From NCBI GenBank assembly GCA_937125035.1, contig CAKZLG010000067.1, forward strand, positions 1 to 52,685: DNA of 52,685 bases. The letters run 5' to 3'. The DNA is from an uncultured Maribacter sp. GTDB taxonomy: Bacteria > Bacteroidota > Bacteroidia > Flavobacteriales > Flavobacteriaceae. Of the stretch, positions 1 through 52,685 are shown piece by piece. Under the pieces are notes generated by a model. That model made no database searches. It had not been told where the DNA came from and saw nothing but the letters and a program-made list of their open reading frames with translations. Made by a program: the position numbers and the translations under genes. The first letter of the stretch is position 1; the number at the start of each line of letters is the position of its first letter.

Positions 1-108
1 CCCATTTAAGGCCAACTGAATCCAATGGGGGCAAACATAGGGAACATGGGCATATAAAAGGGGAGAAGTGCCAAAAAGCGACTATGGCATACATATTCAT
101 TGGGGTAT

Positions 109-894
109 CTATAACGTTGTGAAATTGTCAAGGTACAAGGTCCAGTCATAATCCTTGAACTCCAGATCCACCTCTTCTGTCCTAGGAATCAGACCTTGGT
201 CCTTCAAGATTTCCTTAATGCCGTCCTTGCCTCCAAAATCGCCCCGGAACCAACTGAATAGGGTCGTGACCCTTGCGGTATGCTCATCGGGTATATAGTC
301 TGTTGTATTTTTTAAATGACGTGCTGTTCCTTTTTGAAACTGCTCGTTGAGTCGCTCCCATTTATAAATGGCCACGGGCGGGCAGTCCACCGCGCCACAA
401 TTCAGGGCAAAATGAATCCGGTAGTCCGGCTTTTCCACCCTAAGGGTGCGTTCAAAGTCATCTGTGAACAATTTGCCCACATTACCTAGGCCGTATTCCC
501 ATTGCGATTTTCGAATGATGCCATGTTCCATTTTGGCAAAGGAAATCACTTCCCCAGCAATACGTATCTGGTCTTTTTTAAAAAATTCGTTTCGGTCTTC
601 ATAAAGGCTCGGATCATCCCTTAAGAAAAACTGAATGTAGGCATTATAGACATTCACCCAAAAGGCCAAGCGCTTTTCATTGGTGTCCAAGGCTTGGTCC
701 AGTTTTTTTACAGTGGTAAGCGCCAAGGTTCTCCTGATCTCTTGGGTATTTTCGCCGTTCATGGCCTTTTGTACAAATTCTTCGGAGAGCGCATTGTAAT
801 CCTTGGAACCCTGAGGTTGGACTTGGGCCATAAAAGCCCCGGGGAAGAAAATCAATAGGCATAGTACTAACTTGCTATATGACGCTTTTTTCAT
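109..894 (-). CDS. Exported DUF547 domain protein
   Basis: 261 residues with an N-terminal signal peptide (Lys-rich start, hydrophobic stretch to about residue 23). The DUF547 signatures are plain: AFWVNVYNAY at 77-86, KMEHGIIR at 121-128, HFALNCGAVDCPP at 161-173 and YDWTLY near the C-terminus. The family is widespread in Bacteroidetes and has no settled biochemical role. Its conserved Cys and His resemble a papain-like fold, but that is inference. The gene is monocistronic here, with a plus-strand glycosyltransferase starting 167 bp upstream on the other strand. The first 108 bases of the window, downstream of it, hold nothing I can recognise. Confidence 0.88.
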   Translation of the reverse strand: MKKASYSKLVLCLLIFFPGAFMAQVQPQGSKDYNALSEEFVQKAMNGENTQEIRRTLALTTVKKLDQALDTNEKRLAFWVNVYNAYIQFFLRDDPSLYEDRNEFFKKDQIRIAGEVISFAKMEHGIIRKSQWEYGLGNVGKLFTDDFERTLRVEKPDYRIHFALNCGAVDCPPVAIYKWERLNEQFQKGTARHLKNTTDYIPDEHTARVTTLFSWFRGDFGGKDGIKEILKDQGLIPRTEEVDLEFKDYDWTLYLDNFTTL

Positions 895-1061
895 GAATCC
901 AATGTTTGTTTTCCATTACGTACGATAACGGGACGTGAAAGGTTGTGAAATAAGTCGGGCTAAAGGAAAAACCTTTCAAAAAGAAAATTTTATAGGTGCC
1001 AATGTAAAACCTTACGGCCCATATTTCCGTAAGTTTATAAAACCATTTATCATAATTGGGC

Positions 1062-1772
1062 ATGACGAGCATAATCATACCAGCGCACAATGAAAGGAAG
1101 AATCTTGAGAAACTGCTTCCGTGGTTACTGGAGATCTGCAACGGTAAGGATACGGAGGTGTTAGTGGCGCTCTCCCCAAATACCCATGACGGTTCCGAAA
1201 CCCTTTCCATAGGGGCTCAAGGTCAGGTTTTCAACTGCGCAAAGCAAGGTAGGGCGGCCCAGATGAATGAGGGCGCACGCCGTGCCAAGGGCAACTGTAT
1301 TGTTTTTTTGCATGCTGATGTGCTTCCGCCAAAATCGTTCGTCAACGATATGGAGTGCACCTTGAAAAGCGGTCATGAGGCGGGTTTTTTCTCCTATGTT
1401 TTTGACCGTGACCACCCTCTTTTGAACATCAATGCATCCTTTACCACCAAAGACGGTTTTTTCACGGGTGGGGGAGATCAGTGTCTTTTTATCAAGAACA
1501 CCCTTTTCTGGGAATTGGGTGGTTTTAATGAGGCGCAGTTGCTCATGGAGGATTTTGAGTTTTTTAAACGAATGCGCTCCCACAAGGTACCTTATACCAT
1601 AGTCAAGAACAATTTGGTGGTATCCGCCAGGAAGTATGACCTTAATTCGTATTGGCGGGTAAATCTAACCAATTTGCTGCTGGTACTGCTCTTCCGGGCA
1701 GGATATCCCAGCAGGAAGCTACAACGGCTCCATGATCTTTTGATCAAGACGTCTTCTTCCCAAAAGGATTAA
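1062..1772 (+). CDS. Family 2 glycosyltransferase, TIGR04283-like
   Basis: 236 residues, a single GT-A domain. It starts TSIIIPAHNE (2-11), has GRAAQMNEGA (63-72), the DxD-like FLHADVLPP (82-90), GGGDQCLF (136-143) and GGFNEAQLLMEDFE (153-166). This pattern fits the short transferases called rSAM/selenodomain-associated transferase 2, which probably move a sugar from a nucleotide-sugar to an unknown acceptor. No radical-SAM partner lies next to it. I start at the ATG at 1062; an in-frame TTG two codons upstream is less likely. It converges with sodC, and I see no terminator of its own. Confidence 0.85.
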   Translation: MTSIIIPAHNERKNLEKLLPWLLEICNGKDTEVLVALSPNTHDGSETLSIGAQGQVFNCAKQGRAAQMNEGARRAKGNCIVFLHADVLPPKSFVNDMECTLKSGHEAGFFSYVFDRDHPLLNINASFTTKDGFFTGGGDQCLFIKNTLFWELGGFNEAQLLMEDFEFFKRMRSHKVPYTIVKNNLVVSARKYDLNSYWRVNLTNLLLVLLFRAGYPSRKLQRLHDLLIKTSSSQKD

Positions 1773-1930
1773 ACCATACATTGCGGTATAAACGGGCAAG
1801 TGCTGGAATTCCATAGGCATTGCTTCTAACATCAAGTGGCCATGGGAGAACGTTTCAGTGTCCCTTCAGAATCTGAAAAAAGGTAGTATAAACCATCATT
1901 ATGGCCACCGAAGAAAATGGAAAAGAAAAC

Positions 1931-1957
1931 AAAAAAGCCGCCCCACATTGGAACGGC
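1931..1957 (-). terminator. Rho-independent terminator of sodC
   Basis: Read on the minus strand, GCCGTTCC pairs with GGGGCGGC (two G-U pairs) around a short AATGT loop and is followed by six T. It lies 24 bp past the sodC stop. Confidence 0.75.
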
Positions 1958-1980
1958 GTCATTCATGTTTTTTGTGCCCT

Positions 1981-2571
1981 TTATTGTATGATACCGGTAC
2001 AGCTTATACGTGGGCCGGCAGCGCCACTGGGCTGGGAGGTGTAATCATCCACGCCTTGGTGAACGATGACGGCCTTGCCCATAATGTTCTTGTTTTCATC
2101 GTCGCAGCCCATGCACCATTGATCCGTTGAAAACTCCACTGTGGCATTGCCTTGGGCATCAGCACTCATATTGCCAATATCACCTTTATGATAGCCCCCT
2201 TCATCTCCCCATTGGCCGTGGGGTTCGTTGGTAGGGTTCCAGTGACCTCCTGTGGAGGTGCCGTCCGCCGCAGAGCAATCCGCTTTTTCATGGAGGTGAA
2301 TGGCATGCTCCCCTTCGGATAGACCACTGAACTGTGCCGTCATGGTCACGGTTCCGTCCTCTTCCGTAAAGGTGACGTTTCCTTGTACATCGCTATCACT
2401 TTTGGGCTCCATCATGAAACTGACCGTTTCCATGGAAACCTCGGCTTGTACCTCTTCCATTTCATCTTCCATGGCATCCATGGTCTCCGGTGTCTCTTTT
2501 TTGGTCTCTTTGCAAGCAAAGATGGTCATCGCGACCAATAATAACAGAGGGAGTCGTACTATTTTTTTCAT
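1981..2571 (-). CDS. sodC: Cu/Zn superoxide dismutase, lipoprotein
   Basis: 196 residues. Converts superoxide to peroxide and oxygen outside the cytoplasm. A lipobox ends at Cys20 (TIFAC), followed by an acidic linker (about 21-48) that lifts the enzyme off the membrane. All expected ligands are visible: HLH at 92-94 and His171 for copper, bridging His110, and His118, His128 and Asp131 for zinc. Cys99 and Cys191 can form the family disulphide. I use the ATG at 2571; the upstream TTG at 2631 would fall outside the predicted transcript. Monocistronic, with its own promoter and terminator. Confidence 0.94.
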   Translation of the reverse strand: MKKIVRLPLLLLVAMTIFACKETKKETPETMDAMEDEMEEVQAEVSMETVSFMMEPKSDSDVQGNVTFTEEDGTVTMTAQFSGLSEGEHAIHLHEKADCSAADGTSTGGHWNPTNEPHGQWGDEGGYHKGDIGNMSADAQGNATVEFSTDQWCMGCDDENKNIMGKAVIVHQGVDDYTSQPSGAAGPRISCTGIIQ

Positions 2572-2619
2572 TGTAAGATGGTTTAGTTTTATTTTAAATT
2601 GAATTTCCCCTAAAATTAA

Positions 2620-2651
2620 GAAAATTAACACGGTTATTTAACTTTAATCAA
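2620..2651 (-). promoter_or_regulatory. Candidate sodC promoter
   Basis: On the minus strand TTG (2649-2651) is followed after 21 bp by TAATTTTC (2620-2627), one mismatch from the Bacteroidetes -7 consensus TAnnTTTG. The implied leader is about 40 nt. Confidence 0.35.
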
Positions 2652-2753
2652 AATGATTTTAACATCATCCGTACCGGAGTGACAACCCTCTTGTACATGG
2701 ATGATGGGCAAAACGTCTCCCTGAAATTTGGCTCATCCCCATAAGCATGGTGT

Positions 2754-3455
2754 CTACTTGAATAGGCCCCGGAGATCGGGGTTGTAAAAAAGCCCCAGCT
2801 GAAACCTATCAAAATCACTATTTCTAAAATGGTTTTTCAGATAGCCTGCTTGGACACTCAAGGCCTCGGTTACTTGAACGCCCAAGGCCGCATAGAGCCT
2901 ATTTTGATCAAAGGCATTATTTTGTAGGTTGATGAAAATTTCATCATAGAAGTTCAAAAAGAATACATCCGTCAAGGGCAGGGTCACTTGCAATCTATAG
3001 CGGGCGCGATGCTCCGTTCTGCCCAAATCCTGTTCAGGGTCACTAAGGATGTCCGTTTGAGAAATGAAGCGCTGTTCCAAGCGGTAGCGGTGCTCAAATA
3101 AAAATTCCCAAACCCTGTTTTTTAAAATGAACTGTTGAAAGATACGGTGCTCACTTATATTTGCGGCCTTGGGGCTTTCCAAAAAACTGGGGTCCGTTTC
3201 AATATAGGCATAACCAAAAGTGGCAATGGCGTCTTCATTGATGTGGTAATTGCCCCCGGTCCGCAGCAACAATTGGTTGAAGTTCCGTGCTTGTTCATAG
3301 TAACGGAATTGGGCCTCGGTATGCAGGCTCCATTTCTCCGAAATACGGTTCATGCCGAAATACATGTACCAACTCCCCCAATCCTCTTCTCCGGTAACTT
3401 GGGCCTGTGTGCTGGCGAAGGCCAAGGCCAAGATGATCGTGACTGATTTTTTCAT
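2754..3455 (-). CDS. DUF2490 outer-membrane protein
   Basis: 233 residues from the ATG at 3455 (MKKSVTIILALAFASTQAQ is a clean signal peptide); the eight codons upstream of it look untranslated. The rest shows alternating polar and aromatic strands typical of a small beta-barrel, with repeated motifs such as LHTEAQFRYYEQ, EHRYRLEQRF and ARYRLQVTLP. These match DUF2490, a Bacteroidetes family of unknown function, probably in the outer membrane. It begins 50 bp after the S9 peptidase stop, so it is probably the last gene of the BNR-S9-DUF2490 transcript. Confidence 0.82.
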   Translation of the reverse strand: MKKSVTIILALAFASTQAQVTGEEDWGSWYMYFGMNRISEKWSLHTEAQFRYYEQARNFNQLLLRTGGNYHINEDAIATFGYAYIETDPSFLESPKAANISEHRIFQQFILKNRVWEFLFEHRYRLEQRFISQTDILSDPEQDLGRTEHRARYRLQVTLPLTDVFFLNFYDEIFINLQNNAFDQNRLYAALGVQVTEALSVQAGYLKNHFRNSDFDRFQLGLFYNPDLRGLFK

Positions 3456-3505
3456 GGTCGCCTTTTTATGGCCGTGCAACAGATGGGTCTTTTGACTATC
3501 AAATT

Positions 3506-5449
3506 CTATTGTAGTTGCTGGCTTGGTGATTCGCCGTCCTGAATGGGCGTACCCGCATCTCCTTTAAGATGCATGTCCAAGAACTTCAAGACTTCACTGT
3601 AGGCCTTTATCTGGTTTTCCTTCTTCACAAAGCCGTGGCCCTCGTCCTCAAAGAGTACATACTCCACGGGCACACCGTTGTTCCTAACCCCGGCCACAAT
3701 CTCATCAGATTCCACCTGTAAAACCCTAGGGTCTTGCGATCCTTGCAGTACAATTAAGGGCTTGGTGACCTTGTCCGTATGAAATAGCGGCGAAATTTCC
3801 TTTAACCGAACGGAATCTGCACTATTGGGATCACCCAACTCCAAGTACAGGGCCTCTTTGAACGATTCCCACCAAGGGGGTATGCTCCGTAGGGTGCGTA
3901 TCCAGTTGGTGACCCCAAAGAGGTTTACGCCCACGGCAAATTCCTCTGGAGTGTAGGTAAGCGCGGCCATGGTCATGTAACCTCCGTAAGACCCCCCTAT
4001 GATCCCTATTTTTTCACCATCGATTTCAGGTTGTTGCACCAGCCAATTCTTCCCTTCCACACAGTCCTTTAAATCCTTGTCGCCATGGTTAAGGTCGTCC
4101 ATTTTATAAAATGTCTTACCGTAGCCACTGCTGCCCCTGTTGTTCACCGCTAAAATGGCATAGCCATGGTTGACCATGTATTGGATGAAACTGCTAAAAT
4201 TCTGTCGCGATTGGCCCCCTGGACCCCCATGTACCCAAACCAAGGCGGGCACTTTGTTCTGGGCAGATGCTTGGTGGGGCCTGTAATAAATGGCCGGTAT
4301 TTCCAAACCATCAAAAGAGGGGTAGCGCACCACGCTTGCCTTAACGAGGTCTTGGGCCTGTATTTCTGGATTTAGGACATTGGTGAGTTGCACCCGCTCT
4401 TGAGATTTTAGGTCAAGGACGTAAAGATTGGATGGGGTGTGCGAGCCGCCGGCATAAAATCGCATAAAGGCCTCATCTTTGGAGAAGGAGACATTGGTGA
4501 TCTCCATATCATCCAACAAGGGGAGTTCAACTACATTTCCCGTGGAGACCTCCGTGACCATTATGGTGTTCTTGGCGTCTTCATTGATGTAGGTGACTTG
4601 ATAGGTGCCACCCTCGGTAAAATAACTTCCCATGATGTCCCAATCTTTCTCCAAGACCGTGCTTCTTTGTCCTGTGCGGATGTCATAGCTTTTCAGATAG
4701 GCGAATTCGGCCCCCTCATCCGTGATATAGTATAGCATTTGGCCATCTGGAGAGAAATCAGATCCGCTGTTGGCGCTCTGGCTTTCATTGATCTGCACCA
4801 TTTCCTGGGTTTCCAAGTTGTATAGATAGAGATCGGAATCGTTGGTGTTCAAAGCCTTGGAGAGCACCAAGTACGTTCCGTCTTCTGAAATAAGATCTAC
4901 GTTGTAACTGTCGTTGTTGGCATAGACCAAACTGGGTTCCATGGTGGCGAGGTCCATGGCATACATATCGTCCTTACGGGCGTCCCTTTTGTTGGAGGTG
5001 AAGAAAAAACGGTCCTCATTGGCAGACCAGCCATAGAAATTGGCCCGTGCCCCGGGATAGGGGGTCACATCGCGCTGATTGCCTAATGTATCCCTTACAT
5101 AAAGGTGGTAGATTTCGTCTCCGTTGCCATCCATCTCAAACAAAATACGCTCATCCTTCGGGAAATAGGAAATGGCGAACACGGAGGAACTATCCGATTG
5201 GGTAATGGGCGTCATCTCCCCACCCGCTCTGGGAATACGGTACATGTTGTAAATGCCGGATCGGTTGCTGGACACCAGTATCTTTGAATTGTCCGGTGAA
5301 AAACTGCCTCCTGAAATGGACTCATTGTCCATCATCTGCTCAATGGTATACGTCTTAAGGGTGCTGGCAATATCCGGTGCCGATGGTGCTGCATCTTCCT
5401 TGCAGCCCCAGAGCGCGGCCACGGCTACGAAGGTCCATATTTTGTTCAT
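3506..5449 (-). CDS. S9 family serine peptidase (prolyl oligopeptidase type)
   Basis: 647 residues. The N-terminus has a lipobox ending at Cys16 (AALWGC), so it is probably a lipoprotein. Residues about 35-370 are PD40/TolB-like propeller blades (SFSPDNSKIL, DFSPDGQMLYY). Residues about 390-630 are an alpha/beta hydrolase with nucleophile Ser487 in GGSYGGYM, Asp573 in QGSQDPR and His605 in DEGHGF, a complete triad. These enzymes release dipeptides or cleave short peptides. The gene starts 11 bp after the BNR protein stop and is probably co-transcribed with it. The C-terminal tail is Gln/Ser-rich and not conserved. Confidence 0.92.
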   Translation of the reverse strand: MNKIWTFVAVAALWGCKEDAAPSAPDIASTLKTYTIEQMMDNESISGGSFSPDNSKILVSSNRSGIYNMYRIPRAGGEMTPITQSDSSSVFAISYFPKDERILFEMDGNGDEIYHLYVRDTLGNQRDVTPYPGARANFYGWSANEDRFFFTSNKRDARKDDMYAMDLATMEPSLVYANNDSYNVDLISEDGTYLVLSKALNTNDSDLYLYNLETQEMVQINESQSANSGSDFSPDGQMLYYITDEGAEFAYLKSYDIRTGQRSTVLEKDWDIMGSYFTEGGTYQVTYINEDAKNTIMVTEVSTGNVVELPLLDDMEITNVSFSKDEAFMRFYAGGSHTPSNLYVLDLKSQERVQLTNVLNPEIQAQDLVKASVVRYPSFDGLEIPAIYYRPHQASAQNKVPALVWVHGGPGGQSRQNFSSFIQYMVNHGYAILAVNNRGSSGYGKTFYKMDDLNHGDKDLKDCVEGKNWLVQQPEIDGEKIGIIGGSYGGYMTMAALTYTPEEFAVGVNLFGVTNWIRTLRSIPPWWESFKEALYLELGDPNSADSVRLKEISPLFHTDKVTKPLIVLQGSQDPRVLQVESDEIVAGVRNNGVPVEYVLFEDEGHGFVKKENQIKAYSEVLKFLDMHLKGDAGTPIQDGESPSQQLQ

Positions 5450-5460
5450 CTTTTCTTGTT

Positions 5461-8400
5461 TTAATTGAGTTCAAAAGTTTTTGTTTGCTTGAAAGGAGAG
5501 GGGGCTTTTCCTTCCATCTTGTTCTTGAACCCAGGCCAGGTTTCCGTAAAAAAGGCATTGGTCTGTTCCAGGGCATCCTTTAGATCCTTTCGCGCAAAGG
5601 CAATGAGGTCCTTTTCCGTTTTGGTAATGCCCGTTTGTCTGGTATTGGTGTAGTAACGCGCACTGCCAAGACGCTCCATGACATTGGTTTCTGTATCCAT
5701 GGTAATGCCTTGTCGCTTATCTTCCTTGCCCAAATAGAGAGCTATAAGACCGTCTATTTTCTTCACTATTTCCTTGCTGTCTTCTAGGGCTTCTTGATAC
5801 GCTTCAGCATCCAGTTCCTTGAACTTTTTCTGGAATTCCTCTGCGGTCTCCTTGCTCTCCACCAATTGCTCTACAGCATCTGCGGCGGTTTGTGTCAAAG
5901 CTTCAATGGTTTTGCCATAGGTGTAGACTTCATTGATGGCTGCCGTATTGAGTGGCAATCGGGGGTCTGCCTTTACGGTGACCTGGGTCTCATCCGTGGC
6001 CGTACCATAGCTCATTTTAACGGTATAGGTGCCCGGTTTTACGCGTACGCCCCCGCGCTCTGTCTTGTTCTTGCTTATTTTGCGTGATGGCCTATCTGGA
6101 CCTTTTTCGTCCATTTCCCAATAAATACGGTGCAGCCCGGCTTTTTCAGGGGTTTTGTATTTCAACGTGCGGATGAGACGCGCCCCATCAAAAATGTCAA
6201 ATTGCACGGAATCCTTTTTCTGTACCCCAGTTAATTTCTCTTTGGGGTCCCCTGTGCCATCTTCCCCTTCCTTTTCATCCGCATCGCTTGCTGTTTTGGC
6301 CGTGTCCTTATCTTTTTTGCCTTCTTTAAGGTAGTAGGTGATCATGGCCCCTTCTTTACGGTTCTCACCTTGGTAGAGGGCATCTGCGCCAAACCTGCTG
6401 CCGGTTGGCTGTTGGTAGGCCGCCTGGTAAGCGGTTGGTGCTGGGAACAGTTTGGCCTCTTGATTCAAGATGGCTAGATCTGTTGCCAAGGCCCTCAGCG
6501 GACGTATATCGTCCATGACCCAGGCCGCACGGCCAAAGGTGCCAATGACCAAATCATGCTCCCTGGGGTGAATGACCAAATCTTTGGTGGATACCGTGGG
6601 GTATCCCGCGGTCCATTTTTGCCAGGTGCCCGCTCCGTTAAAGGAAATATAGAGTCCGTCATCCGTACCCAAAAAGACCAAATGAGGGTTTTCAGGGTCT
6701 TCCACTATACTTAAGGTATAGCTTTGTACGTCATCCGCATCAACAATACGGGTCCATGTTTTGCCATAATCCTTGGTCCTATAGGCATAGGGCGTGTAAT
6801 TGAACCTGCGGTAATCATTGGCTATGAGCAAGGCTTCGCCCTTATTTCTGGTGGATGCCTTTATTTGGGGTATCCAACTGCCTTTGGGCAATCCTTTGAT
6901 GTTGTTTGAAACCTCTGTCCAAGAGCTTCCCCCATTTTGGGTGAAGTGCACACGGCCATCATCCGTGCCTACCCAGAGCATGTCCTTTTCAACTGGGGAT
7001 GGTTCTATGACCAAAATGGTACAGTGGTTTTCGGCTCCTGTGGCATCCATAGTGAGGCCGCCACTCTCACTCTGCTTTTGCTTCTCGGGGTCGTTGGTGG
7101 TGAGATCGGGCGAAATGACTTCCCATGTAAGCCCTTTATCCGTGGTTTTGTGTACAAACTGACTCCCAAAATAGGCGGTCCCATTATCAAATGGGTCTTG
7201 GCCAATGGCGGCGTTCCAATTAAACCGGAGTTTGGTATCGGCATCGGGAGGGGTGGGGCGCACGATGTAATTATTGCCGGTTTTCCAATCGTACCGAGAC
7301 ACAAAGCCCTCTTGGCTCATGGTATAGCCAAATTGGGCATCGTCCTTATCCGGAACTACATCGAAGCCATCGCCAAAGCTGATCTCTTGCCAATAACTGT
7401 TGCGTATGCCTTGTGACTTCCACACATAGGCGGGTCCCCTCCAAGAACCATTATCCTGCATACCGCCGTACACGTTGTAGGGGAACTCATTGTCCACGTT
7501 CATATGGTAAAATTGTGCCACGGGCAAATTGCCAATGAACCGCCACGTCTTACCACCATCTTTTGATATATTGAGTCCGCCATCATTGCCATCCATCATA
7601 AACTGTCCGTTATCCGGATGTATCCAAAAGGCGTGGTGGTCTGGGTGAATGCCATTGTCCACCCCGTAGGCGGGCATCAATTCTTCAAAATTCTTGCCGC
7701 CGTCCTGTGAAACGTTTACATAGGTGAACACGGAGAAGACCCTATTTTCGTTGTCGGGGTCCACATAAATTTCCGAATAGTAAAAAGGTCTATTGCCAAT
7801 ATCACTCTTATCGTTTACTTTTTTCCATGTAAAACCGCCATCTTCTGATTTGTACAGGGCATTTTTCTTGGCTTCAATCAATGCATAGACCACGTTGGGC
7901 TTTCCTGGGGCTATGGCCACGCCAATGCGACCCAGATCGCCCTTGGGCAAACCGTCGTCCTCAGTAAGTTGCTTCCAGTTTTTTCCCCCGTCATGGGTCA
8001 TGTAGAGCCCACTGCCCGGACCGCCCGATTTAAAAAACCAAGGGTCTCTCTTATGGTGCCACATGGCTGCGATGAGCTTGTTGGGGTTGGTGGGATCCAT
8101 GATCAGATCGGCCACCCCTGTGCTGTTGTTTACATATAGGATTTTTTCCCACGTCTGTCCGCCATCCGTGGTTTTGAACACCCCGCGTTCCGGATGTTCT
8201 CCCCATGGGGACCCTATGGCACCCACATAAATGGTATTGGGGTCCGTGGGGTCTATTTTGATGCGGTGAATGTGCCTGGTCTTTTCCAAGCCCATGGACT
8301 GCCAAGATTTTCCACCGTCTAAGGAGCGGTATACCCCAAAGCCACCGTTTAAACTGTTTCTGGGATTGCCCTCACCGGTGCCCACCCAAATGACCGAGGG

Positions 8401-8691
8401 GTTGGATTGTTGTATGGCCACGGCACCAATGGAACCTGTGAGCTCCTTATCAAAGATGGGCGCCCATTTGATGCCCCCTGAGGTGGATTTCCAAAGGCCA
8501 CCGGAAGCAGTGCCCACATACATGATATCCGGATTTTCAGTGACCACGTCTATGGCAGTTACTCGTCCGCTCATGCCAGCGGGACCAATATTTCTAGGTT
8601 TTAGGTCTTGCGCGAGGTCCATGTTAAAGGCTTGGGAAAATAGGGTAATGGATGCCAAGAACATCCAGAGGGAAAGTACTTTTCTGATCAT
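5461..8691 (-). CDS. Giant exported BNR-repeat (VPS10/sortilin-like) propeller protein
   Basis: 1076 residues with a signal peptide (cleaved after about residue 20). At least ten Asp-box/BNR motifs of the form S/T-x-D-x-G-x-T-W run from about 65 to 740 (RSLDGGKSWQSMG, KTTDGGQTWEKIL, SKDGGKTWRF). This suggests two linked beta-propellers. A very charged Lys/Asp/Glu linker lies near 800-825, then a beta domain (about 835-930) and a helical, coiled-coil-like tail. Proteins of this shape are often labelled glycosyl hydrolase or VPS10-like, but I see no catalytic residues that would justify an enzyme name. A paralogue lies divergently at 8948-12235. Confidence 0.85.
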   Translation of the reverse strand: MIRKVLSLWMFLASITLFSQAFNMDLAQDLKPRNIGPAGMSGRVTAIDVVTENPDIMYVGTASGGLWKSTSGGIKWAPIFDKELTGSIGAVAIQQSNPSVIWVGTGEGNPRNSLNGGFGVYRSLDGGKSWQSMGLEKTRHIHRIKIDPTDPNTIYVGAIGSPWGEHPERGVFKTTDGGQTWEKILYVNNSTGVADLIMDPTNPNKLIAAMWHHKRDPWFFKSGGPGSGLYMTHDGGKNWKQLTEDDGLPKGDLGRIGVAIAPGKPNVVYALIEAKKNALYKSEDGGFTWKKVNDKSDIGNRPFYYSEIYVDPDNENRVFSVFTYVNVSQDGGKNFEELMPAYGVDNGIHPDHHAFWIHPDNGQFMMDGNDGGLNISKDGGKTWRFIGNLPVAQFYHMNVDNEFPYNVYGGMQDNGSWRGPAYVWKSQGIRNSYWQEISFGDGFDVVPDKDDAQFGYTMSQEGFVSRYDWKTGNNYIVRPTPPDADTKLRFNWNAAIGQDPFDNGTAYFGSQFVHKTTDKGLTWEVISPDLTTNDPEKQKQSESGGLTMDATGAENHCTILVIEPSPVEKDMLWVGTDDGRVHFTQNGGSSWTEVSNNIKGLPKGSWIPQIKASTRNKGEALLIANDYRRFNYTPYAYRTKDYGKTWTRIVDADDVQSYTLSIVEDPENPHLVFLGTDDGLYISFNGAGTWQKWTAGYPTVSTKDLVIHPREHDLVIGTFGRAAWVMDDIRPLRALATDLAILNQEAKLFPAPTAYQAAYQQPTGSRFGADALYQGENRKEGAMITYYLKEGKKDKDTAKTASDADEKEGEDGTGDPKEKLTGVQKKDSVQFDIFDGARLIRTLKYKTPEKAGLHRIYWEMDEKGPDRPSRKISKNKTERGGVRVKPGTYTVKMSYGTATDETQVTVKADPRLPLNTAAINEVYTYGKTIEALTQTAADAVEQLVESKETAEEFQKKFKELDAEAYQEALEDSKEIVKKIDGLIALYLGKEDKRQGITMDTETNVMERLGSARYYTNTRQTGITKTEKDLIAFARKDLKDALEQTNAFFTETWPGFKNKMEGKAPSPFKQTKTFELN

Positions 8692-8780
8692 TTTGAAAAA
8701 CGTTGGTTAAAGGGGCTAAATATAGGGGAAATGCCTTGGGATATTTCTTAAATCCATGTTAAGGGAAATCCTTTGAGCAT

Positions 8781-8813
8781 AAAAAAATGGGGCCTTCTCC
8801 CCGCAAAGCCCCA
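8781..8813 (-). terminator. Orphan intrinsic terminator between divergent genes
   Basis: On the minus strand TGGGGC pairs with GCCCCA (8808-8813 and 8788-8793) and is followed by seven T (8781-8787). It lies in the divergent region between two gene starts, so no annotated gene reads into it. It could end an unseen small RNA or act as a leader attenuator for the BNR gene starting at 8691. Confidence 0.55.
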
Positions 8814-8947
8814 AATGGAAAATGAAAGCCCTATAGCTGATATTTCAAAGGAGAGGGGAATACGTTTAAACCGCGCCAATGTCCTGTGGTTTTAGTACCT
8901 TGTGCATTTTTCAAACCCCTAGTATAACATTCCAAACAGTTACCAAA

Positions 8948-11900
8948 ATGAAACAAAGTACAACGAGCGGCAGATACTCCCTCATCATGTTCGCACTGAT
9001 CGTATTCATGTCCTACCCACCTGGCCTAAGGGCGCAGGACCCTAACCTTTCTGGGATGCGCGAAGTGGCCCAGGGTCTTTCCTTACGCAGCGTGGGCCCT
9101 GCCCTTATGGGGGGGCGCATAGCCGATATTGCGGTAGATCCCATTGATCGAAGCACTTGGTATGTTGCCGTTGGCTCTGGCGGTGTTTGGAAGACCACCA
9201 ATAGTGGTATTACATGGCAGCCTATATTTGATGAGCAAAAGTCCTATTCCATTGGCACGGTGGCCATAGACCCCAACCAAAGCAACGTGGTTTGGGTGGG
9301 TACTGGTGAAAATGTGAGCGGTAGGCATGTGGGCTGGGGAGACGGCGTTTACAAGAGCAGGGACGGCGGTACCACATGGCGGCATATGGGCCTGGACCGA
9401 TCGGAACATATTGGTAAAATTTTGGTGGACCCCACCAATAGTGATGTGGTCTATGTGGCAGCGGAAGGGCCATTATGGTCTTCAGGAGGGCAACGCGGTC
9501 TCTATAAGACCGTGGATGGCGGCGCCACTTGGACCTTGGTCCTTGAAATTGACGCTGATACAGGAGTCACTGATGTGGAATTCAACCCGGAAAATCCCAA
9601 CGTTCTTTATGCTGCGGCCTACCAGCGGCGTAGACAGACCTGGTCTTTGTTGGCTGGCGGTCCCAAATCCGGTATTTATAAGTCCACCGACCAAGGCGCC
9701 ACTTGGCGCAGAATGGCCAATGGACTCCCTACTGGGGACATGGGCAAGATCGGTCTCGCCGTTACCCCAGCAGATCCTAAGATCGTGTATGCCACTATAG
9801 AGGCCAATGACGCTCAAAAGGGCTTTTACAGGTCTACGGACAGCGGTGAAAGCTGGGAGAAACGAAATAGCTATACTTCAGGCGGAACGGGCCCCCATTA
9901 CTATCAGGAGATTGAGGTTTCCCCTTCAAATCCTGAGTTGGTCTACCAAATGGATGTTTTCCTGAATGTGACCCGCGATGGGGGCAAAACCTTTAAAGTA
10001 CTGGGCACGGGACGGGAAAAGCACAGTGACAACCACGCCCTGTGGATCGACCCCCAAAATGGTGATCACCTTCTAGCCGGAACCGATGGAGGGCTCTATG
10101 AAAGTTACGATGAGGGCACTACATGGCGCCATTTTCCCAATATGCCCATATCCCAGTTCTACAAATTGGGGCTGGACAATGCTCTTCCGTTTTATAATAT
10201 TGTGGGAGGGGCACAGGATTTAGGGACGCTTTTGGGACCTTCACGGACCATGAACACAGAAGGTGTACGAAACCAGGATTGGTACGTGCCCTTGGGGGCC
10301 GATGGTTACGATAGCACTTTTGACCCTGAGGACCCCAATACAGCTTATATAGAAATACAACAAGGGCTCTTGCACCGATTGGACCGAAGAACCGAAGAGG
10401 TGCTGAACATACAACCGCAGCCCGCTCCAGGAGATGCGCCCGAACGCTGGAACTGGGATAGCCCTGTGTTGGTGAGTCCGCATAATAGTAAGCGACTTTA
10501 TTTTGGTTCGCAACGGCTTTGGAAAAGTGATGACCGGGGTGATTCCTGGACCCCCATCAGTAAGGACCTTACCACAAATACCAATAGATATACATTGGAA
10601 ACCCTTGACAACCGGGTCTGGAGCATTGATGCGCTGTATGATACCGGGGCCATGTCCAAATATGCCACATTGACGGCCATTGCGGAGTCGCCAAAACAAG
10701 AAGGCCTACTGTACACGGGTTCGGATGATGGGTTGGTCCATGTCAGTGAGGATGGAGGGGCCACTTGGCAAAGGGCCGCGGCCTTGCCCAAAGTGCCGGA
10801 ACGCTCGTTCATCAACGATATAGAGGCCTCTCAGCATAATGCAGCCACAGTTTTTGCAGTGGCCGATGCCCATAAATTCGGTAATTACAGTCCTTTGCTT
10901 TTTATGAGCACCGATAATGGGGCCAGCTGGAAGTCCATTGCGGGTGACCTCCCCAAGAATACGATTGTATGGGTCATAAAACAGGATCATGAAAACGAGG
11001 ACCTCCTTTTTATAGGAACGGAATTCGGGATATATTTCACACCAGATAAAGGCACCCATTGGATTCCTTTAGGGTCTGGAGTGCCCACCATTCCCTTTAG
11101 GGATTTGGAGTTGCACGAACGGGATGATGATCTCGTGGGCGCCACATTTGGCAGGGGATTTTATATTTTGGACGACTATACGCCTTTGCGGCACATGAAA
11201 AAGGTCTTGGCCCAAGAGAAAAATACACTTTTCCCCATCCGTGATGCATGGTGGTATATGCCCAACGTGCCCATGCAGGCCAAAGGAATGCCTGGGCAGG
11301 GCACCACCAGCTTCAGGACAGAGAATCCACCTTTTGGGGCCTTGATCACCTATTTTGTGCAACAGGTGCCCAAGACAGGAAAGGAACAGCGGCAAGAAAC
11401 GGAACAGGCACTAAGGGCAGCTGGCAAGAGCATTCCCTTCCCTGGCTTTGAACGTATGGGTAACGAAGAACGGTCCCAAGGACCACAGCTCTTATTATTG
11501 GTGGCCAATGCCCAAGGTGAACCGCTACGTTGGCTCAAGGGCGAAGCGAAAAAGGGATTGCACAGAACACATTGGGACCTAAGGCTGCCGCCCCCAGACC
11601 CTATCAATTTGGAGGAACCCGCGTTTAGGCCCCCATGGGCCGGAGAGGATGTTGGGCCCATGGCCCCTCCGGGAAGCTACAGTGTACAATTGTACCTTTT
11701 GGATGAGGGCACCCTATTGCCACAAGGAGAACCACAAGCTTTTCAGGTAAAGCCTGTGCATAAAACCGAAACGGATTATGCAGCGGTGGCGGACTTTCAA
11801 AAAAATACGAGCGACCTCTCTCGGGAAATGGCCGGCGCAGGGCGAAAACTGCGTGAGGTACAAGATCGTTTACGCTATATCCAAGCTGCGCTGTTAAAGA

Positions 11901-12235
11901 CTCCAAAGAAGGGATCCGAACTTTTTGCCATGTATGACGCTCTGCAGGCCCAATTGGCCGAGCTCAAAAAATCCTTGGCCGGAGACCCCATGCGGCAAAA
12001 GCTCAATGAGGCCTCAGAACCATCCATGCAATCACGCTTAGGTCAAGTGGTCTATGGCCACTGGGAAACCACACAGCGCCCTACCGCTACCCAAAGGCAG
12101 CAATTGGCCTTGGCCCAAACATCTTTTGAAAGCTTTAAAACAGCAATGAAAACGTATATGGAAAAGTTTCAATCCTTTGAAAAACAGTTGGAGGCTGCTG
12201 GCGCTCCATACACGCCCGGTCGTGCTTGGAACTGA
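8948..12235 (+). CDS. Second giant exported BNR-repeat propeller protein
   Basis: 1095 residues from the ATG at 8948, which begins a signal peptide (MKQSTTSGRY, then a hydrophobic stretch ending LRAQ). About eleven Asp-box motifs are visible (KTTNSGITWQPI, KSRDGGTTWRHM, KTVDGGATWTLV, KSTDQGATWRRM). It follows the same plan as the 1076-residue protein on the other strand: shared openings around GMSGRV/GGRIAD, a GGxQDxG segment, then a beta domain and a helical tail. The two are old paralogues. It lacks the long Lys/Asp/Glu linker. TACCTTGT at 8896-8903 resembles a -7 box and would exclude a start further upstream. Function unknown; ligand or protein binding at the cell surface is inference. 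Confidence 0.85.
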   Translation: MKQSTTSGRYSLIMFALIVFMSYPPGLRAQDPNLSGMREVAQGLSLRSVGPALMGGRIADIAVDPIDRSTWYVAVGSGGVWKTTNSGITWQPIFDEQKSYSIGTVAIDPNQSNVVWVGTGENVSGRHVGWGDGVYKSRDGGTTWRHMGLDRSEHIGKILVDPTNSDVVYVAAEGPLWSSGGQRGLYKTVDGGATWTLVLEIDADTGVTDVEFNPENPNVLYAAAYQRRRQTWSLLAGGPKSGIYKSTDQGATWRRMANGLPTGDMGKIGLAVTPADPKIVYATIEANDAQKGFYRSTDSGESWEKRNSYTSGGTGPHYYQEIEVSPSNPELVYQMDVFLNVTRDGGKTFKVLGTGREKHSDNHALWIDPQNGDHLLAGTDGGLYESYDEGTTWRHFPNMPISQFYKLGLDNALPFYNIVGGAQDLGTLLGPSRTMNTEGVRNQDWYVPLGADGYDSTFDPEDPNTAYIEIQQGLLHRLDRRTEEVLNIQPQPAPGDAPERWNWDSPVLVSPHNSKRLYFGSQRLWKSDDRGDSWTPISKDLTTNTNRYTLETLDNRVWSIDALYDTGAMSKYATLTAIAESPKQEGLLYTGSDDGLVHVSEDGGATWQRAAALPKVPERSFINDIEASQHNAATVFAVADAHKFGNYSPLLFMSTDNGASWKSIAGDLPKNTIVWVIKQDHENEDLLFIGTEFGIYFTPDKGTHWIPLGSGVPTIPFRDLELHERDDDLVGATFGRGFYILDDYTPLRHMKKVLAQEKNTLFPIRDAWWYMPNVPMQAKGMPGQGTTSFRTENPPFGALITYFVQQVPKTGKEQRQETEQALRAAGKSIPFPGFERMGNEERSQGPQLLLLVANAQGEPLRWLKGEAKKGLHRTHWDLRLPPPDPINLEEPAFRPPWAGEDVGPMAPPGSYSVQLYLLDEGTLLPQGEPQAFQVKPVHKTETDYAAVADFQKNTSDLSREMAGAGRKLREVQDRLRYIQAALLKTPKKGSELFAMYDALQAQLAELKKSLAGDPMRQKLNEASEPSMQSRLGQVVYGHWETTQRPTATQRQQLALAQTSFESFKTAMKTYMEKFQSFEKQLEAAGAPYTPGRAWN

Positions 12236-12258
12236 GTCCAGTTAAGATTAAAATGGCC

Positions 12259-12867
12259 TTATACCACAGGTTTAGGGCCTTTTTGAATAATCCCGAAGAG
12301 CTCTTTTCCATGTCTGGGCGGAATGGAATTATAGCAGGGTTCAAAGACCACACTCTCAAAATATGGCTTCAAATAGTCCAAGTAAAGCTGTTTGTCACCA
12401 CCAAAAGGCCTGTTTTCCATATCGTTGGTAAGGGGAAAATCGAACCAAACCCCCACCAGTTTTCCTTCGGGCTTTAGAAGATCGGCCATTTTTTGAGCAT
12501 AAGCGGATCGGTTGGCATCGGTAGGTACCAATGAACAAAAGAACGTCTGTTCCAGAATAAGGTCATACTGGCCCTCATGGTCAAAAAAGTCCGTATGGTG
12601 TACCTGTGCTTTCGGAAATGTCGGGTTCCGGGCCATGAACCGTTCCAAGGGAATTTTGGAGATGTCCATAATATGTACATGGTGAAAGCCCTGCTTCCAT
12701 AGGTACTCCGCTTCATGGGCGTTCCCCGCTCCGGGCAGCAATATCCGAAGCTCTTTATTGTGCAGTTGGTCTATGTAAACTTTTAAAGGAGTGGAGGGGT
12801 GGCCAATGTCCCACCCGGTCCGGTCTTCTTTATAACGCTGTGTCCAATATTCTTGTTCTTTGTCCAA
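12259..12867 (-). CDS. TPMT-family SAM-dependent methyltransferase
   Basis: 202 residues. The N-terminus (EYWTQRYKEDRTGWDIGHPS) and the motif I segment RILLPGAGNAHEAEYL are typical of the thiopurine S-methyltransferase family (PF05724). HIMDIS (motif II), QYDLILEQTFFCSL and LLKPEGKLVGVWFDFPL follow. Bacterial members methylate small thiol, selenium or tellurium compounds, or have unknown substrates. It is the last gene of a probable operon running down from the CDP-alcohol phosphatidyltransferase, and converges with the BNR gene across 23 bp. Confidence 0.86.
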   Translation of the reverse strand: MDKEQEYWTQRYKEDRTGWDIGHPSTPLKVYIDQLHNKELRILLPGAGNAHEAEYLWKQGFHHVHIMDISKIPLERFMARNPTFPKAQVHHTDFFDHEGQYDLILEQTFFCSLVPTDANRSAYAQKMADLLKPEGKLVGVWFDFPLTNDMENRPFGGDKQLYLDYLKPYFESVVFEPCYNSIPPRHGKELFGIIQKGPKPVV

Positions 12868-12898
12868 TGGTGAATTTTTAATTTATAGGTTTTACCAA

Positions 12899-13075
12899 TT
12901 ACTGGTTTTGTTGGCTTTTACCCGTTTTTGATTCTGTTGTGGAAAAGGATTGCATAGGTAAACCCTTATTTTCCGCGACCAATAACAAGGGGGCTGAAAT
13001 ATAATAGTTCAGGGAATGTTCCAAGAACGAAATGGCCATAAGGGGCCAATCATCTGTGTTGGAATAACACATCAT
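12899..13075 (-). CDS. Possible small protein, 58 residues
   Basis: An open frame, beginning MMCYSNTDDWPLMAISFLEH, that starts 4 bp after the amidohydrolase stop and ends 31 bp before the methyltransferase start. Its codon choice looks like that of its neighbours, and it fills a gap in an otherwise tight gene row. The middle (YYISAPLLLVAENKG) is mildly hydrophobic but too short for a sure membrane helix; the tail is Ser/Thr/Lys/Gln-rich. I do not recognise a family. It may be a real small gene or a chance frame. Confidence 0.4.
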   Translation of the reverse strand: MMCYSNTDDWPLMAISFLEHSLNYYISAPLLLVAENKGLPMQSFSTTESKTGKSQQNQ

Positions 13076-13079
13076 GCCA

Positions 13080-14330
13080 TTAAGGTGTTTTGTGGATAAT
13101 GCCCCCCTGCATTACAAAGGTCACCTTACGCATGGCATGGATGTCTTTCAATGGGTTGCCTTCCACAGCAATGATATCTGCCAAAAAGCCCTTTTCCAGC
13201 TTGCCCAACTCCTTTAAATGGAACATTTGGGCGTTGCCCCAAGTGGCTGAGGTCAGCACCTCTCCCGGAGCCATGCCATAATCCACCATCAGTTCCATTT
13301 CACGATAATTCTCACCATGTGGGAACACGCCTACATCGCCCCCAAAAACAATGGGCACCCCAGATTGAAGGGCCAATTGAAACGATTTCTTTTTTTGTGC
13401 GATACGTTGCGGGTCCGGGCCTTTGTTTTTGTCCCAACCTCCATATTGTGCAATGGCATCCCCTGCGGCCAGGGTAGGGCATAGGCCAATGCCTTTTTGC
13501 TTCATGCTCTCAAATAGTTCCAAGGTTCCACCATCCCCATGTTCTATGGTCTCCACACCGGCAGCAATGGCACGCCTCATCCCTTCTGGAGTGCTGGCAT
13601 GGGCCACTACAGATTTACCGGCACTGCTGGCCGTGGCCACTATGGCTTGTAGTTCTTCCAAAAGAAAAGTGGGCATTGAGGGTGCCCCGGTGGCCCAACG
13701 GTAATCGGCATAGACTTTTATCAGGTCGGCCCCATGCCCCATTTGTCGCCGTGTGGTTTCAATGACCTGTGGAACACCACTGGCAGTTTCCGCGCCCAAC
13801 AGCACTTGCGCCCCATCATGGAATCCTTTGGGACCGTAGGCCCCTGTGGCCACAATGGCAGGACCTGCGACCAATAGGCGTGGCCCATCTATGATTCCTT
13901 GGTCTATGCATTTTTTTATATATACATCTGTGTATCCAGCTCCTTCCGCACCAAGGTCCCGCATGGTGGTAATACCGGCCATGAGCGATTTTTTGACATG
14001 CACTGTGGCCCGGACAGCCCGTTCCACGGGTGATTCCTTGAGTACTTGATCGTTCCAAGGGGTTTCATTGTAGGGATGGAGCAGTACGTGGGAATGGCCT
14101 TCAATGATGCCGGGCATAAGGGTGGTGCCCTCTAACCGTAAAATTTGGGTGTTCTTTGATTTTGGGGCACTGGCCAAAGGGCCCGCATATGCAATGTGGT
14201 CTTCTGTGACCACCACGGCCCAGTCCGTATGCATATCCTTGCCGTCAAAGACACGATCAGGATGCAACATCACCTGGCCGGTTACAGTGTGCAGCACCAA
14301 AATGGCCAAGAGGGTAAGAAGAGGCTTCAT
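13080..14330 (-). CDS. Exported amidohydrolase (Xaa-Pro dipeptidase/imidazolonepropionase-like)
   Basis: 416 residues with a signal peptide (MKPLLTLLAILVLHTVTGQ). It has the metal-dependent hydrolase fold: a small N-terminal beta part, then the barrel with HSH in IIEGHSHVLLHP, Lys in ADLIKVYADY, His in VVAHAST and IEHGDGGT, and Asp in FGGDVGVFPHG. Members near this branch act on prolyl dipeptides or cyclic amides, but the substrate cannot be told from sequence. It lies 89 bp downstream of a second amidohydrolase and is probably in the same transcript. Confidence 0.88.
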   Translation of the reverse strand: MKPLLTLLAILVLHTVTGQVMLHPDRVFDGKDMHTDWAVVVTEDHIAYAGPLASAPKSKNTQILRLEGTTLMPGIIEGHSHVLLHPYNETPWNDQVLKESPVERAVRATVHVKKSLMAGITTMRDLGAEGAGYTDVYIKKCIDQGIIDGPRLLVAGPAIVATGAYGPKGFHDGAQVLLGAETASGVPQVIETTRRQMGHGADLIKVYADYRWATGAPSMPTFLLEELQAIVATASSAGKSVVAHASTPEGMRRAIAAGVETIEHGDGGTLELFESMKQKGIGLCPTLAAGDAIAQYGGWDKNKGPDPQRIAQKKKSFQLALQSGVPIVFGGDVGVFPHGENYREMELMVDYGMAPGEVLTSATWGNAQMFHLKELGKLEKGFLADIIAVEGNPLKDIHAMRKVTFVMQGGIIHKTP

Positions 14331-14419
14331 AGGTATTCTTTTTTTAGTTGATAATCTACATTTTTATATTTTTCCTTGGATAGGCTCAATGGATCCGCTA
14401 CAAGAGGGTTTAGCGGTCT

Positions 14420-15820
14420 TTAATGGGATTTCAATTGGGCGTCCAGCTTCATTTTATTGTGAACAACGCCCTCTTTCACCACCATATGTATGTTCTTAGT
14501 CTCCGTAATACGTTCTAAGGGGTTGCCATTTAAAATGACCAAATCCGCTATTTTATTCTCCTTAACATATCCATAATCAGCATCCTTTTCAAGGAACAAA
14601 GCTCCATTGGGAGCAGAGGTTCTCAGGGCATCCAATGGGGGGATTCCTGCGGTTACCATGGCCTCCAGTTCTTTGTGCAGTGAAATGCCCGGGTATGTAT
14701 AGCTATTATAGGCCCCAGAGTCCGATCCTGCCATTAGGGCTACCTCTGCACTATGCAGGGATTTGGCGAGTTGGCCAAAAAAACGCTGTAGTTGCTTCCG
14801 GTCCCTGCGTTGCTCCTGCGAAGCACGCATGGCACCATTGATGCGTCCCTGATAGGTTTTACGGATACCTGGGCCCATATAGTTGAGATAGGGGTCGTGG
14901 GTATGGTCCACTTCATCCAGATAACTCAATGTTTCCCCAATGTGTAAGGTGGGCACCACAAAGACCCGATGGTCCTTGAGGCGTTTGAACGTACTTTGGG
15001 CCACAGAGTCGTCATAGGCGGAGAGCAGTAGGGGCATAGCCTCCCAAAACCCCAGTTCCTTTGCTTTCATTTTGGCAGTGATTTCCGCTTCATTGGCAGC
15101 GCAGCCCTTCATCACATAATAAAGGTGTTCTATACCATCAATACCGGCCTCCACGGTCTCAGCAAGGGTAACGGTAAAGGGCATGTGGCCAGAGGTAATG
15201 AGGCCGCGCTGTTCCGTGGCCCTGATAATGTGTAGATAGTTTTCTCCCGTCAAAGTGCTCTCATAGAGCTTCACAAAATCAGTGGGGATGGCTTGGAGGG
15301 AATCAAGAGCCTTTGGGATGTCCGCCGGTGTTTCAATTTCAAGGGAGCCGGCCCAAGTTGGGTTCTTGCCATCCAATTTGGGACCGGAGGTAAAGATGGT
15401 AGGGCCCTGCAACTGTTTATTTTCTATCTCGTCCTTCCACTGGAGTACGGCAGGGGTAAGGTCGCCACCCGCATCACGAACGCTGGTAATGCCGTTGGCC
15501 AAAAACAAATTGAGGAATTCCTTGTTTTCCCCTATGAGCGAATCCCCGCCCCTGAAATGGACGTGGTTGTCCCAAAATCCGGGAAGGATGTACTTGCCAT
15601 TGAGGTCCACTGTTTCTTTGGCATGGGCTGCACCGGCCTGGTCCCGGTCGTTCACTTTCGCAATTCTATTCGCCTTAATATAGACGTCTTTTGGTTCTAG
15701 GGCCCCCGTCTCCAAATTGATCACCCTACCATTGATGAGGGCCACATCATAGACTTCCTGATGGGGGCCGGCACATCCTATGAGGCACAACGCCCATAAG
15801 ATCAGATACTTATTACACAT
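14420..15820 (-). CDS. Lipoprotein amidohydrolase
   Basis: 466 residues. The lipobox LCLIGC ends at Cys16. Barrel ligands are visible: HVH in WDNHVHFRGGD, Lys in DFVKLYES, His in ITSGHMPF and GIEHLYYV, and Asp in AGSDSGAYN. It is only distantly similar to the amidohydrolase at 13080-14330, so this is a functional pair more than a recent duplication. It starts 34 bp after the CDP-alcohol phosphatidyltransferase stop. Substrate unknown; a periplasmic or surface-exposed dipeptidase or amide hydrolase is likely. Confidence 0.88.
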   Translation of the reverse strand: MCNKYLILWALCLIGCAGPHQEVYDVALINGRVINLETGALEPKDVYIKANRIAKVNDRDQAGAAHAKETVDLNGKYILPGFWDNHVHFRGGDSLIGENKEFLNLFLANGITSVRDAGGDLTPAVLQWKDEIENKQLQGPTIFTSGPKLDGKNPTWAGSLEIETPADIPKALDSLQAIPTDFVKLYESTLTGENYLHIIRATEQRGLITSGHMPFTVTLAETVEAGIDGIEHLYYVMKGCAANEAEITAKMKAKELGFWEAMPLLLSAYDDSVAQSTFKRLKDHRVFVVPTLHIGETLSYLDEVDHTHDPYLNYMGPGIRKTYQGRINGAMRASQEQRRDRKQLQRFFGQLAKSLHSAEVALMAGSDSGAYNSYTYPGISLHKELEAMVTAGIPPLDALRTSAPNGALFLEKDADYGYVKENKIADLVILNGNPLERITETKNIHMVVKEGVVHNKMKLDAQLKSH

Positions 15821-15854
15821 ATCCCATTGATTTTAAAGGATGGAAAGGTAAGAA

Positions 15855-16670
15855 TTATAGATTGATGAGCTTCCTGAAGCCAATAAAAACGAAGACCAAT
15901 AGGGTGTATCCCAAGAAGAAGGGAACAATATAGGTCTTGTACCCCAAGGCCAAAAACAGGCCTATAACCAAAAGTTGAAAGCCCAGACCAAAGGTGGATA
16001 GGCAGGTCATGAACCATTTGGGCATGTGCTTTCCATGTATGGCGTGGCGATCCAAATGATAGATGATTCGGTCAAAAAAACCGTAGAAGAGGGTATAAAT
16101 GGCAAACAGTGTATCTACATTCTTCTGCTTTTCGCCTCGTAAGGCCTTAGGGGCACCATTCTCAAACACCCTGCTTGTGGTATCCCCTTTGTGACGGTTT
16201 CTTAGGATAACGTAGTAATAGTTGTAAAGGGTTCCCTGAAGCTGCAATCCCATAAAGGCCAAAAGGGACAGGGCAAGGTTGCCATCGCACAAATGCCAGA
16301 TGGCAACGAAGATGAGAAAATTCAGAAGGATGTCCGCAATGGAGTCAAGGTACCTTCCGGTGTGACTGGGACTGTTTTTCATCCGGGCCAATTCACCATC
16401 CGCAGCATCAAGTATGGACTTGAAAACAAGAAAAAAGGCGGCTGCCCAATAAAAGTGGTTGAGCATACAGAATATACCAATAAGACCTGAAACGATGAAG
16501 CCAATGGTGACATCTATAGGGGTCAATGAGGTGTCTTTTAAGGAACGGGCAATTCGTGTGGCAATGGGTCTCCCATAATCAGAGAGGTCTATGAACTGAT
16601 GTTCTTTGGGTAATTTGGACATGGCTGGAAAAAACCAAGATGGGGCATGGAACGAAAACACGCTGGCCAT
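15855..16670 (-). CDS. CDP-alcohol phosphatidyltransferase family membrane protein
   Basis: 271 residues. The family signature is complete: Asp88, Asp91-Gly92, Ala95-Arg96, Gly105, Asp109 and Asp113 (segment starting DAADGELAR). It transfers a phospho-alcohol from a CDP-linked donor to an acceptor alcohol in the membrane. About six hydrophobic segments are visible. The ATG at 16670 is preceded by AAGGAG, and a perfect -7 box lies 18 bp upstream, so the TTG at 16685 is rejected. First gene of the probable operon running to 12259. Which lipid it makes is unclear; the context does not point to PgsA or PssA. Confidence 0.87.
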   Translation of the reverse strand: MASVFSFHAPSWFFPAMSKLPKEHQFIDLSDYGRPIATRIARSLKDTSLTPIDVTIGFIVSGLIGIFCMLNHFYWAAAFFLVFKSILDAADGELARMKNSPSHTGRYLDSIADILLNFLIFVAIWHLCDGNLALSLLAFMGLQLQGTLYNYYYVILRNRHKGDTTSRVFENGAPKALRGEKQKNVDTLFAIYTLFYGFFDRIIYHLDRHAIHGKHMPKWFMTCLSTFGLGFQLLVIGLFLALGYKTYIVPFFLGYTLLVFVFIGFRKLINL

Positions 16671-16687
16671 AATCTCCTTGGTCAATG

Positions 16688-16695
16688 CAAAGTTA
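16688..16695 (-). promoter_or_regulatory. -7 promoter element, CDP-alcohol phosphatidyltransferase operon
   Basis: TAACTTTG on the minus strand, an exact match to the Bacteroidetes -7 consensus TAnnTTTG. No clear TTG is found at the right -33 distance. The implied leader is about 10 nt. Confidence 0.5.
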
Positions 16696-16890
16696 AGGTT
16701 AAATTAACGTAAACGCATTATTTTATGACACAATTGCAAAGGAGTTAAAATTTTTCTTCATACCGAACGATTCTGACGATGGCCTTATTTTGTTAAAATT
16801 TTAAGGGATTGGACATTGGGTTGTAGTTTATTGGGTTAAATGTTTATTTTTAACCCTTCTTAAACTGAACTTTCAAAAAATCCTTATCGA

Positions 16891-19800
16891 ATGAAAAAAA
16901 TATCTGGAGCACTACTCATCTTACTGGCGCTCATTATTGTCTCATGTGGTAACAATAAACGTGAAGGCAATCCCAAAGTACTGGTCTTCTCCAAGACCAT
17001 GGGTTTTAAGCATGCCTCAATTCCTGCAGGAATCGCTGCCATAGAAAAGTTGGGTATGGAACATGGTTTTGAAGTGGATACCACCAAGAACGCCAATATG
17101 TTCACAGAAGACAACTTGGCACAGTACGCGGCCATAATTTTCATGAGTACCACGGGCAACGTTTTGGACCATTACCAAGAGGCGGCTTTTGAGCGCTACA
17201 TACAGGCTGGTGGTGGCTATGTGGGCATACATGCGGCGGCAGACACGGAATACGATTGGGGTTGGTACAACAAGCTGGCGGGCGCACAGTTTCTGAGTCA
17301 CCCTTCCGGAACCCCCGAAGCCGATTTCATCATCAAGGACACCAATTTTCCGGCAACTTCTTTTTTTACGGATTCCGTTTGGCATCGTACCGATGAATTG
17401 TACAATTATAAAAACATCAATGAGGATGTCAATGTTTTGATGACCCTTGACGAAAGCAGTTATGAAGGGGGGCAAAACGGCGATTTCCATCCCATTTCTT
17501 GGTACCATGAGTTTGATGGTGGCCGTGCTTTCTACACCGGAGCTGGCCATACCGATGAAAGCTTTTCCGAAGCGTTGTTCCTCAAGCACCTTTTGGGGGG
17601 CATACAGTATGCCATAGGGGAAAACCTAAAATTGGACTATGCCAAGGCAAGCTCACAAATGCCACCCGAAATAGACAGATTTTCCAAAGCCACGTTGACG
17701 GAAGGCCAGTTTTTTGAGCCCACCGAAATGACCATTTTACCCAATTTTGACGTGTTGGTGGCCCAGCGCAGGGGAGAGGTGATGCTATGGGACAACGAAA
17801 AACAGGAGCTGCGTGAAGTGGCTAAATTAGACGTATACCATAAAACACTGAATACCCCCGGCGTTAATGCGGAAGAAGGCCTCATGGGGCTGCAGAAAGA
17901 TCCGGACTATGCCAACAACCATTGGATCTATCTTTATTATGCACCTACGGGCGATAAATGGGTCAATCGATTGTCCAGGTTCAAATTCCAAGAAGGTAAT
18001 TTTGATCTTGCCTCGGAGCAAATCATCCTTGAGGTGGACAGTCAACGGGAAATCTGTTGCCATACTGCAGGTTCCATAGCCTTTGGACCAGATGACCTAC
18101 TCTATCTTTCTACTGGTGACAACTCTACACCCTTCAATGAGAAGGGGGAGAAATATGTGAACAATGGTTTTGCCCCTTTGAACGATTCTCCCGGACATGA
18201 ACAATATGATGCACGGCGTTCTTCGGGTAACACCAATGACCTTCGTGGAAAGATAATAAGGATCAAAGTCAACGAAGACGGCAGTTATGACATTCCGGAA
18301 GGCAATCTGTTCCCCGTGGGAACAGAAAAGACCAGACCAGAAATCTATACCATGGGCCATAGAAACCCTTACAGGATCTCGGTAGATGCAAAAAGAGGTT
18401 ATGTGTATTGGGGAGATGTGGGCCCGGATGCCCGTGCCGATAGTCTGGCCACCAGAGGGCCAAGGGGGTACGATGAAATGAACCAAGCCAGGCAGGCCGG
18501 TAATTTTGGGTGGCCCCTGTTCATCGGTAATAATTTCGCCTACCATGATTACGACTATGAAACCGGCGAATCCGGACCAACATTTGACCCCGAGAAGCCT
18601 ATAAACGACTCTAAGAACAACACAGGGCTAACCGAATTGCCCCCGGCACAGCCTGCCTACGTCTATTATCCATACGTGGAAAGTTCGGCTTTCCCACAAA
18701 CGGATACCGGAGGTAGGAATGCCATGGCGGGTCCTACCTACTATTCCGATCTTTATTCGGGCAACAACAAATTGCCCAGTTATTATGATGGCAAGGTGAT
18801 CATTTATGACTGGATGCGCGGATGGATGTTCGCGGTACACCTGTTTGAGGATGGATCTTTCAATAAAATGGAACCTTTTGCATCAGACATCAAGGTCAAC
18901 AACCTCATTGATATGGAGGTGGGCCCAGATGGAAAAGTCTATCTACTGGAGTATGGCAGTGGTTGGTTCTCACAGAACGCCAACTCCGCCTTGGGCTATA
19001 TTGATTATAACGGTGGCAACAGACCGCCTAGGATAGACGGTATCACCGTAAATGAAACCTCGGGCAAGTTACCCTTGGAAATCAATGCCACGGTAGCGGC
19101 CGTTGATCGTGAAGGGGATGCCATGACCTACGTTTGGGATTTTGGGGATGGAAATACAAAAGAAACGCAAGAGCCCACCGTGAGCTATGCCTACACCAAT
19201 AATGGGGCCTACAAGCTCAATGTTGCCGTAAAGGACGAAGAGGGCAAAGAGGCTGTTAGCGAGAGTACCACCGTGGTGGCAGGAAATTCCAGGCCAGAGG
19301 TAGCCATTTCCGTGAACAATGAGAATGGCGCATTCTACATTCCAGGGCAGAAATTAAGTTATGACGTTACGGTAACCGATCCAGATGGGGATGGGAACAT
19401 AGACCCTGACAACATTTTTGTGAGTGTGGATTATCTGGAGGGTATGGACAAAGTGGCCATGAACTTAGGCCACCAGCAGGTATCTGCCGCGGTTACGGGA
19501 AAGGCCCTCACCCAGGCTATGGATTGTAAGACCTGCCATAAGGAGATTGGGGCATCCATAGGGCCAAGCTATACCGAGGTTTCCGAAAAGTACAAAGAAA
19601 GACGTAATGCCATTTCTTACCTACAGCGAAAGATCGTGGCAGGGGGAAGCGGTGTATGGGGAGAGGTCATGATGCCCGCGCATCCCAAGATCACATCAGA
19701 CGAAAGTAGACAGATCGCCATGTATATCCAAAGTCTTACCAGTGACGGGGAAAAGGAGCGATCCTTGCCTTCCAAGGGACTTATCACCGCAGCACCATCC

Positions 19801-20283
19801 GCACCTGGCAATATGTTGGTCATAACGGCCAGCTACACGGACAGCGGCGCAGAAGGTACGATACCTTTAACGGGCAGCAAGTCCGTTGCCATACCCAGCA
19901 ATACCTTGAACTTTGTTCCAGGCATGGAGAAGAACGGGCTGCAGGAAATCTCTTTCAATGGGATGGACCTGTACCTGACTAATGCCGACAAAGGATGGTT
20001 GAAGTTGCCTGAGTTGAACTTAAGTAACGTAAAGGCCATTATCATAGGGGCAGGTTGGCAGACGCCTCCTACCGTTACCTATACCTTTGAACTGCACAAG
20101 AACAGTGCAGAGGGTACCCTTGTGGGCAGTGGAACCTTGCAAGCTGTAGAAGGACAGCCCGGCGGAGGGGCCATGATACCTATAACAGGAACTATATCCC
20201 CTGAGGACGAGCTCTTCGTTACGTATAGTGTGAGTGGAGGTGAGCCACAAAATATAGGCTTGTTGAACGCCACTTTCAATTGA
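16891..20283 (+). CDS. Lipoprotein fusion: ThuA + sugar dehydrogenase + PKD + cytochrome c + C-terminal beta domain
   Basis: 1130 residues. A lipobox (LIIVSC) ends near residue 19. About 28-245 is a ThuA-like trehalose-utilisation domain (VGIHAAADTEYDW, SWYHEFDGGRAFYTGAGHT). About 260-690 is a glucose/sorbosone dehydrogenase-type six-bladed propeller (HTAGSIAFGPDDLLYLSTGDN, GHRNPYRISVD). PKD lies at about 720-800 (YVWDFGDGNTKETQEPTVSY). A c-type cytochrome has C879-K-T-C882-H883 with Met927 or Met928 as distal ligand. About 970-1130 is a beta-rich domain, probably carbohydrate binding. Inferred role: cell-surface sugar oxidation, with electrons passed to the attached heme. Monocistronic, with a strong terminator. 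Confidence 0.92.
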   Translation: MKKISGALLILLALIIVSCGNNKREGNPKVLVFSKTMGFKHASIPAGIAAIEKLGMEHGFEVDTTKNANMFTEDNLAQYAAIIFMSTTGNVLDHYQEAAFERYIQAGGGYVGIHAAADTEYDWGWYNKLAGAQFLSHPSGTPEADFIIKDTNFPATSFFTDSVWHRTDELYNYKNINEDVNVLMTLDESSYEGGQNGDFHPISWYHEFDGGRAFYTGAGHTDESFSEALFLKHLLGGIQYAIGENLKLDYAKASSQMPPEIDRFSKATLTEGQFFEPTEMTILPNFDVLVAQRRGEVMLWDNEKQELREVAKLDVYHKTLNTPGVNAEEGLMGLQKDPDYANNHWIYLYYAPTGDKWVNRLSRFKFQEGNFDLASEQIILEVDSQREICCHTAGSIAFGPDDLLYLSTGDNSTPFNEKGEKYVNNGFAPLNDSPGHEQYDARRSSGNTNDLRGKIIRIKVNEDGSYDIPEGNLFPVGTEKTRPEIYTMGHRNPYRISVDAKRGYVYWGDVGPDARADSLATRGPRGYDEMNQARQAGNFGWPLFIGNNFAYHDYDYETGESGPTFDPEKPINDSKNNTGLTELPPAQPAYVYYPYVESSAFPQTDTGGRNAMAGPTYYSDLYSGNNKLPSYYDGKVIIYDWMRGWMFAVHLFEDGSFNKMEPFASDIKVNNLIDMEVGPDGKVYLLEYGSGWFSQNANSALGYIDYNGGNRPPRIDGITVNETSGKLPLEINATVAAVDREGDAMTYVWDFGDGNTKETQEPTVSYAYTNNGAYKLNVAVKDEEGKEAVSESTTVVAGNSRPEVAISVNNENGAFYIPGQKLSYDVTVTDPDGDGNIDPDNIFVSVDYLEGMDKVAMNLGHQQVSAAVTGKALTQAMDCKTCHKEIGASIGPSYTEVSEKYKERRNAISYLQRKIVAGGSGVWGEVMMPAHPKITSDESRQIAMYIQSLTSDGEKERSLPSKGLITAAPSAPGNMLVITASYTDSGAEGTIPLTGSKSVAIPSNTLNFVPGMEKNGLQEISFNGMDLYLTNADKGWLKLPELNLSNVKAIIIGAGWQTPPTVTYTFELHKNSAEGTLVGSGTLQAVEGQPGGGAMIPITGTISPEDELFVTYSVSGGEPQNIGLLNATFN

Positions 20284-20325
20284 GCGAATTAGAAGAAAAC
20301 CAATACCCGACCAACAACCCGAAGA

Positions 20326-20353
20326 GGGCCCACAGCATGTGGGCCCTTTTTTT
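20326..20353 (+). terminator. Rho-independent terminator
   Basis: GGGCCCACA (20326-20334), a GCA loop, TGTGGGCCC (20338-20346), then seven T. A perfect 9-bp stem that ends the ThuA-fusion transcript. Confidence 0.92.
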
Positions 20354-20379
20354 ATGAACCCAGACAACCCAATGGGGCC

Positions 20380-21156
20380 CTAACCCTTATACGGAATGGT
20401 CTCTAGCATATGGGCAATGGCCTCAAGGCGTGCGGCGGATTTTTTATTGGCATCTATGATTTTCCACGGGGCGAGCTCTGTATGGGTACGCTTGAACATC
20501 GTTTCCTTGTACCGGGTGTAATCATCCCACAAGTCCTGCGCTTTCGCATCTACAGGGGTCATCTTCCAGCGTTTTAAAGGACTGTTGTGCATATCCTTGA
20601 AACGTTTCGCCTGTTCTTTCTTGGTAATGGAAAAGTACATTTTTATAAGATAGGTGTCCGAAGTAATGAGCATTTTCTCAAAATCGTTGACATGGTCCAT
20701 GAAATTTCGGTATTCCGTTGCCGAGCAAAACCCGTTTACGGGCTCTACGACCGCTCGGTTGTACCAGCTACGGTCAAAAAAAACCATATGGCCAGGGTTG
20801 GGCAATTGGTTGACGTAGCGTTGAAAGAACCATTGTTTACGTTCGTCTTCCGTGGGCTTGTCCAACGCCACGATGCTGTAATGTCTAGGATTGATGTGCT
20901 CGGTGATCCTACGGATGGCGCCTCCTTTTCCCGCCGCATCCCTACCTTCAAATAAGACCACCACTTTTTTGTCATTTTCAATGACCCACTGCTGTAGTTT
21001 GATGAGTTCTTCCTGCTTTTCTTTCAGTTCAGAGACATAGGTGGCCTGCTCCACGGCTTGGGCAAGGTCAATGCGCTTGTTGCCCAAAAGGGCGTACTTG
21101 CCAAATTTGGAGTTGAGCAGGGCCAATTCTGCTTCCGTCAGTTTTATGTTCTTCAT
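20380..21156 (-). CDS. Polyphosphate kinase 2, class I-like (second of tandem pair)
   Basis: 258 residues from the ATG at 21156. A TTG seven codons earlier would overlap the upstream gene. Walker A is EGRDAAGKGG, Walker B is FFDRSWYNRAVVEPV, and the lid region includes FFQRYVNQLPNPGHMV. GKGG, not GKDG, points to class I PPK2 enzymes, which move phosphate between polyphosphate and nucleoside diphosphates. It starts 10 bp after the stop of its paralogue and is surely co-transcribed with it. Confidence 0.92.
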   Translation of the reverse strand: MKNIKLTEAELALLNSKFGKYALLGNKRIDLAQAVEQATYVSELKEKQEELIKLQQWVIENDKKVVVLFEGRDAAGKGGAIRRITEHINPRHYSIVALDKPTEDERKQWFFQRYVNQLPNPGHMVFFDRSWYNRAVVEPVNGFCSATEYRNFMDHVNDFEKMLITSDTYLIKMYFSITKKEQAKRFKDMHNSPLKRWKMTPVDAKAQDLWDDYTRYKETMFKRTHTELAPWKIIDANKKSAARLEAIAHMLETIPYKG

Positions 21157-21166
21157 ACGGTATGGC

Positions 21167-22015
21167 TTAATTGTCAATTTGCACTACGCTTCTATAGTAG
21201 CGCATAATAACATTGGGATCCGGGGAAAGCGTTACGCCGGTAGACCCTTTTCCCTCATAATCAAACAGTGATAGTACATGGCGCATACTCTCTAAACGTG
21301 CCTCTTTTTTATCATTGGTCTTCACAATGGTCCATGGGCTGAAATTGGTATGTGTTTTACTGAACATCTCTTCCTTATATTGGGTATAATCATCCCAAAG
21401 CTCCTGTCCCTTCATATCCACCGGACTAAATTTCCACTGTTTTAAGGGGTTGCTCAAACGCGATTCAAAACGTCTTTTTTGCTCTTTTTTGGAGATGGAG
21501 AACCAAAATTTGATGATTTTAAGATTATCCTCATACAGGAGATGCTCAAATTCCGGTACTTGTTCTATGAACGTATAGTATTGCTCTGTGGTACAAAATC
21601 CCATAACCGGCTCCACTACGGCTCTGTTGTACCAACTTCTATCAAAGAATACGATTTCCCCAGGATTGGGCAATACTTTGATATACCGTCTAAAGTACCA
21701 TTGGCCCTGCTCCACTGCCGTGGGCTTGGTGAGTGCCACCACCCTAGAGGTCCTAGGATTCAGGTGTTCTTTGAACCTTTTTATGGATCCTCCCTTACCG
21801 GCGGCATCCCTCCCTTCAAAAATAACGGCCACCCGCATCTTTTTTTGGGCAATGTATTTTTGCAGGTTTACGAATTCTGTTTGTAGTAGGCGCAGCTCAG
21901 CCTCATAGCGTAATTTTTTAAGTGTTTTGGTTATGGGAATATCATGTTTCCGAGCAATGGCAATCAGGTCTTTTCTGGTCTGTGCCTCTTGTAACTGCTT
22001 GGTAGTGAATGGCAT
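21167..22015 (-). CDS. Polyphosphate kinase 2, class I-like (first of tandem pair)
   Basis: 282 residues. It shares with its neighbour the Walker A EGRDAAGKGG, the Walker B FFDRSWYNRAVVEPV and the block WDDYTQYKEEMF. It adds about 25 N-terminal residues (TRKDLIAIARKHDIPITK) and an extra C-terminal tail (DPNVIMRYYRSVV). The two have diverged well beyond a recent duplication. They could form a heteromer or prefer different nucleotides (ADP versus GDP); this is inference. The gene starts 170 bp after the M1 peptidase stop and may have its own promoter, though I see no clean box. Confidence 0.92.
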   Translation of the reverse strand: MPFTTKQLQEAQTRKDLIAIARKHDIPITKTLKKLRYEAELRLLQTEFVNLQKYIAQKKMRVAVIFEGRDAAGKGGSIKRFKEHLNPRTSRVVALTKPTAVEQGQWYFRRYIKVLPNPGEIVFFDRSWYNRAVVEPVMGFCTTEQYYTFIEQVPEFEHLLYEDNLKIIKFWFSISKKEQKRRFESRLSNPLKQWKFSPVDMKGQELWDDYTQYKEEMFSKTHTNFSPWTIVKTNDKKEARLESMRHVLSLFDYEGKGSTGVTLSPDPNVIMRYYRSVVQIDN

Positions 22016-22185
22016 GTTTTGAATTTAAGATGCGCTGATGGTCCAATTTTGACCTTAGAACCAAACCCTCCGCGCAAGGTTGCTGGCGAAATGTAAAGAA
22101 ATTGGCGCAAAGAACAGAACTTCAGCAAGGGTAATTGCACTTTGCGTGCCCATTAAAGGGGGGGACTTTCAACACCTTAATGGTG

Positions 22186-23808
22186 CTAGGGGACTTTTTG
22201 TACGGTGACGTAGTAATTGGGATCAACGGCCACTTCATCTATGGGGCTGTCAAAAGTCAAAGTTTGCCATTCTGGCGATGTGGGCAACCATTGTGCATTC
22301 TCATTGATATGAACCTTTATCGGCATTTCAAAACCCTTTTCCACTTGGCCGTACCTATACCTCAGTTCTTTCCCGTTCACTTGATATTCAAAAACTGGAA
22401 TTCTGGTGCTTCTCAGGTATTGGTCAAAAAACGGACCCAAGGGCAGTTTGCTTTCCTTGGACAGATATTCCTCAATCTGCTCAGTGGTGACGGTCTGGTG
22501 GTAAAAAGTACGGTTAAGGCCTCTTAAGATGGAGCGCCACTGTGCATCATCGCCAATCCAAGTACGGAGGGTGTGCAACATATTGGCGCCTTTATAGTAC
22601 ATATCCCCGCTTCCTTTTTGGTTTACATGGTAAGGCCCTATGATGGGTATGTCATTCTGTATATTGCTTCTTGTGCCTATGACATAAGCTGCAGCGGCCT
22701 CCTTGCCAAAATGGTAATCCAAATAAAGGTTTTCCGAATAGGCGGTAAAGCTCTCATGGATCCACATATCGGCAATATCCTTATAGGTGATATTATTGGC
22801 AAACCATTCATGGCCTGACTCGTGAATGATGATAAAGTCAAATTTTAAGCCCCAACCGGTACCGGACAGGTCTCGCCCCAGATAGCCGTTTTGGTATTGG
22901 TTGCCATATGTGATTGAACTTTGGTGCTCCATACCCAAGTAGGGTACTTCCACCAATTTAAAGCTGTCTTCGTAGAAGGGGTAAGGCCCAAACCAATGTT
23001 CAAAAGCGGCCAACATAAGGGGCACTTGTTTAAACTGTTCCTTTGCTTTTTCCAAATTTTGGGGAAGGACATAATAGGAAAGGTCCAAGGAACCTTTTTC
23101 CCCTTGGTAGACTTTTGTAAAATGAACGTAGTCCGCGATATTGGCGTTTACACCATAATTGTTTATGGGATTGTCCACGAACCACTCAAATACCCTTTGC
23201 CCCTCTATTTCGGTCACGTTCCGTAATCTGCCGTTGGCCACCGCCACCAATGGTTTAGGAACTTTCAGGGCAATGCGCATACTATCCACCTCATCATACA
23301 TATGGTCTTTGTTGGGCCACCAGATACTGGCGCCGAGGCCTTGGCATGAAGTGGCCACAAATGGGTTTCCATCCGCATCGGTAGACCAAGAGAATCCTCC
23401 GTCCCAAGGCGCCCTTTTTGCTTCCTGAGGGTTGCCGTTGTAGGTGATGGAGAGTTCATTGAACATGCCAGGGCGTTGCACTTTTTTTAGCTTGATGAAA
23501 TAAACGGCACCCTCCCGTTCATAATCCAACTGCACACCATCTTGGGCTACAGCGGTGATGGCCAAAGGTTCCTGAAGGTCTATCTGAAGCACATCATGTT
23601 CTTCTAAGACCTTATATCGAACCGTGTTTTGCCCACTGATGTATTTTTGGTCTGGTTCCATTGTTACCTGGAGGTCGTAATAATTGAGGTCCCACCAAGC
23701 CCGCTCTGCTGTAATGCTGCCCCGTAAGGTATCTTGCCTCGTGAAGGATTGGGCATGGATGAACATCCACGGGATAAGCATGAAAATAGAGAAAAGGTTT
23801 TTTTTCAT
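22186..23808 (-). CDS. Exported M1 family zinc aminopeptidase
   Basis: 540 residues with a signal peptide (MKKNLFSIFMLIPWMFIHAQ). The gluzincin site is H329-E330-x-x-H333 with Glu352 as third ligand, in HESGHEWF...MWIHES. The upstream substrate motif, usually GAMEN, is GMEHQ (LGMEHQSSITYG). At 540 residues it lacks the long helical C-terminal domain of classical aminopeptidase N, like many short Bacteroidetes M1 enzymes. It follows an M28 peptidase by 61 bp, so the two exported peptidases are probably made together. Confidence 0.92.
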   Translation of the reverse strand: MKKNLFSIFMLIPWMFIHAQSFTRQDTLRGSITAERAWWDLNYYDLQVTMEPDQKYISGQNTVRYKVLEEHDVLQIDLQEPLAITAVAQDGVQLDYEREGAVYFIKLKKVQRPGMFNELSITYNGNPQEAKRAPWDGGFSWSTDADGNPFVATSCQGLGASIWWPNKDHMYDEVDSMRIALKVPKPLVAVANGRLRNVTEIEGQRVFEWFVDNPINNYGVNANIADYVHFTKVYQGEKGSLDLSYYVLPQNLEKAKEQFKQVPLMLAAFEHWFGPYPFYEDSFKLVEVPYLGMEHQSSITYGNQYQNGYLGRDLSGTGWGLKFDFIIIHESGHEWFANNITYKDIADMWIHESFTAYSENLYLDYHFGKEAAAAYVIGTRSNIQNDIPIIGPYHVNQKGSGDMYYKGANMLHTLRTWIGDDAQWRSILRGLNRTFYHQTVTTEQIEEYLSKESKLPLGPFFDQYLRSTRIPVFEYQVNGKELRYRYGQVEKGFEMPIKVHINENAQWLPTSPEWQTLTFDSPIDEVAVDPNYYVTVQKVP

Positions 23809-23869
23809 ATTTCGTTGTTCTGGGGAGCGTTGTCAAAGGAATCAATGGAACGGTAGTGGACTTTGTAAA

Positions 23870-25201
23870 CTATCTGAAGATACCGTTGGGAAAGACCACA
23901 ACACTTTCAAATCCGTTTTCGCCCACAGCGGAGACCCCAAAGAAATAATTGTCTATGACTATGCCCTCTAGGACAAATTCCGTGACATCCCCCACATAAC
24001 GGCTATGGTCCCAAGTGGGGGAGGTGGTGTCCCTCCAATAAATTTTATAGCCCTTGGCACCGTCTACCTTGCTCCATTGAAATTTGGCCGAGGGCTCTAC
24101 AATACCCCCGATCTTTACCTCTTTAGGTGCTGGGGGAGCCCATGCCAAGGAAGCCAGACTAACGGCATTCACGGCCGTTAATTTTGAGGCGTATTCATAG
24201 TTGACATGTTCCAGTACATCCCCATAGGCAATACCATCCTCCAAACGAATGTCCTGGTGCTGCTGGGTATAGTTTTCGTGTGCCTCCATAATGCGAATGC
24301 CCGCATAGCCCAAATCATTGAAAGGGCGGTGATGGCCACCACGGCCAAAACGATCTAACCGGTAGATCATCATGGGCTTCATCTCTGGCATATAGGTTTG
24401 GGTAGTTTTGTGCACATAGCGGGCCAATTGCCTGGAGATACCATCTACCTCACCTCCATAAAAACGTCTGGCCTTGCGTTGTTCTTCGGTTTCAGTGGCG
24501 GGAACGGGTTCTGAAAAAATCCTGAAATCACGATTGCTGATCACCCCGTCAACGCCCGTGATATTTCCAATCATGTCATTGTTGAATATCCCAATGATAT
24601 CCCATCCTTCGGCCTTCATTTTTTCAGCTAAGCCCTTGCCTCCAAAAAGCCCTTGCTCTTCCCCGGAGAGGCCCAAATAAATAATACTGTTTTCAAATTG
24701 GTATTTGGAGAGCACCCGGGCGGCCTCAATGGTCCCGGCCATTCCGCTGGCATTGTCATTGGCCCCGGGGGAATCATCCTTGAAATTGGTAGGGTCGCTG
24801 ACCCGCGAGTCTATATCGCCGCTCATAATGACGTATCGATCAGGGTATTTGGTGCCTTTTTGTACGGCCACTACATTCACTACATACACATCCTTTACAA
24901 TTCTTGGGTTGGTGCCCTCTTTTACCAGATCCCGCTGAAAGGAAACCTCCAGACAATTGTTGCAGGCTGCCGATATGTTATCGAACTCACTTTTGATCCA
25001 TCGTCTTGCAGCACCAATGCCACGGGTATTGGAAACGGTATCGCTCAGGGTGTGTCTTGTGCCAAAATTGGCCAAGGTGGTGACATCCTGCTCAATTCGC
25101 TCTGCTGAAACGGCATTGATAATATCGTAGATGCGCCCATCGGTCTGGGCGGTTAAGGTCAAGGTTAAGGCAAAAAAGGCTAAAAGCGTTACTTTTTTCA
25201 T
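23870..25201 (-). CDS. Exported M28 metallopeptidase with C-terminal Fn3-like domain
   Basis: 443 residues with a signal peptide (MKKVTLLAFFALTLTLTAQ). The M28 core spans about 60-350: GDIDSR, SPGANDNASG (bridging Asp), GEEQGLFG (catalytic Glu and Glu ligand), FNNDMIGN (Asp) and HHRPFNDLG (His). The first ligand position, usually His in AHYDS-type motifs, reads Asp in GDIDS; I believe this is normal for a Bacteroidetes subgroup. Residues about 355-443 look like a fibronectin type III domain (KFQWSKVDGAKGYKIYWRD). Probably an aminopeptidase acting outside the cytoplasm. Confidence 0.9.
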   Translation of the reverse strand: MKKVTLLAFFALTLTLTAQTDGRIYDIINAVSAERIEQDVTTLANFGTRHTLSDTVSNTRGIGAARRWIKSEFDNISAACNNCLEVSFQRDLVKEGTNPRIVKDVYVVNVVAVQKGTKYPDRYVIMSGDIDSRVSDPTNFKDDSPGANDNASGMAGTIEAARVLSKYQFENSIIYLGLSGEEQGLFGGKGLAEKMKAEGWDIIGIFNNDMIGNITGVDGVISNRDFRIFSEPVPATETEEQRKARRFYGGEVDGISRQLARYVHKTTQTYMPEMKPMMIYRLDRFGRGGHHRPFNDLGYAGIRIMEAHENYTQQHQDIRLEDGIAYGDVLEHVNYEYASKLTAVNAVSLASLAWAPPAPKEVKIGGIVEPSAKFQWSKVDGAKGYKIYWRDTTSPTWDHSRYVGDVTEFVLEGIVIDNYFFGVSAVGENGFESVVVFPNGIFR

Positions 25202-25333
25202 AAAGACAATTTTCTAACAGTTACGTGGTTTCAATTGGTGTTGTAAGGTTTTGCATTGTGCCAGCCAACTCATTGACCTGCAAGGCAGCTTATTTTTTCA
25301 TCGGAATTTCGCTAAAAGTATTAAAAATAAAAC

Positions 25334-26536
25334 TCACTTCCCATTGCCCATACGCCACAATCCAAAAATGGGCCCCAAGGCCAATATAAGGAACATGTAT
25401 CTGGGGCCTACCCAAAGTTGTCCGTAAGACAGTATTTGTATGCTTACAATGCTCAGGGCAAACCCCATACTGTTCACCAGCGTAAGGCCCGTTCCCTTGA
25501 GCTCTGCCGGTAGGGCGCTGGCCACCAAGCTTGAAAATTGCGGCGAATCTGCCGTGACGGCCATTCCCCATAGGCACCAGGCCACGATGAAAAGGAAGGG
25601 GCCGCCCACAAAGAACCACGGAGACAGAAGGCAGCACAAACCAGATACGAAAAGTGCCGAACGCGCCACTTTACCGCTGCCCAAGCGCAGTGAAAGGAGT
25701 CCGCCGGCCATGCATGACACCCCACCCAACGCTATGATGATACCCGTGAAAAGGGGTATGGACAAAGAGGCGGCATGATGCTGGTTGTAGAAGGAGATGG
25801 CCACGGGGACAAAGGCCCAAAAGGCATATAGTTCCCACATATGTCCAAAATAGCCAAATGCCGCTTTCCGAAACCCCTTAATGCGGAAAAGGCCCGGCGC
25901 AGCCTTCCATTTGAGCCGGGCACTTGGCTTTCTAAAGGGGCCATTGGGCACAAAGACCGCTATGAGCAAGGCGCCAAAGGCGGCCAAGAAGGAGGTGGCC
26001 AAGACAATGGTACGCCCTTCCTGTCCCCAAGGAGTGCCTCCCAAAAGGTACGGAAAGGCCGTGCCAAAGACCAAGGCACCCACCAAATAGCCCAATGCCC
26101 TGCCCAGACCCTTTTCATAATAGTCAGCCGCGATCTTCATGCCCACGGGATAGATGCCCGCCAAGAAGAACCCCGTACCAAAACGTACGGACAACAAGGA
26201 CCACTGGTTGAGGTAGGGCAACAACAGGCCCAGATTACAAAGGGCCCCCAAAAGGCCACACACCAGGAATACTTTAGAGGGTGAATACCGGTCGGCCACC
26301 ATCAGCAGGGCAAAGAGGAGGGTTCCCATAATAAAGCCCAATTGAACCGAGGAAAGCACGTACCCCACTATCTCAGGCCCCAACCCAGTCTGCAGGGCCA
26401 GTTGGGGTATAATGGCGTTGCCGGCAAACCACAGGGAGGTGCCTGCAAATTGTGCCACGATAATGACAGGGAGGATATGTTTTCCAGGTTTCAAAGGGCA
26501 GTCAACGTAAAAAAGTGACTTTATTGATTTTCCCAT
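25334..26536 (-). CDS. MFS transporter
   Basis: 400 residues with about twelve hydrophobic segments and the cytoplasmic loop between segments 2 and 3 (LMVADRYSPSKVF), which matches the MFS signature loosely. The substrate cannot be read from sequence. The ATG at 26536 is the first in frame that gives a sensible N-terminus (MGKSIKSLF); it lies 35 bp inside the end of the PD40/SnoaL gene, so the two overlap and are probably translationally coupled. The block otsAB, PD40/SnoaL, MFS reads as one operon. Confidence 0.85.
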   Translation of the reverse strand: MGKSIKSLFYVDCPLKPGKHILPVIIVAQFAGTSLWFAGNAIIPQLALQTGLGPEIVGYVLSSVQLGFIMGTLLFALLMVADRYSPSKVFLVCGLLGALCNLGLLLPYLNQWSLLSVRFGTGFFLAGIYPVGMKIAADYYEKGLGRALGYLVGALVFGTAFPYLLGGTPWGQEGRTIVLATSFLAAFGALLIAVFVPNGPFRKPSARLKWKAAPGLFRIKGFRKAAFGYFGHMWELYAFWAFVPVAISFYNQHHAASLSIPLFTGIIIALGGVSCMAGGLLSLRLGSGKVARSALFVSGLCCLLSPWFFVGGPFLFIVAWCLWGMAVTADSPQFSSLVASALPAELKGTGLTLVNSMGFALSIVSIQILSYGQLWVGPRYMFLILALGPIFGLWRMGNGK

Positions 26537-28043
26537 GTTCCACTTCATAAATGGCCACAGCCCTGAAATGTTCACCATTTGCCGTAACGTACTCCTCATC
26601 GATCACTTTGTTGCCGATCACTATTCTATTCTTTATTTGACAGTGCAGATCTGGGGTGGATTGGAAGTAGCCCCCATATCCTTCCCGCATTTCAGCTTTG
26701 CCCTTTCTCCTTAATTCTGCAGGGAAATTGAACAATTGAACATCATCTGTATAGGTATTCAAGAACGCGTCTATATCACGGGCATTATAGGCATCCAATT
26801 GTTCTTGCACAATGATTTCCGGCTGGGGAACGGGGGTATCCTCAAAAATAAAGGTCATCGTGCTGATCTTTCCATTCTCCACTTCATAGATCGCTGCTTG
26901 CCATAGGATTTTATCTTGGCCGGTAACTTTTTCATAATCCAGTACTTTATTACCCAGGGTAATGCGTTTAACCACCTCTACTTGATACATGGTGTGTGAT
27001 GGGGATAACCCTGCATAGACGGTACGCATGCGTTTCTGTCCTTCATACCAAAGCTGATTTGGGTAATGGCTTACCTTAACGTTGGGTGCATAGCAGCTGA
27101 TAAAGGCATCCAAATCCCCCGCATTATAGGCATCCACCTGTTTTTGAACGATTTTGTATGGGGGGTCTTCGGAAACCAAGGCAAGTTGCTTTCCGCTTGG
27201 GCTTATGGCCATTCTGGAAATTGCACCGATCTCCTTATGTTCCGAAAGGGAAATGACCTCGGGGTTTTCCATTGACCCAGGCCGTATTCTGGATACTAGG
27301 TTGCCCGAGGGAACCAAAAACGTACCGTCTGGCAGCCAACATATATCCTCAGTGCCTATAGGTAGGCTGCCAATGGTATGAGTGGCTCCGCTTATGGGGT
27401 CTAGGGAGTTTAGGCTCCATATACCGGCCTGCTTGGCTATATAACTGATGAGCTTTGTATTTGGAATTTTATGAAGAGACCGCCCAACATTCTTATGCAC
27501 GAGAACATCCGTTTTGTCCATGAGATTAGAAATTACAAGGTCCATGCGGTCCTCCACAAGCACGGTCTGCACCAAAATGGAGGATGAATGCCAGACATGG
27601 TACCCAACTTTGGCATCTTCACGTATGGCCTTGGATTTTCCTGTTGCCCTATTGTAGTGATAGAGGCGTTGTAACCCGGTTTGGTCCAATCTAATTGCCG
27701 AAAAGTCCTGGGATTTGGGAATGCGCATAGGGGAATACTCGCTTCCCAGCTCCGTATGGGTCAGCCATGTCTTCTCGCCGGTGAGGATATCATATTGGGC
27801 CACATCGGTTTGGCCATTTCTGTTGCTGGAAAATAAAATCGTGTGGTCATCATAGAACGAAGGTTGGTTATCGTAGCCCTCATTGTTGGATATGTTGCTG
27901 GGGTACGCCAACACGGTCTTTCCATTTTCAATGGCTATGTCCATCAAAAATACATCTGTACTTCCTTGGCCAACGGCCATTTGGGTAGAAATGATCAGTA
28001 AAAAAAGGAGACTTGGGTTTGCGCAGCCTATGGAGTTTGCCAT
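26502..28043 (-). CDS. Exported PD40 propeller protein fused to two SnoaL-like domains
   Basis: 513 residues from the ATG at 28043, just after the otsAB stop. A signal peptide ends near AVGQG. About 25-290 is a TolB/PD40-type propeller (FYDDHTILFSSNRNGQTDVAQYD, MAISPSGKQLALVSED). About 296-400 and 409-513 are two tandem NTF2/SnoaL-like domains that are clear duplicates: VQKQVDAYNAGDLDAFISCY versus VQEQLDAYNARDIDAFLNTY, and ITLGNKVLDYEKVTG versus IVIGNKVIDEEYVTA. Such domains bind or isomerise small ligands. I know of no assigned role for this combination. It overlaps the MFS gene by 35 bp. Confidence 0.82.
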   Translation of the reverse strand: MANSIGCANPSLLFLLIISTQMAVGQGSTDVFLMDIAIENGKTVLAYPSNISNNEGYDNQPSFYDDHTILFSSNRNGQTDVAQYDILTGEKTWLTHTELGSEYSPMRIPKSQDFSAIRLDQTGLQRLYHYNRATGKSKAIREDAKVGYHVWHSSSILVQTVLVEDRMDLVISNLMDKTDVLVHKNVGRSLHKIPNTKLISYIAKQAGIWSLNSLDPISGATHTIGSLPIGTEDICWLPDGTFLVPSGNLVSRIRPGSMENPEVISLSEHKEIGAISRMAISPSGKQLALVSEDPPYKIVQKQVDAYNAGDLDAFISCYAPNVKVSHYPNQLWYEGQKRMRTVYAGLSPSHTMYQVEVVKRITLGNKVLDYEKVTGQDKILWQAAIYEVENGKISTMTFIFEDTPVPQPEIIVQEQLDAYNARDIDAFLNTYTDDVQLFNFPAELRRKGKAEMREGYGGYFQSTPDLHCQIKNRIVIGNKVIDEEYVTANGEHFRAVAIYEVEHGKINKVTFLR

Positions 28044-28045
28044 CT

Positions 28046-30259
28046 TCAAATTTTATCTACGAATCTGGCCAAGATATCCCGAACACTTTTAGTACCATCC
28101 ACAAAATAGCGGGCGTGGGTTTTTTGTCTGCCCACTTTCACGGTAACAGTGCTTTCGGGCAGTTCTTGGAACATGAACTCATCCGTCCAATCATCACCAA
28201 TGGCGAAGACAAAGTCATAATCGGCATCGGCAAAGACCCGCATACTGGCCCTGCCCTTATTGACGTTACTGCTCTTTATTTCCATGACTTTATTGCCATT
28301 GAGTACGCTGAGGTCATCATTGGCGATTAGACTGGTGAGCACGGTATTGAGCTCCACGGAACGTTTTTGGCCAAAATCGGGATCGGTTTGCCGATAATGC
28401 CATGCCAGGGAATAGTTCTTTTCTTCCACAAAACTGCCCGGTGTCCTGTCCACGAAGGACTCCAATACGGGACGTATCTTTTCCATCCAGTCGTTCTTAA
28501 CATTTTCCAACATTCTAAATTCCTCCCCTCCTTGCGAAATCCATACGCCGTGTTCCACGATCATATTATAGCCTTTGGGGAGGAACCATTTGGTGAATGT
28601 TTCCTTGTCCCTACCGCTTATAAGGTACATTTCAGTGCCCTCTTGGGCGGAAATCTCATCCAACAGGGCATATAGCTGTTCATCAGGGCCGGCTTGCTGA
28701 GGATCGTTATGAAAACCTGCCAAGGTGCCGTCATAATCCAAGAACAGCAAACGTTTCTTGGCGCGGTTGTAGTCCTTCATGATGGTGTTCATGATATCCA
28801 CGGACAGTTTGCGGGAGACATAGGTAAGGTCTCGCTGCTTTTGGTTCAATAGGGAGTTCATAAAGTCATTGGCCCATTTCTCCACGTTATAGCGCTCCAA
28901 CCTCTGCTGTAGCAGTTTGTTTCTATTCTGTTGCTCTTTTTTGGGCATGTTGATGGCCTTGTACAGGGTGTCCGCGATCTGTTCAAAATTGTTGGGGTTA
29001 ATGAGAAGGGACTCGTTCATTTCATTGGCCGACCCGGCCATTTCGCTTAAGATCAAAACCCCTGTTTGGTCCGTTCGGGTGGCCACATATTCCTTAGCCA
29101 CGAGGTTCATGCCATCCCTTATGGGTGTTAGCCAAGCGATATCACAGGTAGTGTACAGATCAATGAGATTGTCAAAGGGCATTGACCGATAAAAGTACCA
29201 AATGGGGGTCCAGCTTACCGTGGAGTGTTCCCCATTGATGCGCCCCACGAGTTCATCCACTTCCTTTTTGAGCAATTGGTATTGGGGCACGTTGGATCGG
29301 GAGGGCACGGCAAGGATGATCAAGCGCACTTTTTCTTTGTATTCCGGATATTTGTTCAAGAAATATTCAAAGGCATTCAATCTTTTTGCAATGCCCTTGG
29401 TATAATCAAGCCGGTCTATGGAAAGAAAGAATTTGGCGTCTGGTGTTGATGCCTTATGGGTGTCCAATCTTTTTTGCAATTCTGATTTTTCCTTTTCGTT
29501 TCTCTGGGTGTGCTCTATGGCCGCTTCGTGGAATTTTTTATAGTCGATCCCCATGGGAAAGGAATCTACCTTTATTTCCCTATCCCCCATGAAAATATCA
29601 TTGAAACTCACTTCCAGACCCAGGAGGCGGCGTACGGAACTCAAAAAATGACGCTCGTAGTCATACGTGTGGAAGCCTATAAGGTCTGCCCCTAAAAGCC
29701 CTAGCAGTATTTCACTGCGCCAAGGCAGTGTCCTGAATATTTCAAAGGAAGGAAACGGTATGTGCAAAAAGAAACCAATGGACACATTGGGTCGCTTTTC
29801 CCGGACCATTTGGGGCACCAGCATAAGTTGGTAATCATGAACCCAGATCACATCATCATCCTCCGCGTGCTCCAGAATGGCATCTGCAAACTTCTGGTTT
29901 ACGCTTTGGTAGGTTTCCCAGCTAAAAAGTTCAAATTCAGAATATTCCAAGAAATAATGGAACAATGGCCATATGGTTCTATTGCTAAAGCCGTAGTAAA
30001 ATCCATCTACCTCTTTCTTGGTGAGCTGCACTTTGGACGAACCGTGCTTGGCCAAGGCTTTGTCAATATCCGGGATAAGCTCTTCCGGAATATCCTCATC
30101 CGTAAGCCCGCTCCAACCAATCCAGAGACTGTCGCCCCCGGAATGCACGGATTTCATCCCCGTGGCCAACCCTCCCACGCTGGGGGTGGCAGTGATGCCA
30201 CCATTGCTGATTTGCAATTGTACGGGGAGTCTATTTGAGATTATGATAGTTTTGGACAT
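28046..30259 (-). CDS. otsAB: Fused trehalose-6-phosphate synthase/phosphatase
   Basis: 737 residues from the ATG at 30259 (MSKTIIISNRLPVQL). Upstream in-frame codons run into the divergent intergenic region and are rejected. Residues 1-about 480 are GT20 trehalose-6-phosphate synthase (SNRLPV, GWSGLTDEDI, VWVHDYQLMLVP, LDYTKGIAKRL, GMNLVAKEYVA). Residues about 500-737 are the HAD phosphatase with catalytic D508-Y-D510-G-T and the late FAIGDDWTDEFMF. Together they turn UDP-glucose and glucose-6-phosphate into trehalose, an osmoprotectant. Two bases separate its stop from the next ATG. Confidence 0.94.
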   Translation of the reverse strand: MSKTIIISNRLPVQLQISNGGITATPSVGGLATGMKSVHSGGDSLWIGWSGLTDEDIPEELIPDIDKALAKHGSSKVQLTKKEVDGFYYGFSNRTIWPLFHYFLEYSEFELFSWETYQSVNQKFADAILEHAEDDDVIWVHDYQLMLVPQMVREKRPNVSIGFFLHIPFPSFEIFRTLPWRSEILLGLLGADLIGFHTYDYERHFLSSVRRLLGLEVSFNDIFMGDREIKVDSFPMGIDYKKFHEAAIEHTQRNEKEKSELQKRLDTHKASTPDAKFFLSIDRLDYTKGIAKRLNAFEYFLNKYPEYKEKVRLIILAVPSRSNVPQYQLLKKEVDELVGRINGEHSTVSWTPIWYFYRSMPFDNLIDLYTTCDIAWLTPIRDGMNLVAKEYVATRTDQTGVLILSEMAGSANEMNESLLINPNNFEQIADTLYKAINMPKKEQQNRNKLLQQRLERYNVEKWANDFMNSLLNQKQRDLTYVSRKLSVDIMNTIMKDYNRAKKRLLFLDYDGTLAGFHNDPQQAGPDEQLYALLDEISAQEGTEMYLISGRDKETFTKWFLPKGYNMIVEHGVWISQGGEEFRMLENVKNDWMEKIRPVLESFVDRTPGSFVEEKNYSLAWHYRQTDPDFGQKRSVELNTVLTSLIANDDLSVLNGNKVMEIKSSNVNKGRASMRVFADADYDFVFAIGDDWTDEFMFQELPESTVTVKVGRQKTHARYFVDGTKSVRDILARFVDKI

Positions 30260-30340
30260 AAAACAGGGATTTTGTTTTGTTTTGAACTTAATTTCTCTCA
30301 ATTTCGGGAAAAACTGGGGCAATACCAATTGAAACAGAAA

Positions 30341-32164
30341 ATGAATCAACAATTTTACGGAATGGATAATTTGGACTACGGAATTATAGGAAATTGCAGG
30401 AGTGCTGCTTTGGTTTCAAAAACAGGCTCCATAGATTGGTGCTGTTTGCCGGAATTTGATTCCTCCTCCGTATTTGCCAAGCTGTTGGATGAAAACATAG
30501 GGGGCAGTTTTGAAATCCTCGTGGATGATGATTATACCATTACGCAACGTTATAAAAAGCACACCGCCCTATTGATCACCAGATTCACTAAGGGTGGGGA
30601 CAGCTTTGAGGTGAGGGACTTCATGCCACGTTACCGTAAGGAGGGCGGGGGATACAATTCACCCCCAGAAGTCGTTCGTTTTTTTAAACATATTACTGGG
30701 AAACCGGTGTTCCGTGTGAAATATGAACCAAAATTGGAGTATGCCCAAGGGGAAACACATACCTATGTCAAGAAAAACTTCATTGTGAGCCTTACAAAGG
30801 CCGTAAAGTTCGATACCTGCTTTCTATACACTTCCTTCAACAAGAACGCCGTTTTGGAGGGTAGGGAGATAGAGCTTTCCGACGATGGTTATTTCTTAAT
30901 GGGCTATAATGAAAAACTCTTTCAGCCCACGGTGCGTAAAATGTACACGGAAATGGAACGTACCAAGGTGTACTGGCTCAATTGGAGCAGTAAAACGCCA
31001 AATTACAAAGAATACAATGCCCAGATCAACAGGAGTGCCATCACCTTGAAGCTCCTTAGCTATGATAAGTCTGGGGCGGTATTGGCAGCGGCCACCACAT
31101 CACTCCCTGAAACGATAGGGGAAGTACGCAATTGGGACTATCGTTTCTGTTGGATAAGGGACGCCTCCATGGTCATAAAGGTGGTGGGCGAACTGGGTCA
31201 TAAAAATGTGGCCAGAAGGTATCTGCAGTTCATTGTGGATCTGATTCCGGACAAGGATGAAAAGTTACAGATTATGTACGGCATCAACAAAGAGAAGATA
31301 CTTACCGAGGAATCTTTGGACCATCTAAGCGGTTATAAAGGCTCCAAACCTGTGAGGATCGGTAATGCGGCCTATAAACAACGTCAAAATGATATCTACG
31401 GCATTCTTATGGATGTGATCTATGAGCAGTTGGCCAAATATACGAACGACATAGAGAATGGCGAGGAGCTCTGGGGCATTACCAAGGGCATTGTTTGGAT
31501 CGTATCCAACCACTGGAAGGAGGCAGATAAGGGAATCTGGGAATTCCGTACGGAAGATCGGCACTTTACCTTTTCCAAAGTACTCTGTTGGGTGGCCATT
31601 GATCGGGCCATTAAGGTGGCCCGCATATTCAGGAAGACCAGGAAAATTGAAAAATGGACCATTTTAGAGCAGGAGATAAAAAGGGATATCCATGAAAATG
31701 CGTGGAATCCGGAGGTAAACGCCTTTGTGCAGAGCTATGGGTCGCCCCATTTAGATGCCGCTGTATTGCTAATGGAGCACTATGGGTTCATCCATGCCAA
31801 GGATCCCAAGTACGTGAATACCGTAATGGCCATAGAACGTGAGCTCAGCAATGATGGCTTGCTCTATCGCTATAAAAATGAGGACGATTTTGGACTTCCC
31901 TCATCTTCCTTTACCATCTGTACCTTCTGGTTCATAAACAGTCTCTTTAAAATTGGGGAAGAGGAAAAATCAAGGGTCTATTTTGACAAGCTGTTGAGTT
32001 ACAGCAACCACTTGGGCCTTTTTAGTGAAGATATTGATTTTAAAACGAAAAGGTTACTTGGAAATTTTCCGCAGGCCTACTCCCATCTAGCGTTGATAGA
32101 CTGTGCGATCAATTTCTCCCGTAAGGAGAGTGAAGAACAAGTAAGGGAATCCCTGCGTCTATAA
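30341..32164 (+). CDS. Glycoside hydrolase family 15 protein, candidate trehalase
   Basis: 607 residues from the ATG at 30341 (MNQQFYGMDNLDYGIIGNC). The N-terminal beta domain begins GSIDWCCLPEFDSSSVF; the (alpha/alpha)6 barrel follows from about 250 (NWDYRFCWIRDASM). The two acidic catalytic residues of the family fit Glu401 (GIWEFR) and Glu563 (LFSEDID, before GNFPQAYSH). GH15 includes glucoamylases and trehalases. The divergent otsAB neighbour makes trehalase the better guess, but that is inference. No signal peptide, so cytoplasmic, where trehalose is made. Its stop overlaps that of the decarboxylase by 6 bp. Confidence 0.9.
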   Translation: MNQQFYGMDNLDYGIIGNCRSAALVSKTGSIDWCCLPEFDSSSVFAKLLDENIGGSFEILVDDDYTITQRYKKHTALLITRFTKGGDSFEVRDFMPRYRKEGGGYNSPPEVVRFFKHITGKPVFRVKYEPKLEYAQGETHTYVKKNFIVSLTKAVKFDTCFLYTSFNKNAVLEGREIELSDDGYFLMGYNEKLFQPTVRKMYTEMERTKVYWLNWSSKTPNYKEYNAQINRSAITLKLLSYDKSGAVLAAATTSLPETIGEVRNWDYRFCWIRDASMVIKVVGELGHKNVARRYLQFIVDLIPDKDEKLQIMYGINKEKILTEESLDHLSGYKGSKPVRIGNAAYKQRQNDIYGILMDVIYEQLAKYTNDIENGEELWGITKGIVWIVSNHWKEADKGIWEFRTEDRHFTFSKVLCWVAIDRAIKVARIFRKTRKIEKWTILEQEIKRDIHENAWNPEVNAFVQSYGSPHLDAAVLLMEHYGFIHAKDPKYVNTVMAIERELSNDGLLYRYKNEDDFGLPSSSFTICTFWFINSLFKIGEEEKSRVYFDKLLSYSNHLGLFSEDIDFKTKRLLGNFPQAYSHLALIDCAINFSRKESEEQVRESLRL

Positions 32165-33604
32165 TAAGGCCCAAGGACCCGTCCTTTCGGCCCATGTAAG
32201 CATTTTTGCCAATAATCGTTGAAAGTGCGTTCTGGTGGTAAAGGGGTTCATCACCGTAACGCGCAGGTAGTGGACGCTCTTTAGCTTAGTCTGTACGATG
32301 TAGAATTCCCCTTCCTCCAGTAGTTGTTTCCTAAGGCCCGCATTGAGCTGGTTGAGCTGTTCTTGGTTCAAGTCCTTATCCACGTACCGGAAACAGACAA
32401 TGTTGCACATAGGGTTTACGGCCAATTCAAAATTGGGGTGGGTGGAAATGATTTCCGCGAACTCCGTTCCCTTGTCAAACAGGTGGGTCACGAAGTTATT
32501 GAACACTTCTTCCCCATACATTTTTAATAAGGTATACCAATGAATGCTCATCATGGTCTTGGTACATTCAAACGTCTTTTTACCGGAGTTGCACCAATCC
32601 TCCAACTCGGATTCCGTTAACAGGTATTCTGCCTTTTGACTGAAAGTAGCATTGGTGTGACTGCTTTTTTTATAGAGTAGTGCCGTGGTGATGGTGGGCA
32701 TCATCAGCATCTTATGACCGTCTATGGCCACGGAGTCCGCCTTTTCGATTCCGCTTAAAAGCCCCTTGTACTTGTCCGAAAAAATGGCCGCACCCCCGTG
32801 CGCGCCATCCACATGGAACCACAGCTGCTTATTCTCTGCAAAGGCGGAAATGGCCCCAAGATCATCGAACATGCCCGTGGCGGTACTTGGAGCACTCCCT
32901 ACTATGGCGAATATATGAACGCCCTTTGCCGTGGCTTCCCTATATTTTTTTTCCAGCAATCCAGTGTCCATCCTATAATCCTGCGTAGCGGGAACCTTGA
33001 TGATACCATCCTCTCCCAGCCCCATGATCTTAGCGGCCCTGTCTATACAATAATGGGCTTCTTCGCTTACCATAATACCCAGTTGGTGGTGCATGCCGCC
33101 GTTCCAAATATCGGAGTCAACGTTCATTCTCCGTGCCGTTAAAAGAGCGGTGAGGTTGGCCAGGGTACCTCCTGAGGTTAGAAAGCCTCCGGAGAGGTCA
33201 CCGTACCCTATTTTTTTACACAAGAGATCGGTCACCACCCGTTCCATTGCTGAAGGGGCCATCCCCATTTCATAAACCGCCATACCGTTGTTCAATAGTC
33301 CGCTGATCATGGCGGTAAGTGAGGTGATGGGGGCAGTGGGACTTACTTGGTGCCCAATATAATGGGGGTGATGAATGTGGGTGATACGTTTTGTGATTTC
33401 TGGGAACAAGGCGTTTTTGTCCCCGTTGGCCAAAAATTTTTGCCAGAATTGCAATTCTTCTTCAGGTTCGTTCCAATGAATGGCCTTTCCTGATTCCCCA
33501 CTGAGTTTATCCGCCAAATGATCGGCCAGTTCGTCTACAAGTCGGTGCCCTCTTTCCCGGAAGTCCTCTGGGTCGTAGGCCTTTTCCAAAAGCGATTTTT
33601 CCAT
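32159..33604 (-). CDS. PLP-dependent group II decarboxylase
   Basis: 481 residues. The fold-type I aromatic/glutamate decarboxylase plan is clear: HPHYIGHQVSPTAP near the N-terminus, GGFLTSGGTLANLTAL (phosphate loop), HYCIDRAAKIMG (ring stacking), WFHVDGAHGG (Asp to pyridine N) and SVAIDGHKMLMMP with Schiff-base Lys298. The family includes diaminobutyrate, tyrosine, aromatic and aspartate decarboxylases; the substrate is not decided by these motifs. Apparently monocistronic, converging with the GH15 gene by 6 bp. Confidence 0.9.
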   Translation of the reverse strand: MEKSLLEKAYDPEDFRERGHRLVDELADHLADKLSGESGKAIHWNEPEEELQFWQKFLANGDKNALFPEITKRITHIHHPHYIGHQVSPTAPITSLTAMISGLLNNGMAVYEMGMAPSAMERVVTDLLCKKIGYGDLSGGFLTSGGTLANLTALLTARRMNVDSDIWNGGMHHQLGIMVSEEAHYCIDRAAKIMGLGEDGIIKVPATQDYRMDTGLLEKKYREATAKGVHIFAIVGSAPSTATGMFDDLGAISAFAENKQLWFHVDGAHGGAAIFSDKYKGLLSGIEKADSVAIDGHKMLMMPTITTALLYKKSSHTNATFSQKAEYLLTESELEDWCNSGKKTFECTKTMMSIHWYTLLKMYGEEVFNNFVTHLFDKGTEFAEIISTHPNFELAVNPMCNIVCFRYVDKDLNQEQLNQLNAGLRKQLLEEGEFYIVQTKLKSVHYLRVTVMNPFTTRTHFQRLLAKMLTWAERTGPWALL

Positions 33605-33608
33605 CTGC

Positions 33609-33639
33609 TAAATGTAGGCGGTTTGGCGAATATGGACAA
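33609..33639 (-). promoter_or_regulatory. Candidate decarboxylase promoter, nearly leaderless
   Basis: TTG (33637-33639), 20 bp, then TACATTTA (33609-33616), one mismatch from TAnnTTTG. Transcription would begin almost at the ATG (33604). Confidence 0.3.
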
Positions 33640-33640
33640 A

Positions 33641-33666
33641 TAAAAACCGCCCCTATTGGAGCGGTT
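33641..33666 (-). terminator. Rho-independent terminator of acyl-CoA dehydrogenase gene
   Basis: On the minus strand AACCGCTCC pairs with GGGGCGGTT (one G-U pair, AATA loop), running into TTTTA. It lies 38 bp past the dehydrogenase stop and next to a second GC-rich hairpin (33672-33694). Confidence 0.65.
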
Positions 33667-33703
33667 CCTAACCTTGTGGTTCACCACCACAGGGTCATTT
33701 GAG

Positions 33704-35515
33704 TTAGTCAAATGTATAACCATTGTCCGCAGCCACCCTGTCCGCTATTTGGGTGCGTAGGGCCACTACATTGGGGTTGTTGGTGTATTTGGTAAAACGC
33801 TTAAGGCCCATGAGCATCATGCGCTGTTCATCGCCTTCGGAAAAGGACACAATAGCTTCCTTTCCTTTTTGGATCACGGTTTCCGTGGCTCTATAGAGAA
33901 AGAGTTTGGACATGGCAATTTGGGTTGCCTGGGCTTCCTCTCCGAAACGTTTCGCATTTTTTTCGGTTCTTAAAAGGGCGGATTCCGCCAAGTAGACCTG
34001 TATGAGAATATCAGAAGCGGCCATTAACAATTGTTGGTGTTCCTCCAACTGCGGCCCAAACTTTTGAACGGCACTGCCCGCTACCATTAAAAACACTTTT
34101 TTCAGACGTTTCACCACGTCTTTTTCCTCCGCAAAAAGCTCGGAATAATCAGGCGTGTCAAAAGAGGGGATGCCCATCAATTCTTCCCCCACCGCCGTGG
34201 CTGGCCCCAAGAGGTCCACATGGCCCTTCATTGCCTTTTTCACCAGCATGCCAACGGCCAACATGCGGTTGATTTCGTTGGTGCCTTCGTAGATACGGGC
34301 AATCCTGGCATCTCTCCAAGCAGATTCCATAGGGGTGTCCGCACTGAAGCCCATTCCTCCAAAAATCTGTATGCCTTCATCGGTTGTTTGTTGTGCGTGT
34401 TCTGAAACCGCCACTTTTAGGATGGAACATTCAATGGCATATTCCTCCACGCCTTTCAGCTCAGCTTCTTGATGTGTATTGCCAGCGGCGACTCGCAAAG
34501 CAATGCGATCTTCTATGTTTTTCGCCGCGCGGTACGAAGCCGCTTCATCCACATAGACATTGGTGGCCATATCTGCGATTTTCGCCTTTATGGCTCCAAA
34601 ATTCATGATGGCCGTCTTGAACTGTATGCGTTCGTTGGCGTATTTGGTGGCTTCATCCACCACTCTGCGCTGCGCATCCAAACAGGCGGCCGCCAATTTT
34701 ATACGGCCTACGTTCAGGGCGTTCATGGCTATTTTGAATCCGTTGCCACGTTCTGAGAGCATGTTTTCAACAGGCACTTTGGTCTCGTTGAAAAAAACTT
34801 GGCGGGTAGAGGAGGAGTGTATCCCCAATTTTTTCTCTTCATCACCCAGTGTTATACCATTTTCAGGGTCGTTTTCCACTATGAAACCGGTAATGTTCTT
34901 ATCGTCCTCAATACGTGCAAAGACGATGAAAACACTGCAGAAGCCCGCATTGGAAATCCACATTTTCTGCCCGGAAATGAGGTAGTGCTTACCATCCTCT
35001 GTAAGCACCGCCTTGGTTTTGCCGGAGTTGGCATCCGAGCCAGCTCCCGGCTCCGTTAGGCAGTAGGCGCCGAACCATTCCCCAGACGCTAATTTTGGAA
35101 CGTATTTTTGCTTTTGCTCTTCGGTGCCATATAAGGTGATCGGCATGGTGCCAATGCCCGTATGTGCACCAAAGGCCGTACTGAAAGAGCCGGTTGCCCC
35201 CGAGATATAATCGCAGACCAACATGGTACTTACAAAGCCCATGCCCATGCCTCCATAGGCTTCAGGCACGGCCACGCTGAGCAAGCCCAGTTCACCGGCC
35301 TTGCGCATGCACTCCTCCGTATAGCCATAGTCTTTTTTCTCAAAACGCTCCCAGTGCGCCCAAAGTTCGCGGTCCACGAATTCCTTGGTACTTTCGCGCA
35401 TCATTCTTTGTTCCTCATTAAGGTCTTCTAGGGTAAAAACATCTTCACTCTGTGTTTCTTTTACCAAGAATTGGCCGCCGCGCAGCAATTCCTCTTTTTT
35501 GTCCATTGTTTCCAT
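33704..35515 (-). CDS. fadE: Acyl-CoA dehydrogenase, long (VLCAD-like) type
   Basis: 603 residues from the ATG at 35515 (METMDKKEELLRGGQFLVKE); another Met lies three codons on. It makes the first oxidation of beta-oxidation, acyl-CoA to trans-2-enoyl-CoA, passing electrons through FAD. Visible: CLTEPGAGSDANSGKT and WISNAGFCSVFIVFAR (FAD and substrate loops), GGMGFSADTPMESAWRDARI, and IYEGTNEINR with the catalytic Glu. A helical extension past about 440 makes it longer than medium-chain enzymes, as in VLCAD-type members. The symbol is by role and position. Last gene of the marR-fadB-fadA-fadE block, with a structured leader just upstream. Confidence 0.92.
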   Translation of the reverse strand: METMDKKEELLRGGQFLVKETQSEDVFTLEDLNEEQRMMRESTKEFVDRELWAHWERFEKKDYGYTEECMRKAGELGLLSVAVPEAYGGMGMGFVSTMLVCDYISGATGSFSTAFGAHTGIGTMPITLYGTEEQKQKYVPKLASGEWFGAYCLTEPGAGSDANSGKTKAVLTEDGKHYLISGQKMWISNAGFCSVFIVFARIEDDKNITGFIVENDPENGITLGDEEKKLGIHSSSTRQVFFNETKVPVENMLSERGNGFKIAMNALNVGRIKLAAACLDAQRRVVDEATKYANERIQFKTAIMNFGAIKAKIADMATNVYVDEAASYRAAKNIEDRIALRVAAGNTHQEAELKGVEEYAIECSILKVAVSEHAQQTTDEGIQIFGGMGFSADTPMESAWRDARIARIYEGTNEINRMLAVGMLVKKAMKGHVDLLGPATAVGEELMGIPSFDTPDYSELFAEEKDVVKRLKKVFLMVAGSAVQKFGPQLEEHQQLLMAASDILIQVYLAESALLRTEKNAKRFGEEAQATQIAMSKLFLYRATETVIQKGKEAIVSFSEGDEQRMMLMGLKRFTKYTNNPNVVALRTQIADRVAADNGYTFD

Positions 35516-35520
35516 ACGCT

Positions 35521-35581
35521 GGGCCCCTTTGTCCCCGGTGGGGAAATGCCTATTAGGGGTCAATAGGTTTTATGTGTTATT
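35521..35581 (-). repeat. Double-hairpin leader, copy B (before fadE)
   Basis: Starts 5 bp upstream of the fadE start. On the plus strand it holds TCCCC-GGT-GGGGA, then CCTAT...ATAGG around the shared core AGGGGTCAATAGG (35555-35567), then TGTTATT. It matches copy A before fadA in order and core sequence. Confidence 0.65.
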
Positions 35582-35732
35582 AAAATGGTCTTATATAATG
35601 TTTCAGGCAAATTCCTATTTTCAAATAGGTTTTGCCAGTGGTTTGTTCGGTTCGGTGTTGTTTATTTTCAAATACTATACTGTTGGTTAACAGCGGTTTA
35701 TCCTTCCTTTGGACAATGCAGCCCCAAGGGCT

Positions 35733-36923
35733 TTAGTTCAAAAACTCGAATATGCCCGCAGCACCCTGTCCTGTTCCCACGCACATGGTCACCAGGCCGT
35801 ACTTGCCCGTCATCTGGCGCTTTCGCATCTCATCAAATAACTGTGCCGATAGTTTTGCGCCGGTGCAGCCCAAGGGATGGCCCAAGGCAATTGCGCCCCC
35901 GTTCACATTCACAATGTCCGGGTTCAGGTTCAGCTCGCGCATCACTGCAAGGGATTGTGAGGCAAAGGCTTCGTTCAGTTCTATCAGTTCAATGGCATCT
36001 TGTTTTAAACCGGCCTGTTTCAAGGCTTTGGGTACTGCGGCCACGGGACCAATGCCCATGATGCGGGGCGGTACGCCTGCTGCGGCATAGTTGACCAACC
36101 TTGCAATGGGCTCCAGATTCAATTCCTTTACCATATCCTCGCTCATGATCAATACAAATGCGGCACCATCACTCATTTGTGAGGAATTGCCCGCGGTAAC
36201 ACTGCCGTTGGCGGCAAATACGGGCCTAAGCTTGGCCAAAACCTCCAACGAGGTGTCCGCCCTTGGACCTTCGTCTTTTGATACCGTATATTTTTTGGTC
36301 GCTTTTTTGCCATTGGGCCCCACATAGGTCTGCTCCACTTCAACGGGAACGATCTGATCTTGAAAGCGGTCCTCTGCTTGCGCCTTTAAGGCCTTTTGGT
36401 GGGAATCATAGGCAAACTGGTCTTGATCTTCCCTAGAGACTTTAAATTCTTGGGCCACCGCCTCCGCGGTATTGCCCATGCCCCAATAATAATCCTCATG
36501 GCCCTCTTTCACCAAGTCATAGTTCAATTCTGTTTTGTACCCTGTCATGGGTACCGCGCTCATGCTTTCAGCACCTCCTGCAATGATGCAGTTGGCCATG
36601 CCAGACTGTATTTTGGCCGTGGCCATGGCAATGGTCTCCAATCCGGAGGAGCAGAAACGGTTCACGGTAACACCGGGTACATCCACAATATCCAGTCCCA
36701 TTAAGGAAATGAGTCGCGCCATATTGAGCCCCTGTGAACCTTCCGGCATTGCATTCCCCACAATGACGTCGTCAATACGTTTTTTATCGAACTGGGGCAG
36801 CTCTTTCATCATGTACTGTATGGTCTCCGCCGCCAGCTCATCGGTTCTCGTAAAACGGAAAACTCCTTTTGGGGCTTTCCCTACTGCGGTTCTATATGCT
36901 TTTACTATGTATGCTTGTTTCAT
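35733..36923 (-). CDS. fadA: Acetyl-CoA C-acyltransferase (3-ketoacyl-CoA thiolase)
   Basis: 396 residues, the normal thiolase length. Catalytic Cys91 is in [12 protein letters not shown], His349 in [15 protein letters not shown] and Cys381 in [13 protein letters not shown]. It cleaves 3-ketoacyl-CoA with CoA to acetyl-CoA and a shortened acyl-CoA, closing the beta-oxidation cycle. It lies between fadB (136 bp upstream) and fadE (217 bp downstream). Gaps of that size inside an operon are unusual; each contains a copy of the same leader element. Confidence 0.95.
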
Positions 36924-36925
36924 AT

Positions 36926-36987
36926 GGGCCCCCTGGCCCCCCTTAGGGGGAATTCCTATCAGGGGTCAATAGGATTTTAGTTGTTAT
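36926..36987 (-). repeat. Double-hairpin leader, copy A (before fadA)
   Basis: Starts 2 bp upstream of the fadA start. On the plus strand it holds CCCCC-CTTA-GGGGG, then CCTAT...ATAGG around the core AGGGGTCAATAGG (36961-36973), then TGTTATT. Same order and spacing as copy B at 35521-35581. Confidence 0.65.
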
Positions 36988-37059
36988 TTCTAAAATTGTT
37001 CGCTGATTCCAACTTTTTCATGCGTTAAGGTTTCCACTTCCTTATGGGGTGGAGGTTTT

Positions 37060-39465
37060 TTAGTTTCGCAATGGTTTACCTGTTTTTAACATATGCTGAA
37101 TTCTTTCTAAGGTCTTACGCTCTGTACAAAGGGATAAGAAGGCCTCCCTTTCAATATCCAACAGGTATTGCTCAGAAACGTAGCTAGGTTCCGACAAGTC
37201 GCCCCCGGCCATAACATAGGCCAATTTATTTGCGATTTTTTTATCATGCTCGCTTATGTAACTGCTGGCTTCCATGGCATCCGTACCCACCAAGAACATG
37301 CCCAAAGCCTGTTTGCCCAAGACTTTGACATCTTTACGTTCCGGGGGCTTGGTATAGCCCATCTCTGACATTAGTTTGGCATGTGCCTTGGCGGTGGCAA
37401 TCTGCCTGTCTTTGTTCACAACCACAATGTCCTTTCCTTTTTGAAGGATACCCAGATCATAGGCTTCATAGGCCGAGGTGGAGACCTTGGCCATACCAAT
37501 GGTGAGAAAATATTCCTGAAGCACATTGAGTTCCACATCGCCTTTCCTGAAGGAATCGGAGGCCCGCAAGGCCATCTCCTTGGAGCCGCCCCCACCGGGA
37601 ATGACCCCTACGCCAAACTCCACCAGACCAATATAGGTTTCTGCCGCGGCCACGACCTTATCCGCATGCAAGGACAGCTCGCACCCTCCGCCAAGCGCCA
37701 TGCCATGTGGTGCCGCTACCGTGGGAATGGAGGAGTACCGCATGCGCATCATGGTATCCTGGAACATTTTAATGGCCATGTTCAATTCATCGTATTCCTG
37801 TTCCACTGCCATCATAAAGATCATGCCGATGTTGGCACCCACAGAGAAATTGGCCGCTTGGTTGCCCACTACTAGGCCTTGGAAATCCTTTTCCGCCAAA
37901 TCTATGGCTTTATTGAGCCCTGCCAGCACATCGCCCCCAATGGTATTCATTTTAGACTGGAACTCACAGTTCAGAATACCGTCTCCGAGGTCCTCTATGA
38001 CCACGCCACTGTTTTTGAAGACTTCTTTTGACTTTCTAATGTTGTCCAAAATGATGAAGGCATCCTGGCCGGGTACTTTTACCATTTCCTTTTTGGGAAT
38101 ATCGTAGTAGTAGGTATTGCCCTCTTTCACGGTGTAAAAGGCCGTGTGCCCCGCCTCTTTCATTTCTTTGACCCATGGGGCCGCTTCTTGATTTTCCGAT
38201 GCAATGAATTCCAGGCCTTTTTCCAGCCCCACGGCATCCCAAATTTGGAAGGGGCCGTGTTCCCATCCAAAACCCGCTTTCATGGCGTCATCTATCTTAT
38301 AGAGCTCATCGGTTATTTCAGGAATACGGTGCGTAACGTAGGCGAACAACTGCCCAAAGCTTTTTCTATAGAACTCCCCGGCCTTATCCTGCCCGCCTGT
38401 AAGCACTGAAAATCGATCCACCACCTTGTCAACGGTCTTTGTAAGTTCCAATGTGGCGAATTTGGCACTTTTTTTGGACCGATATTCCATGGTATCCAAA
38501 TCCAGCGTTAGAATTTCGCTATTGCCCTTATCGTCCTTTACTTTTTTGTAGAAGCCCTGTCCCGTTTTACTGCCCAACCATTTGTTCTGCATCATGGTAT
38601 CGATAAATTTGGGCAGGGAGAATAGGGCATGGCGTTCATCCTCTGTACAGTTTTCCGAAATACCATTGGCCACGTGTACCAAGGTGTCCAGCCCAACCAC
38701 ATCCACCGTACGGAAGGTAGCTGATTTTGGTCGGCCAATAACAGGTCCCGTGAGCTTGTCCACTTCCTCAACGGTCATGTTCATCTCCTTTACGGTATGG
38801 AAAAGGCTCATGATGCTAAAAATACCGATGCGGTTACCAATAAAGGCCGGGGTGTCCTTGGCCACTACAGAGGTCTTGCCCAAAAACTGTTCCCCATATC
38901 CATTGAGGAACTCCAAAACTTCCGGTTGGGTATTTGGCCCTGGAATAATCTCAAAAAGTTTAAGGTAACGCGCAGGATTGAAGAAGTGCGTACCACAGAA
39001 GTGGGACTGGAAGTCATCACTACGTCCTTCTGACATGAATTTTATGGGAATGCCCGAGGTGTTAGACGTAATCAAGGTGCCTGGCGTACGATGTTTGTCC
39101 AAGGTCTCGAATACTTGTTTTTTAATGTCCAAACGTTCCACCACCACTTCAATGATCCAATCCACATGGGCCACTTGGGCAATGTCATCCTCTAGATTTC
39201 CAGTTTGTATGCGCTGCGCGAATTTCTGATGGTAAATTGGGGAAGGCTTTGATTTTAAAGCGGCTGCCAGGGCATCGTTCACCAATCTGTTCCGGACGAC
39301 CTTATCCTGAAGGGTGAGTCCTTTTGATTTCTCCTTCTCGGTCAGTTCTCTGGGAACGATGTCCAATAACAGTACTTGGACCCCGATGTTCGCAAAATGG
39401 CAGGCAATGCCACTTCCCATAATGCCCGAACCAATAACGGCAACGTTGTTGATATGCCTTTTCAT
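37060..39465 (-). CDS. fadB: Bifunctional 3-hydroxyacyl-CoA dehydrogenase/enoyl-CoA hydratase
   Basis: 801 residues. The NAD-binding dehydrogenase half comes first (VIGSGIMGSGIACHFANIG at about 10-28, SNTSGIPI, CGTHFFNPARYLKLFEIIPG), and the crotonase-fold hydratase half follows from about 500 (ALGGGCELSLHAD, EFGVGVIPGGGGSKEMA). This order is the reverse of E. coli FadB and is usual in Bacteroidetes. It hydrates enoyl-CoA and oxidises the resulting 3-hydroxyacyl-CoA. It follows marR by 12 bp, so the regulator and this enzyme are surely one transcript. Confidence 0.95.
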   Translation of the reverse strand: MKRHINNVAVIGSGIMGSGIACHFANIGVQVLLLDIVPRELTEKEKSKGLTLQDKVVRNRLVNDALAAALKSKPSPIYHQKFAQRIQTGNLEDDIAQVAHVDWIIEVVVERLDIKKQVFETLDKHRTPGTLITSNTSGIPIKFMSEGRSDDFQSHFCGTHFFNPARYLKLFEIIPGPNTQPEVLEFLNGYGEQFLGKTSVVAKDTPAFIGNRIGIFSIMSLFHTVKEMNMTVEEVDKLTGPVIGRPKSATFRTVDVVGLDTLVHVANGISENCTEDERHALFSLPKFIDTMMQNKWLGSKTGQGFYKKVKDDKGNSEILTLDLDTMEYRSKKSAKFATLELTKTVDKVVDRFSVLTGGQDKAGEFYRKSFGQLFAYVTHRIPEITDELYKIDDAMKAGFGWEHGPFQIWDAVGLEKGLEFIASENQEAAPWVKEMKEAGHTAFYTVKEGNTYYYDIPKKEMVKVPGQDAFIILDNIRKSKEVFKNSGVVIEDLGDGILNCEFQSKMNTIGGDVLAGLNKAIDLAEKDFQGLVVGNQAANFSVGANIGMIFMMAVEQEYDELNMAIKMFQDTMMRMRYSSIPTVAAPHGMALGGGCELSLHADKVVAAAETYIGLVEFGVGVIPGGGGSKEMALRASDSFRKGDVELNVLQEYFLTIGMAKVSTSAYEAYDLGILQKGKDIVVVNKDRQIATAKAHAKLMSEMGYTKPPERKDVKVLGKQALGMFLVGTDAMEASSYISEHDKKIANKLAYVMAGGDLSEPSYVSEQYLLDIEREAFLSLCTERKTLERIQHMLKTGKPLRN

Positions 39466-39477
39466 ATACTTCCGTAA

Positions 39478-39927
39478 TTAATTAGTTGTTGTTTTTTGAT
39501 ATATCTTTTTATCAAGAATGAGCTTATTGATCGTATCCACCGTGTTGAAAAAACCAGTGAGGTCGTTTGCATCCAAATGCTCCCTGACCACTTCGTTGAA
39601 CCTAAGGACCACTTCCTTGGAATCCTTTCTTTTCTCCTGTCCCAAGTCGGTAAGGTAGATCAATACCCCACGGCCGTCTTGGGGATTTGGTTTTCTAACG
39701 ATATAGCCTTTTTCCTCCAGTCCTTTCAGTATTCTGGACAAACTGGTGGACTCCATACCCATTTTAGGCCCTAAAGAGGTACTTGGCGTACCCTTTTTTG
39801 GGTCTATACTCAGCAAGGTGAAACCAATGGCCATGGTAAGGCCATAGTTCTTTGCCTCTTCATTGTACATTTTTGTAACCGCCTGCCAAGTCGCTCGTAG
39901 GGCATAGTCAATGGTCAATTCCTTCAT
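39478..39927 (-). CDS. MarR-family transcriptional regulator of the fad block
   Basis: 149 residues from the ATG at 39927, with AGGAAG eight bases upstream; the TTG at 39948 is rejected because it overlaps the predicted -7 box. Winged helix-turn-helix: SLGPKMGMESTSLSRILKGLEEKGYI (recognition helix), then the wing RKPNPQDGRGVLIYLTDLG with the family Asp-x-Arg. N- and C-terminal helices form the dimer. First gene of marR-fadB-fadA-fadE. A perfect palindrome on its own promoter fits autorepression relieved by an acyl-CoA or fatty-acid ligand; the ligand is inference. Confidence 0.92.
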   Translation of the reverse strand: MKELTIDYALRATWQAVTKMYNEEAKNYGLTMAIGFTLLSIDPKKGTPSTSLGPKMGMESTSLSRILKGLEEKGYIVRKPNPQDGRGVLIYLTDLGQEKRKDSKEVVLRFNEVVREHLDANDLTGFFNTVDTINKLILDKKIYQKTTTN

Positions 39928-39945
39928 TCTGTTCTTCCTGTGAAC

Positions 39946-39953
39946 CAAATATA
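39946..39953 (-). promoter_or_regulatory. -7 element of the marR-fad promoter
   Basis: TATATTTG on the minus strand, an exact match to TAnnTTTG, 18 bp upstream of the marR ATG. The -33 position falls inside the palindrome at 39956-39985. Confidence 0.6.
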
Positions 39954-39955
39954 CT

Positions 39956-39985
39956 AAAATTTATTATGCATGCATAATAAATTTT
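39956..39985 (-). promoter_or_regulatory. Probable MarR operator, perfect 30-bp palindrome
   Basis: Two exact 15-bp arms with no spacer; the centre reads TTATTATGCATGCATAATAA. It sits 2 bp upstream of the -7 box and covers the -33 region of the marR promoter, so bound protein would block RNA polymerase. I see no second copy in the window. Confidence 0.7.
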
Positions 39986-40285
39986 TGGAAGGAAGATATG
40001 TTCTAGGCTACCTAAAAATGGACTGCCTCCTTGGGCAAAGGGCTTCGTTTTCGTCATTCCCTTTTTGAAGTTTGTAGAGTAGGGTGGGCCATACTGGCGC
40101 TAAGGCATAAAAAAAGGGATGTCAAAAAGGGAAAAGTAGGGGTGTTCATACACGCCTCTACGTCATGGACCAATTCAAAAATCATGGGCACTGAGTGTAC
40201 ACGAACAAAGGCAGTTAGCAACGCTTTTCAGTATTTTTAATTGGCCTCGGGGTACATTGCTCCAAGATCGTTAGCCATAGCGTAT
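39986..40285. other. Intergenic region, no gene seen
   Basis: 300 bp between the marR operator and the acyl-CoA ligase stop. No convincing gene, tRNA or terminator. It contains one exact 12-bp inverted repeat (40057-40068 with 40122-40133) and several short A- or T-rich runs. Confidence 0.5.
40057..40133. repeat. 12-bp inverted repeat, 53-bp spacer
   Basis: TTCCCTTTTTGA at 40057-40068 and its exact complement TCAAAAAGGGAA at 40122-40133. Purpose unknown; low complexity makes chance possible. Confidence 0.45.
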
Positions 40286-42061
40286 TTACTGCGGATGACC
40301 GTAAATATCATTGTAGAGGGCCAAATATTTCTCTTTAATGATCTTTCTGCGAAGTTTCATGGTAGGGGTTAGATGGGCGTCGTCTATGCTCCAGACATCA
40401 GGGGTTAGACGAAACTGTTTTACTTTTTCCCATTTGGCAAAATCGGCATTGGCCAGGTCCACTTCCTCCTGTATACGGGCTATGACCTTTTCATTGTGGA
40501 CGATATCCGAGTTTTCTCCCAAGGTGATGTTATGCCTTTCCGCCCACGCATACAGGAATTCGAAATTGGGCTGTATAAGTGCGGCGGGCATCTTTTCGCC
40601 TTCGCCCACCACCATGATCTGCTCTATGAAGCGCGATTGTTTAAACCGGTTCTCCAACAACTGGGGCGCCACATACTTACCACCAGAAGTCTTGAACATC
40701 TCTTTCTTCCGGTCCGTGATCCTTAAAAACCCTTCAGGGTCTATTTCTCCAATATCCCCGGTATGGAAATAACCGTCCTTGATCACTTCGGCCGTTTTAA
40801 CAGGGTCTTTGTAATAGCCTTTCATGACGTTGGGCCCTTTACAGAGGATTTCCCCGTCATCTGCAATTTTCACTTCCACATGCTTTATGATGCGCCCTAC
40901 CGATCCAATTTTCCAACCGCCGTTCTTCACCTGGTTCACGGAAATTACAGGAGAGGTCTCTGTGAGCCCATATCCTTCCATGACCGGAATGCCAGCGGCC
41001 CCGAAAATACGGCTCAATCGTTGCTGTAACGCTGCGCTACCGGATACCATGGTGCTCAGGTTTCCGCCCAGACCTTCTTGCCATTTGCTGAAGATCAACT
41101 TACGGGCAAGCCCCAGTTTCTTTTCATACCACCAGCCATTGGCCCCGTAGGGTTCATATTGCAATCCGAGTTCCACGGCCCAGAAGAACAGTTTTTTCTT
41201 AATGCCCGTGAGCGCTCCCCCTTTGGCTATGATGGAGTCATATACCTTTTCCAAGAGCCTTGGCACTACGGTCATGACTTCCGGTCTCACTTCTTTGAGG
41301 TTATCACTGATCTTGTCCAAGCCTTCGGCAAAATGAATTTCGATGCCACAGTATTGGTATAGATACAGGATCATGCGTTCAAAAATGTGGCAAATGGGCA
41401 GAAAGCTCAAAGCTACCCCACCAGCCTCAAAAGGAACACGTTCCTCACTGGCGATCACATTGCTCACAATATTATCATGCGTGAGCATGACCCCTTTGGG
41501 TCTTCCTGTGGTGCCCGAGGTATATATGAGGGTGGCAAGGTCATCTCCGGACACTGCCGCCTTCCTTTGCTCCACTTCTTCTTGGTTGGAAGCATCCGCA
41601 CCCAACTCAAGCACTTTGAGCCAATGCTCACAGGTTTTAAGGTCATCAAAGGAATACACCCCTTTTAGCGATTTTACATTGGGCTTTATGGCGTTGACCT
41701 TCTCGAGGACCTCATCACAGGATACAAAACAATACTTGCTCTCTGAATGGTTGAGCACATATTCATAGTCCTCCTCTGAAATAGTGGGGTAAATGGGTAC
41801 GTTCTGCGCCCCGGTCTGTAGAATGCCTATGTCCATGATGTTCCATTCCGTTCTGTTGGTCATGGAAATAACGGCGATCTTATCATTGGGCTGCACGCCC
41901 AGCCGCAGGAGTCCGCGGCTCACCGCATTGGCCTTATCAATGTAATCTTGGGTGGAGGTGGCCTCCCAAACCCCATTTTTCTTGGTCACCAAGGCTTTTT
42001 GCAACTTGTATTTTTCCAATTGGTAGTAAGGGAAATCGAATAATCTGGTTACGGTTTGCAT
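40286..42061 (-). CDS. fadD: Long-chain fatty-acid-CoA ligase
   Basis: 591 residues from the ATG at 42061 (MQTVTRLFDFPYYQLEKY); an in-frame extension upstream lies beyond the predicted promoter. ANL superfamily motifs: TSGTTGRPKG at 181-190 (P-loop), GYGLTETSPV, and HTGDIGEIDPEGFLRITDRKKEMFK (AMP binding and hinge), with the late catalytic Lys region. It activates fatty acids with ATP and CoA, supplying the beta-oxidation genes just downstream. It has its own promoter, so it is a separate unit from marR-fad. Symbol given by role. Confidence 0.92.
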   Translation of the reverse strand: MQTVTRLFDFPYYQLEKYKLQKALVTKKNGVWEATSTQDYIDKANAVSRGLLRLGVQPNDKIAVISMTNRTEWNIMDIGILQTGAQNVPIYPTISEEDYEYVLNHSESKYCFVSCDEVLEKVNAIKPNVKSLKGVYSFDDLKTCEHWLKVLELGADASNQEEVEQRKAAVSGDDLATLIYTSGTTGRPKGVMLTHDNIVSNVIASEERVPFEAGGVALSFLPICHIFERMILYLYQYCGIEIHFAEGLDKISDNLKEVRPEVMTVVPRLLEKVYDSIIAKGGALTGIKKKLFFWAVELGLQYEPYGANGWWYEKKLGLARKLIFSKWQEGLGGNLSTMVSGSAALQQRLSRIFGAAGIPVMEGYGLTETSPVISVNQVKNGGWKIGSVGRIIKHVEVKIADDGEILCKGPNVMKGYYKDPVKTAEVIKDGYFHTGDIGEIDPEGFLRITDRKKEMFKTSGGKYVAPQLLENRFKQSRFIEQIMVVGEGEKMPAALIQPNFEFLYAWAERHNITLGENSDIVHNEKVIARIQEEVDLANADFAKWEKVKQFRLTPDVWSIDDAHLTPTMKLRRKIIKEKYLALYNDIYGHPQ

Positions 42062-42082
42062 AGTTATTTTTAAATAGCCAAT

Positions 42083-42114
42083 GCAAAATAGGGAAAGAAC
42101 ATGATATTTTACAA
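42083..42114 (-). promoter_or_regulatory. Candidate acyl-CoA ligase promoter
   Basis: TTG (42112-42114), 21 bp, then TATTTTGC (42083-42090), close to TAnnTTTG with one T missing. The implied leader is about 15 nt. No copy of the marR palindrome is present. Confidence 0.45.
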
Positions 42115-42330
42115 CTGAAAGTATAAAATAGACTGTTAATAATTGTGAATATTTCAATCCAAAGAACCAACAGTACAGGCTTACCAGGCCGGTGAGCATA
42201 ACAATGTGAGCGTTTTATCGTAAAACAAACATGTTTTTTGTGATACAGCTAAGAAGGTCAGGTATGGAGCAAAGCCAACCAATATAAGGTTCCTATATTC
42301 CACTTGAACTTAATTAAAACATAGAACAAT

Positions 42331-42849
42331 ATGAAATTTATCAAACACATGTACATAGGTCTTATTCTGCTCTTTTTCAGTGCGCCTTTGGTGGCACAGG
42401 AAGAGGACATTTTGGGACACATAGAATCTCCTGGGAACTATACCACTTTTGAGCTGGCCCATATGGATAAGAATTTAACCACTTTTATGAACCTCTTATC
42501 ATTATCCGGGTTGGAAACATCCTTGCTTTTTGCCGAAGAGCATACCCTGATAATTCCTACCAATGAGTCCTTCAAAGAGATGACCATTGCAGAATTTAAG
42601 GAGTTGACAGACCCTAAAAACAAAACCAAGCTCATTGCTTTTATCAAAGATCACAATATCCCCTCTAAAGTGATGAAGTATGAACTGACATCCAACCATA
42701 TCATCAGCAAATATGCCAATGATAAAATCAGGATAAAGAGAGAAAATGATGAAGTCTACATAGGGGGAGCTAAAATCATAGTTCCGGATATTGAAGCTTC
42801 CAACGGTGTTATCCAAATAGTGGACAACACGGTGTATGCCATAAATTAA
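42331..42849 (+). CDS. Exported fasciclin (FAS1) domain protein
   Basis: 172 residues. Signal peptide to about residue 22 (FFSAPLVAQ), then one FAS1 domain: FAEEHTLIIPTNESFKEMT (H1-type motif), the Lys-rich middle, and SNGVIQIVDNTVYAIN at the end (H2-like VIQIVDNTV). FAS1 domains mediate adhesion or matrix contacts. The gene stands alone, divergent from the acyl-CoA ligase and convergent with purL, sharing a terminator with it. Confidence 0.88.
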   Translation: MKFIKHMYIGLILLFFSAPLVAQEEDILGHIESPGNYTTFELAHMDKNLTTFMNLLSLSGLETSLLFAEEHTLIIPTNESFKEMTIAEFKELTDPKNKTKLIAFIKDHNIPSKVMKYELTSNHIISKYANDKIRIKRENDEVYIGGAKIIVPDIEASNGVIQIVDNTVYAIN

Positions 42850-42870
42850 CGGAGACAAAACACGGGGTGA

Positions 42871-42906
42871 AAACCCGATGGGCCCGTTGGGTTCATCGGG
42901 TTTTTT
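42871..42906. terminator. Shared terminator of fasciclin gene and purL
   Basis: AAACCCGATG (42871-42880) pairs with CATCGGGTTT (42894-42903), followed by T to 42906 on the plus strand. The purL stop codon lies within the right arm. The plus-strand terminator is strong; the minus-strand tail is poorer in T. Confidence 0.8.
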
Positions 42907-45900
42907 CTATCCATTTTCTGGCATTTTCAAAGGCTATCAACCAAGGGGACACCTTATCTTCCCGTCCTTTTGGGTAATGGGCCCAGTTCCAAGGAAAAAT
43001 ACTGCGCTCAATATGCGGCATGGTCACCAAATGCCTACCAGTGGTGTCACAGAGCATGGCCGTATCATAACTGCTTCCGTTGGGATTGGCGGGGTAGTCC
43101 CCATACCCATATTTGGCCACAATGCCATAAGACTCCTCGCGCAGCGGTAGGTGGAACTTTCCTTCGCCATGGGAAATCCAAACGCCAAGGGTGCAGCCTT
43201 CCAAATTGGACAGCATAATGGAGTTGTTCTTGGCTATTTTGACGGATGTAAAACTGCTTTCGTGTTTGTGCGAGTCATTATAGGTCATCTTACCATGCTG
43301 ATGGCCATGTTCTGGGTTGATCAAGTCAAGCTCCATAAAGAGTTGGCAACCATTGCAGATGCCCACGGATAGCGTATCTGGTCTGGCAAAGAAATCCTGT
43401 ATCACCTTATTGGCCCTGTCGTTGTATTTTATGGCACCCGCCCATCCTTTAGCACTTCCCAAAACATCAGAGTTGGAAAATCCGCCAACGGCGCCCAAAA
43501 ATTGGATGTCCGCCAAGGTTTCCCTCCCAGAAATGAGATCGGTCATATGAACATCCTTTACATCAAACCCTGCCAAATACATGGCATTGGCCATTTCCCG
43601 CTCAGAGTTGCTTCCCTTTTCACGAAGAATGGCGGCTTTGGGCCTTTTTTCTGTTTTTGTGGTCACCCGTGGCAGACCTGTAAAGTTCTTTGGAAAGGAA
43701 TACTGTAGTGGTTGCTCCTTGTAATTAGCGTAGCGTTCTTTGGCCAAAGAATTGGCCGTCTGTCTTTCATCCAATAGATATGAGGTCTTGTACCATGTGT
43801 CTCTCAAGGAAGCTATGTTCAGCCCAATCTCACTACCATGGTTTTTGAGGGTCAATTGGGCTTCGTTCTTCACCGTGCCCAATTTATGGAGTTCCACCCC
43901 TGCCGCGGTGAGCTCCTCCTCTAATTGGCCGTCCTTTGCCTGCACCACGAGACCAATGTTCTCAGAGAAGAGTAGCTTTATGGTATCGGCTTCGCCCAAG
44001 GTGTCCAATTGAAGGTCCGCTCCCAGGGCGGTATCGGCAAAGCACATTTCCAACAGGGTGGTCAGAAGACCACCAGAACCCACATCGTGGCCCGCTAGGA
44101 CCTGCCCGTTCCGTATGGCCTGTTGCAGCGCGTTGAAAGCACGTGCAAAATAGACAGGGTCATTGATGGTGGGGGCTTCTGAGCCAAGCTTGTTCACTAC
44201 TTGGGCAAAGGAGGAACCGCCAACTTTAAAAGCATCTTTAGATAGATTGATGTAATAAAGGGCACCGCCCCCTTTTTGAAGCACGGGTTCCACCACTTGG
44301 GTGATGTCATCACAATATCCTGCCGCGCTGATGACCACGGTGCCTGGGGCAATGACCTCACTGTCCTTGTATTTCTGTTTCATGGAAAGGGAATCCTTCC
44401 CAGTGGGGACGTTGATGCCCAGGGCAATGGCAAAATCGGATACGGCTTTTACCGCAGTGTACAACCGGGCATCCTCGCCCGGGTTTTTACAGGGCCACAT
44501 CCAATTGGCGGAAAGGGATACAGATGAAATGCCTTCTTTCAAAGGGGCCCAAACAATATTGCTCAAGGCTTCCCCAATACTGTTCCTGCTGCCCGCAACC
44601 GGGTCTATGAGCCCAGAGATAGGGGAGTGGCCAATACTGGTGGCTATGCCCTGCTTTCCCTTGAAATCCAGCGCCATGACCCCACAATTGTTCAAGGGCA
44701 GTTGCAACGGCCCAACGCATTGCTGTTTGGCCACGCGGCCGCCCACACAGCGGTCTACTTTATTGGTGAGCCAATCTTTGCAGGCCACGGCCTCTAACTG
44801 CAGTACTTGGTCCAAATAGTCATGGAAATGTTCTAGGGCATACTGGGGCTCATTATAGGTGGCTTTTTGTGTGCGATCCTCCATGATGGTCTTTGGGGAG
44901 CTTCCGAACATGTCAGAAAGTTCAAGGTCCATAGGTGTTGCTCCCGTAGTGGCCGAGGCAAAGGTAAACCTATGGTCTCCGGTCACCTGCCCTACTTGGT
45001 ACATGGGGGCCCGTTCACGATCTGCAATGCGCTGTAAAAGCGCCCTTCCTTTGGTGCCGATGACAAGGCCCATGCGTTCTTGGCTTTCATTGCCAATGAT
45101 TTCCTTGGCGGATAGGGTAGGGTCTCCCACAGGCAACTTGTCCAGGTCTATATGACCTCCGGTCTCCTCCACCAATTCCGAAAGACAATTGAGGTGTCCG
45201 CCGGCACCGTGATCATGTATGGATACTATGGGGTTTTCCTCACTTTCCACCAAGCCGCGAATGGCGTTGGCCGCACGTTTCTGCATCTCTGGGTTGGAAC
45301 GTTGTACCGCATTGAGCTCAATGGCCGACTCAAACGCACCGGTATCCGCGCTGGAAACCGCTGCGCCCCCCATGCCAATGCGGTAGTTGTCACCACCTAA
45401 GATCACAATATCGTCCCCATTTTTTGGAGTGTCCTTGAGCGCTTGGTCCATTTTCCCATAGCCAATACCACCGGCTTGCATAATGACCTTATCATACCCA
45501 AGTTTTCTACCGGCTTCTTCATGCTCAAAGGTAAGTACGGACCCCGCGATCAACGGCTGGCCGAACTTATTCCCAAAATCGGAAGCTCCATTGGATGCTT
45601 TTATCAAAATATCCATGGGCGTTTGGTACAGCCACGGCCGTTCTTCCATGGCCTGTTCCCACGGGCGTTCTTTTTCCAAACGGGAGTACGCGGTCATATA
45701 TACCGCCGTGCCCGCCAAAGGAAGTGAGCCCTTGCCCCCTGCGAGCCGGTCCCTGATTTCCCCCCCGGATCCTGTGGCGGCACCGTTGAAGGGTTCTACC
45801 GTGGTAGGGAAGTTGTGCGTTTCCGCTTTGAGGGACAGCACCGATTCAAAATCGGTTTCGCTGTAATAATCGGGCATATCGGCCCTTGTGGGCGCAAACT

Positions 45901-46561
45901 GCACAATTTTTGGACCCTTAATAAAGGCCACATTGTCCTTATAGGCTGAAACAATGCCATTGGGGTGTGCCTCAGACGTTTTTCTTATGAGCTTAAAGAG
46001 CGAAGTGGGCATTTCCGCTCCATCTATGATAAAGGTGCCATTAAAAATTTTGTGCCTGCAGTGTTCTGAATTTACTTGGCTAAATCCAAATACTTCAGAA
46101 TCCGTGAGTTTTCGGTTCAATTTCGTTGCAAGTCCTTCTAGGTAGGAGACCTCCTCTGCACTGAGGGCAAGGCCTTCTTTTTGGTTGTAGGAGGCAATGT
46201 CATCCACTTCCAAAATGGGATCGGGTACCATGGCTATGTGGAAGATATCTTGGTCCAACGCTTCGTATTTTTGAAAGAGCATGGGATCAAAATCGGTGAA
46301 CTCCTTATTTTCGGCTTTAAATTCCTCAATGCGCAAAATACCCTCAATGCCCATATTCTGGGTAATTTCGGTGGCGTTGGTACTCCATGGGGTCACCATG
46401 GCCGCCCTTGGACCAACAAAAAAGGCGTCTAAGGACGCCGCATTTATCTTGGAACGGTTGCCAAACAACCAAGTTAGTTTTTGTTCATCCGTAGCATGGA
46501 GTTCTTGTACGGTCTGTACGGCATACACTGTGTGGGCCGCGTCCCCAAAGAAATGAATCAT
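42893..46561 (-). CDS. purL: Phosphoribosylformylglycinamidine synthase
   Basis: 1222 residues, the large single-chain form. Makes FGAM from FGAR, glutamine and ATP, fourth step of purine synthesis. Visible: SEVFGFSQVNSEHCRHKIFNGTF and LKAETHNFPTTVEPFNGAATGSGGEIRDR (N-terminal and ATP region), GAGGHLNCLSELVEETGG, and the C-terminal glutamine amidotransferase from about 960 (VGICNGCQLFMEL with the nucleophile Cys, VTMPHIERSIFPWNW). Own promoter; monocistronic, with no other purine gene in the window. Confidence 0.96.
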   Translation of the reverse strand: MIHFFGDAAHTVYAVQTVQELHATDEQKLTWLFGNRSKINAASLDAFFVGPRAAMVTPWSTNATEITQNMGIEGILRIEEFKAENKEFTDFDPMLFQKYEALDQDIFHIAMVPDPILEVDDIASYNQKEGLALSAEEVSYLEGLATKLNRKLTDSEVFGFSQVNSEHCRHKIFNGTFIIDGAEMPTSLFKLIRKTSEAHPNGIVSAYKDNVAFIKGPKIVQFAPTRADMPDYYSETDFESVLSLKAETHNFPTTVEPFNGAATGSGGEIRDRLAGGKGSLPLAGTAVYMTAYSRLEKERPWEQAMEERPWLYQTPMDILIKASNGASDFGNKFGQPLIAGSVLTFEHEEAGRKLGYDKVIMQAGGIGYGKMDQALKDTPKNGDDIVILGGDNYRIGMGGAAVSSADTGAFESAIELNAVQRSNPEMQKRAANAIRGLVESEENPIVSIHDHGAGGHLNCLSELVEETGGHIDLDKLPVGDPTLSAKEIIGNESQERMGLVIGTKGRALLQRIADRERAPMYQVGQVTGDHRFTFASATTGATPMDLELSDMFGSSPKTIMEDRTQKATYNEPQYALEHFHDYLDQVLQLEAVACKDWLTNKVDRCVGGRVAKQQCVGPLQLPLNNCGVMALDFKGKQGIATSIGHSPISGLIDPVAGSRNSIGEALSNIVWAPLKEGISSVSLSANWMWPCKNPGEDARLYTAVKAVSDFAIALGINVPTGKDSLSMKQKYKDSEVIAPGTVVISAAGYCDDITQVVEPVLQKGGGALYYINLSKDAFKVGGSSFAQVVNKLGSEAPTINDPVYFARAFNALQQAIRNGQVLAGHDVGSGGLLTTLLEMCFADTALGADLQLDTLGEADTIKLLFSENIGLVVQAKDGQLEEELTAAGVELHKLGTVKNEAQLTLKNHGSEIGLNIASLRDTWYKTSYLLDERQTANSLAKERYANYKEQPLQYSFPKNFTGLPRVTTKTEKRPKAAILREKGSNSEREMANAMYLAGFDVKDVHMTDLISGRETLADIQFLGAVGGFSNSDVLGSAKGWAGAIKYNDRANKVIQDFFARPDTLSVGICNGCQLFMELDLINPEHGHQHGKMTYNDSHKHESSFTSVKIAKNNSIMLSNLEGCTLGVWISHGEGKFHLPLREESYGIVAKYGYGDYPANPNGSSYDTAMLCDTTGRHLVTMPHIERSIFPWNWAHYPKGREDKVSPWLIAFENARKWIEKTR

Positions 46562-46592
46562 ATTGATGTGGTGCTTTACTGAAATTAAAGTG

Positions 46593-46600
46593 CAAAGCTA
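46593..46600 (-). promoter_or_regulatory. -7 element of the purL promoter
   Basis: TAGCTTTG on the minus strand, an exact match to TAnnTTTG, 31 bp upstream of the purL ATG. No clear TTG at the -33 distance. Confidence 0.5.
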
Positions 46601-46780
46601 CGATTTTATCAAAGAAATTGTCGTGGGCCAAAGAACAGTTTTGAACCATGATCGTTGATAATATAGCCCCTATTCATCAACTATTACTTCATGGGGCCAG
46701 GAAAGCGATCAAAGAGTTTTTTAGGGTCGCACTTTTTTTGGAAACAGGCCCGTTATTCCTGTCTGCACAGGTACGTTGTA

Positions 46781-47980
46781 CTATTCCCGTATCTGCCCAT
46801 TACCAAAAACGTAGTATTTATTGGTGACCAACTGCTTTAGACCCAAGGGCCCCCTATGGTGCAATTTATCCGTACTGATGGCCAATTCCGCGCCCACACC
46901 CATTTGTCCCCCATCGGTGAATCTTGTGGAGGCATTTTGGTACACCGCGGCACAGTCCACTTGGTGCATAAAGACCAATGCCGTTTCTTCATTTGGTGTC
47001 ATGATGGTGGCGGAATGGCCTCCGGAATTATCGTTGATTTTCTGAATGGCATCCGGCATGCTGCCAATGGCACCAAGACAACATTTCATTGCCAAGAATT
47101 CCTCTTTCCAAATCTGGGGGTTTGAGATGACCTGTGCATCAGGAACCAACTCCTGCAGAGCCTTGTCTACTAAAACAACCACGCCGTTGGTCTTCAAAGT
47201 AGCTGCTATTTCCTGTACCTCTTTCTCAAAATCCGGTCTTTGCGCGTTGATGAGGATTTTATCCAAGGCATTACAGGCGGATATTTTATGGGTTTTGGCA
47301 TTCAGGGCCACTTTAAGGGTCATTTCCCAATCTGCATCTTCGTGGACGTACAGAAAATTATTTCCCCTACCGCTCACCAGTACGGCGCATTGGGCATGCT
47401 GTTTCACAAAGGTGATCAATCGTTCCCCGCCACGTGGCACAATGAGGTCCAGCGGCACCGGGGGCGTTTTCAAAAAAGCTTGGGTCTCCTCCCTGTTCAG
47501 GTTCAGTAATTGGATGTAGTCTTTTGACAATCCATTTTTCTCTAGTGCCTTGTGCCATAGTTCCACTAAAAAAGTGTTGCTGTGTAAGGCTTCCTTACCT
47601 CCTTTAAGAAAAATCCTGTTATTGGCCTTAAAAGCCAACACGGCCGCTTCTATGGTCACATCCGGCCTGGATTCATAAATGATCAAGATAGTACCAAAGG
47701 GGGCCGTACGGTTGTTCACCTTTAGGCCATTGTCCAATACTAGGCTTGAAATCTCTTTGTTTACGGGGTCGTCCTGTAAGCGCACAGCTTTGACGGCGGC
47801 AATCATCCCAGCCACCTTTTTTTCATCCACAACAAGACGGTCATATAGTGCTTGGTCATCCTTGTTAAAGGCGCTCAGATCTTTCTCATTGGCAGCAATG
47901 AGTTCCCCGCCATGCTGTTGCAGCAGCGTTTCCATGGTGTGGAGGACATTATTTTTCAAGTTGCTTGCTAATAATTTCAT
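46781..47980 (-). CDS. proA: Glutamate-5-semialdehyde dehydrogenase
   Basis: 399 residues, normal length. Reduces glutamyl-5-phosphate with NADPH. Visible: GTILIIYESRPDVTIEAAVL (nucleotide binding), FLKGGKEALHSN, LIVPRGGERLITFV and KISACNALDKILIN with the nucleophile Cys, then FTDGGQMGVGAELAISTDKLHHRGPLGL. Third gene of the proC-proB-proA row, 11 bp after proB. All three proline-synthesis steps from glutamate are thus together. Confidence 0.96.
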   Translation of the reverse strand: MKLLASNLKNNVLHTMETLLQQHGGELIAANEKDLSAFNKDDQALYDRLVVDEKKVAGMIAAVKAVRLQDDPVNKEISSLVLDNGLKVNNRTAPFGTILIIYESRPDVTIEAAVLAFKANNRIFLKGGKEALHSNTFLVELWHKALEKNGLSKDYIQLLNLNREETQAFLKTPPVPLDLIVPRGGERLITFVKQHAQCAVLVSGRGNNFLYVHEDADWEMTLKVALNAKTHKISACNALDKILINAQRPDFEKEVQEIAATLKTNGVVVLVDKALQELVPDAQVISNPQIWKEEFLAMKCCLGAIGSMPDAIQKINDNSGGHSATIMTPNEETALVFMHQVDCAAVYQNASTRFTDGGQMGVGAELAISTDKLHHRGPLGLKQLVTNKYYVFGNGQIRE

Positions 47981-47991
47981 TGCATTTTCTT

Positions 47992-48762
47992 TTACATACT
48001 TACTTTGGTCCCTACGGTCTTACCATCTATGATGTCAATAATAGTATTTTCTTTTTTTCCATTGGCAATGTAGGTGGTTATATTTTTTGCTGCGGCCATT
48101 TGCGCAAAGTTCAGTTTGGAGCCCATGCCACCGCGACCCTCGCCCTCTGCCTTATTGGGATCCTCAATAAATTCATCCAGATCTTCCTGTGGCCTTACTT
48201 TTTTAATGACCTTACTGTGTTCATCCTCCGGGTGGCCATCATACAGGCCATCCGTATCCGTGAGGAGTATCAATTTATCCGCCTTCATCAATTGTGCGAT
48301 CAATGTGGCCAGTTCATCATTATCGGAGAACATGGACATGGTAACGGATACCGCATCATCTTCATTGGCTATGGGCACTACCCCTTCAGATAACAACCCT
48401 TCACAGCAATTGATCATATTGTCCCGGTGCAGCCCAGGGCTAAAATCACGTTTTGTGGGCAATACTTGGGCACATTTCATTCCATATTGATGAAAGATAT
48501 TATAGTAGAGCCGCATCATCCGGGGTTGGCCAATGGCGCTATAGACTTGTCTTTTCTGGGTCTTGTCCTTTATTTTGGCCTTTCCTAAAACTTCTTTCCC
48601 TGCTATGACGGAACCAGAGGAGACCAAGATGGTCATAATGTTCCTTTCATAGAGCTGGGCAATCTGCCTAACGAGGTTGCCAAGTACCGGTCTTACGATT
48701 CTTTTGTCTCGGTTGGTCATGACATTGGTACCTACCTTGACCACAATGAGTTCATCGTACAT
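47992..48762 (-). CDS. proB: Glutamate 5-kinase, short form without PUA domain
   Basis: 256 residues: amino-acid kinase fold only, about 110 residues shorter than E. coli ProB because the C-terminal PUA domain is missing. Visible: VVKVGTNVMT, SSGSVIAGKEV, the AIGQPRMMRLY region, NEDDAVSV, DTDGLYDGHPED and GRGGMGSKLNFAQMAAA. Phosphorylates glutamate, the feedback-controlled first step. Only one base separates it from proC. Confidence 0.95.
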   Translation of the reverse strand: MYDELIVVKVGTNVMTNRDKRIVRPVLGNLVRQIAQLYERNIMTILVSSGSVIAGKEVLGKAKIKDKTQKRQVYSAIGQPRMMRLYYNIFHQYGMKCAQVLPTKRDFSPGLHRDNMINCCEGLLSEGVVPIANEDDAVSVTMSMFSDNDELATLIAQLMKADKLILLTDTDGLYDGHPEDEHSKVIKKVRPQEDLDEFIEDPNKAEGEGRGGMGSKLNFAQMAAAKNITTYIANGKKENTIIDIIDGKTVGTKVSM

Positions 48763-48763
48763 G

Positions 48764-49570
48764 CTAATATTCTTTACCTAGTTCCACGGCCCGATCAAAG
48801 GCTGCAAATGCCGCATCCTTGATTAAATCGCCCACTTTGTTGTCCTTCATACTATCCAAGGCTGCCTGTGTGGTGCCCCCTTTGGACGCCACTTTTTTCA
48901 TCCAAGAATCCGGTGAAATGGTGTCTTGGTTAAAAAGTTCCACTGCCCCGGTAAAGGTTTGGCTGACCAGCACGCGCGATACATTTTCCGAGAAGCCCAT
49001 TTGTAGTGCGGCTTCCATCATGCTCTGCATAAAATAGAAGACATACGCGGGCCCACTGCCGGAAATTCCCGTGGAGGCGTCAATGTAGTTTTCATTTTCC
49101 ACCTTTACGGATTTTCCTGTGGTGTTCAACAATTCTTCCACGGTTAAAAGCTCCAATCTTGAAACTTCCTTGGAAGCCACATAGCTGGTAAGTCCTTTAC
49201 CTACCTTGGCCGGTAGGTTGGGCATGGCGCGTACCACTTTTTCCAGCCCGGTAAATTCCTTTATGGCTTTGATGCTCATTCCCGCCATGATGGAAATAAG
49301 TACCTGCCCCTGTTTCACAAAGGGCTTAAGTTCTTTGAAGAGCGCTTCCGCATGGTAGGGTTTTACCGCTATCATGATTACATCTGCTTCAGGAACGCAG
49401 TTGGCAAGATTGTCTTGGGCATCAAAATGGGCCATACGGTCCACCTCCTGCATGCGCTCCTCAGACTTATCCAACACCATGATATTACGTCTTTTGAGCA
49501 ACTTGGATCGGGACATGCCTTCGGCATAAGTGAGCCCCATGTTCCCGGCCCCTACAACTAATACTTTCAT
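48764..49570 (-). CDS. proC: Pyrroline-5-carboxylate reductase
   Basis: 268 residues, normal length. Rossmann NAD(P) site VVGAGNMGLTYAEGM at about 4-18, the second strand DVIMIAVKPYHAE, VRAMPNLPAKVGKGLT, and the dimer domain STGISGSGPAYVFYFMQSM and SKGGTTQAALDSM. Last step of proline synthesis, encoded first in this row. It lies 58 bp after rpsU with a small hairpin between, so readthrough from rpsU is possible. Confidence 0.96.
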   Translation of the reverse strand: MKVLVVGAGNMGLTYAEGMSRSKLLKRRNIMVLDKSEERMQEVDRMAHFDAQDNLANCVPEADVIMIAVKPYHAEALFKELKPFVKQGQVLISIMAGMSIKAIKEFTGLEKVVRAMPNLPAKVGKGLTSYVASKEVSRLELLTVEELLNTTGKSVKVENENYIDASTGISGSGPAYVFYFMQSMMEAALQMGFSENVSRVLVSQTFTGAVELFNQDTISPDSWMKKVASKGGTTQAALDSMKDNKVGDLIKDAAFAAFDRAVELGKEY

Positions 49571-49614
49571 TCGGTTTATTTAGTGAGTACCTTGTTTTTC
49601 TGAAATCCTGTAGC

Positions 49615-49628
49615 ACGTAGGCTTACGT
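49615..49628 (-). repeat. Small hairpin directly after rpsU
   Basis: ACGTA-GGCT-TACGT ends at the base next to the rpsU stop codon. No T run follows, so this is not a standard terminator; it may stabilise or process the rpsU end. Confidence 0.4.
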
Positions 49629-49826
49629 CTATTCATTATCGTGCTCCCTTAGGTATTGTTCCCTATAGGCCGCTTTTTTCTTGGCCACGCGGCGCTCCAC
49701 TGATTTTTTGGTGTAGTACTGGTTTTCCTTTAAACGGTCCAAGAGCTTCACCTTACGGGTCTTCCGCTTGTAGCGCTTAAGGGCTCTTTCAATACTTTCT
49801 CCTTCTTTTACTTCAATCTTTAGCAT
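49629..49826 (-). CDS. rpsU: 30S ribosomal protein bS21
   Basis: 65 residues. MLKIEVKEGESIERALKRYKRK and the Lys/Arg-rich ERRVAKKKAAYREQYL are typical. In Bacteroidetes ribosomes bS21, with bS6 and bS18, is known to cover the anti-Shine-Dalgarno tail of 16S rRNA. The ATG follows the GNAT stop after only three bases, and I see no Shine-Dalgarno sequence in the stretch before it, so translation is probably coupled to the upstream gene. Confidence 0.96.
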   Translation of the reverse strand: MLKIEVKEGESIERALKRYKRKTRKVKLLDRLKENQYYTKKSVERRVAKKKAAYREQYLREHDNE

Positions 49827-49829
49827 ATG

Positions 49830-50267
49830 TTATTGTTTTAAGTTCATTTGTATGTAATTATTGGTAAACCCTTGGTTTTTGAAAAATCTGACCAAAGGGT
49901 TGGTTTCCTTTAACTGCACCCCGATGTCTCCACAGCAGTAGTTGACCACATAATCCACTATTTTCCGGTACACCCCATCATCTTTATAGTTTTGGTGCAC
50001 GGCAATGGAAACCACAAGGTTTTCCGGTAAATAGCCTTCAAAGCCTGTTTTGTTCAACACTGCTGCGCCAATGACCTCGTCGCCTTCTTCCGCAGTTACG
50101 ATCAACCCACCAAATCCGGGCCTCTCTTTGGCCGCGTACTCGATGGACCTACGTATGCCCTGTTCGGTAAAATCATTTTGCAACTGGTACTGATGGATGA
50201 ACTTGGTCAGTTTATTGATCTGCAGAAGTGACAAACGCGAAAAGGCATCGTAAGTTTTAAAGTGCAT
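49830..50267 (-). CDS. GNAT-like N-acetyltransferase
   Basis: 145 residues. The fold can be followed: GGLIVTAEEGDEVIGAAVLNKTG (strands 2-4), NLVVSIAVHQNYKDDGVYRKIVDYVVN (strand 4, then the acetyl-CoA loop and helix; the usual Q/RxxGxG/A is degenerate as QNYKDDGV) and the C-terminal NPLVRFFKNQGFTNN. The acceptor is unknown. The three-base gap to rpsU suggests a link to the ribosome or simple coupling; modification of a ribosomal protein is speculation. Confidence 0.78.
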   Translation of the reverse strand: MHFKTYDAFSRLSLLQINKLTKFIHQYQLQNDFTEQGIRRSIEYAAKERPGFGGLIVTAEEGDEVIGAAVLNKTGFEGYLPENLVVSIAVHQNYKDDGVYRKIVDYVVNYCCGDIGVQLKETNPLVRFFKNQGFTNNYIQMNLKQ

Positions 50268-50323
50268 TTCTAGGATTTTGGTGCGGTATGATCATTCTAG
50301 GCCCAATACGGGACGATACGTGC

Positions 50324-50351
50324 AAAGTTGGCCAATGCACTAGGGTACAAG
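50324..50351 (-). promoter_or_regulatory. Candidate promoter of GNAT-rpsU
   Basis: TTG (50349-50351), 17 bp, then CAACTTTG (50324-50331), one mismatch from TAnnTTTG. The implied leader is about 50 nt. A second box-like TACCTTCG lies further up at 50488-50495 without a clear -33 partner. Confidence 0.35.
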
Positions 50352-50403
50352 GGCACAAGACTAGGTCTTACAGTGGGTGGTCAGTTGGCCGGAGGGATGA
50401 ATT

Positions 50404-50425
50404 TTTCAGACTGATTTCTGAAAAC
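50404..50425. repeat. 8-bp perfect inverted repeat
   Basis: TTTTCAGA (50404-50411), a 6-base spacer, then TCTGAAAA (50418-50425). It has the size and symmetry of a dimeric regulator site upstream of the GNAT-rpsU promoter candidate. Confidence 0.5.
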
Positions 50426-50554
50426 AAGGTAGTTGAAACTGAAAATCCTATGGTTTTTTTCCTTTGGAGGTTTTACCGTCATACCTGCGAAGGTACAAAA
50501 TATTAAGGGGCATAATCCTCTGCAATGTCCTAAATCCCCACTTTTTTGGAGGTT

Positions 50555-50591
50555 TTCAAGGATACCCCATTCTTTTTATGGGGTTCTTGAA
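50555..50591. repeat. Two-part hairpin without T tract
   Basis: Outer stem TTCAAG/CTTGAA (50555-50560, 50586-50591) and inner stem ACCCCAT/ATGGGGT separated by a small internal loop; TCTTTTT forms the end loop. No T run follows on either strand, so it is not an intrinsic terminator. Confidence 0.6.
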
Positions 50592-50748
50592 ATAATCGGA
50601 ATTTGATCATAAAATCTCCAAAGTCCGTCTTAACCGGTGTAAGAGACCATCCATGTTTTTTACATATACCCATTTTTAGACCTTCCCCATTTTAAAATCA
50701 CCAATTTCCTGCGAACAAATTGCCCTAAAAGCGAATTGTATGGCCCCA

Positions 50749-50783
50749 TTGGATGCTGGGGGCTATTTTTTAAGTATCTTTTG
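50749..50783 (+). promoter_or_regulatory. Candidate promoter of the M20 hydrolase gene
   Basis: TTG (50749-50751), 23 bp, then TATCTTTTG (50775-50783), the -7 consensus with one extra T. The implied leader is short, about 17 nt. Confidence 0.4.
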
Positions 50784-50806
50784 AACGCTAATTCAAAAAC
50801 CAACCC

Positions 50807-52393
50807 ATGAAAACCAATGTATTCCTTATTACGTGCTGTTTGGCCCTTAGTAGTGTGGCAACAGGTCAAAAAAAATATTCCAAAAAACAGATAGACCGGC
50901 TGAAATCTGAAGTGGCCACACTAGTGGATGACAACAAAAAACAAGCCCAAGTAATGGTGGACAAGGTGTTCAGTTTTGCCGAACTGGGTTTTCAGGAAGT
51001 GGAATCCAGCAACTATCTTACAGGAATATTGGAGCAGAACGGATTTTCCATAGAGCACTCTATATCGGGGATACCCACGGCTTGGTTTGCCAAATGGAGC
51101 AACGGTGATGGTCCTGTCATAGCCTTGGGCAGTGATGTGGACTGTATTCCAAAGGCATCCCAATATCCTGGGGTGGCCTATCACAAGCCCATTGTGGAAG
51201 GGGCGCCTGGCCACGGTGAGGGGCATAATGCCGGTATTCCCCTCAATATTTCATCCGCCTTGGCTGTTAAGCAACTCATGGAGCGTGAGAATATTGGAGG
51301 AACATTGGTGGTCTGGCCCGGCATAGCCGAAGAACTTGTGGCGGCGAAAGCGTGGTATGTGCGCGATGGGCTCTTTGATACCATAGACATGTGCATCTTT
51401 ACCCATGTCAGCAACAATCTAAGTGTTTCTTACGGCCCTACGCGTGGTACGGGGCTCATATCCGTGGAGTATTCCTTTGAGGGCGAGGCTGCACATTCCG
51501 CAGGGTCCCCTTGGCGCGGACGAAGTGCTTTGGATGCCGCAGAACTCATGAACATAGCCTGGAATTACAAAAGGGAGCATTTACACCCCTTAAAGCGGTC
51601 CCACTCCATATTTACGGAGGCCGGCGATCAGCCCAACGTGGTACCATCCAAGGCTGCCATATGGTTTTATTTCAGGGATATAAAATATGAGGGCATTATG
51701 GAAATGTATGCCATGGCCAATGATATGGCCAAGGGCGCTGCACTCATGACCGGGACCACCATGACCTCAAAGGTGCTGGGTACTGCGTGGCCACGGCATT
51801 ACAATAAGGTCATTGCGGAAACCATGTATGAAAACATACAATCCGTTGGGCTCCCCAGTTGGTCCAACGAGGACCAGATGCTGGCAAAAGCCGTACAGAC
51901 CGAAGTGGAAGCTGATAAAATTGAGGGGCTGCCCACGCAATTGGCCCCCTTGGGACTGCCCGTTGAGGAGCCTGTGAGCGGTGGTTCTGATGATATTGGT
52001 GACATTTCATGGAAAGTGCCTACGGTCACCATGCGCTTTCCTTCCAATATACCCGGCCTGCAAGGCCACCATTGGAGCAATGCCATTGCCATGGCAACGC
52101 CCATTGCCCACAAAGGGGTTGTTGCGGGCGCTAAGGCCGAGGCCATGACCATTCTGGATTTTTTGCTGCGGCCAGAACTATTAAAAGGGGCGTGGGATTA
52201 TTTCAACAACGAACAGCAAAAAGAGACTCAGTACAAACCCATGATAGCACAAGATGATCTGCCGCCCATCTACTTAAATAAGGATAAACAAGACCAGTTT
52301 CGGCCTGCGTTGGAGTCCTTCTATTACGACGAGACCAAATATGATTCCTATTTGGAGCAATTGGGTGTGGAGTACCCTACCCTTAAGGATTAA
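50807..52393 (+). CDS. Exported M20-family amidohydrolase (AbgB-like)
   Basis: 528 residues with a signal peptide (MKTNVFLITCCLALSSVATG). Metal-site features: LGSDVDCIP, GHGEGHNAGIP, PGIAEELVAAK (catalytic and ligand Glu) and SGGSDDIGDISW; the lid domain starts near EAAHSAGSPWRGRSALDAAELM. This fits the aminobenzoyl-glutamate/aminoacyl amidohydrolase branch, which splits amide bonds of acyl-amino acids or dipeptides. It is longer than typical cytoplasmic members by an extra C-terminal segment (about 440-528). Divergent from GNAT-rpsU and convergent with the rsmB-like gene. Confidence 0.9.
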   Translation: MKTNVFLITCCLALSSVATGQKKYSKKQIDRLKSEVATLVDDNKKQAQVMVDKVFSFAELGFQEVESSNYLTGILEQNGFSIEHSISGIPTAWFAKWSNGDGPVIALGSDVDCIPKASQYPGVAYHKPIVEGAPGHGEGHNAGIPLNISSALAVKQLMERENIGGTLVVWPGIAEELVAAKAWYVRDGLFDTIDMCIFTHVSNNLSVSYGPTRGTGLISVEYSFEGEAAHSAGSPWRGRSALDAAELMNIAWNYKREHLHPLKRSHSIFTEAGDQPNVVPSKAAIWFYFRDIKYEGIMEMYAMANDMAKGAALMTGTTMTSKVLGTAWPRHYNKVIAETMYENIQSVGLPSWSNEDQMLAKAVQTEVEADKIEGLPTQLAPLGLPVEEPVSGGSDDIGDISWKVPTVTMRFPSNIPGLQGHHWSNAIAMATPIAHKGVVAGAKAEAMTILDFLLRPELLKGAWDYFNNEQQKETQYKPMIAQDDLPPIYLNKDKQDQFRPALESFYYDETKYDSYLEQLGVEYPTLKD

Positions 52394-52395
52394 AA

Positions 52396-52474
52396 AAAAG
52401 TCCAAATAAGGTTATAAGTCCCTGTTTATGGAGATGTTATTTACCATAGGAGGGGAAGGGTCATATGGACTTTT
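52396..52474. repeat. 9-bp inverted repeat spanning the convergent gene ends
   Basis: AAAAGTCCA (52396-52404) and TGGACTTTT (52466-52474), 61 bp apart, with eight T following on the minus strand (complement of 52392-52399). The loop is long for a terminator. Confidence 0.4.
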
Positions 52475-52685
52475 CCAAAAGGGCCATATAAAAACCATCA
52501 TATCCTTTTTTGGAGGCGAAAATTTTCTTTTCTGTGGCCAAGGAGAAATCCTTGCCGGCTTCTGAAGACAGAAATGCCTTTACTTGGTCTGTATTCTCTT
52601 GGGGGAGTATGGAGCATGTGGCGTAAACCAGTTTACCACCTGGCTTCACGATTTTGCTGTAACTGCCCAAAAGTTATTTCTGTGT
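52461..52685 (-). pseudogene. 3' end of an rsmB-like rRNA cytosine methyltransferase, with in-frame stop
   Basis: The readable 69 residues hold [21 protein letters not shown], then QEN, and end [14 protein letters not shown], which match the C-terminus of RsmB/Sun-type 16S rRNA m5C methyltransferases (ATCS with the release Cys). The gene runs off the window edge. Within the last 12 bases the frame meets TAA (complement of 52674-52676), giving TQK-stop-LLGSYSK where the family usually has an open TQ(E/Q)..L..SYS. Either the gene is broken or, more likely, the sequence is wrong at a contig end. Confidence 0.7.

Follow-up and report, generated by a model that had tools for sequence, protein, structure and literature searches.

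The window, by which we mean the whole stretch of 52,685 nucleotides analysed here, carries on its minus strand the gene order marR - fadB - fadA - fadE. Profile scans place a MarR-family regulator (39478..39948) upstream of a fadB-type 3-hydroxyacyl-CoA dehydrogenase/enoyl-CoA hydratase gene (37060..39465) and recognize a fadE-type acyl-CoA dehydrogenase (33704..35515, scanned over 33704-35506); the gene between them (35733..36923) is assigned as fadA-type acetyl-CoA C-acyltransferase, scoring above the cut-off of subfamily TIGR01930 and below the narrow FadA models. A scan of the region found 2 promoter sites (shuffle mean 2.5) and 4 terminator sites (shuffle mean 2.6). Directly upstream of fadE and fadA lie two similar leaders (35521-35571 and 36927-36977, respectively), which on the minus strand, i.e. 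the strand of the genes, align over 51 nt without gaps at 76% identity and share the order of their parts, the 19-nt palindrome CCTATTGACCCCTRATAGG coming first, followed by a GC hairpin and then by a G-run tail. Before fadA these are the palindrome CCTATTGACCCCTGATAGG (36955..36973), the hairpin CCCCCTAAGGGGG (36938..36950) and the tail AGGGGG (36929..36934), and before fadE CCTATTGACCCCTAATAGG (35549..35567), CCCCACCGGGG (35533..35543) and AGGGG (35524..35528), all on the minus strand; palindromes were located by exact core match, palindrome search and junction alignment, hairpins and tails by reading of the sequence and alignment. Thus two statements of the first-pass annotation, the identity of a 13-base core (AGGGGTCAATAGG, exact at 35555-35567 and 36961-36973) and the common order and spacing of the parts, are reproduced; its placement of the hairpins 2-5 bp before the start codons needs correction, the G-run ending 5 nt before the ATG of fadA (36923-36921) and 8 nt before that of fadE (35515-35513).

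Besides the parts already described, each junction possesses an inverted, degenerate left half on the minus strand just after the upstream stop codon, which is an addition to the earlier description. One of them (37027..37059), recognized by a stem from the terminator scan and by junction alignment, is located directly 3′ of the fadB stop codon (37062-37060); the other (35698..35732), assigned by eye and by junction alignment, directly 3′ of the fadA stop codon (35735-35733). The fadA-fadE junction also holds a third related minus-strand palindrome CCTATTTGAAAATAGG (35614..35629), found by a search for the arm pattern, which has 2 matches in the window against a shuffle mean of 0.03; it resembles an additional, decayed core. 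Each twin leader represents the right half of a bipartite element with inverted repeats, and in both junctions the left half has decayed.

The 19-nt palindrome occurs twice in the window if up to 3 mismatches are tolerated, a number reached in 0/100 shuffles, and in the entire genome (3.58 Mb, 92.75% complete) 2 exact copies are accompanied by 2 with 3 mismatches. Searching 397 genomes of the family with no more than 1 mismatch revealed 13 places in 11 genomes (control, 0), each of them followed by a second hairpin and then by an ATG, which belongs to fadA in eight cases, to hemB in two and to fadE, sufB and etfA in one case each; by NCBIfam models hemB and sufB exceed the cut-offs and the etfA match stays below them. 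Chance likeness of two GC-rich spacers might be suspected from their short length and from the 13-base core alone, whose 3 matches at 2 mismatches were equalled in 26/100 shuffles, yet it is ruled out by the shuffles of the complete palindrome and by the 13 places in the family, so that its probability is practically negligible.

A covariance model built from these 13 places and run over the family with stricter filters yielded 15 places at 59.7 bits or more and the next one at 43.2, the gap being partly built in, since 13 of the 15 are the model's own training rows. The two added places precede fadA and fadE of G201, representing another genus and thus a further case of twin leaders, with the arms kept and 3 loop letters changed. 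Altogether, the 15 strong copies stand before nine fadA (9 genomes of 7 genera), two fadE, one etfA, two hemB and one sufB. All of them are in the sense orientation before an ATG, at 30-34 nt from the core (42 nt for etfA). Their palindrome arms coincide in 15/15 apart from the innermost pair, and 17 of 19 core columns are invariant in 13 aligned copies, a sameness that is partly by construction because 13 of the 15 were collected at no more than 1 mismatch. At up to 2 mismatches the core was found in 0/35 other genomes of the same genus, some of which are incomplete. Homologous leaders, whose lack in close relatives, with no compensatory base changes, had been named in advance as evidence against a shared leader, are therefore missing within the genus but present across the family. 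Matches with 2-3 mismatches in this genome and its relatives were followed by a second hairpin in 0 of 31 inspected places (L028 among them, 5 places without a locus set aside). The same layout with another core stem is found elsewhere, for example in L236 and L249, and L250 has a variant core before a sufB-like gene.

On the FadA tree (113 rows) the core appears scattered, as 8 core junctions (G201 left out) need 7 changes, 6 of them forced by starred branches, against a shuffle mean of 7.8 with 78/500 shuffles as low; the sample behind these numbers is biased, core rows having been picked for the core and the others for FadA similarity, and the junction classes are defined by our own regular expressions. 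The 19 of 113 rows lacking a readable fadB-fadA junction were kept as a group of their own, and omitting them also gives 7. Identical fadA sequences were removed, and some named records duplicate other genomes.

The uniformity of the strong copies raises the question of regulation. According to one explanation the leader is a conserved cis-acting element, in which the palindrome is a putative protein site or RNA switch setting translation or internal transcription of fadA, fadE, etfA, hemB and sufB, and either the left half or CCCCT of the core may be the pairing partner of the AGGGG tail before the ATG. It draws on the sense orientation and similar distance of all 15 strong copies, on their nearly unvarying arms, on nine of 15 copies preceding fadA in 7 genera, on the twin copies of G201 and on the recurrence of the layout with another stem before other genes (L236, L249); fadA, fadE and etfA serve one pathway. 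A purine of the core and a pyrimidine of the tail also change together (A-T to G-C) in the fadA leader of this genome and the fadE leader of G201, but, again by eye, the core-tail pairing fails in this genome's fadE leader and in that of etfA. Moreover, hemB and sufB are outside beta-oxidation, and within the genus the core is confined to this genome at the tolerance given above.

Predicted RNA structure adds little to this explanation. Both leaders fold no more stably than shuffles (z -0.11 and +0.74), and the same is true of the whole fadA junction of this genome (z -0.55); of the other whole junctions folded, two whose inverted repeats are intact were much more stable than their shuffles (z -4.05 and -5.88), and three less so (z -1.00, -1.39 and -2.21). 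Covariation was counted in the core set, the stem sequences that differ between element subtypes lying outside the count: in hairpin 1, 5 of 6 pairs are invariant and 0 of 6 change on both sides, in hairpin 2 a two-sided change affects 1 of 5 pairs, and the covariation scores are reached by shuffles. Rfam gave 0 matches up to E = 1 between 33500 and 40300. A regulator devoted to fad genes only is weakened as a candidate because the core also precedes hemB, sufB and etfA. The proposal of the first-pass annotation that a shared post-transcriptional control folds around both start sites thus found no backing, given the copies before these three genes, hairpin 1 without two-sided changes, folding at shuffle level and the absence of Rfam matches. 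Some regulation by the core is nevertheless possible, since each of the 15 strong copies has the sense orientation ahead of an ATG and their arms are near-identical, and this combination is the best argument for a retained function; as an account of the leaders as a whole, we hold the cis-acting explanation to be unlikely.

The bipartite layout becomes apparent from the corresponding junctions of relatives. Both junctions, fadB-fadA and fadA-fadE, were inspected across 34 genomes of the genus including this one, 7 core-bearing genomes and 80 named loci, giving 121 loci that partly come from the same genomes. Minimal junctions (48 nt or less) number 28 for fadB-fadA and 30 for fadA-fadE, 19 and 5, respectively, being unreadable, and in the remaining ones the filler spans from stop codon to start codon. 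One type of filler has a left inverted half AGCCCCCTAACCCCCAAAGGGGGAA flush after the stop and a right half TTCCCCCTTTGGGGGTTAGGGGGCT flush before the ATG, and occupies both fad junctions of Maribacter flavus (L086); it is to this type that the leaders of the window belong as right halves. Each end of the element is a GC hairpin with a G-run tail, facing outward, and presence of the element at one given junction varies between species. The coexistence of this stop-to-start bipartite layout in some relatives with minimal junctions in others supports the reading of the leaders as remnants of an element.

Other fillers were noticed in the same junctions. The commonest one between fadB and fadA in the genus, by our own classification, is a different bipartite type with AGCTATTAGC/GCTAATAGCC-like repeats (L037-L064, L082, L083). 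Fad junctions of relatives also often hold an ORF cassette of about 430-550 nt (for example, the second junction of L090, L149 and L165 and both junctions of L098), bounded by inverted ends of approximately 7-nt repeats (GAATCAAGAATCAAGAC ... GTCTTGATTCTTGATTC), and its ORF presumably encodes an S23/IVP four-helix-bundle protein. Solo versions with ends similar to those of the cassette are exemplified by the first junction of L149.

Half-elements are spread far beyond the fad genes. In this genome the pattern CCCCN{2,6}GGGGN{2,6}AGGGG has 12 rows (11 places) against 2 in the control, some of which look genic or fortuitous. Clear cases are the junction before hisS, the metH-metF junction, where a right half precedes metF, and the cysD-cysN junction, which contains an inverted pair of halves, both within 4 nt of stop and start. 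A slightly narrower pattern gave from 4 to 70 rows per genome, overlapping rows included and places counted among the matches listed, against 0 to 2 in the control, and exceeded the control in all 11 genomes, which had been picked for carrying the core. Among 74 copies classified in fetched loci, which are not a random sample since the loci were fetched by pattern and clusters were included, nine fall within open frames and 65 between genes; the latter are located between co-directional (55), convergent (9) or divergent (1) genes, and in 21 of the 65 the tail is no more than 8 nt from the gene end it faces, one overlapping it. Half-elements are thus scattered rather than confined to fad genes, and their position beside many unrelated genes, often in inverted pairs, supports the first of the two readings in the first-pass annotation, that copies of a dispersed intergenic repeat were recruited as leaders.

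Denser arrangements were observed as well. Loci L215 and L216 (G191) contain tandem CCCCTTGAGGGGACTTTAGGGG-like units spaced by about 141 and 104 nt between co-directional genes, and L204 and L206 (G108) have dense clusters of half-elements, mostly in one orientation and with a common longer flank (ttagttcttattcatttg...). The cluster of L206/L313 surrounds a DUF559 gene; L204 has an ORF with a similar start that is absent among the DUF559 matches.

Dispersed palindromes in inverted pairs, mostly between co-directional genes, are what REP/REPIN repeats look like, and a Y1 (RAYT) transposase, which mobilizes such repeats in Escherichia and Pseudomonas, had to be considered as their mover. Y1 hits are present in 12/13 genomes, and, according to the portion of PMC6006769 available, Y1 subclass 2.6 occurs mostly in Bacteroidetes and is flanked by atypical REPs; the same portion calls the structures of these repeats weaker, whereas the hairpins here are GC-rich. 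A half-element was found within 150 or 600 nt of the Y1 gene in 0/29 loci, the only Y1 locus of this genome (L256) being incomplete and left out, and a looser pattern gave look-alikes in 2/30 loci, namely in L256 and, at a long distance from the gene, in L277. Nor was the GT[AG]G tetranucleotide recognized by eye at the foot of the hairpins, where CTAG, TTAG or CCAG mostly precedes the G-run, apart from GTAG in one likely chance match (L074). With no half-element near the 29 genes, a RAYT mobilizer is unsupported, and we consider this origin very improbable.

Another candidate was suggested by the half-element cluster of G108 (C39, L313): DUF559 was tested because the small gene surrounded by this cluster belongs to it. 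DUF559 matches were found in 19/20 genomes searched, some of them partial. Outward-facing halves within 150 nt flank 12 of 30 DUF559 loci on both sides and 15 of 30 on at least one side, and within 600 nt 15 and 19 of 30, respectively, with a background of 6/240 windows. Against a general association, 15/30 loci have no half-element within 150 nt and 11/30 none within 600 nt, including L305, where DUF559 lies in an ileS frame and no half satisfies the strict rule at either distance. Eleven of the 12 double-ended loci are situated in long open frames, identified by peptide reading as leuS (7), metH (3) and recG (1), so that perhaps only a small number of the insertions are independent; the remaining locus (L298) is within a cluster of halves in both orientations. 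NCBIfam models match leuS (L303, L284), metH (L293) and recG (L306) in separate stretches around the insert, the DUF559 domain being inserted in frame in all three genes. Of the 29 readable leuS loci of the genus (30 fetched), 5 have the insert of about 137 residues and 24 lack it; these loci are not a neutral sample, since the query itself contained the insert. Thus the DUF559 copies, not the fad leaders, show what is typical of homing, a conserved gene with or without an endonuclease domain at one fixed position.

The LeuS loop before TTRPDT (L314-L343) is an insertion hot spot, with DUF559 in 5 loci, the loop being otherwise short or occupied by other small inserts, some of which (L322, L324, L338, L333) are in frame and palindrome-like. 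The LeuS peptide of L303 contains in GPPTPKGGADAENTPSGVYG a second short in-frame insert that looks like an element copy devoid of DUF559.

The DUF559 domain inserted in leuS is similar in sequence to PDB 3hrl (7e-19) and the mobile intron protein 3r3p (9.3e-5), which we take to be I-Bth0305I, and 12 DUF559 copies have 22 invariant columns in common, including E60, D62, G63, H66 and D73. The closest tie between the two kinds of loci is the left end of the metH insert (L293), identical in 29/29 positions to the left end of the element in the fadA-fadE junction of L123, a match attained in 0/3000 background windows. Counting by eye, a DUF559 row is no more than 60 nt away for 10/150 rows of the leader model among the matches listed. 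DUF559 is present in 60/84 genomes with leader-model hits and in 83/313 others (Fisher p = 8.7e-14); the test treats related genomes as independent and is partly circular, as some of these hits are ends of DUF559 elements. Terminal inverted repeats are therefore common to junction elements and enzyme-coding copies, as expected of MITEs, the enzyme-coding copies being in other genomes. Within this genome no match to DUF559 reaches E <= 1e-15 and one partial match has 28 bits; metH there is matched in one continuous stretch without insert, and leuS is a fragment that begins at the end of a contig. A counterpart of the 19-nt core was not seen in the DUF559 copies.

Taken together, these data make it probable that the bipartite junction elements, the twin leaders included, are non-autonomous, MITE-like derivatives of the DUF559 element, and that the leaders have decayed and serve mainly as transcribed spacers. 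The DUF559 copies would be the autonomous form, spreading via cleavage by their own endonuclease; we infer both the movement of the elements and the role of the DUF559 protein as their mover from the arrangement of sequences. A non-autonomous derivative would fill the junction, beginning directly behind the upstream stop codon and ending directly ahead of the downstream start codon, each leader being its right half, and would be tolerated there because it lies between cistrons. Both copies in this genome may still slightly influence how fadA and fadE are translated or how stable their messages are. A strictly neutral element predicts something different from the sense orientation of all 15 strong copies.

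As a serious rival, the palindromic element may be older and possess its own mover, DUF559 homing endonucleases having invaded some copies and riding along like homing genes in introns. Consistent with it, half of the DUF559 loci lack ends within 150 nt, the domain resembles a mobile intron endonuclease, and the same junctions and the same leuS loop also accommodate quite different fillers; the portion of PMC9403480 consulted assigns a DUF559 gene to the EDxHD homing family. However, no other gene was found linked to these ends, the tests covering Y1 transposases and DUF559. We rate invasion of an older palindrome as rather unlikely, albeit serious. Returning to derivation from the DUF559 element, a broader generalization seems to us possible rather than probable: Flavobacteriaceae may harbor a class of hairpin-ended mobile elements driven by DUF559 (EDxHD-type), with flush operon junctions and in-frame loops of leuS, metH and recG as niches, a non-autonomous subclass of which, marked by the 19-nt core, would have been domesticated as the sense leader of beta-oxidation, ETF, heme and Suf genes, with a parallel origin or retention at fadA and fadE in no fewer than two genera.

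Palindromes scattered between the genes of bacteria are a familiar phenomenon, their best-known mover being the RAYT transposase. Here an enzyme of a different family, a homing-type endonuclease, has palindrome ends in common with such repeats and sits in frame in housekeeping genes. The DUF559 link thus gives many intergenic repeats of flavobacteria a candidate origin that can be tested, and calls for caution in taking twin hairpins for riboswitch-like leaders. Our literature search, with most subscription journals outside its reach, found no work joining DUF559 with intergenic palindromes.

Several known systems have features in common with the one considered here. Rickettsia palindromic elements (RPE) insert in frame in proteins. 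Like these elements, named in the accessible part of PMC3733652, the present ones occur both between genes and in frame inside proteins, but the in-frame copies carry a DUF559 domain between their ends, and sequences and hosts are other. With REP, BIME and REPIN repeats, as they are presented in the consulted parts of PMC6006769 and PMC3733652, they have in common that the hairpins are short, form inverted pairs facing outward and lie for the most part between co-directional genes; GTAG- and CGTC-tagged repeats are described in the latter, whereas no such tag was seen at the foot here and no Y1 transposase adjoins (0/29), the ends are often flush with stop and start codons, and one subclass has a separate 19-nt core. 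The resemblance to EDxHD/Vsr-like homing endonucleases (I-Bth0305I) consists in the matches of the leuS-insert domain to 3r3p and 3hrl, and the difference in that DUF559 is bounded here by GC-hairpin inverted repeats, no intron or intein being recognized by reading of the sequence. In a phage methylase, according to the portion of PMC11855218 available, the ShiLan domain forms an in-frame homing insertion that lacks splicing domains; it likewise keeps the frame of its host open and is linked to an endonuclease. Its HNH endonuclease, however, is read out of frame, as far as that portion describes it, whereas DUF559 is in frame with leuS, metH and recG, and similar ends recur here as dispersed intergenic repeats.
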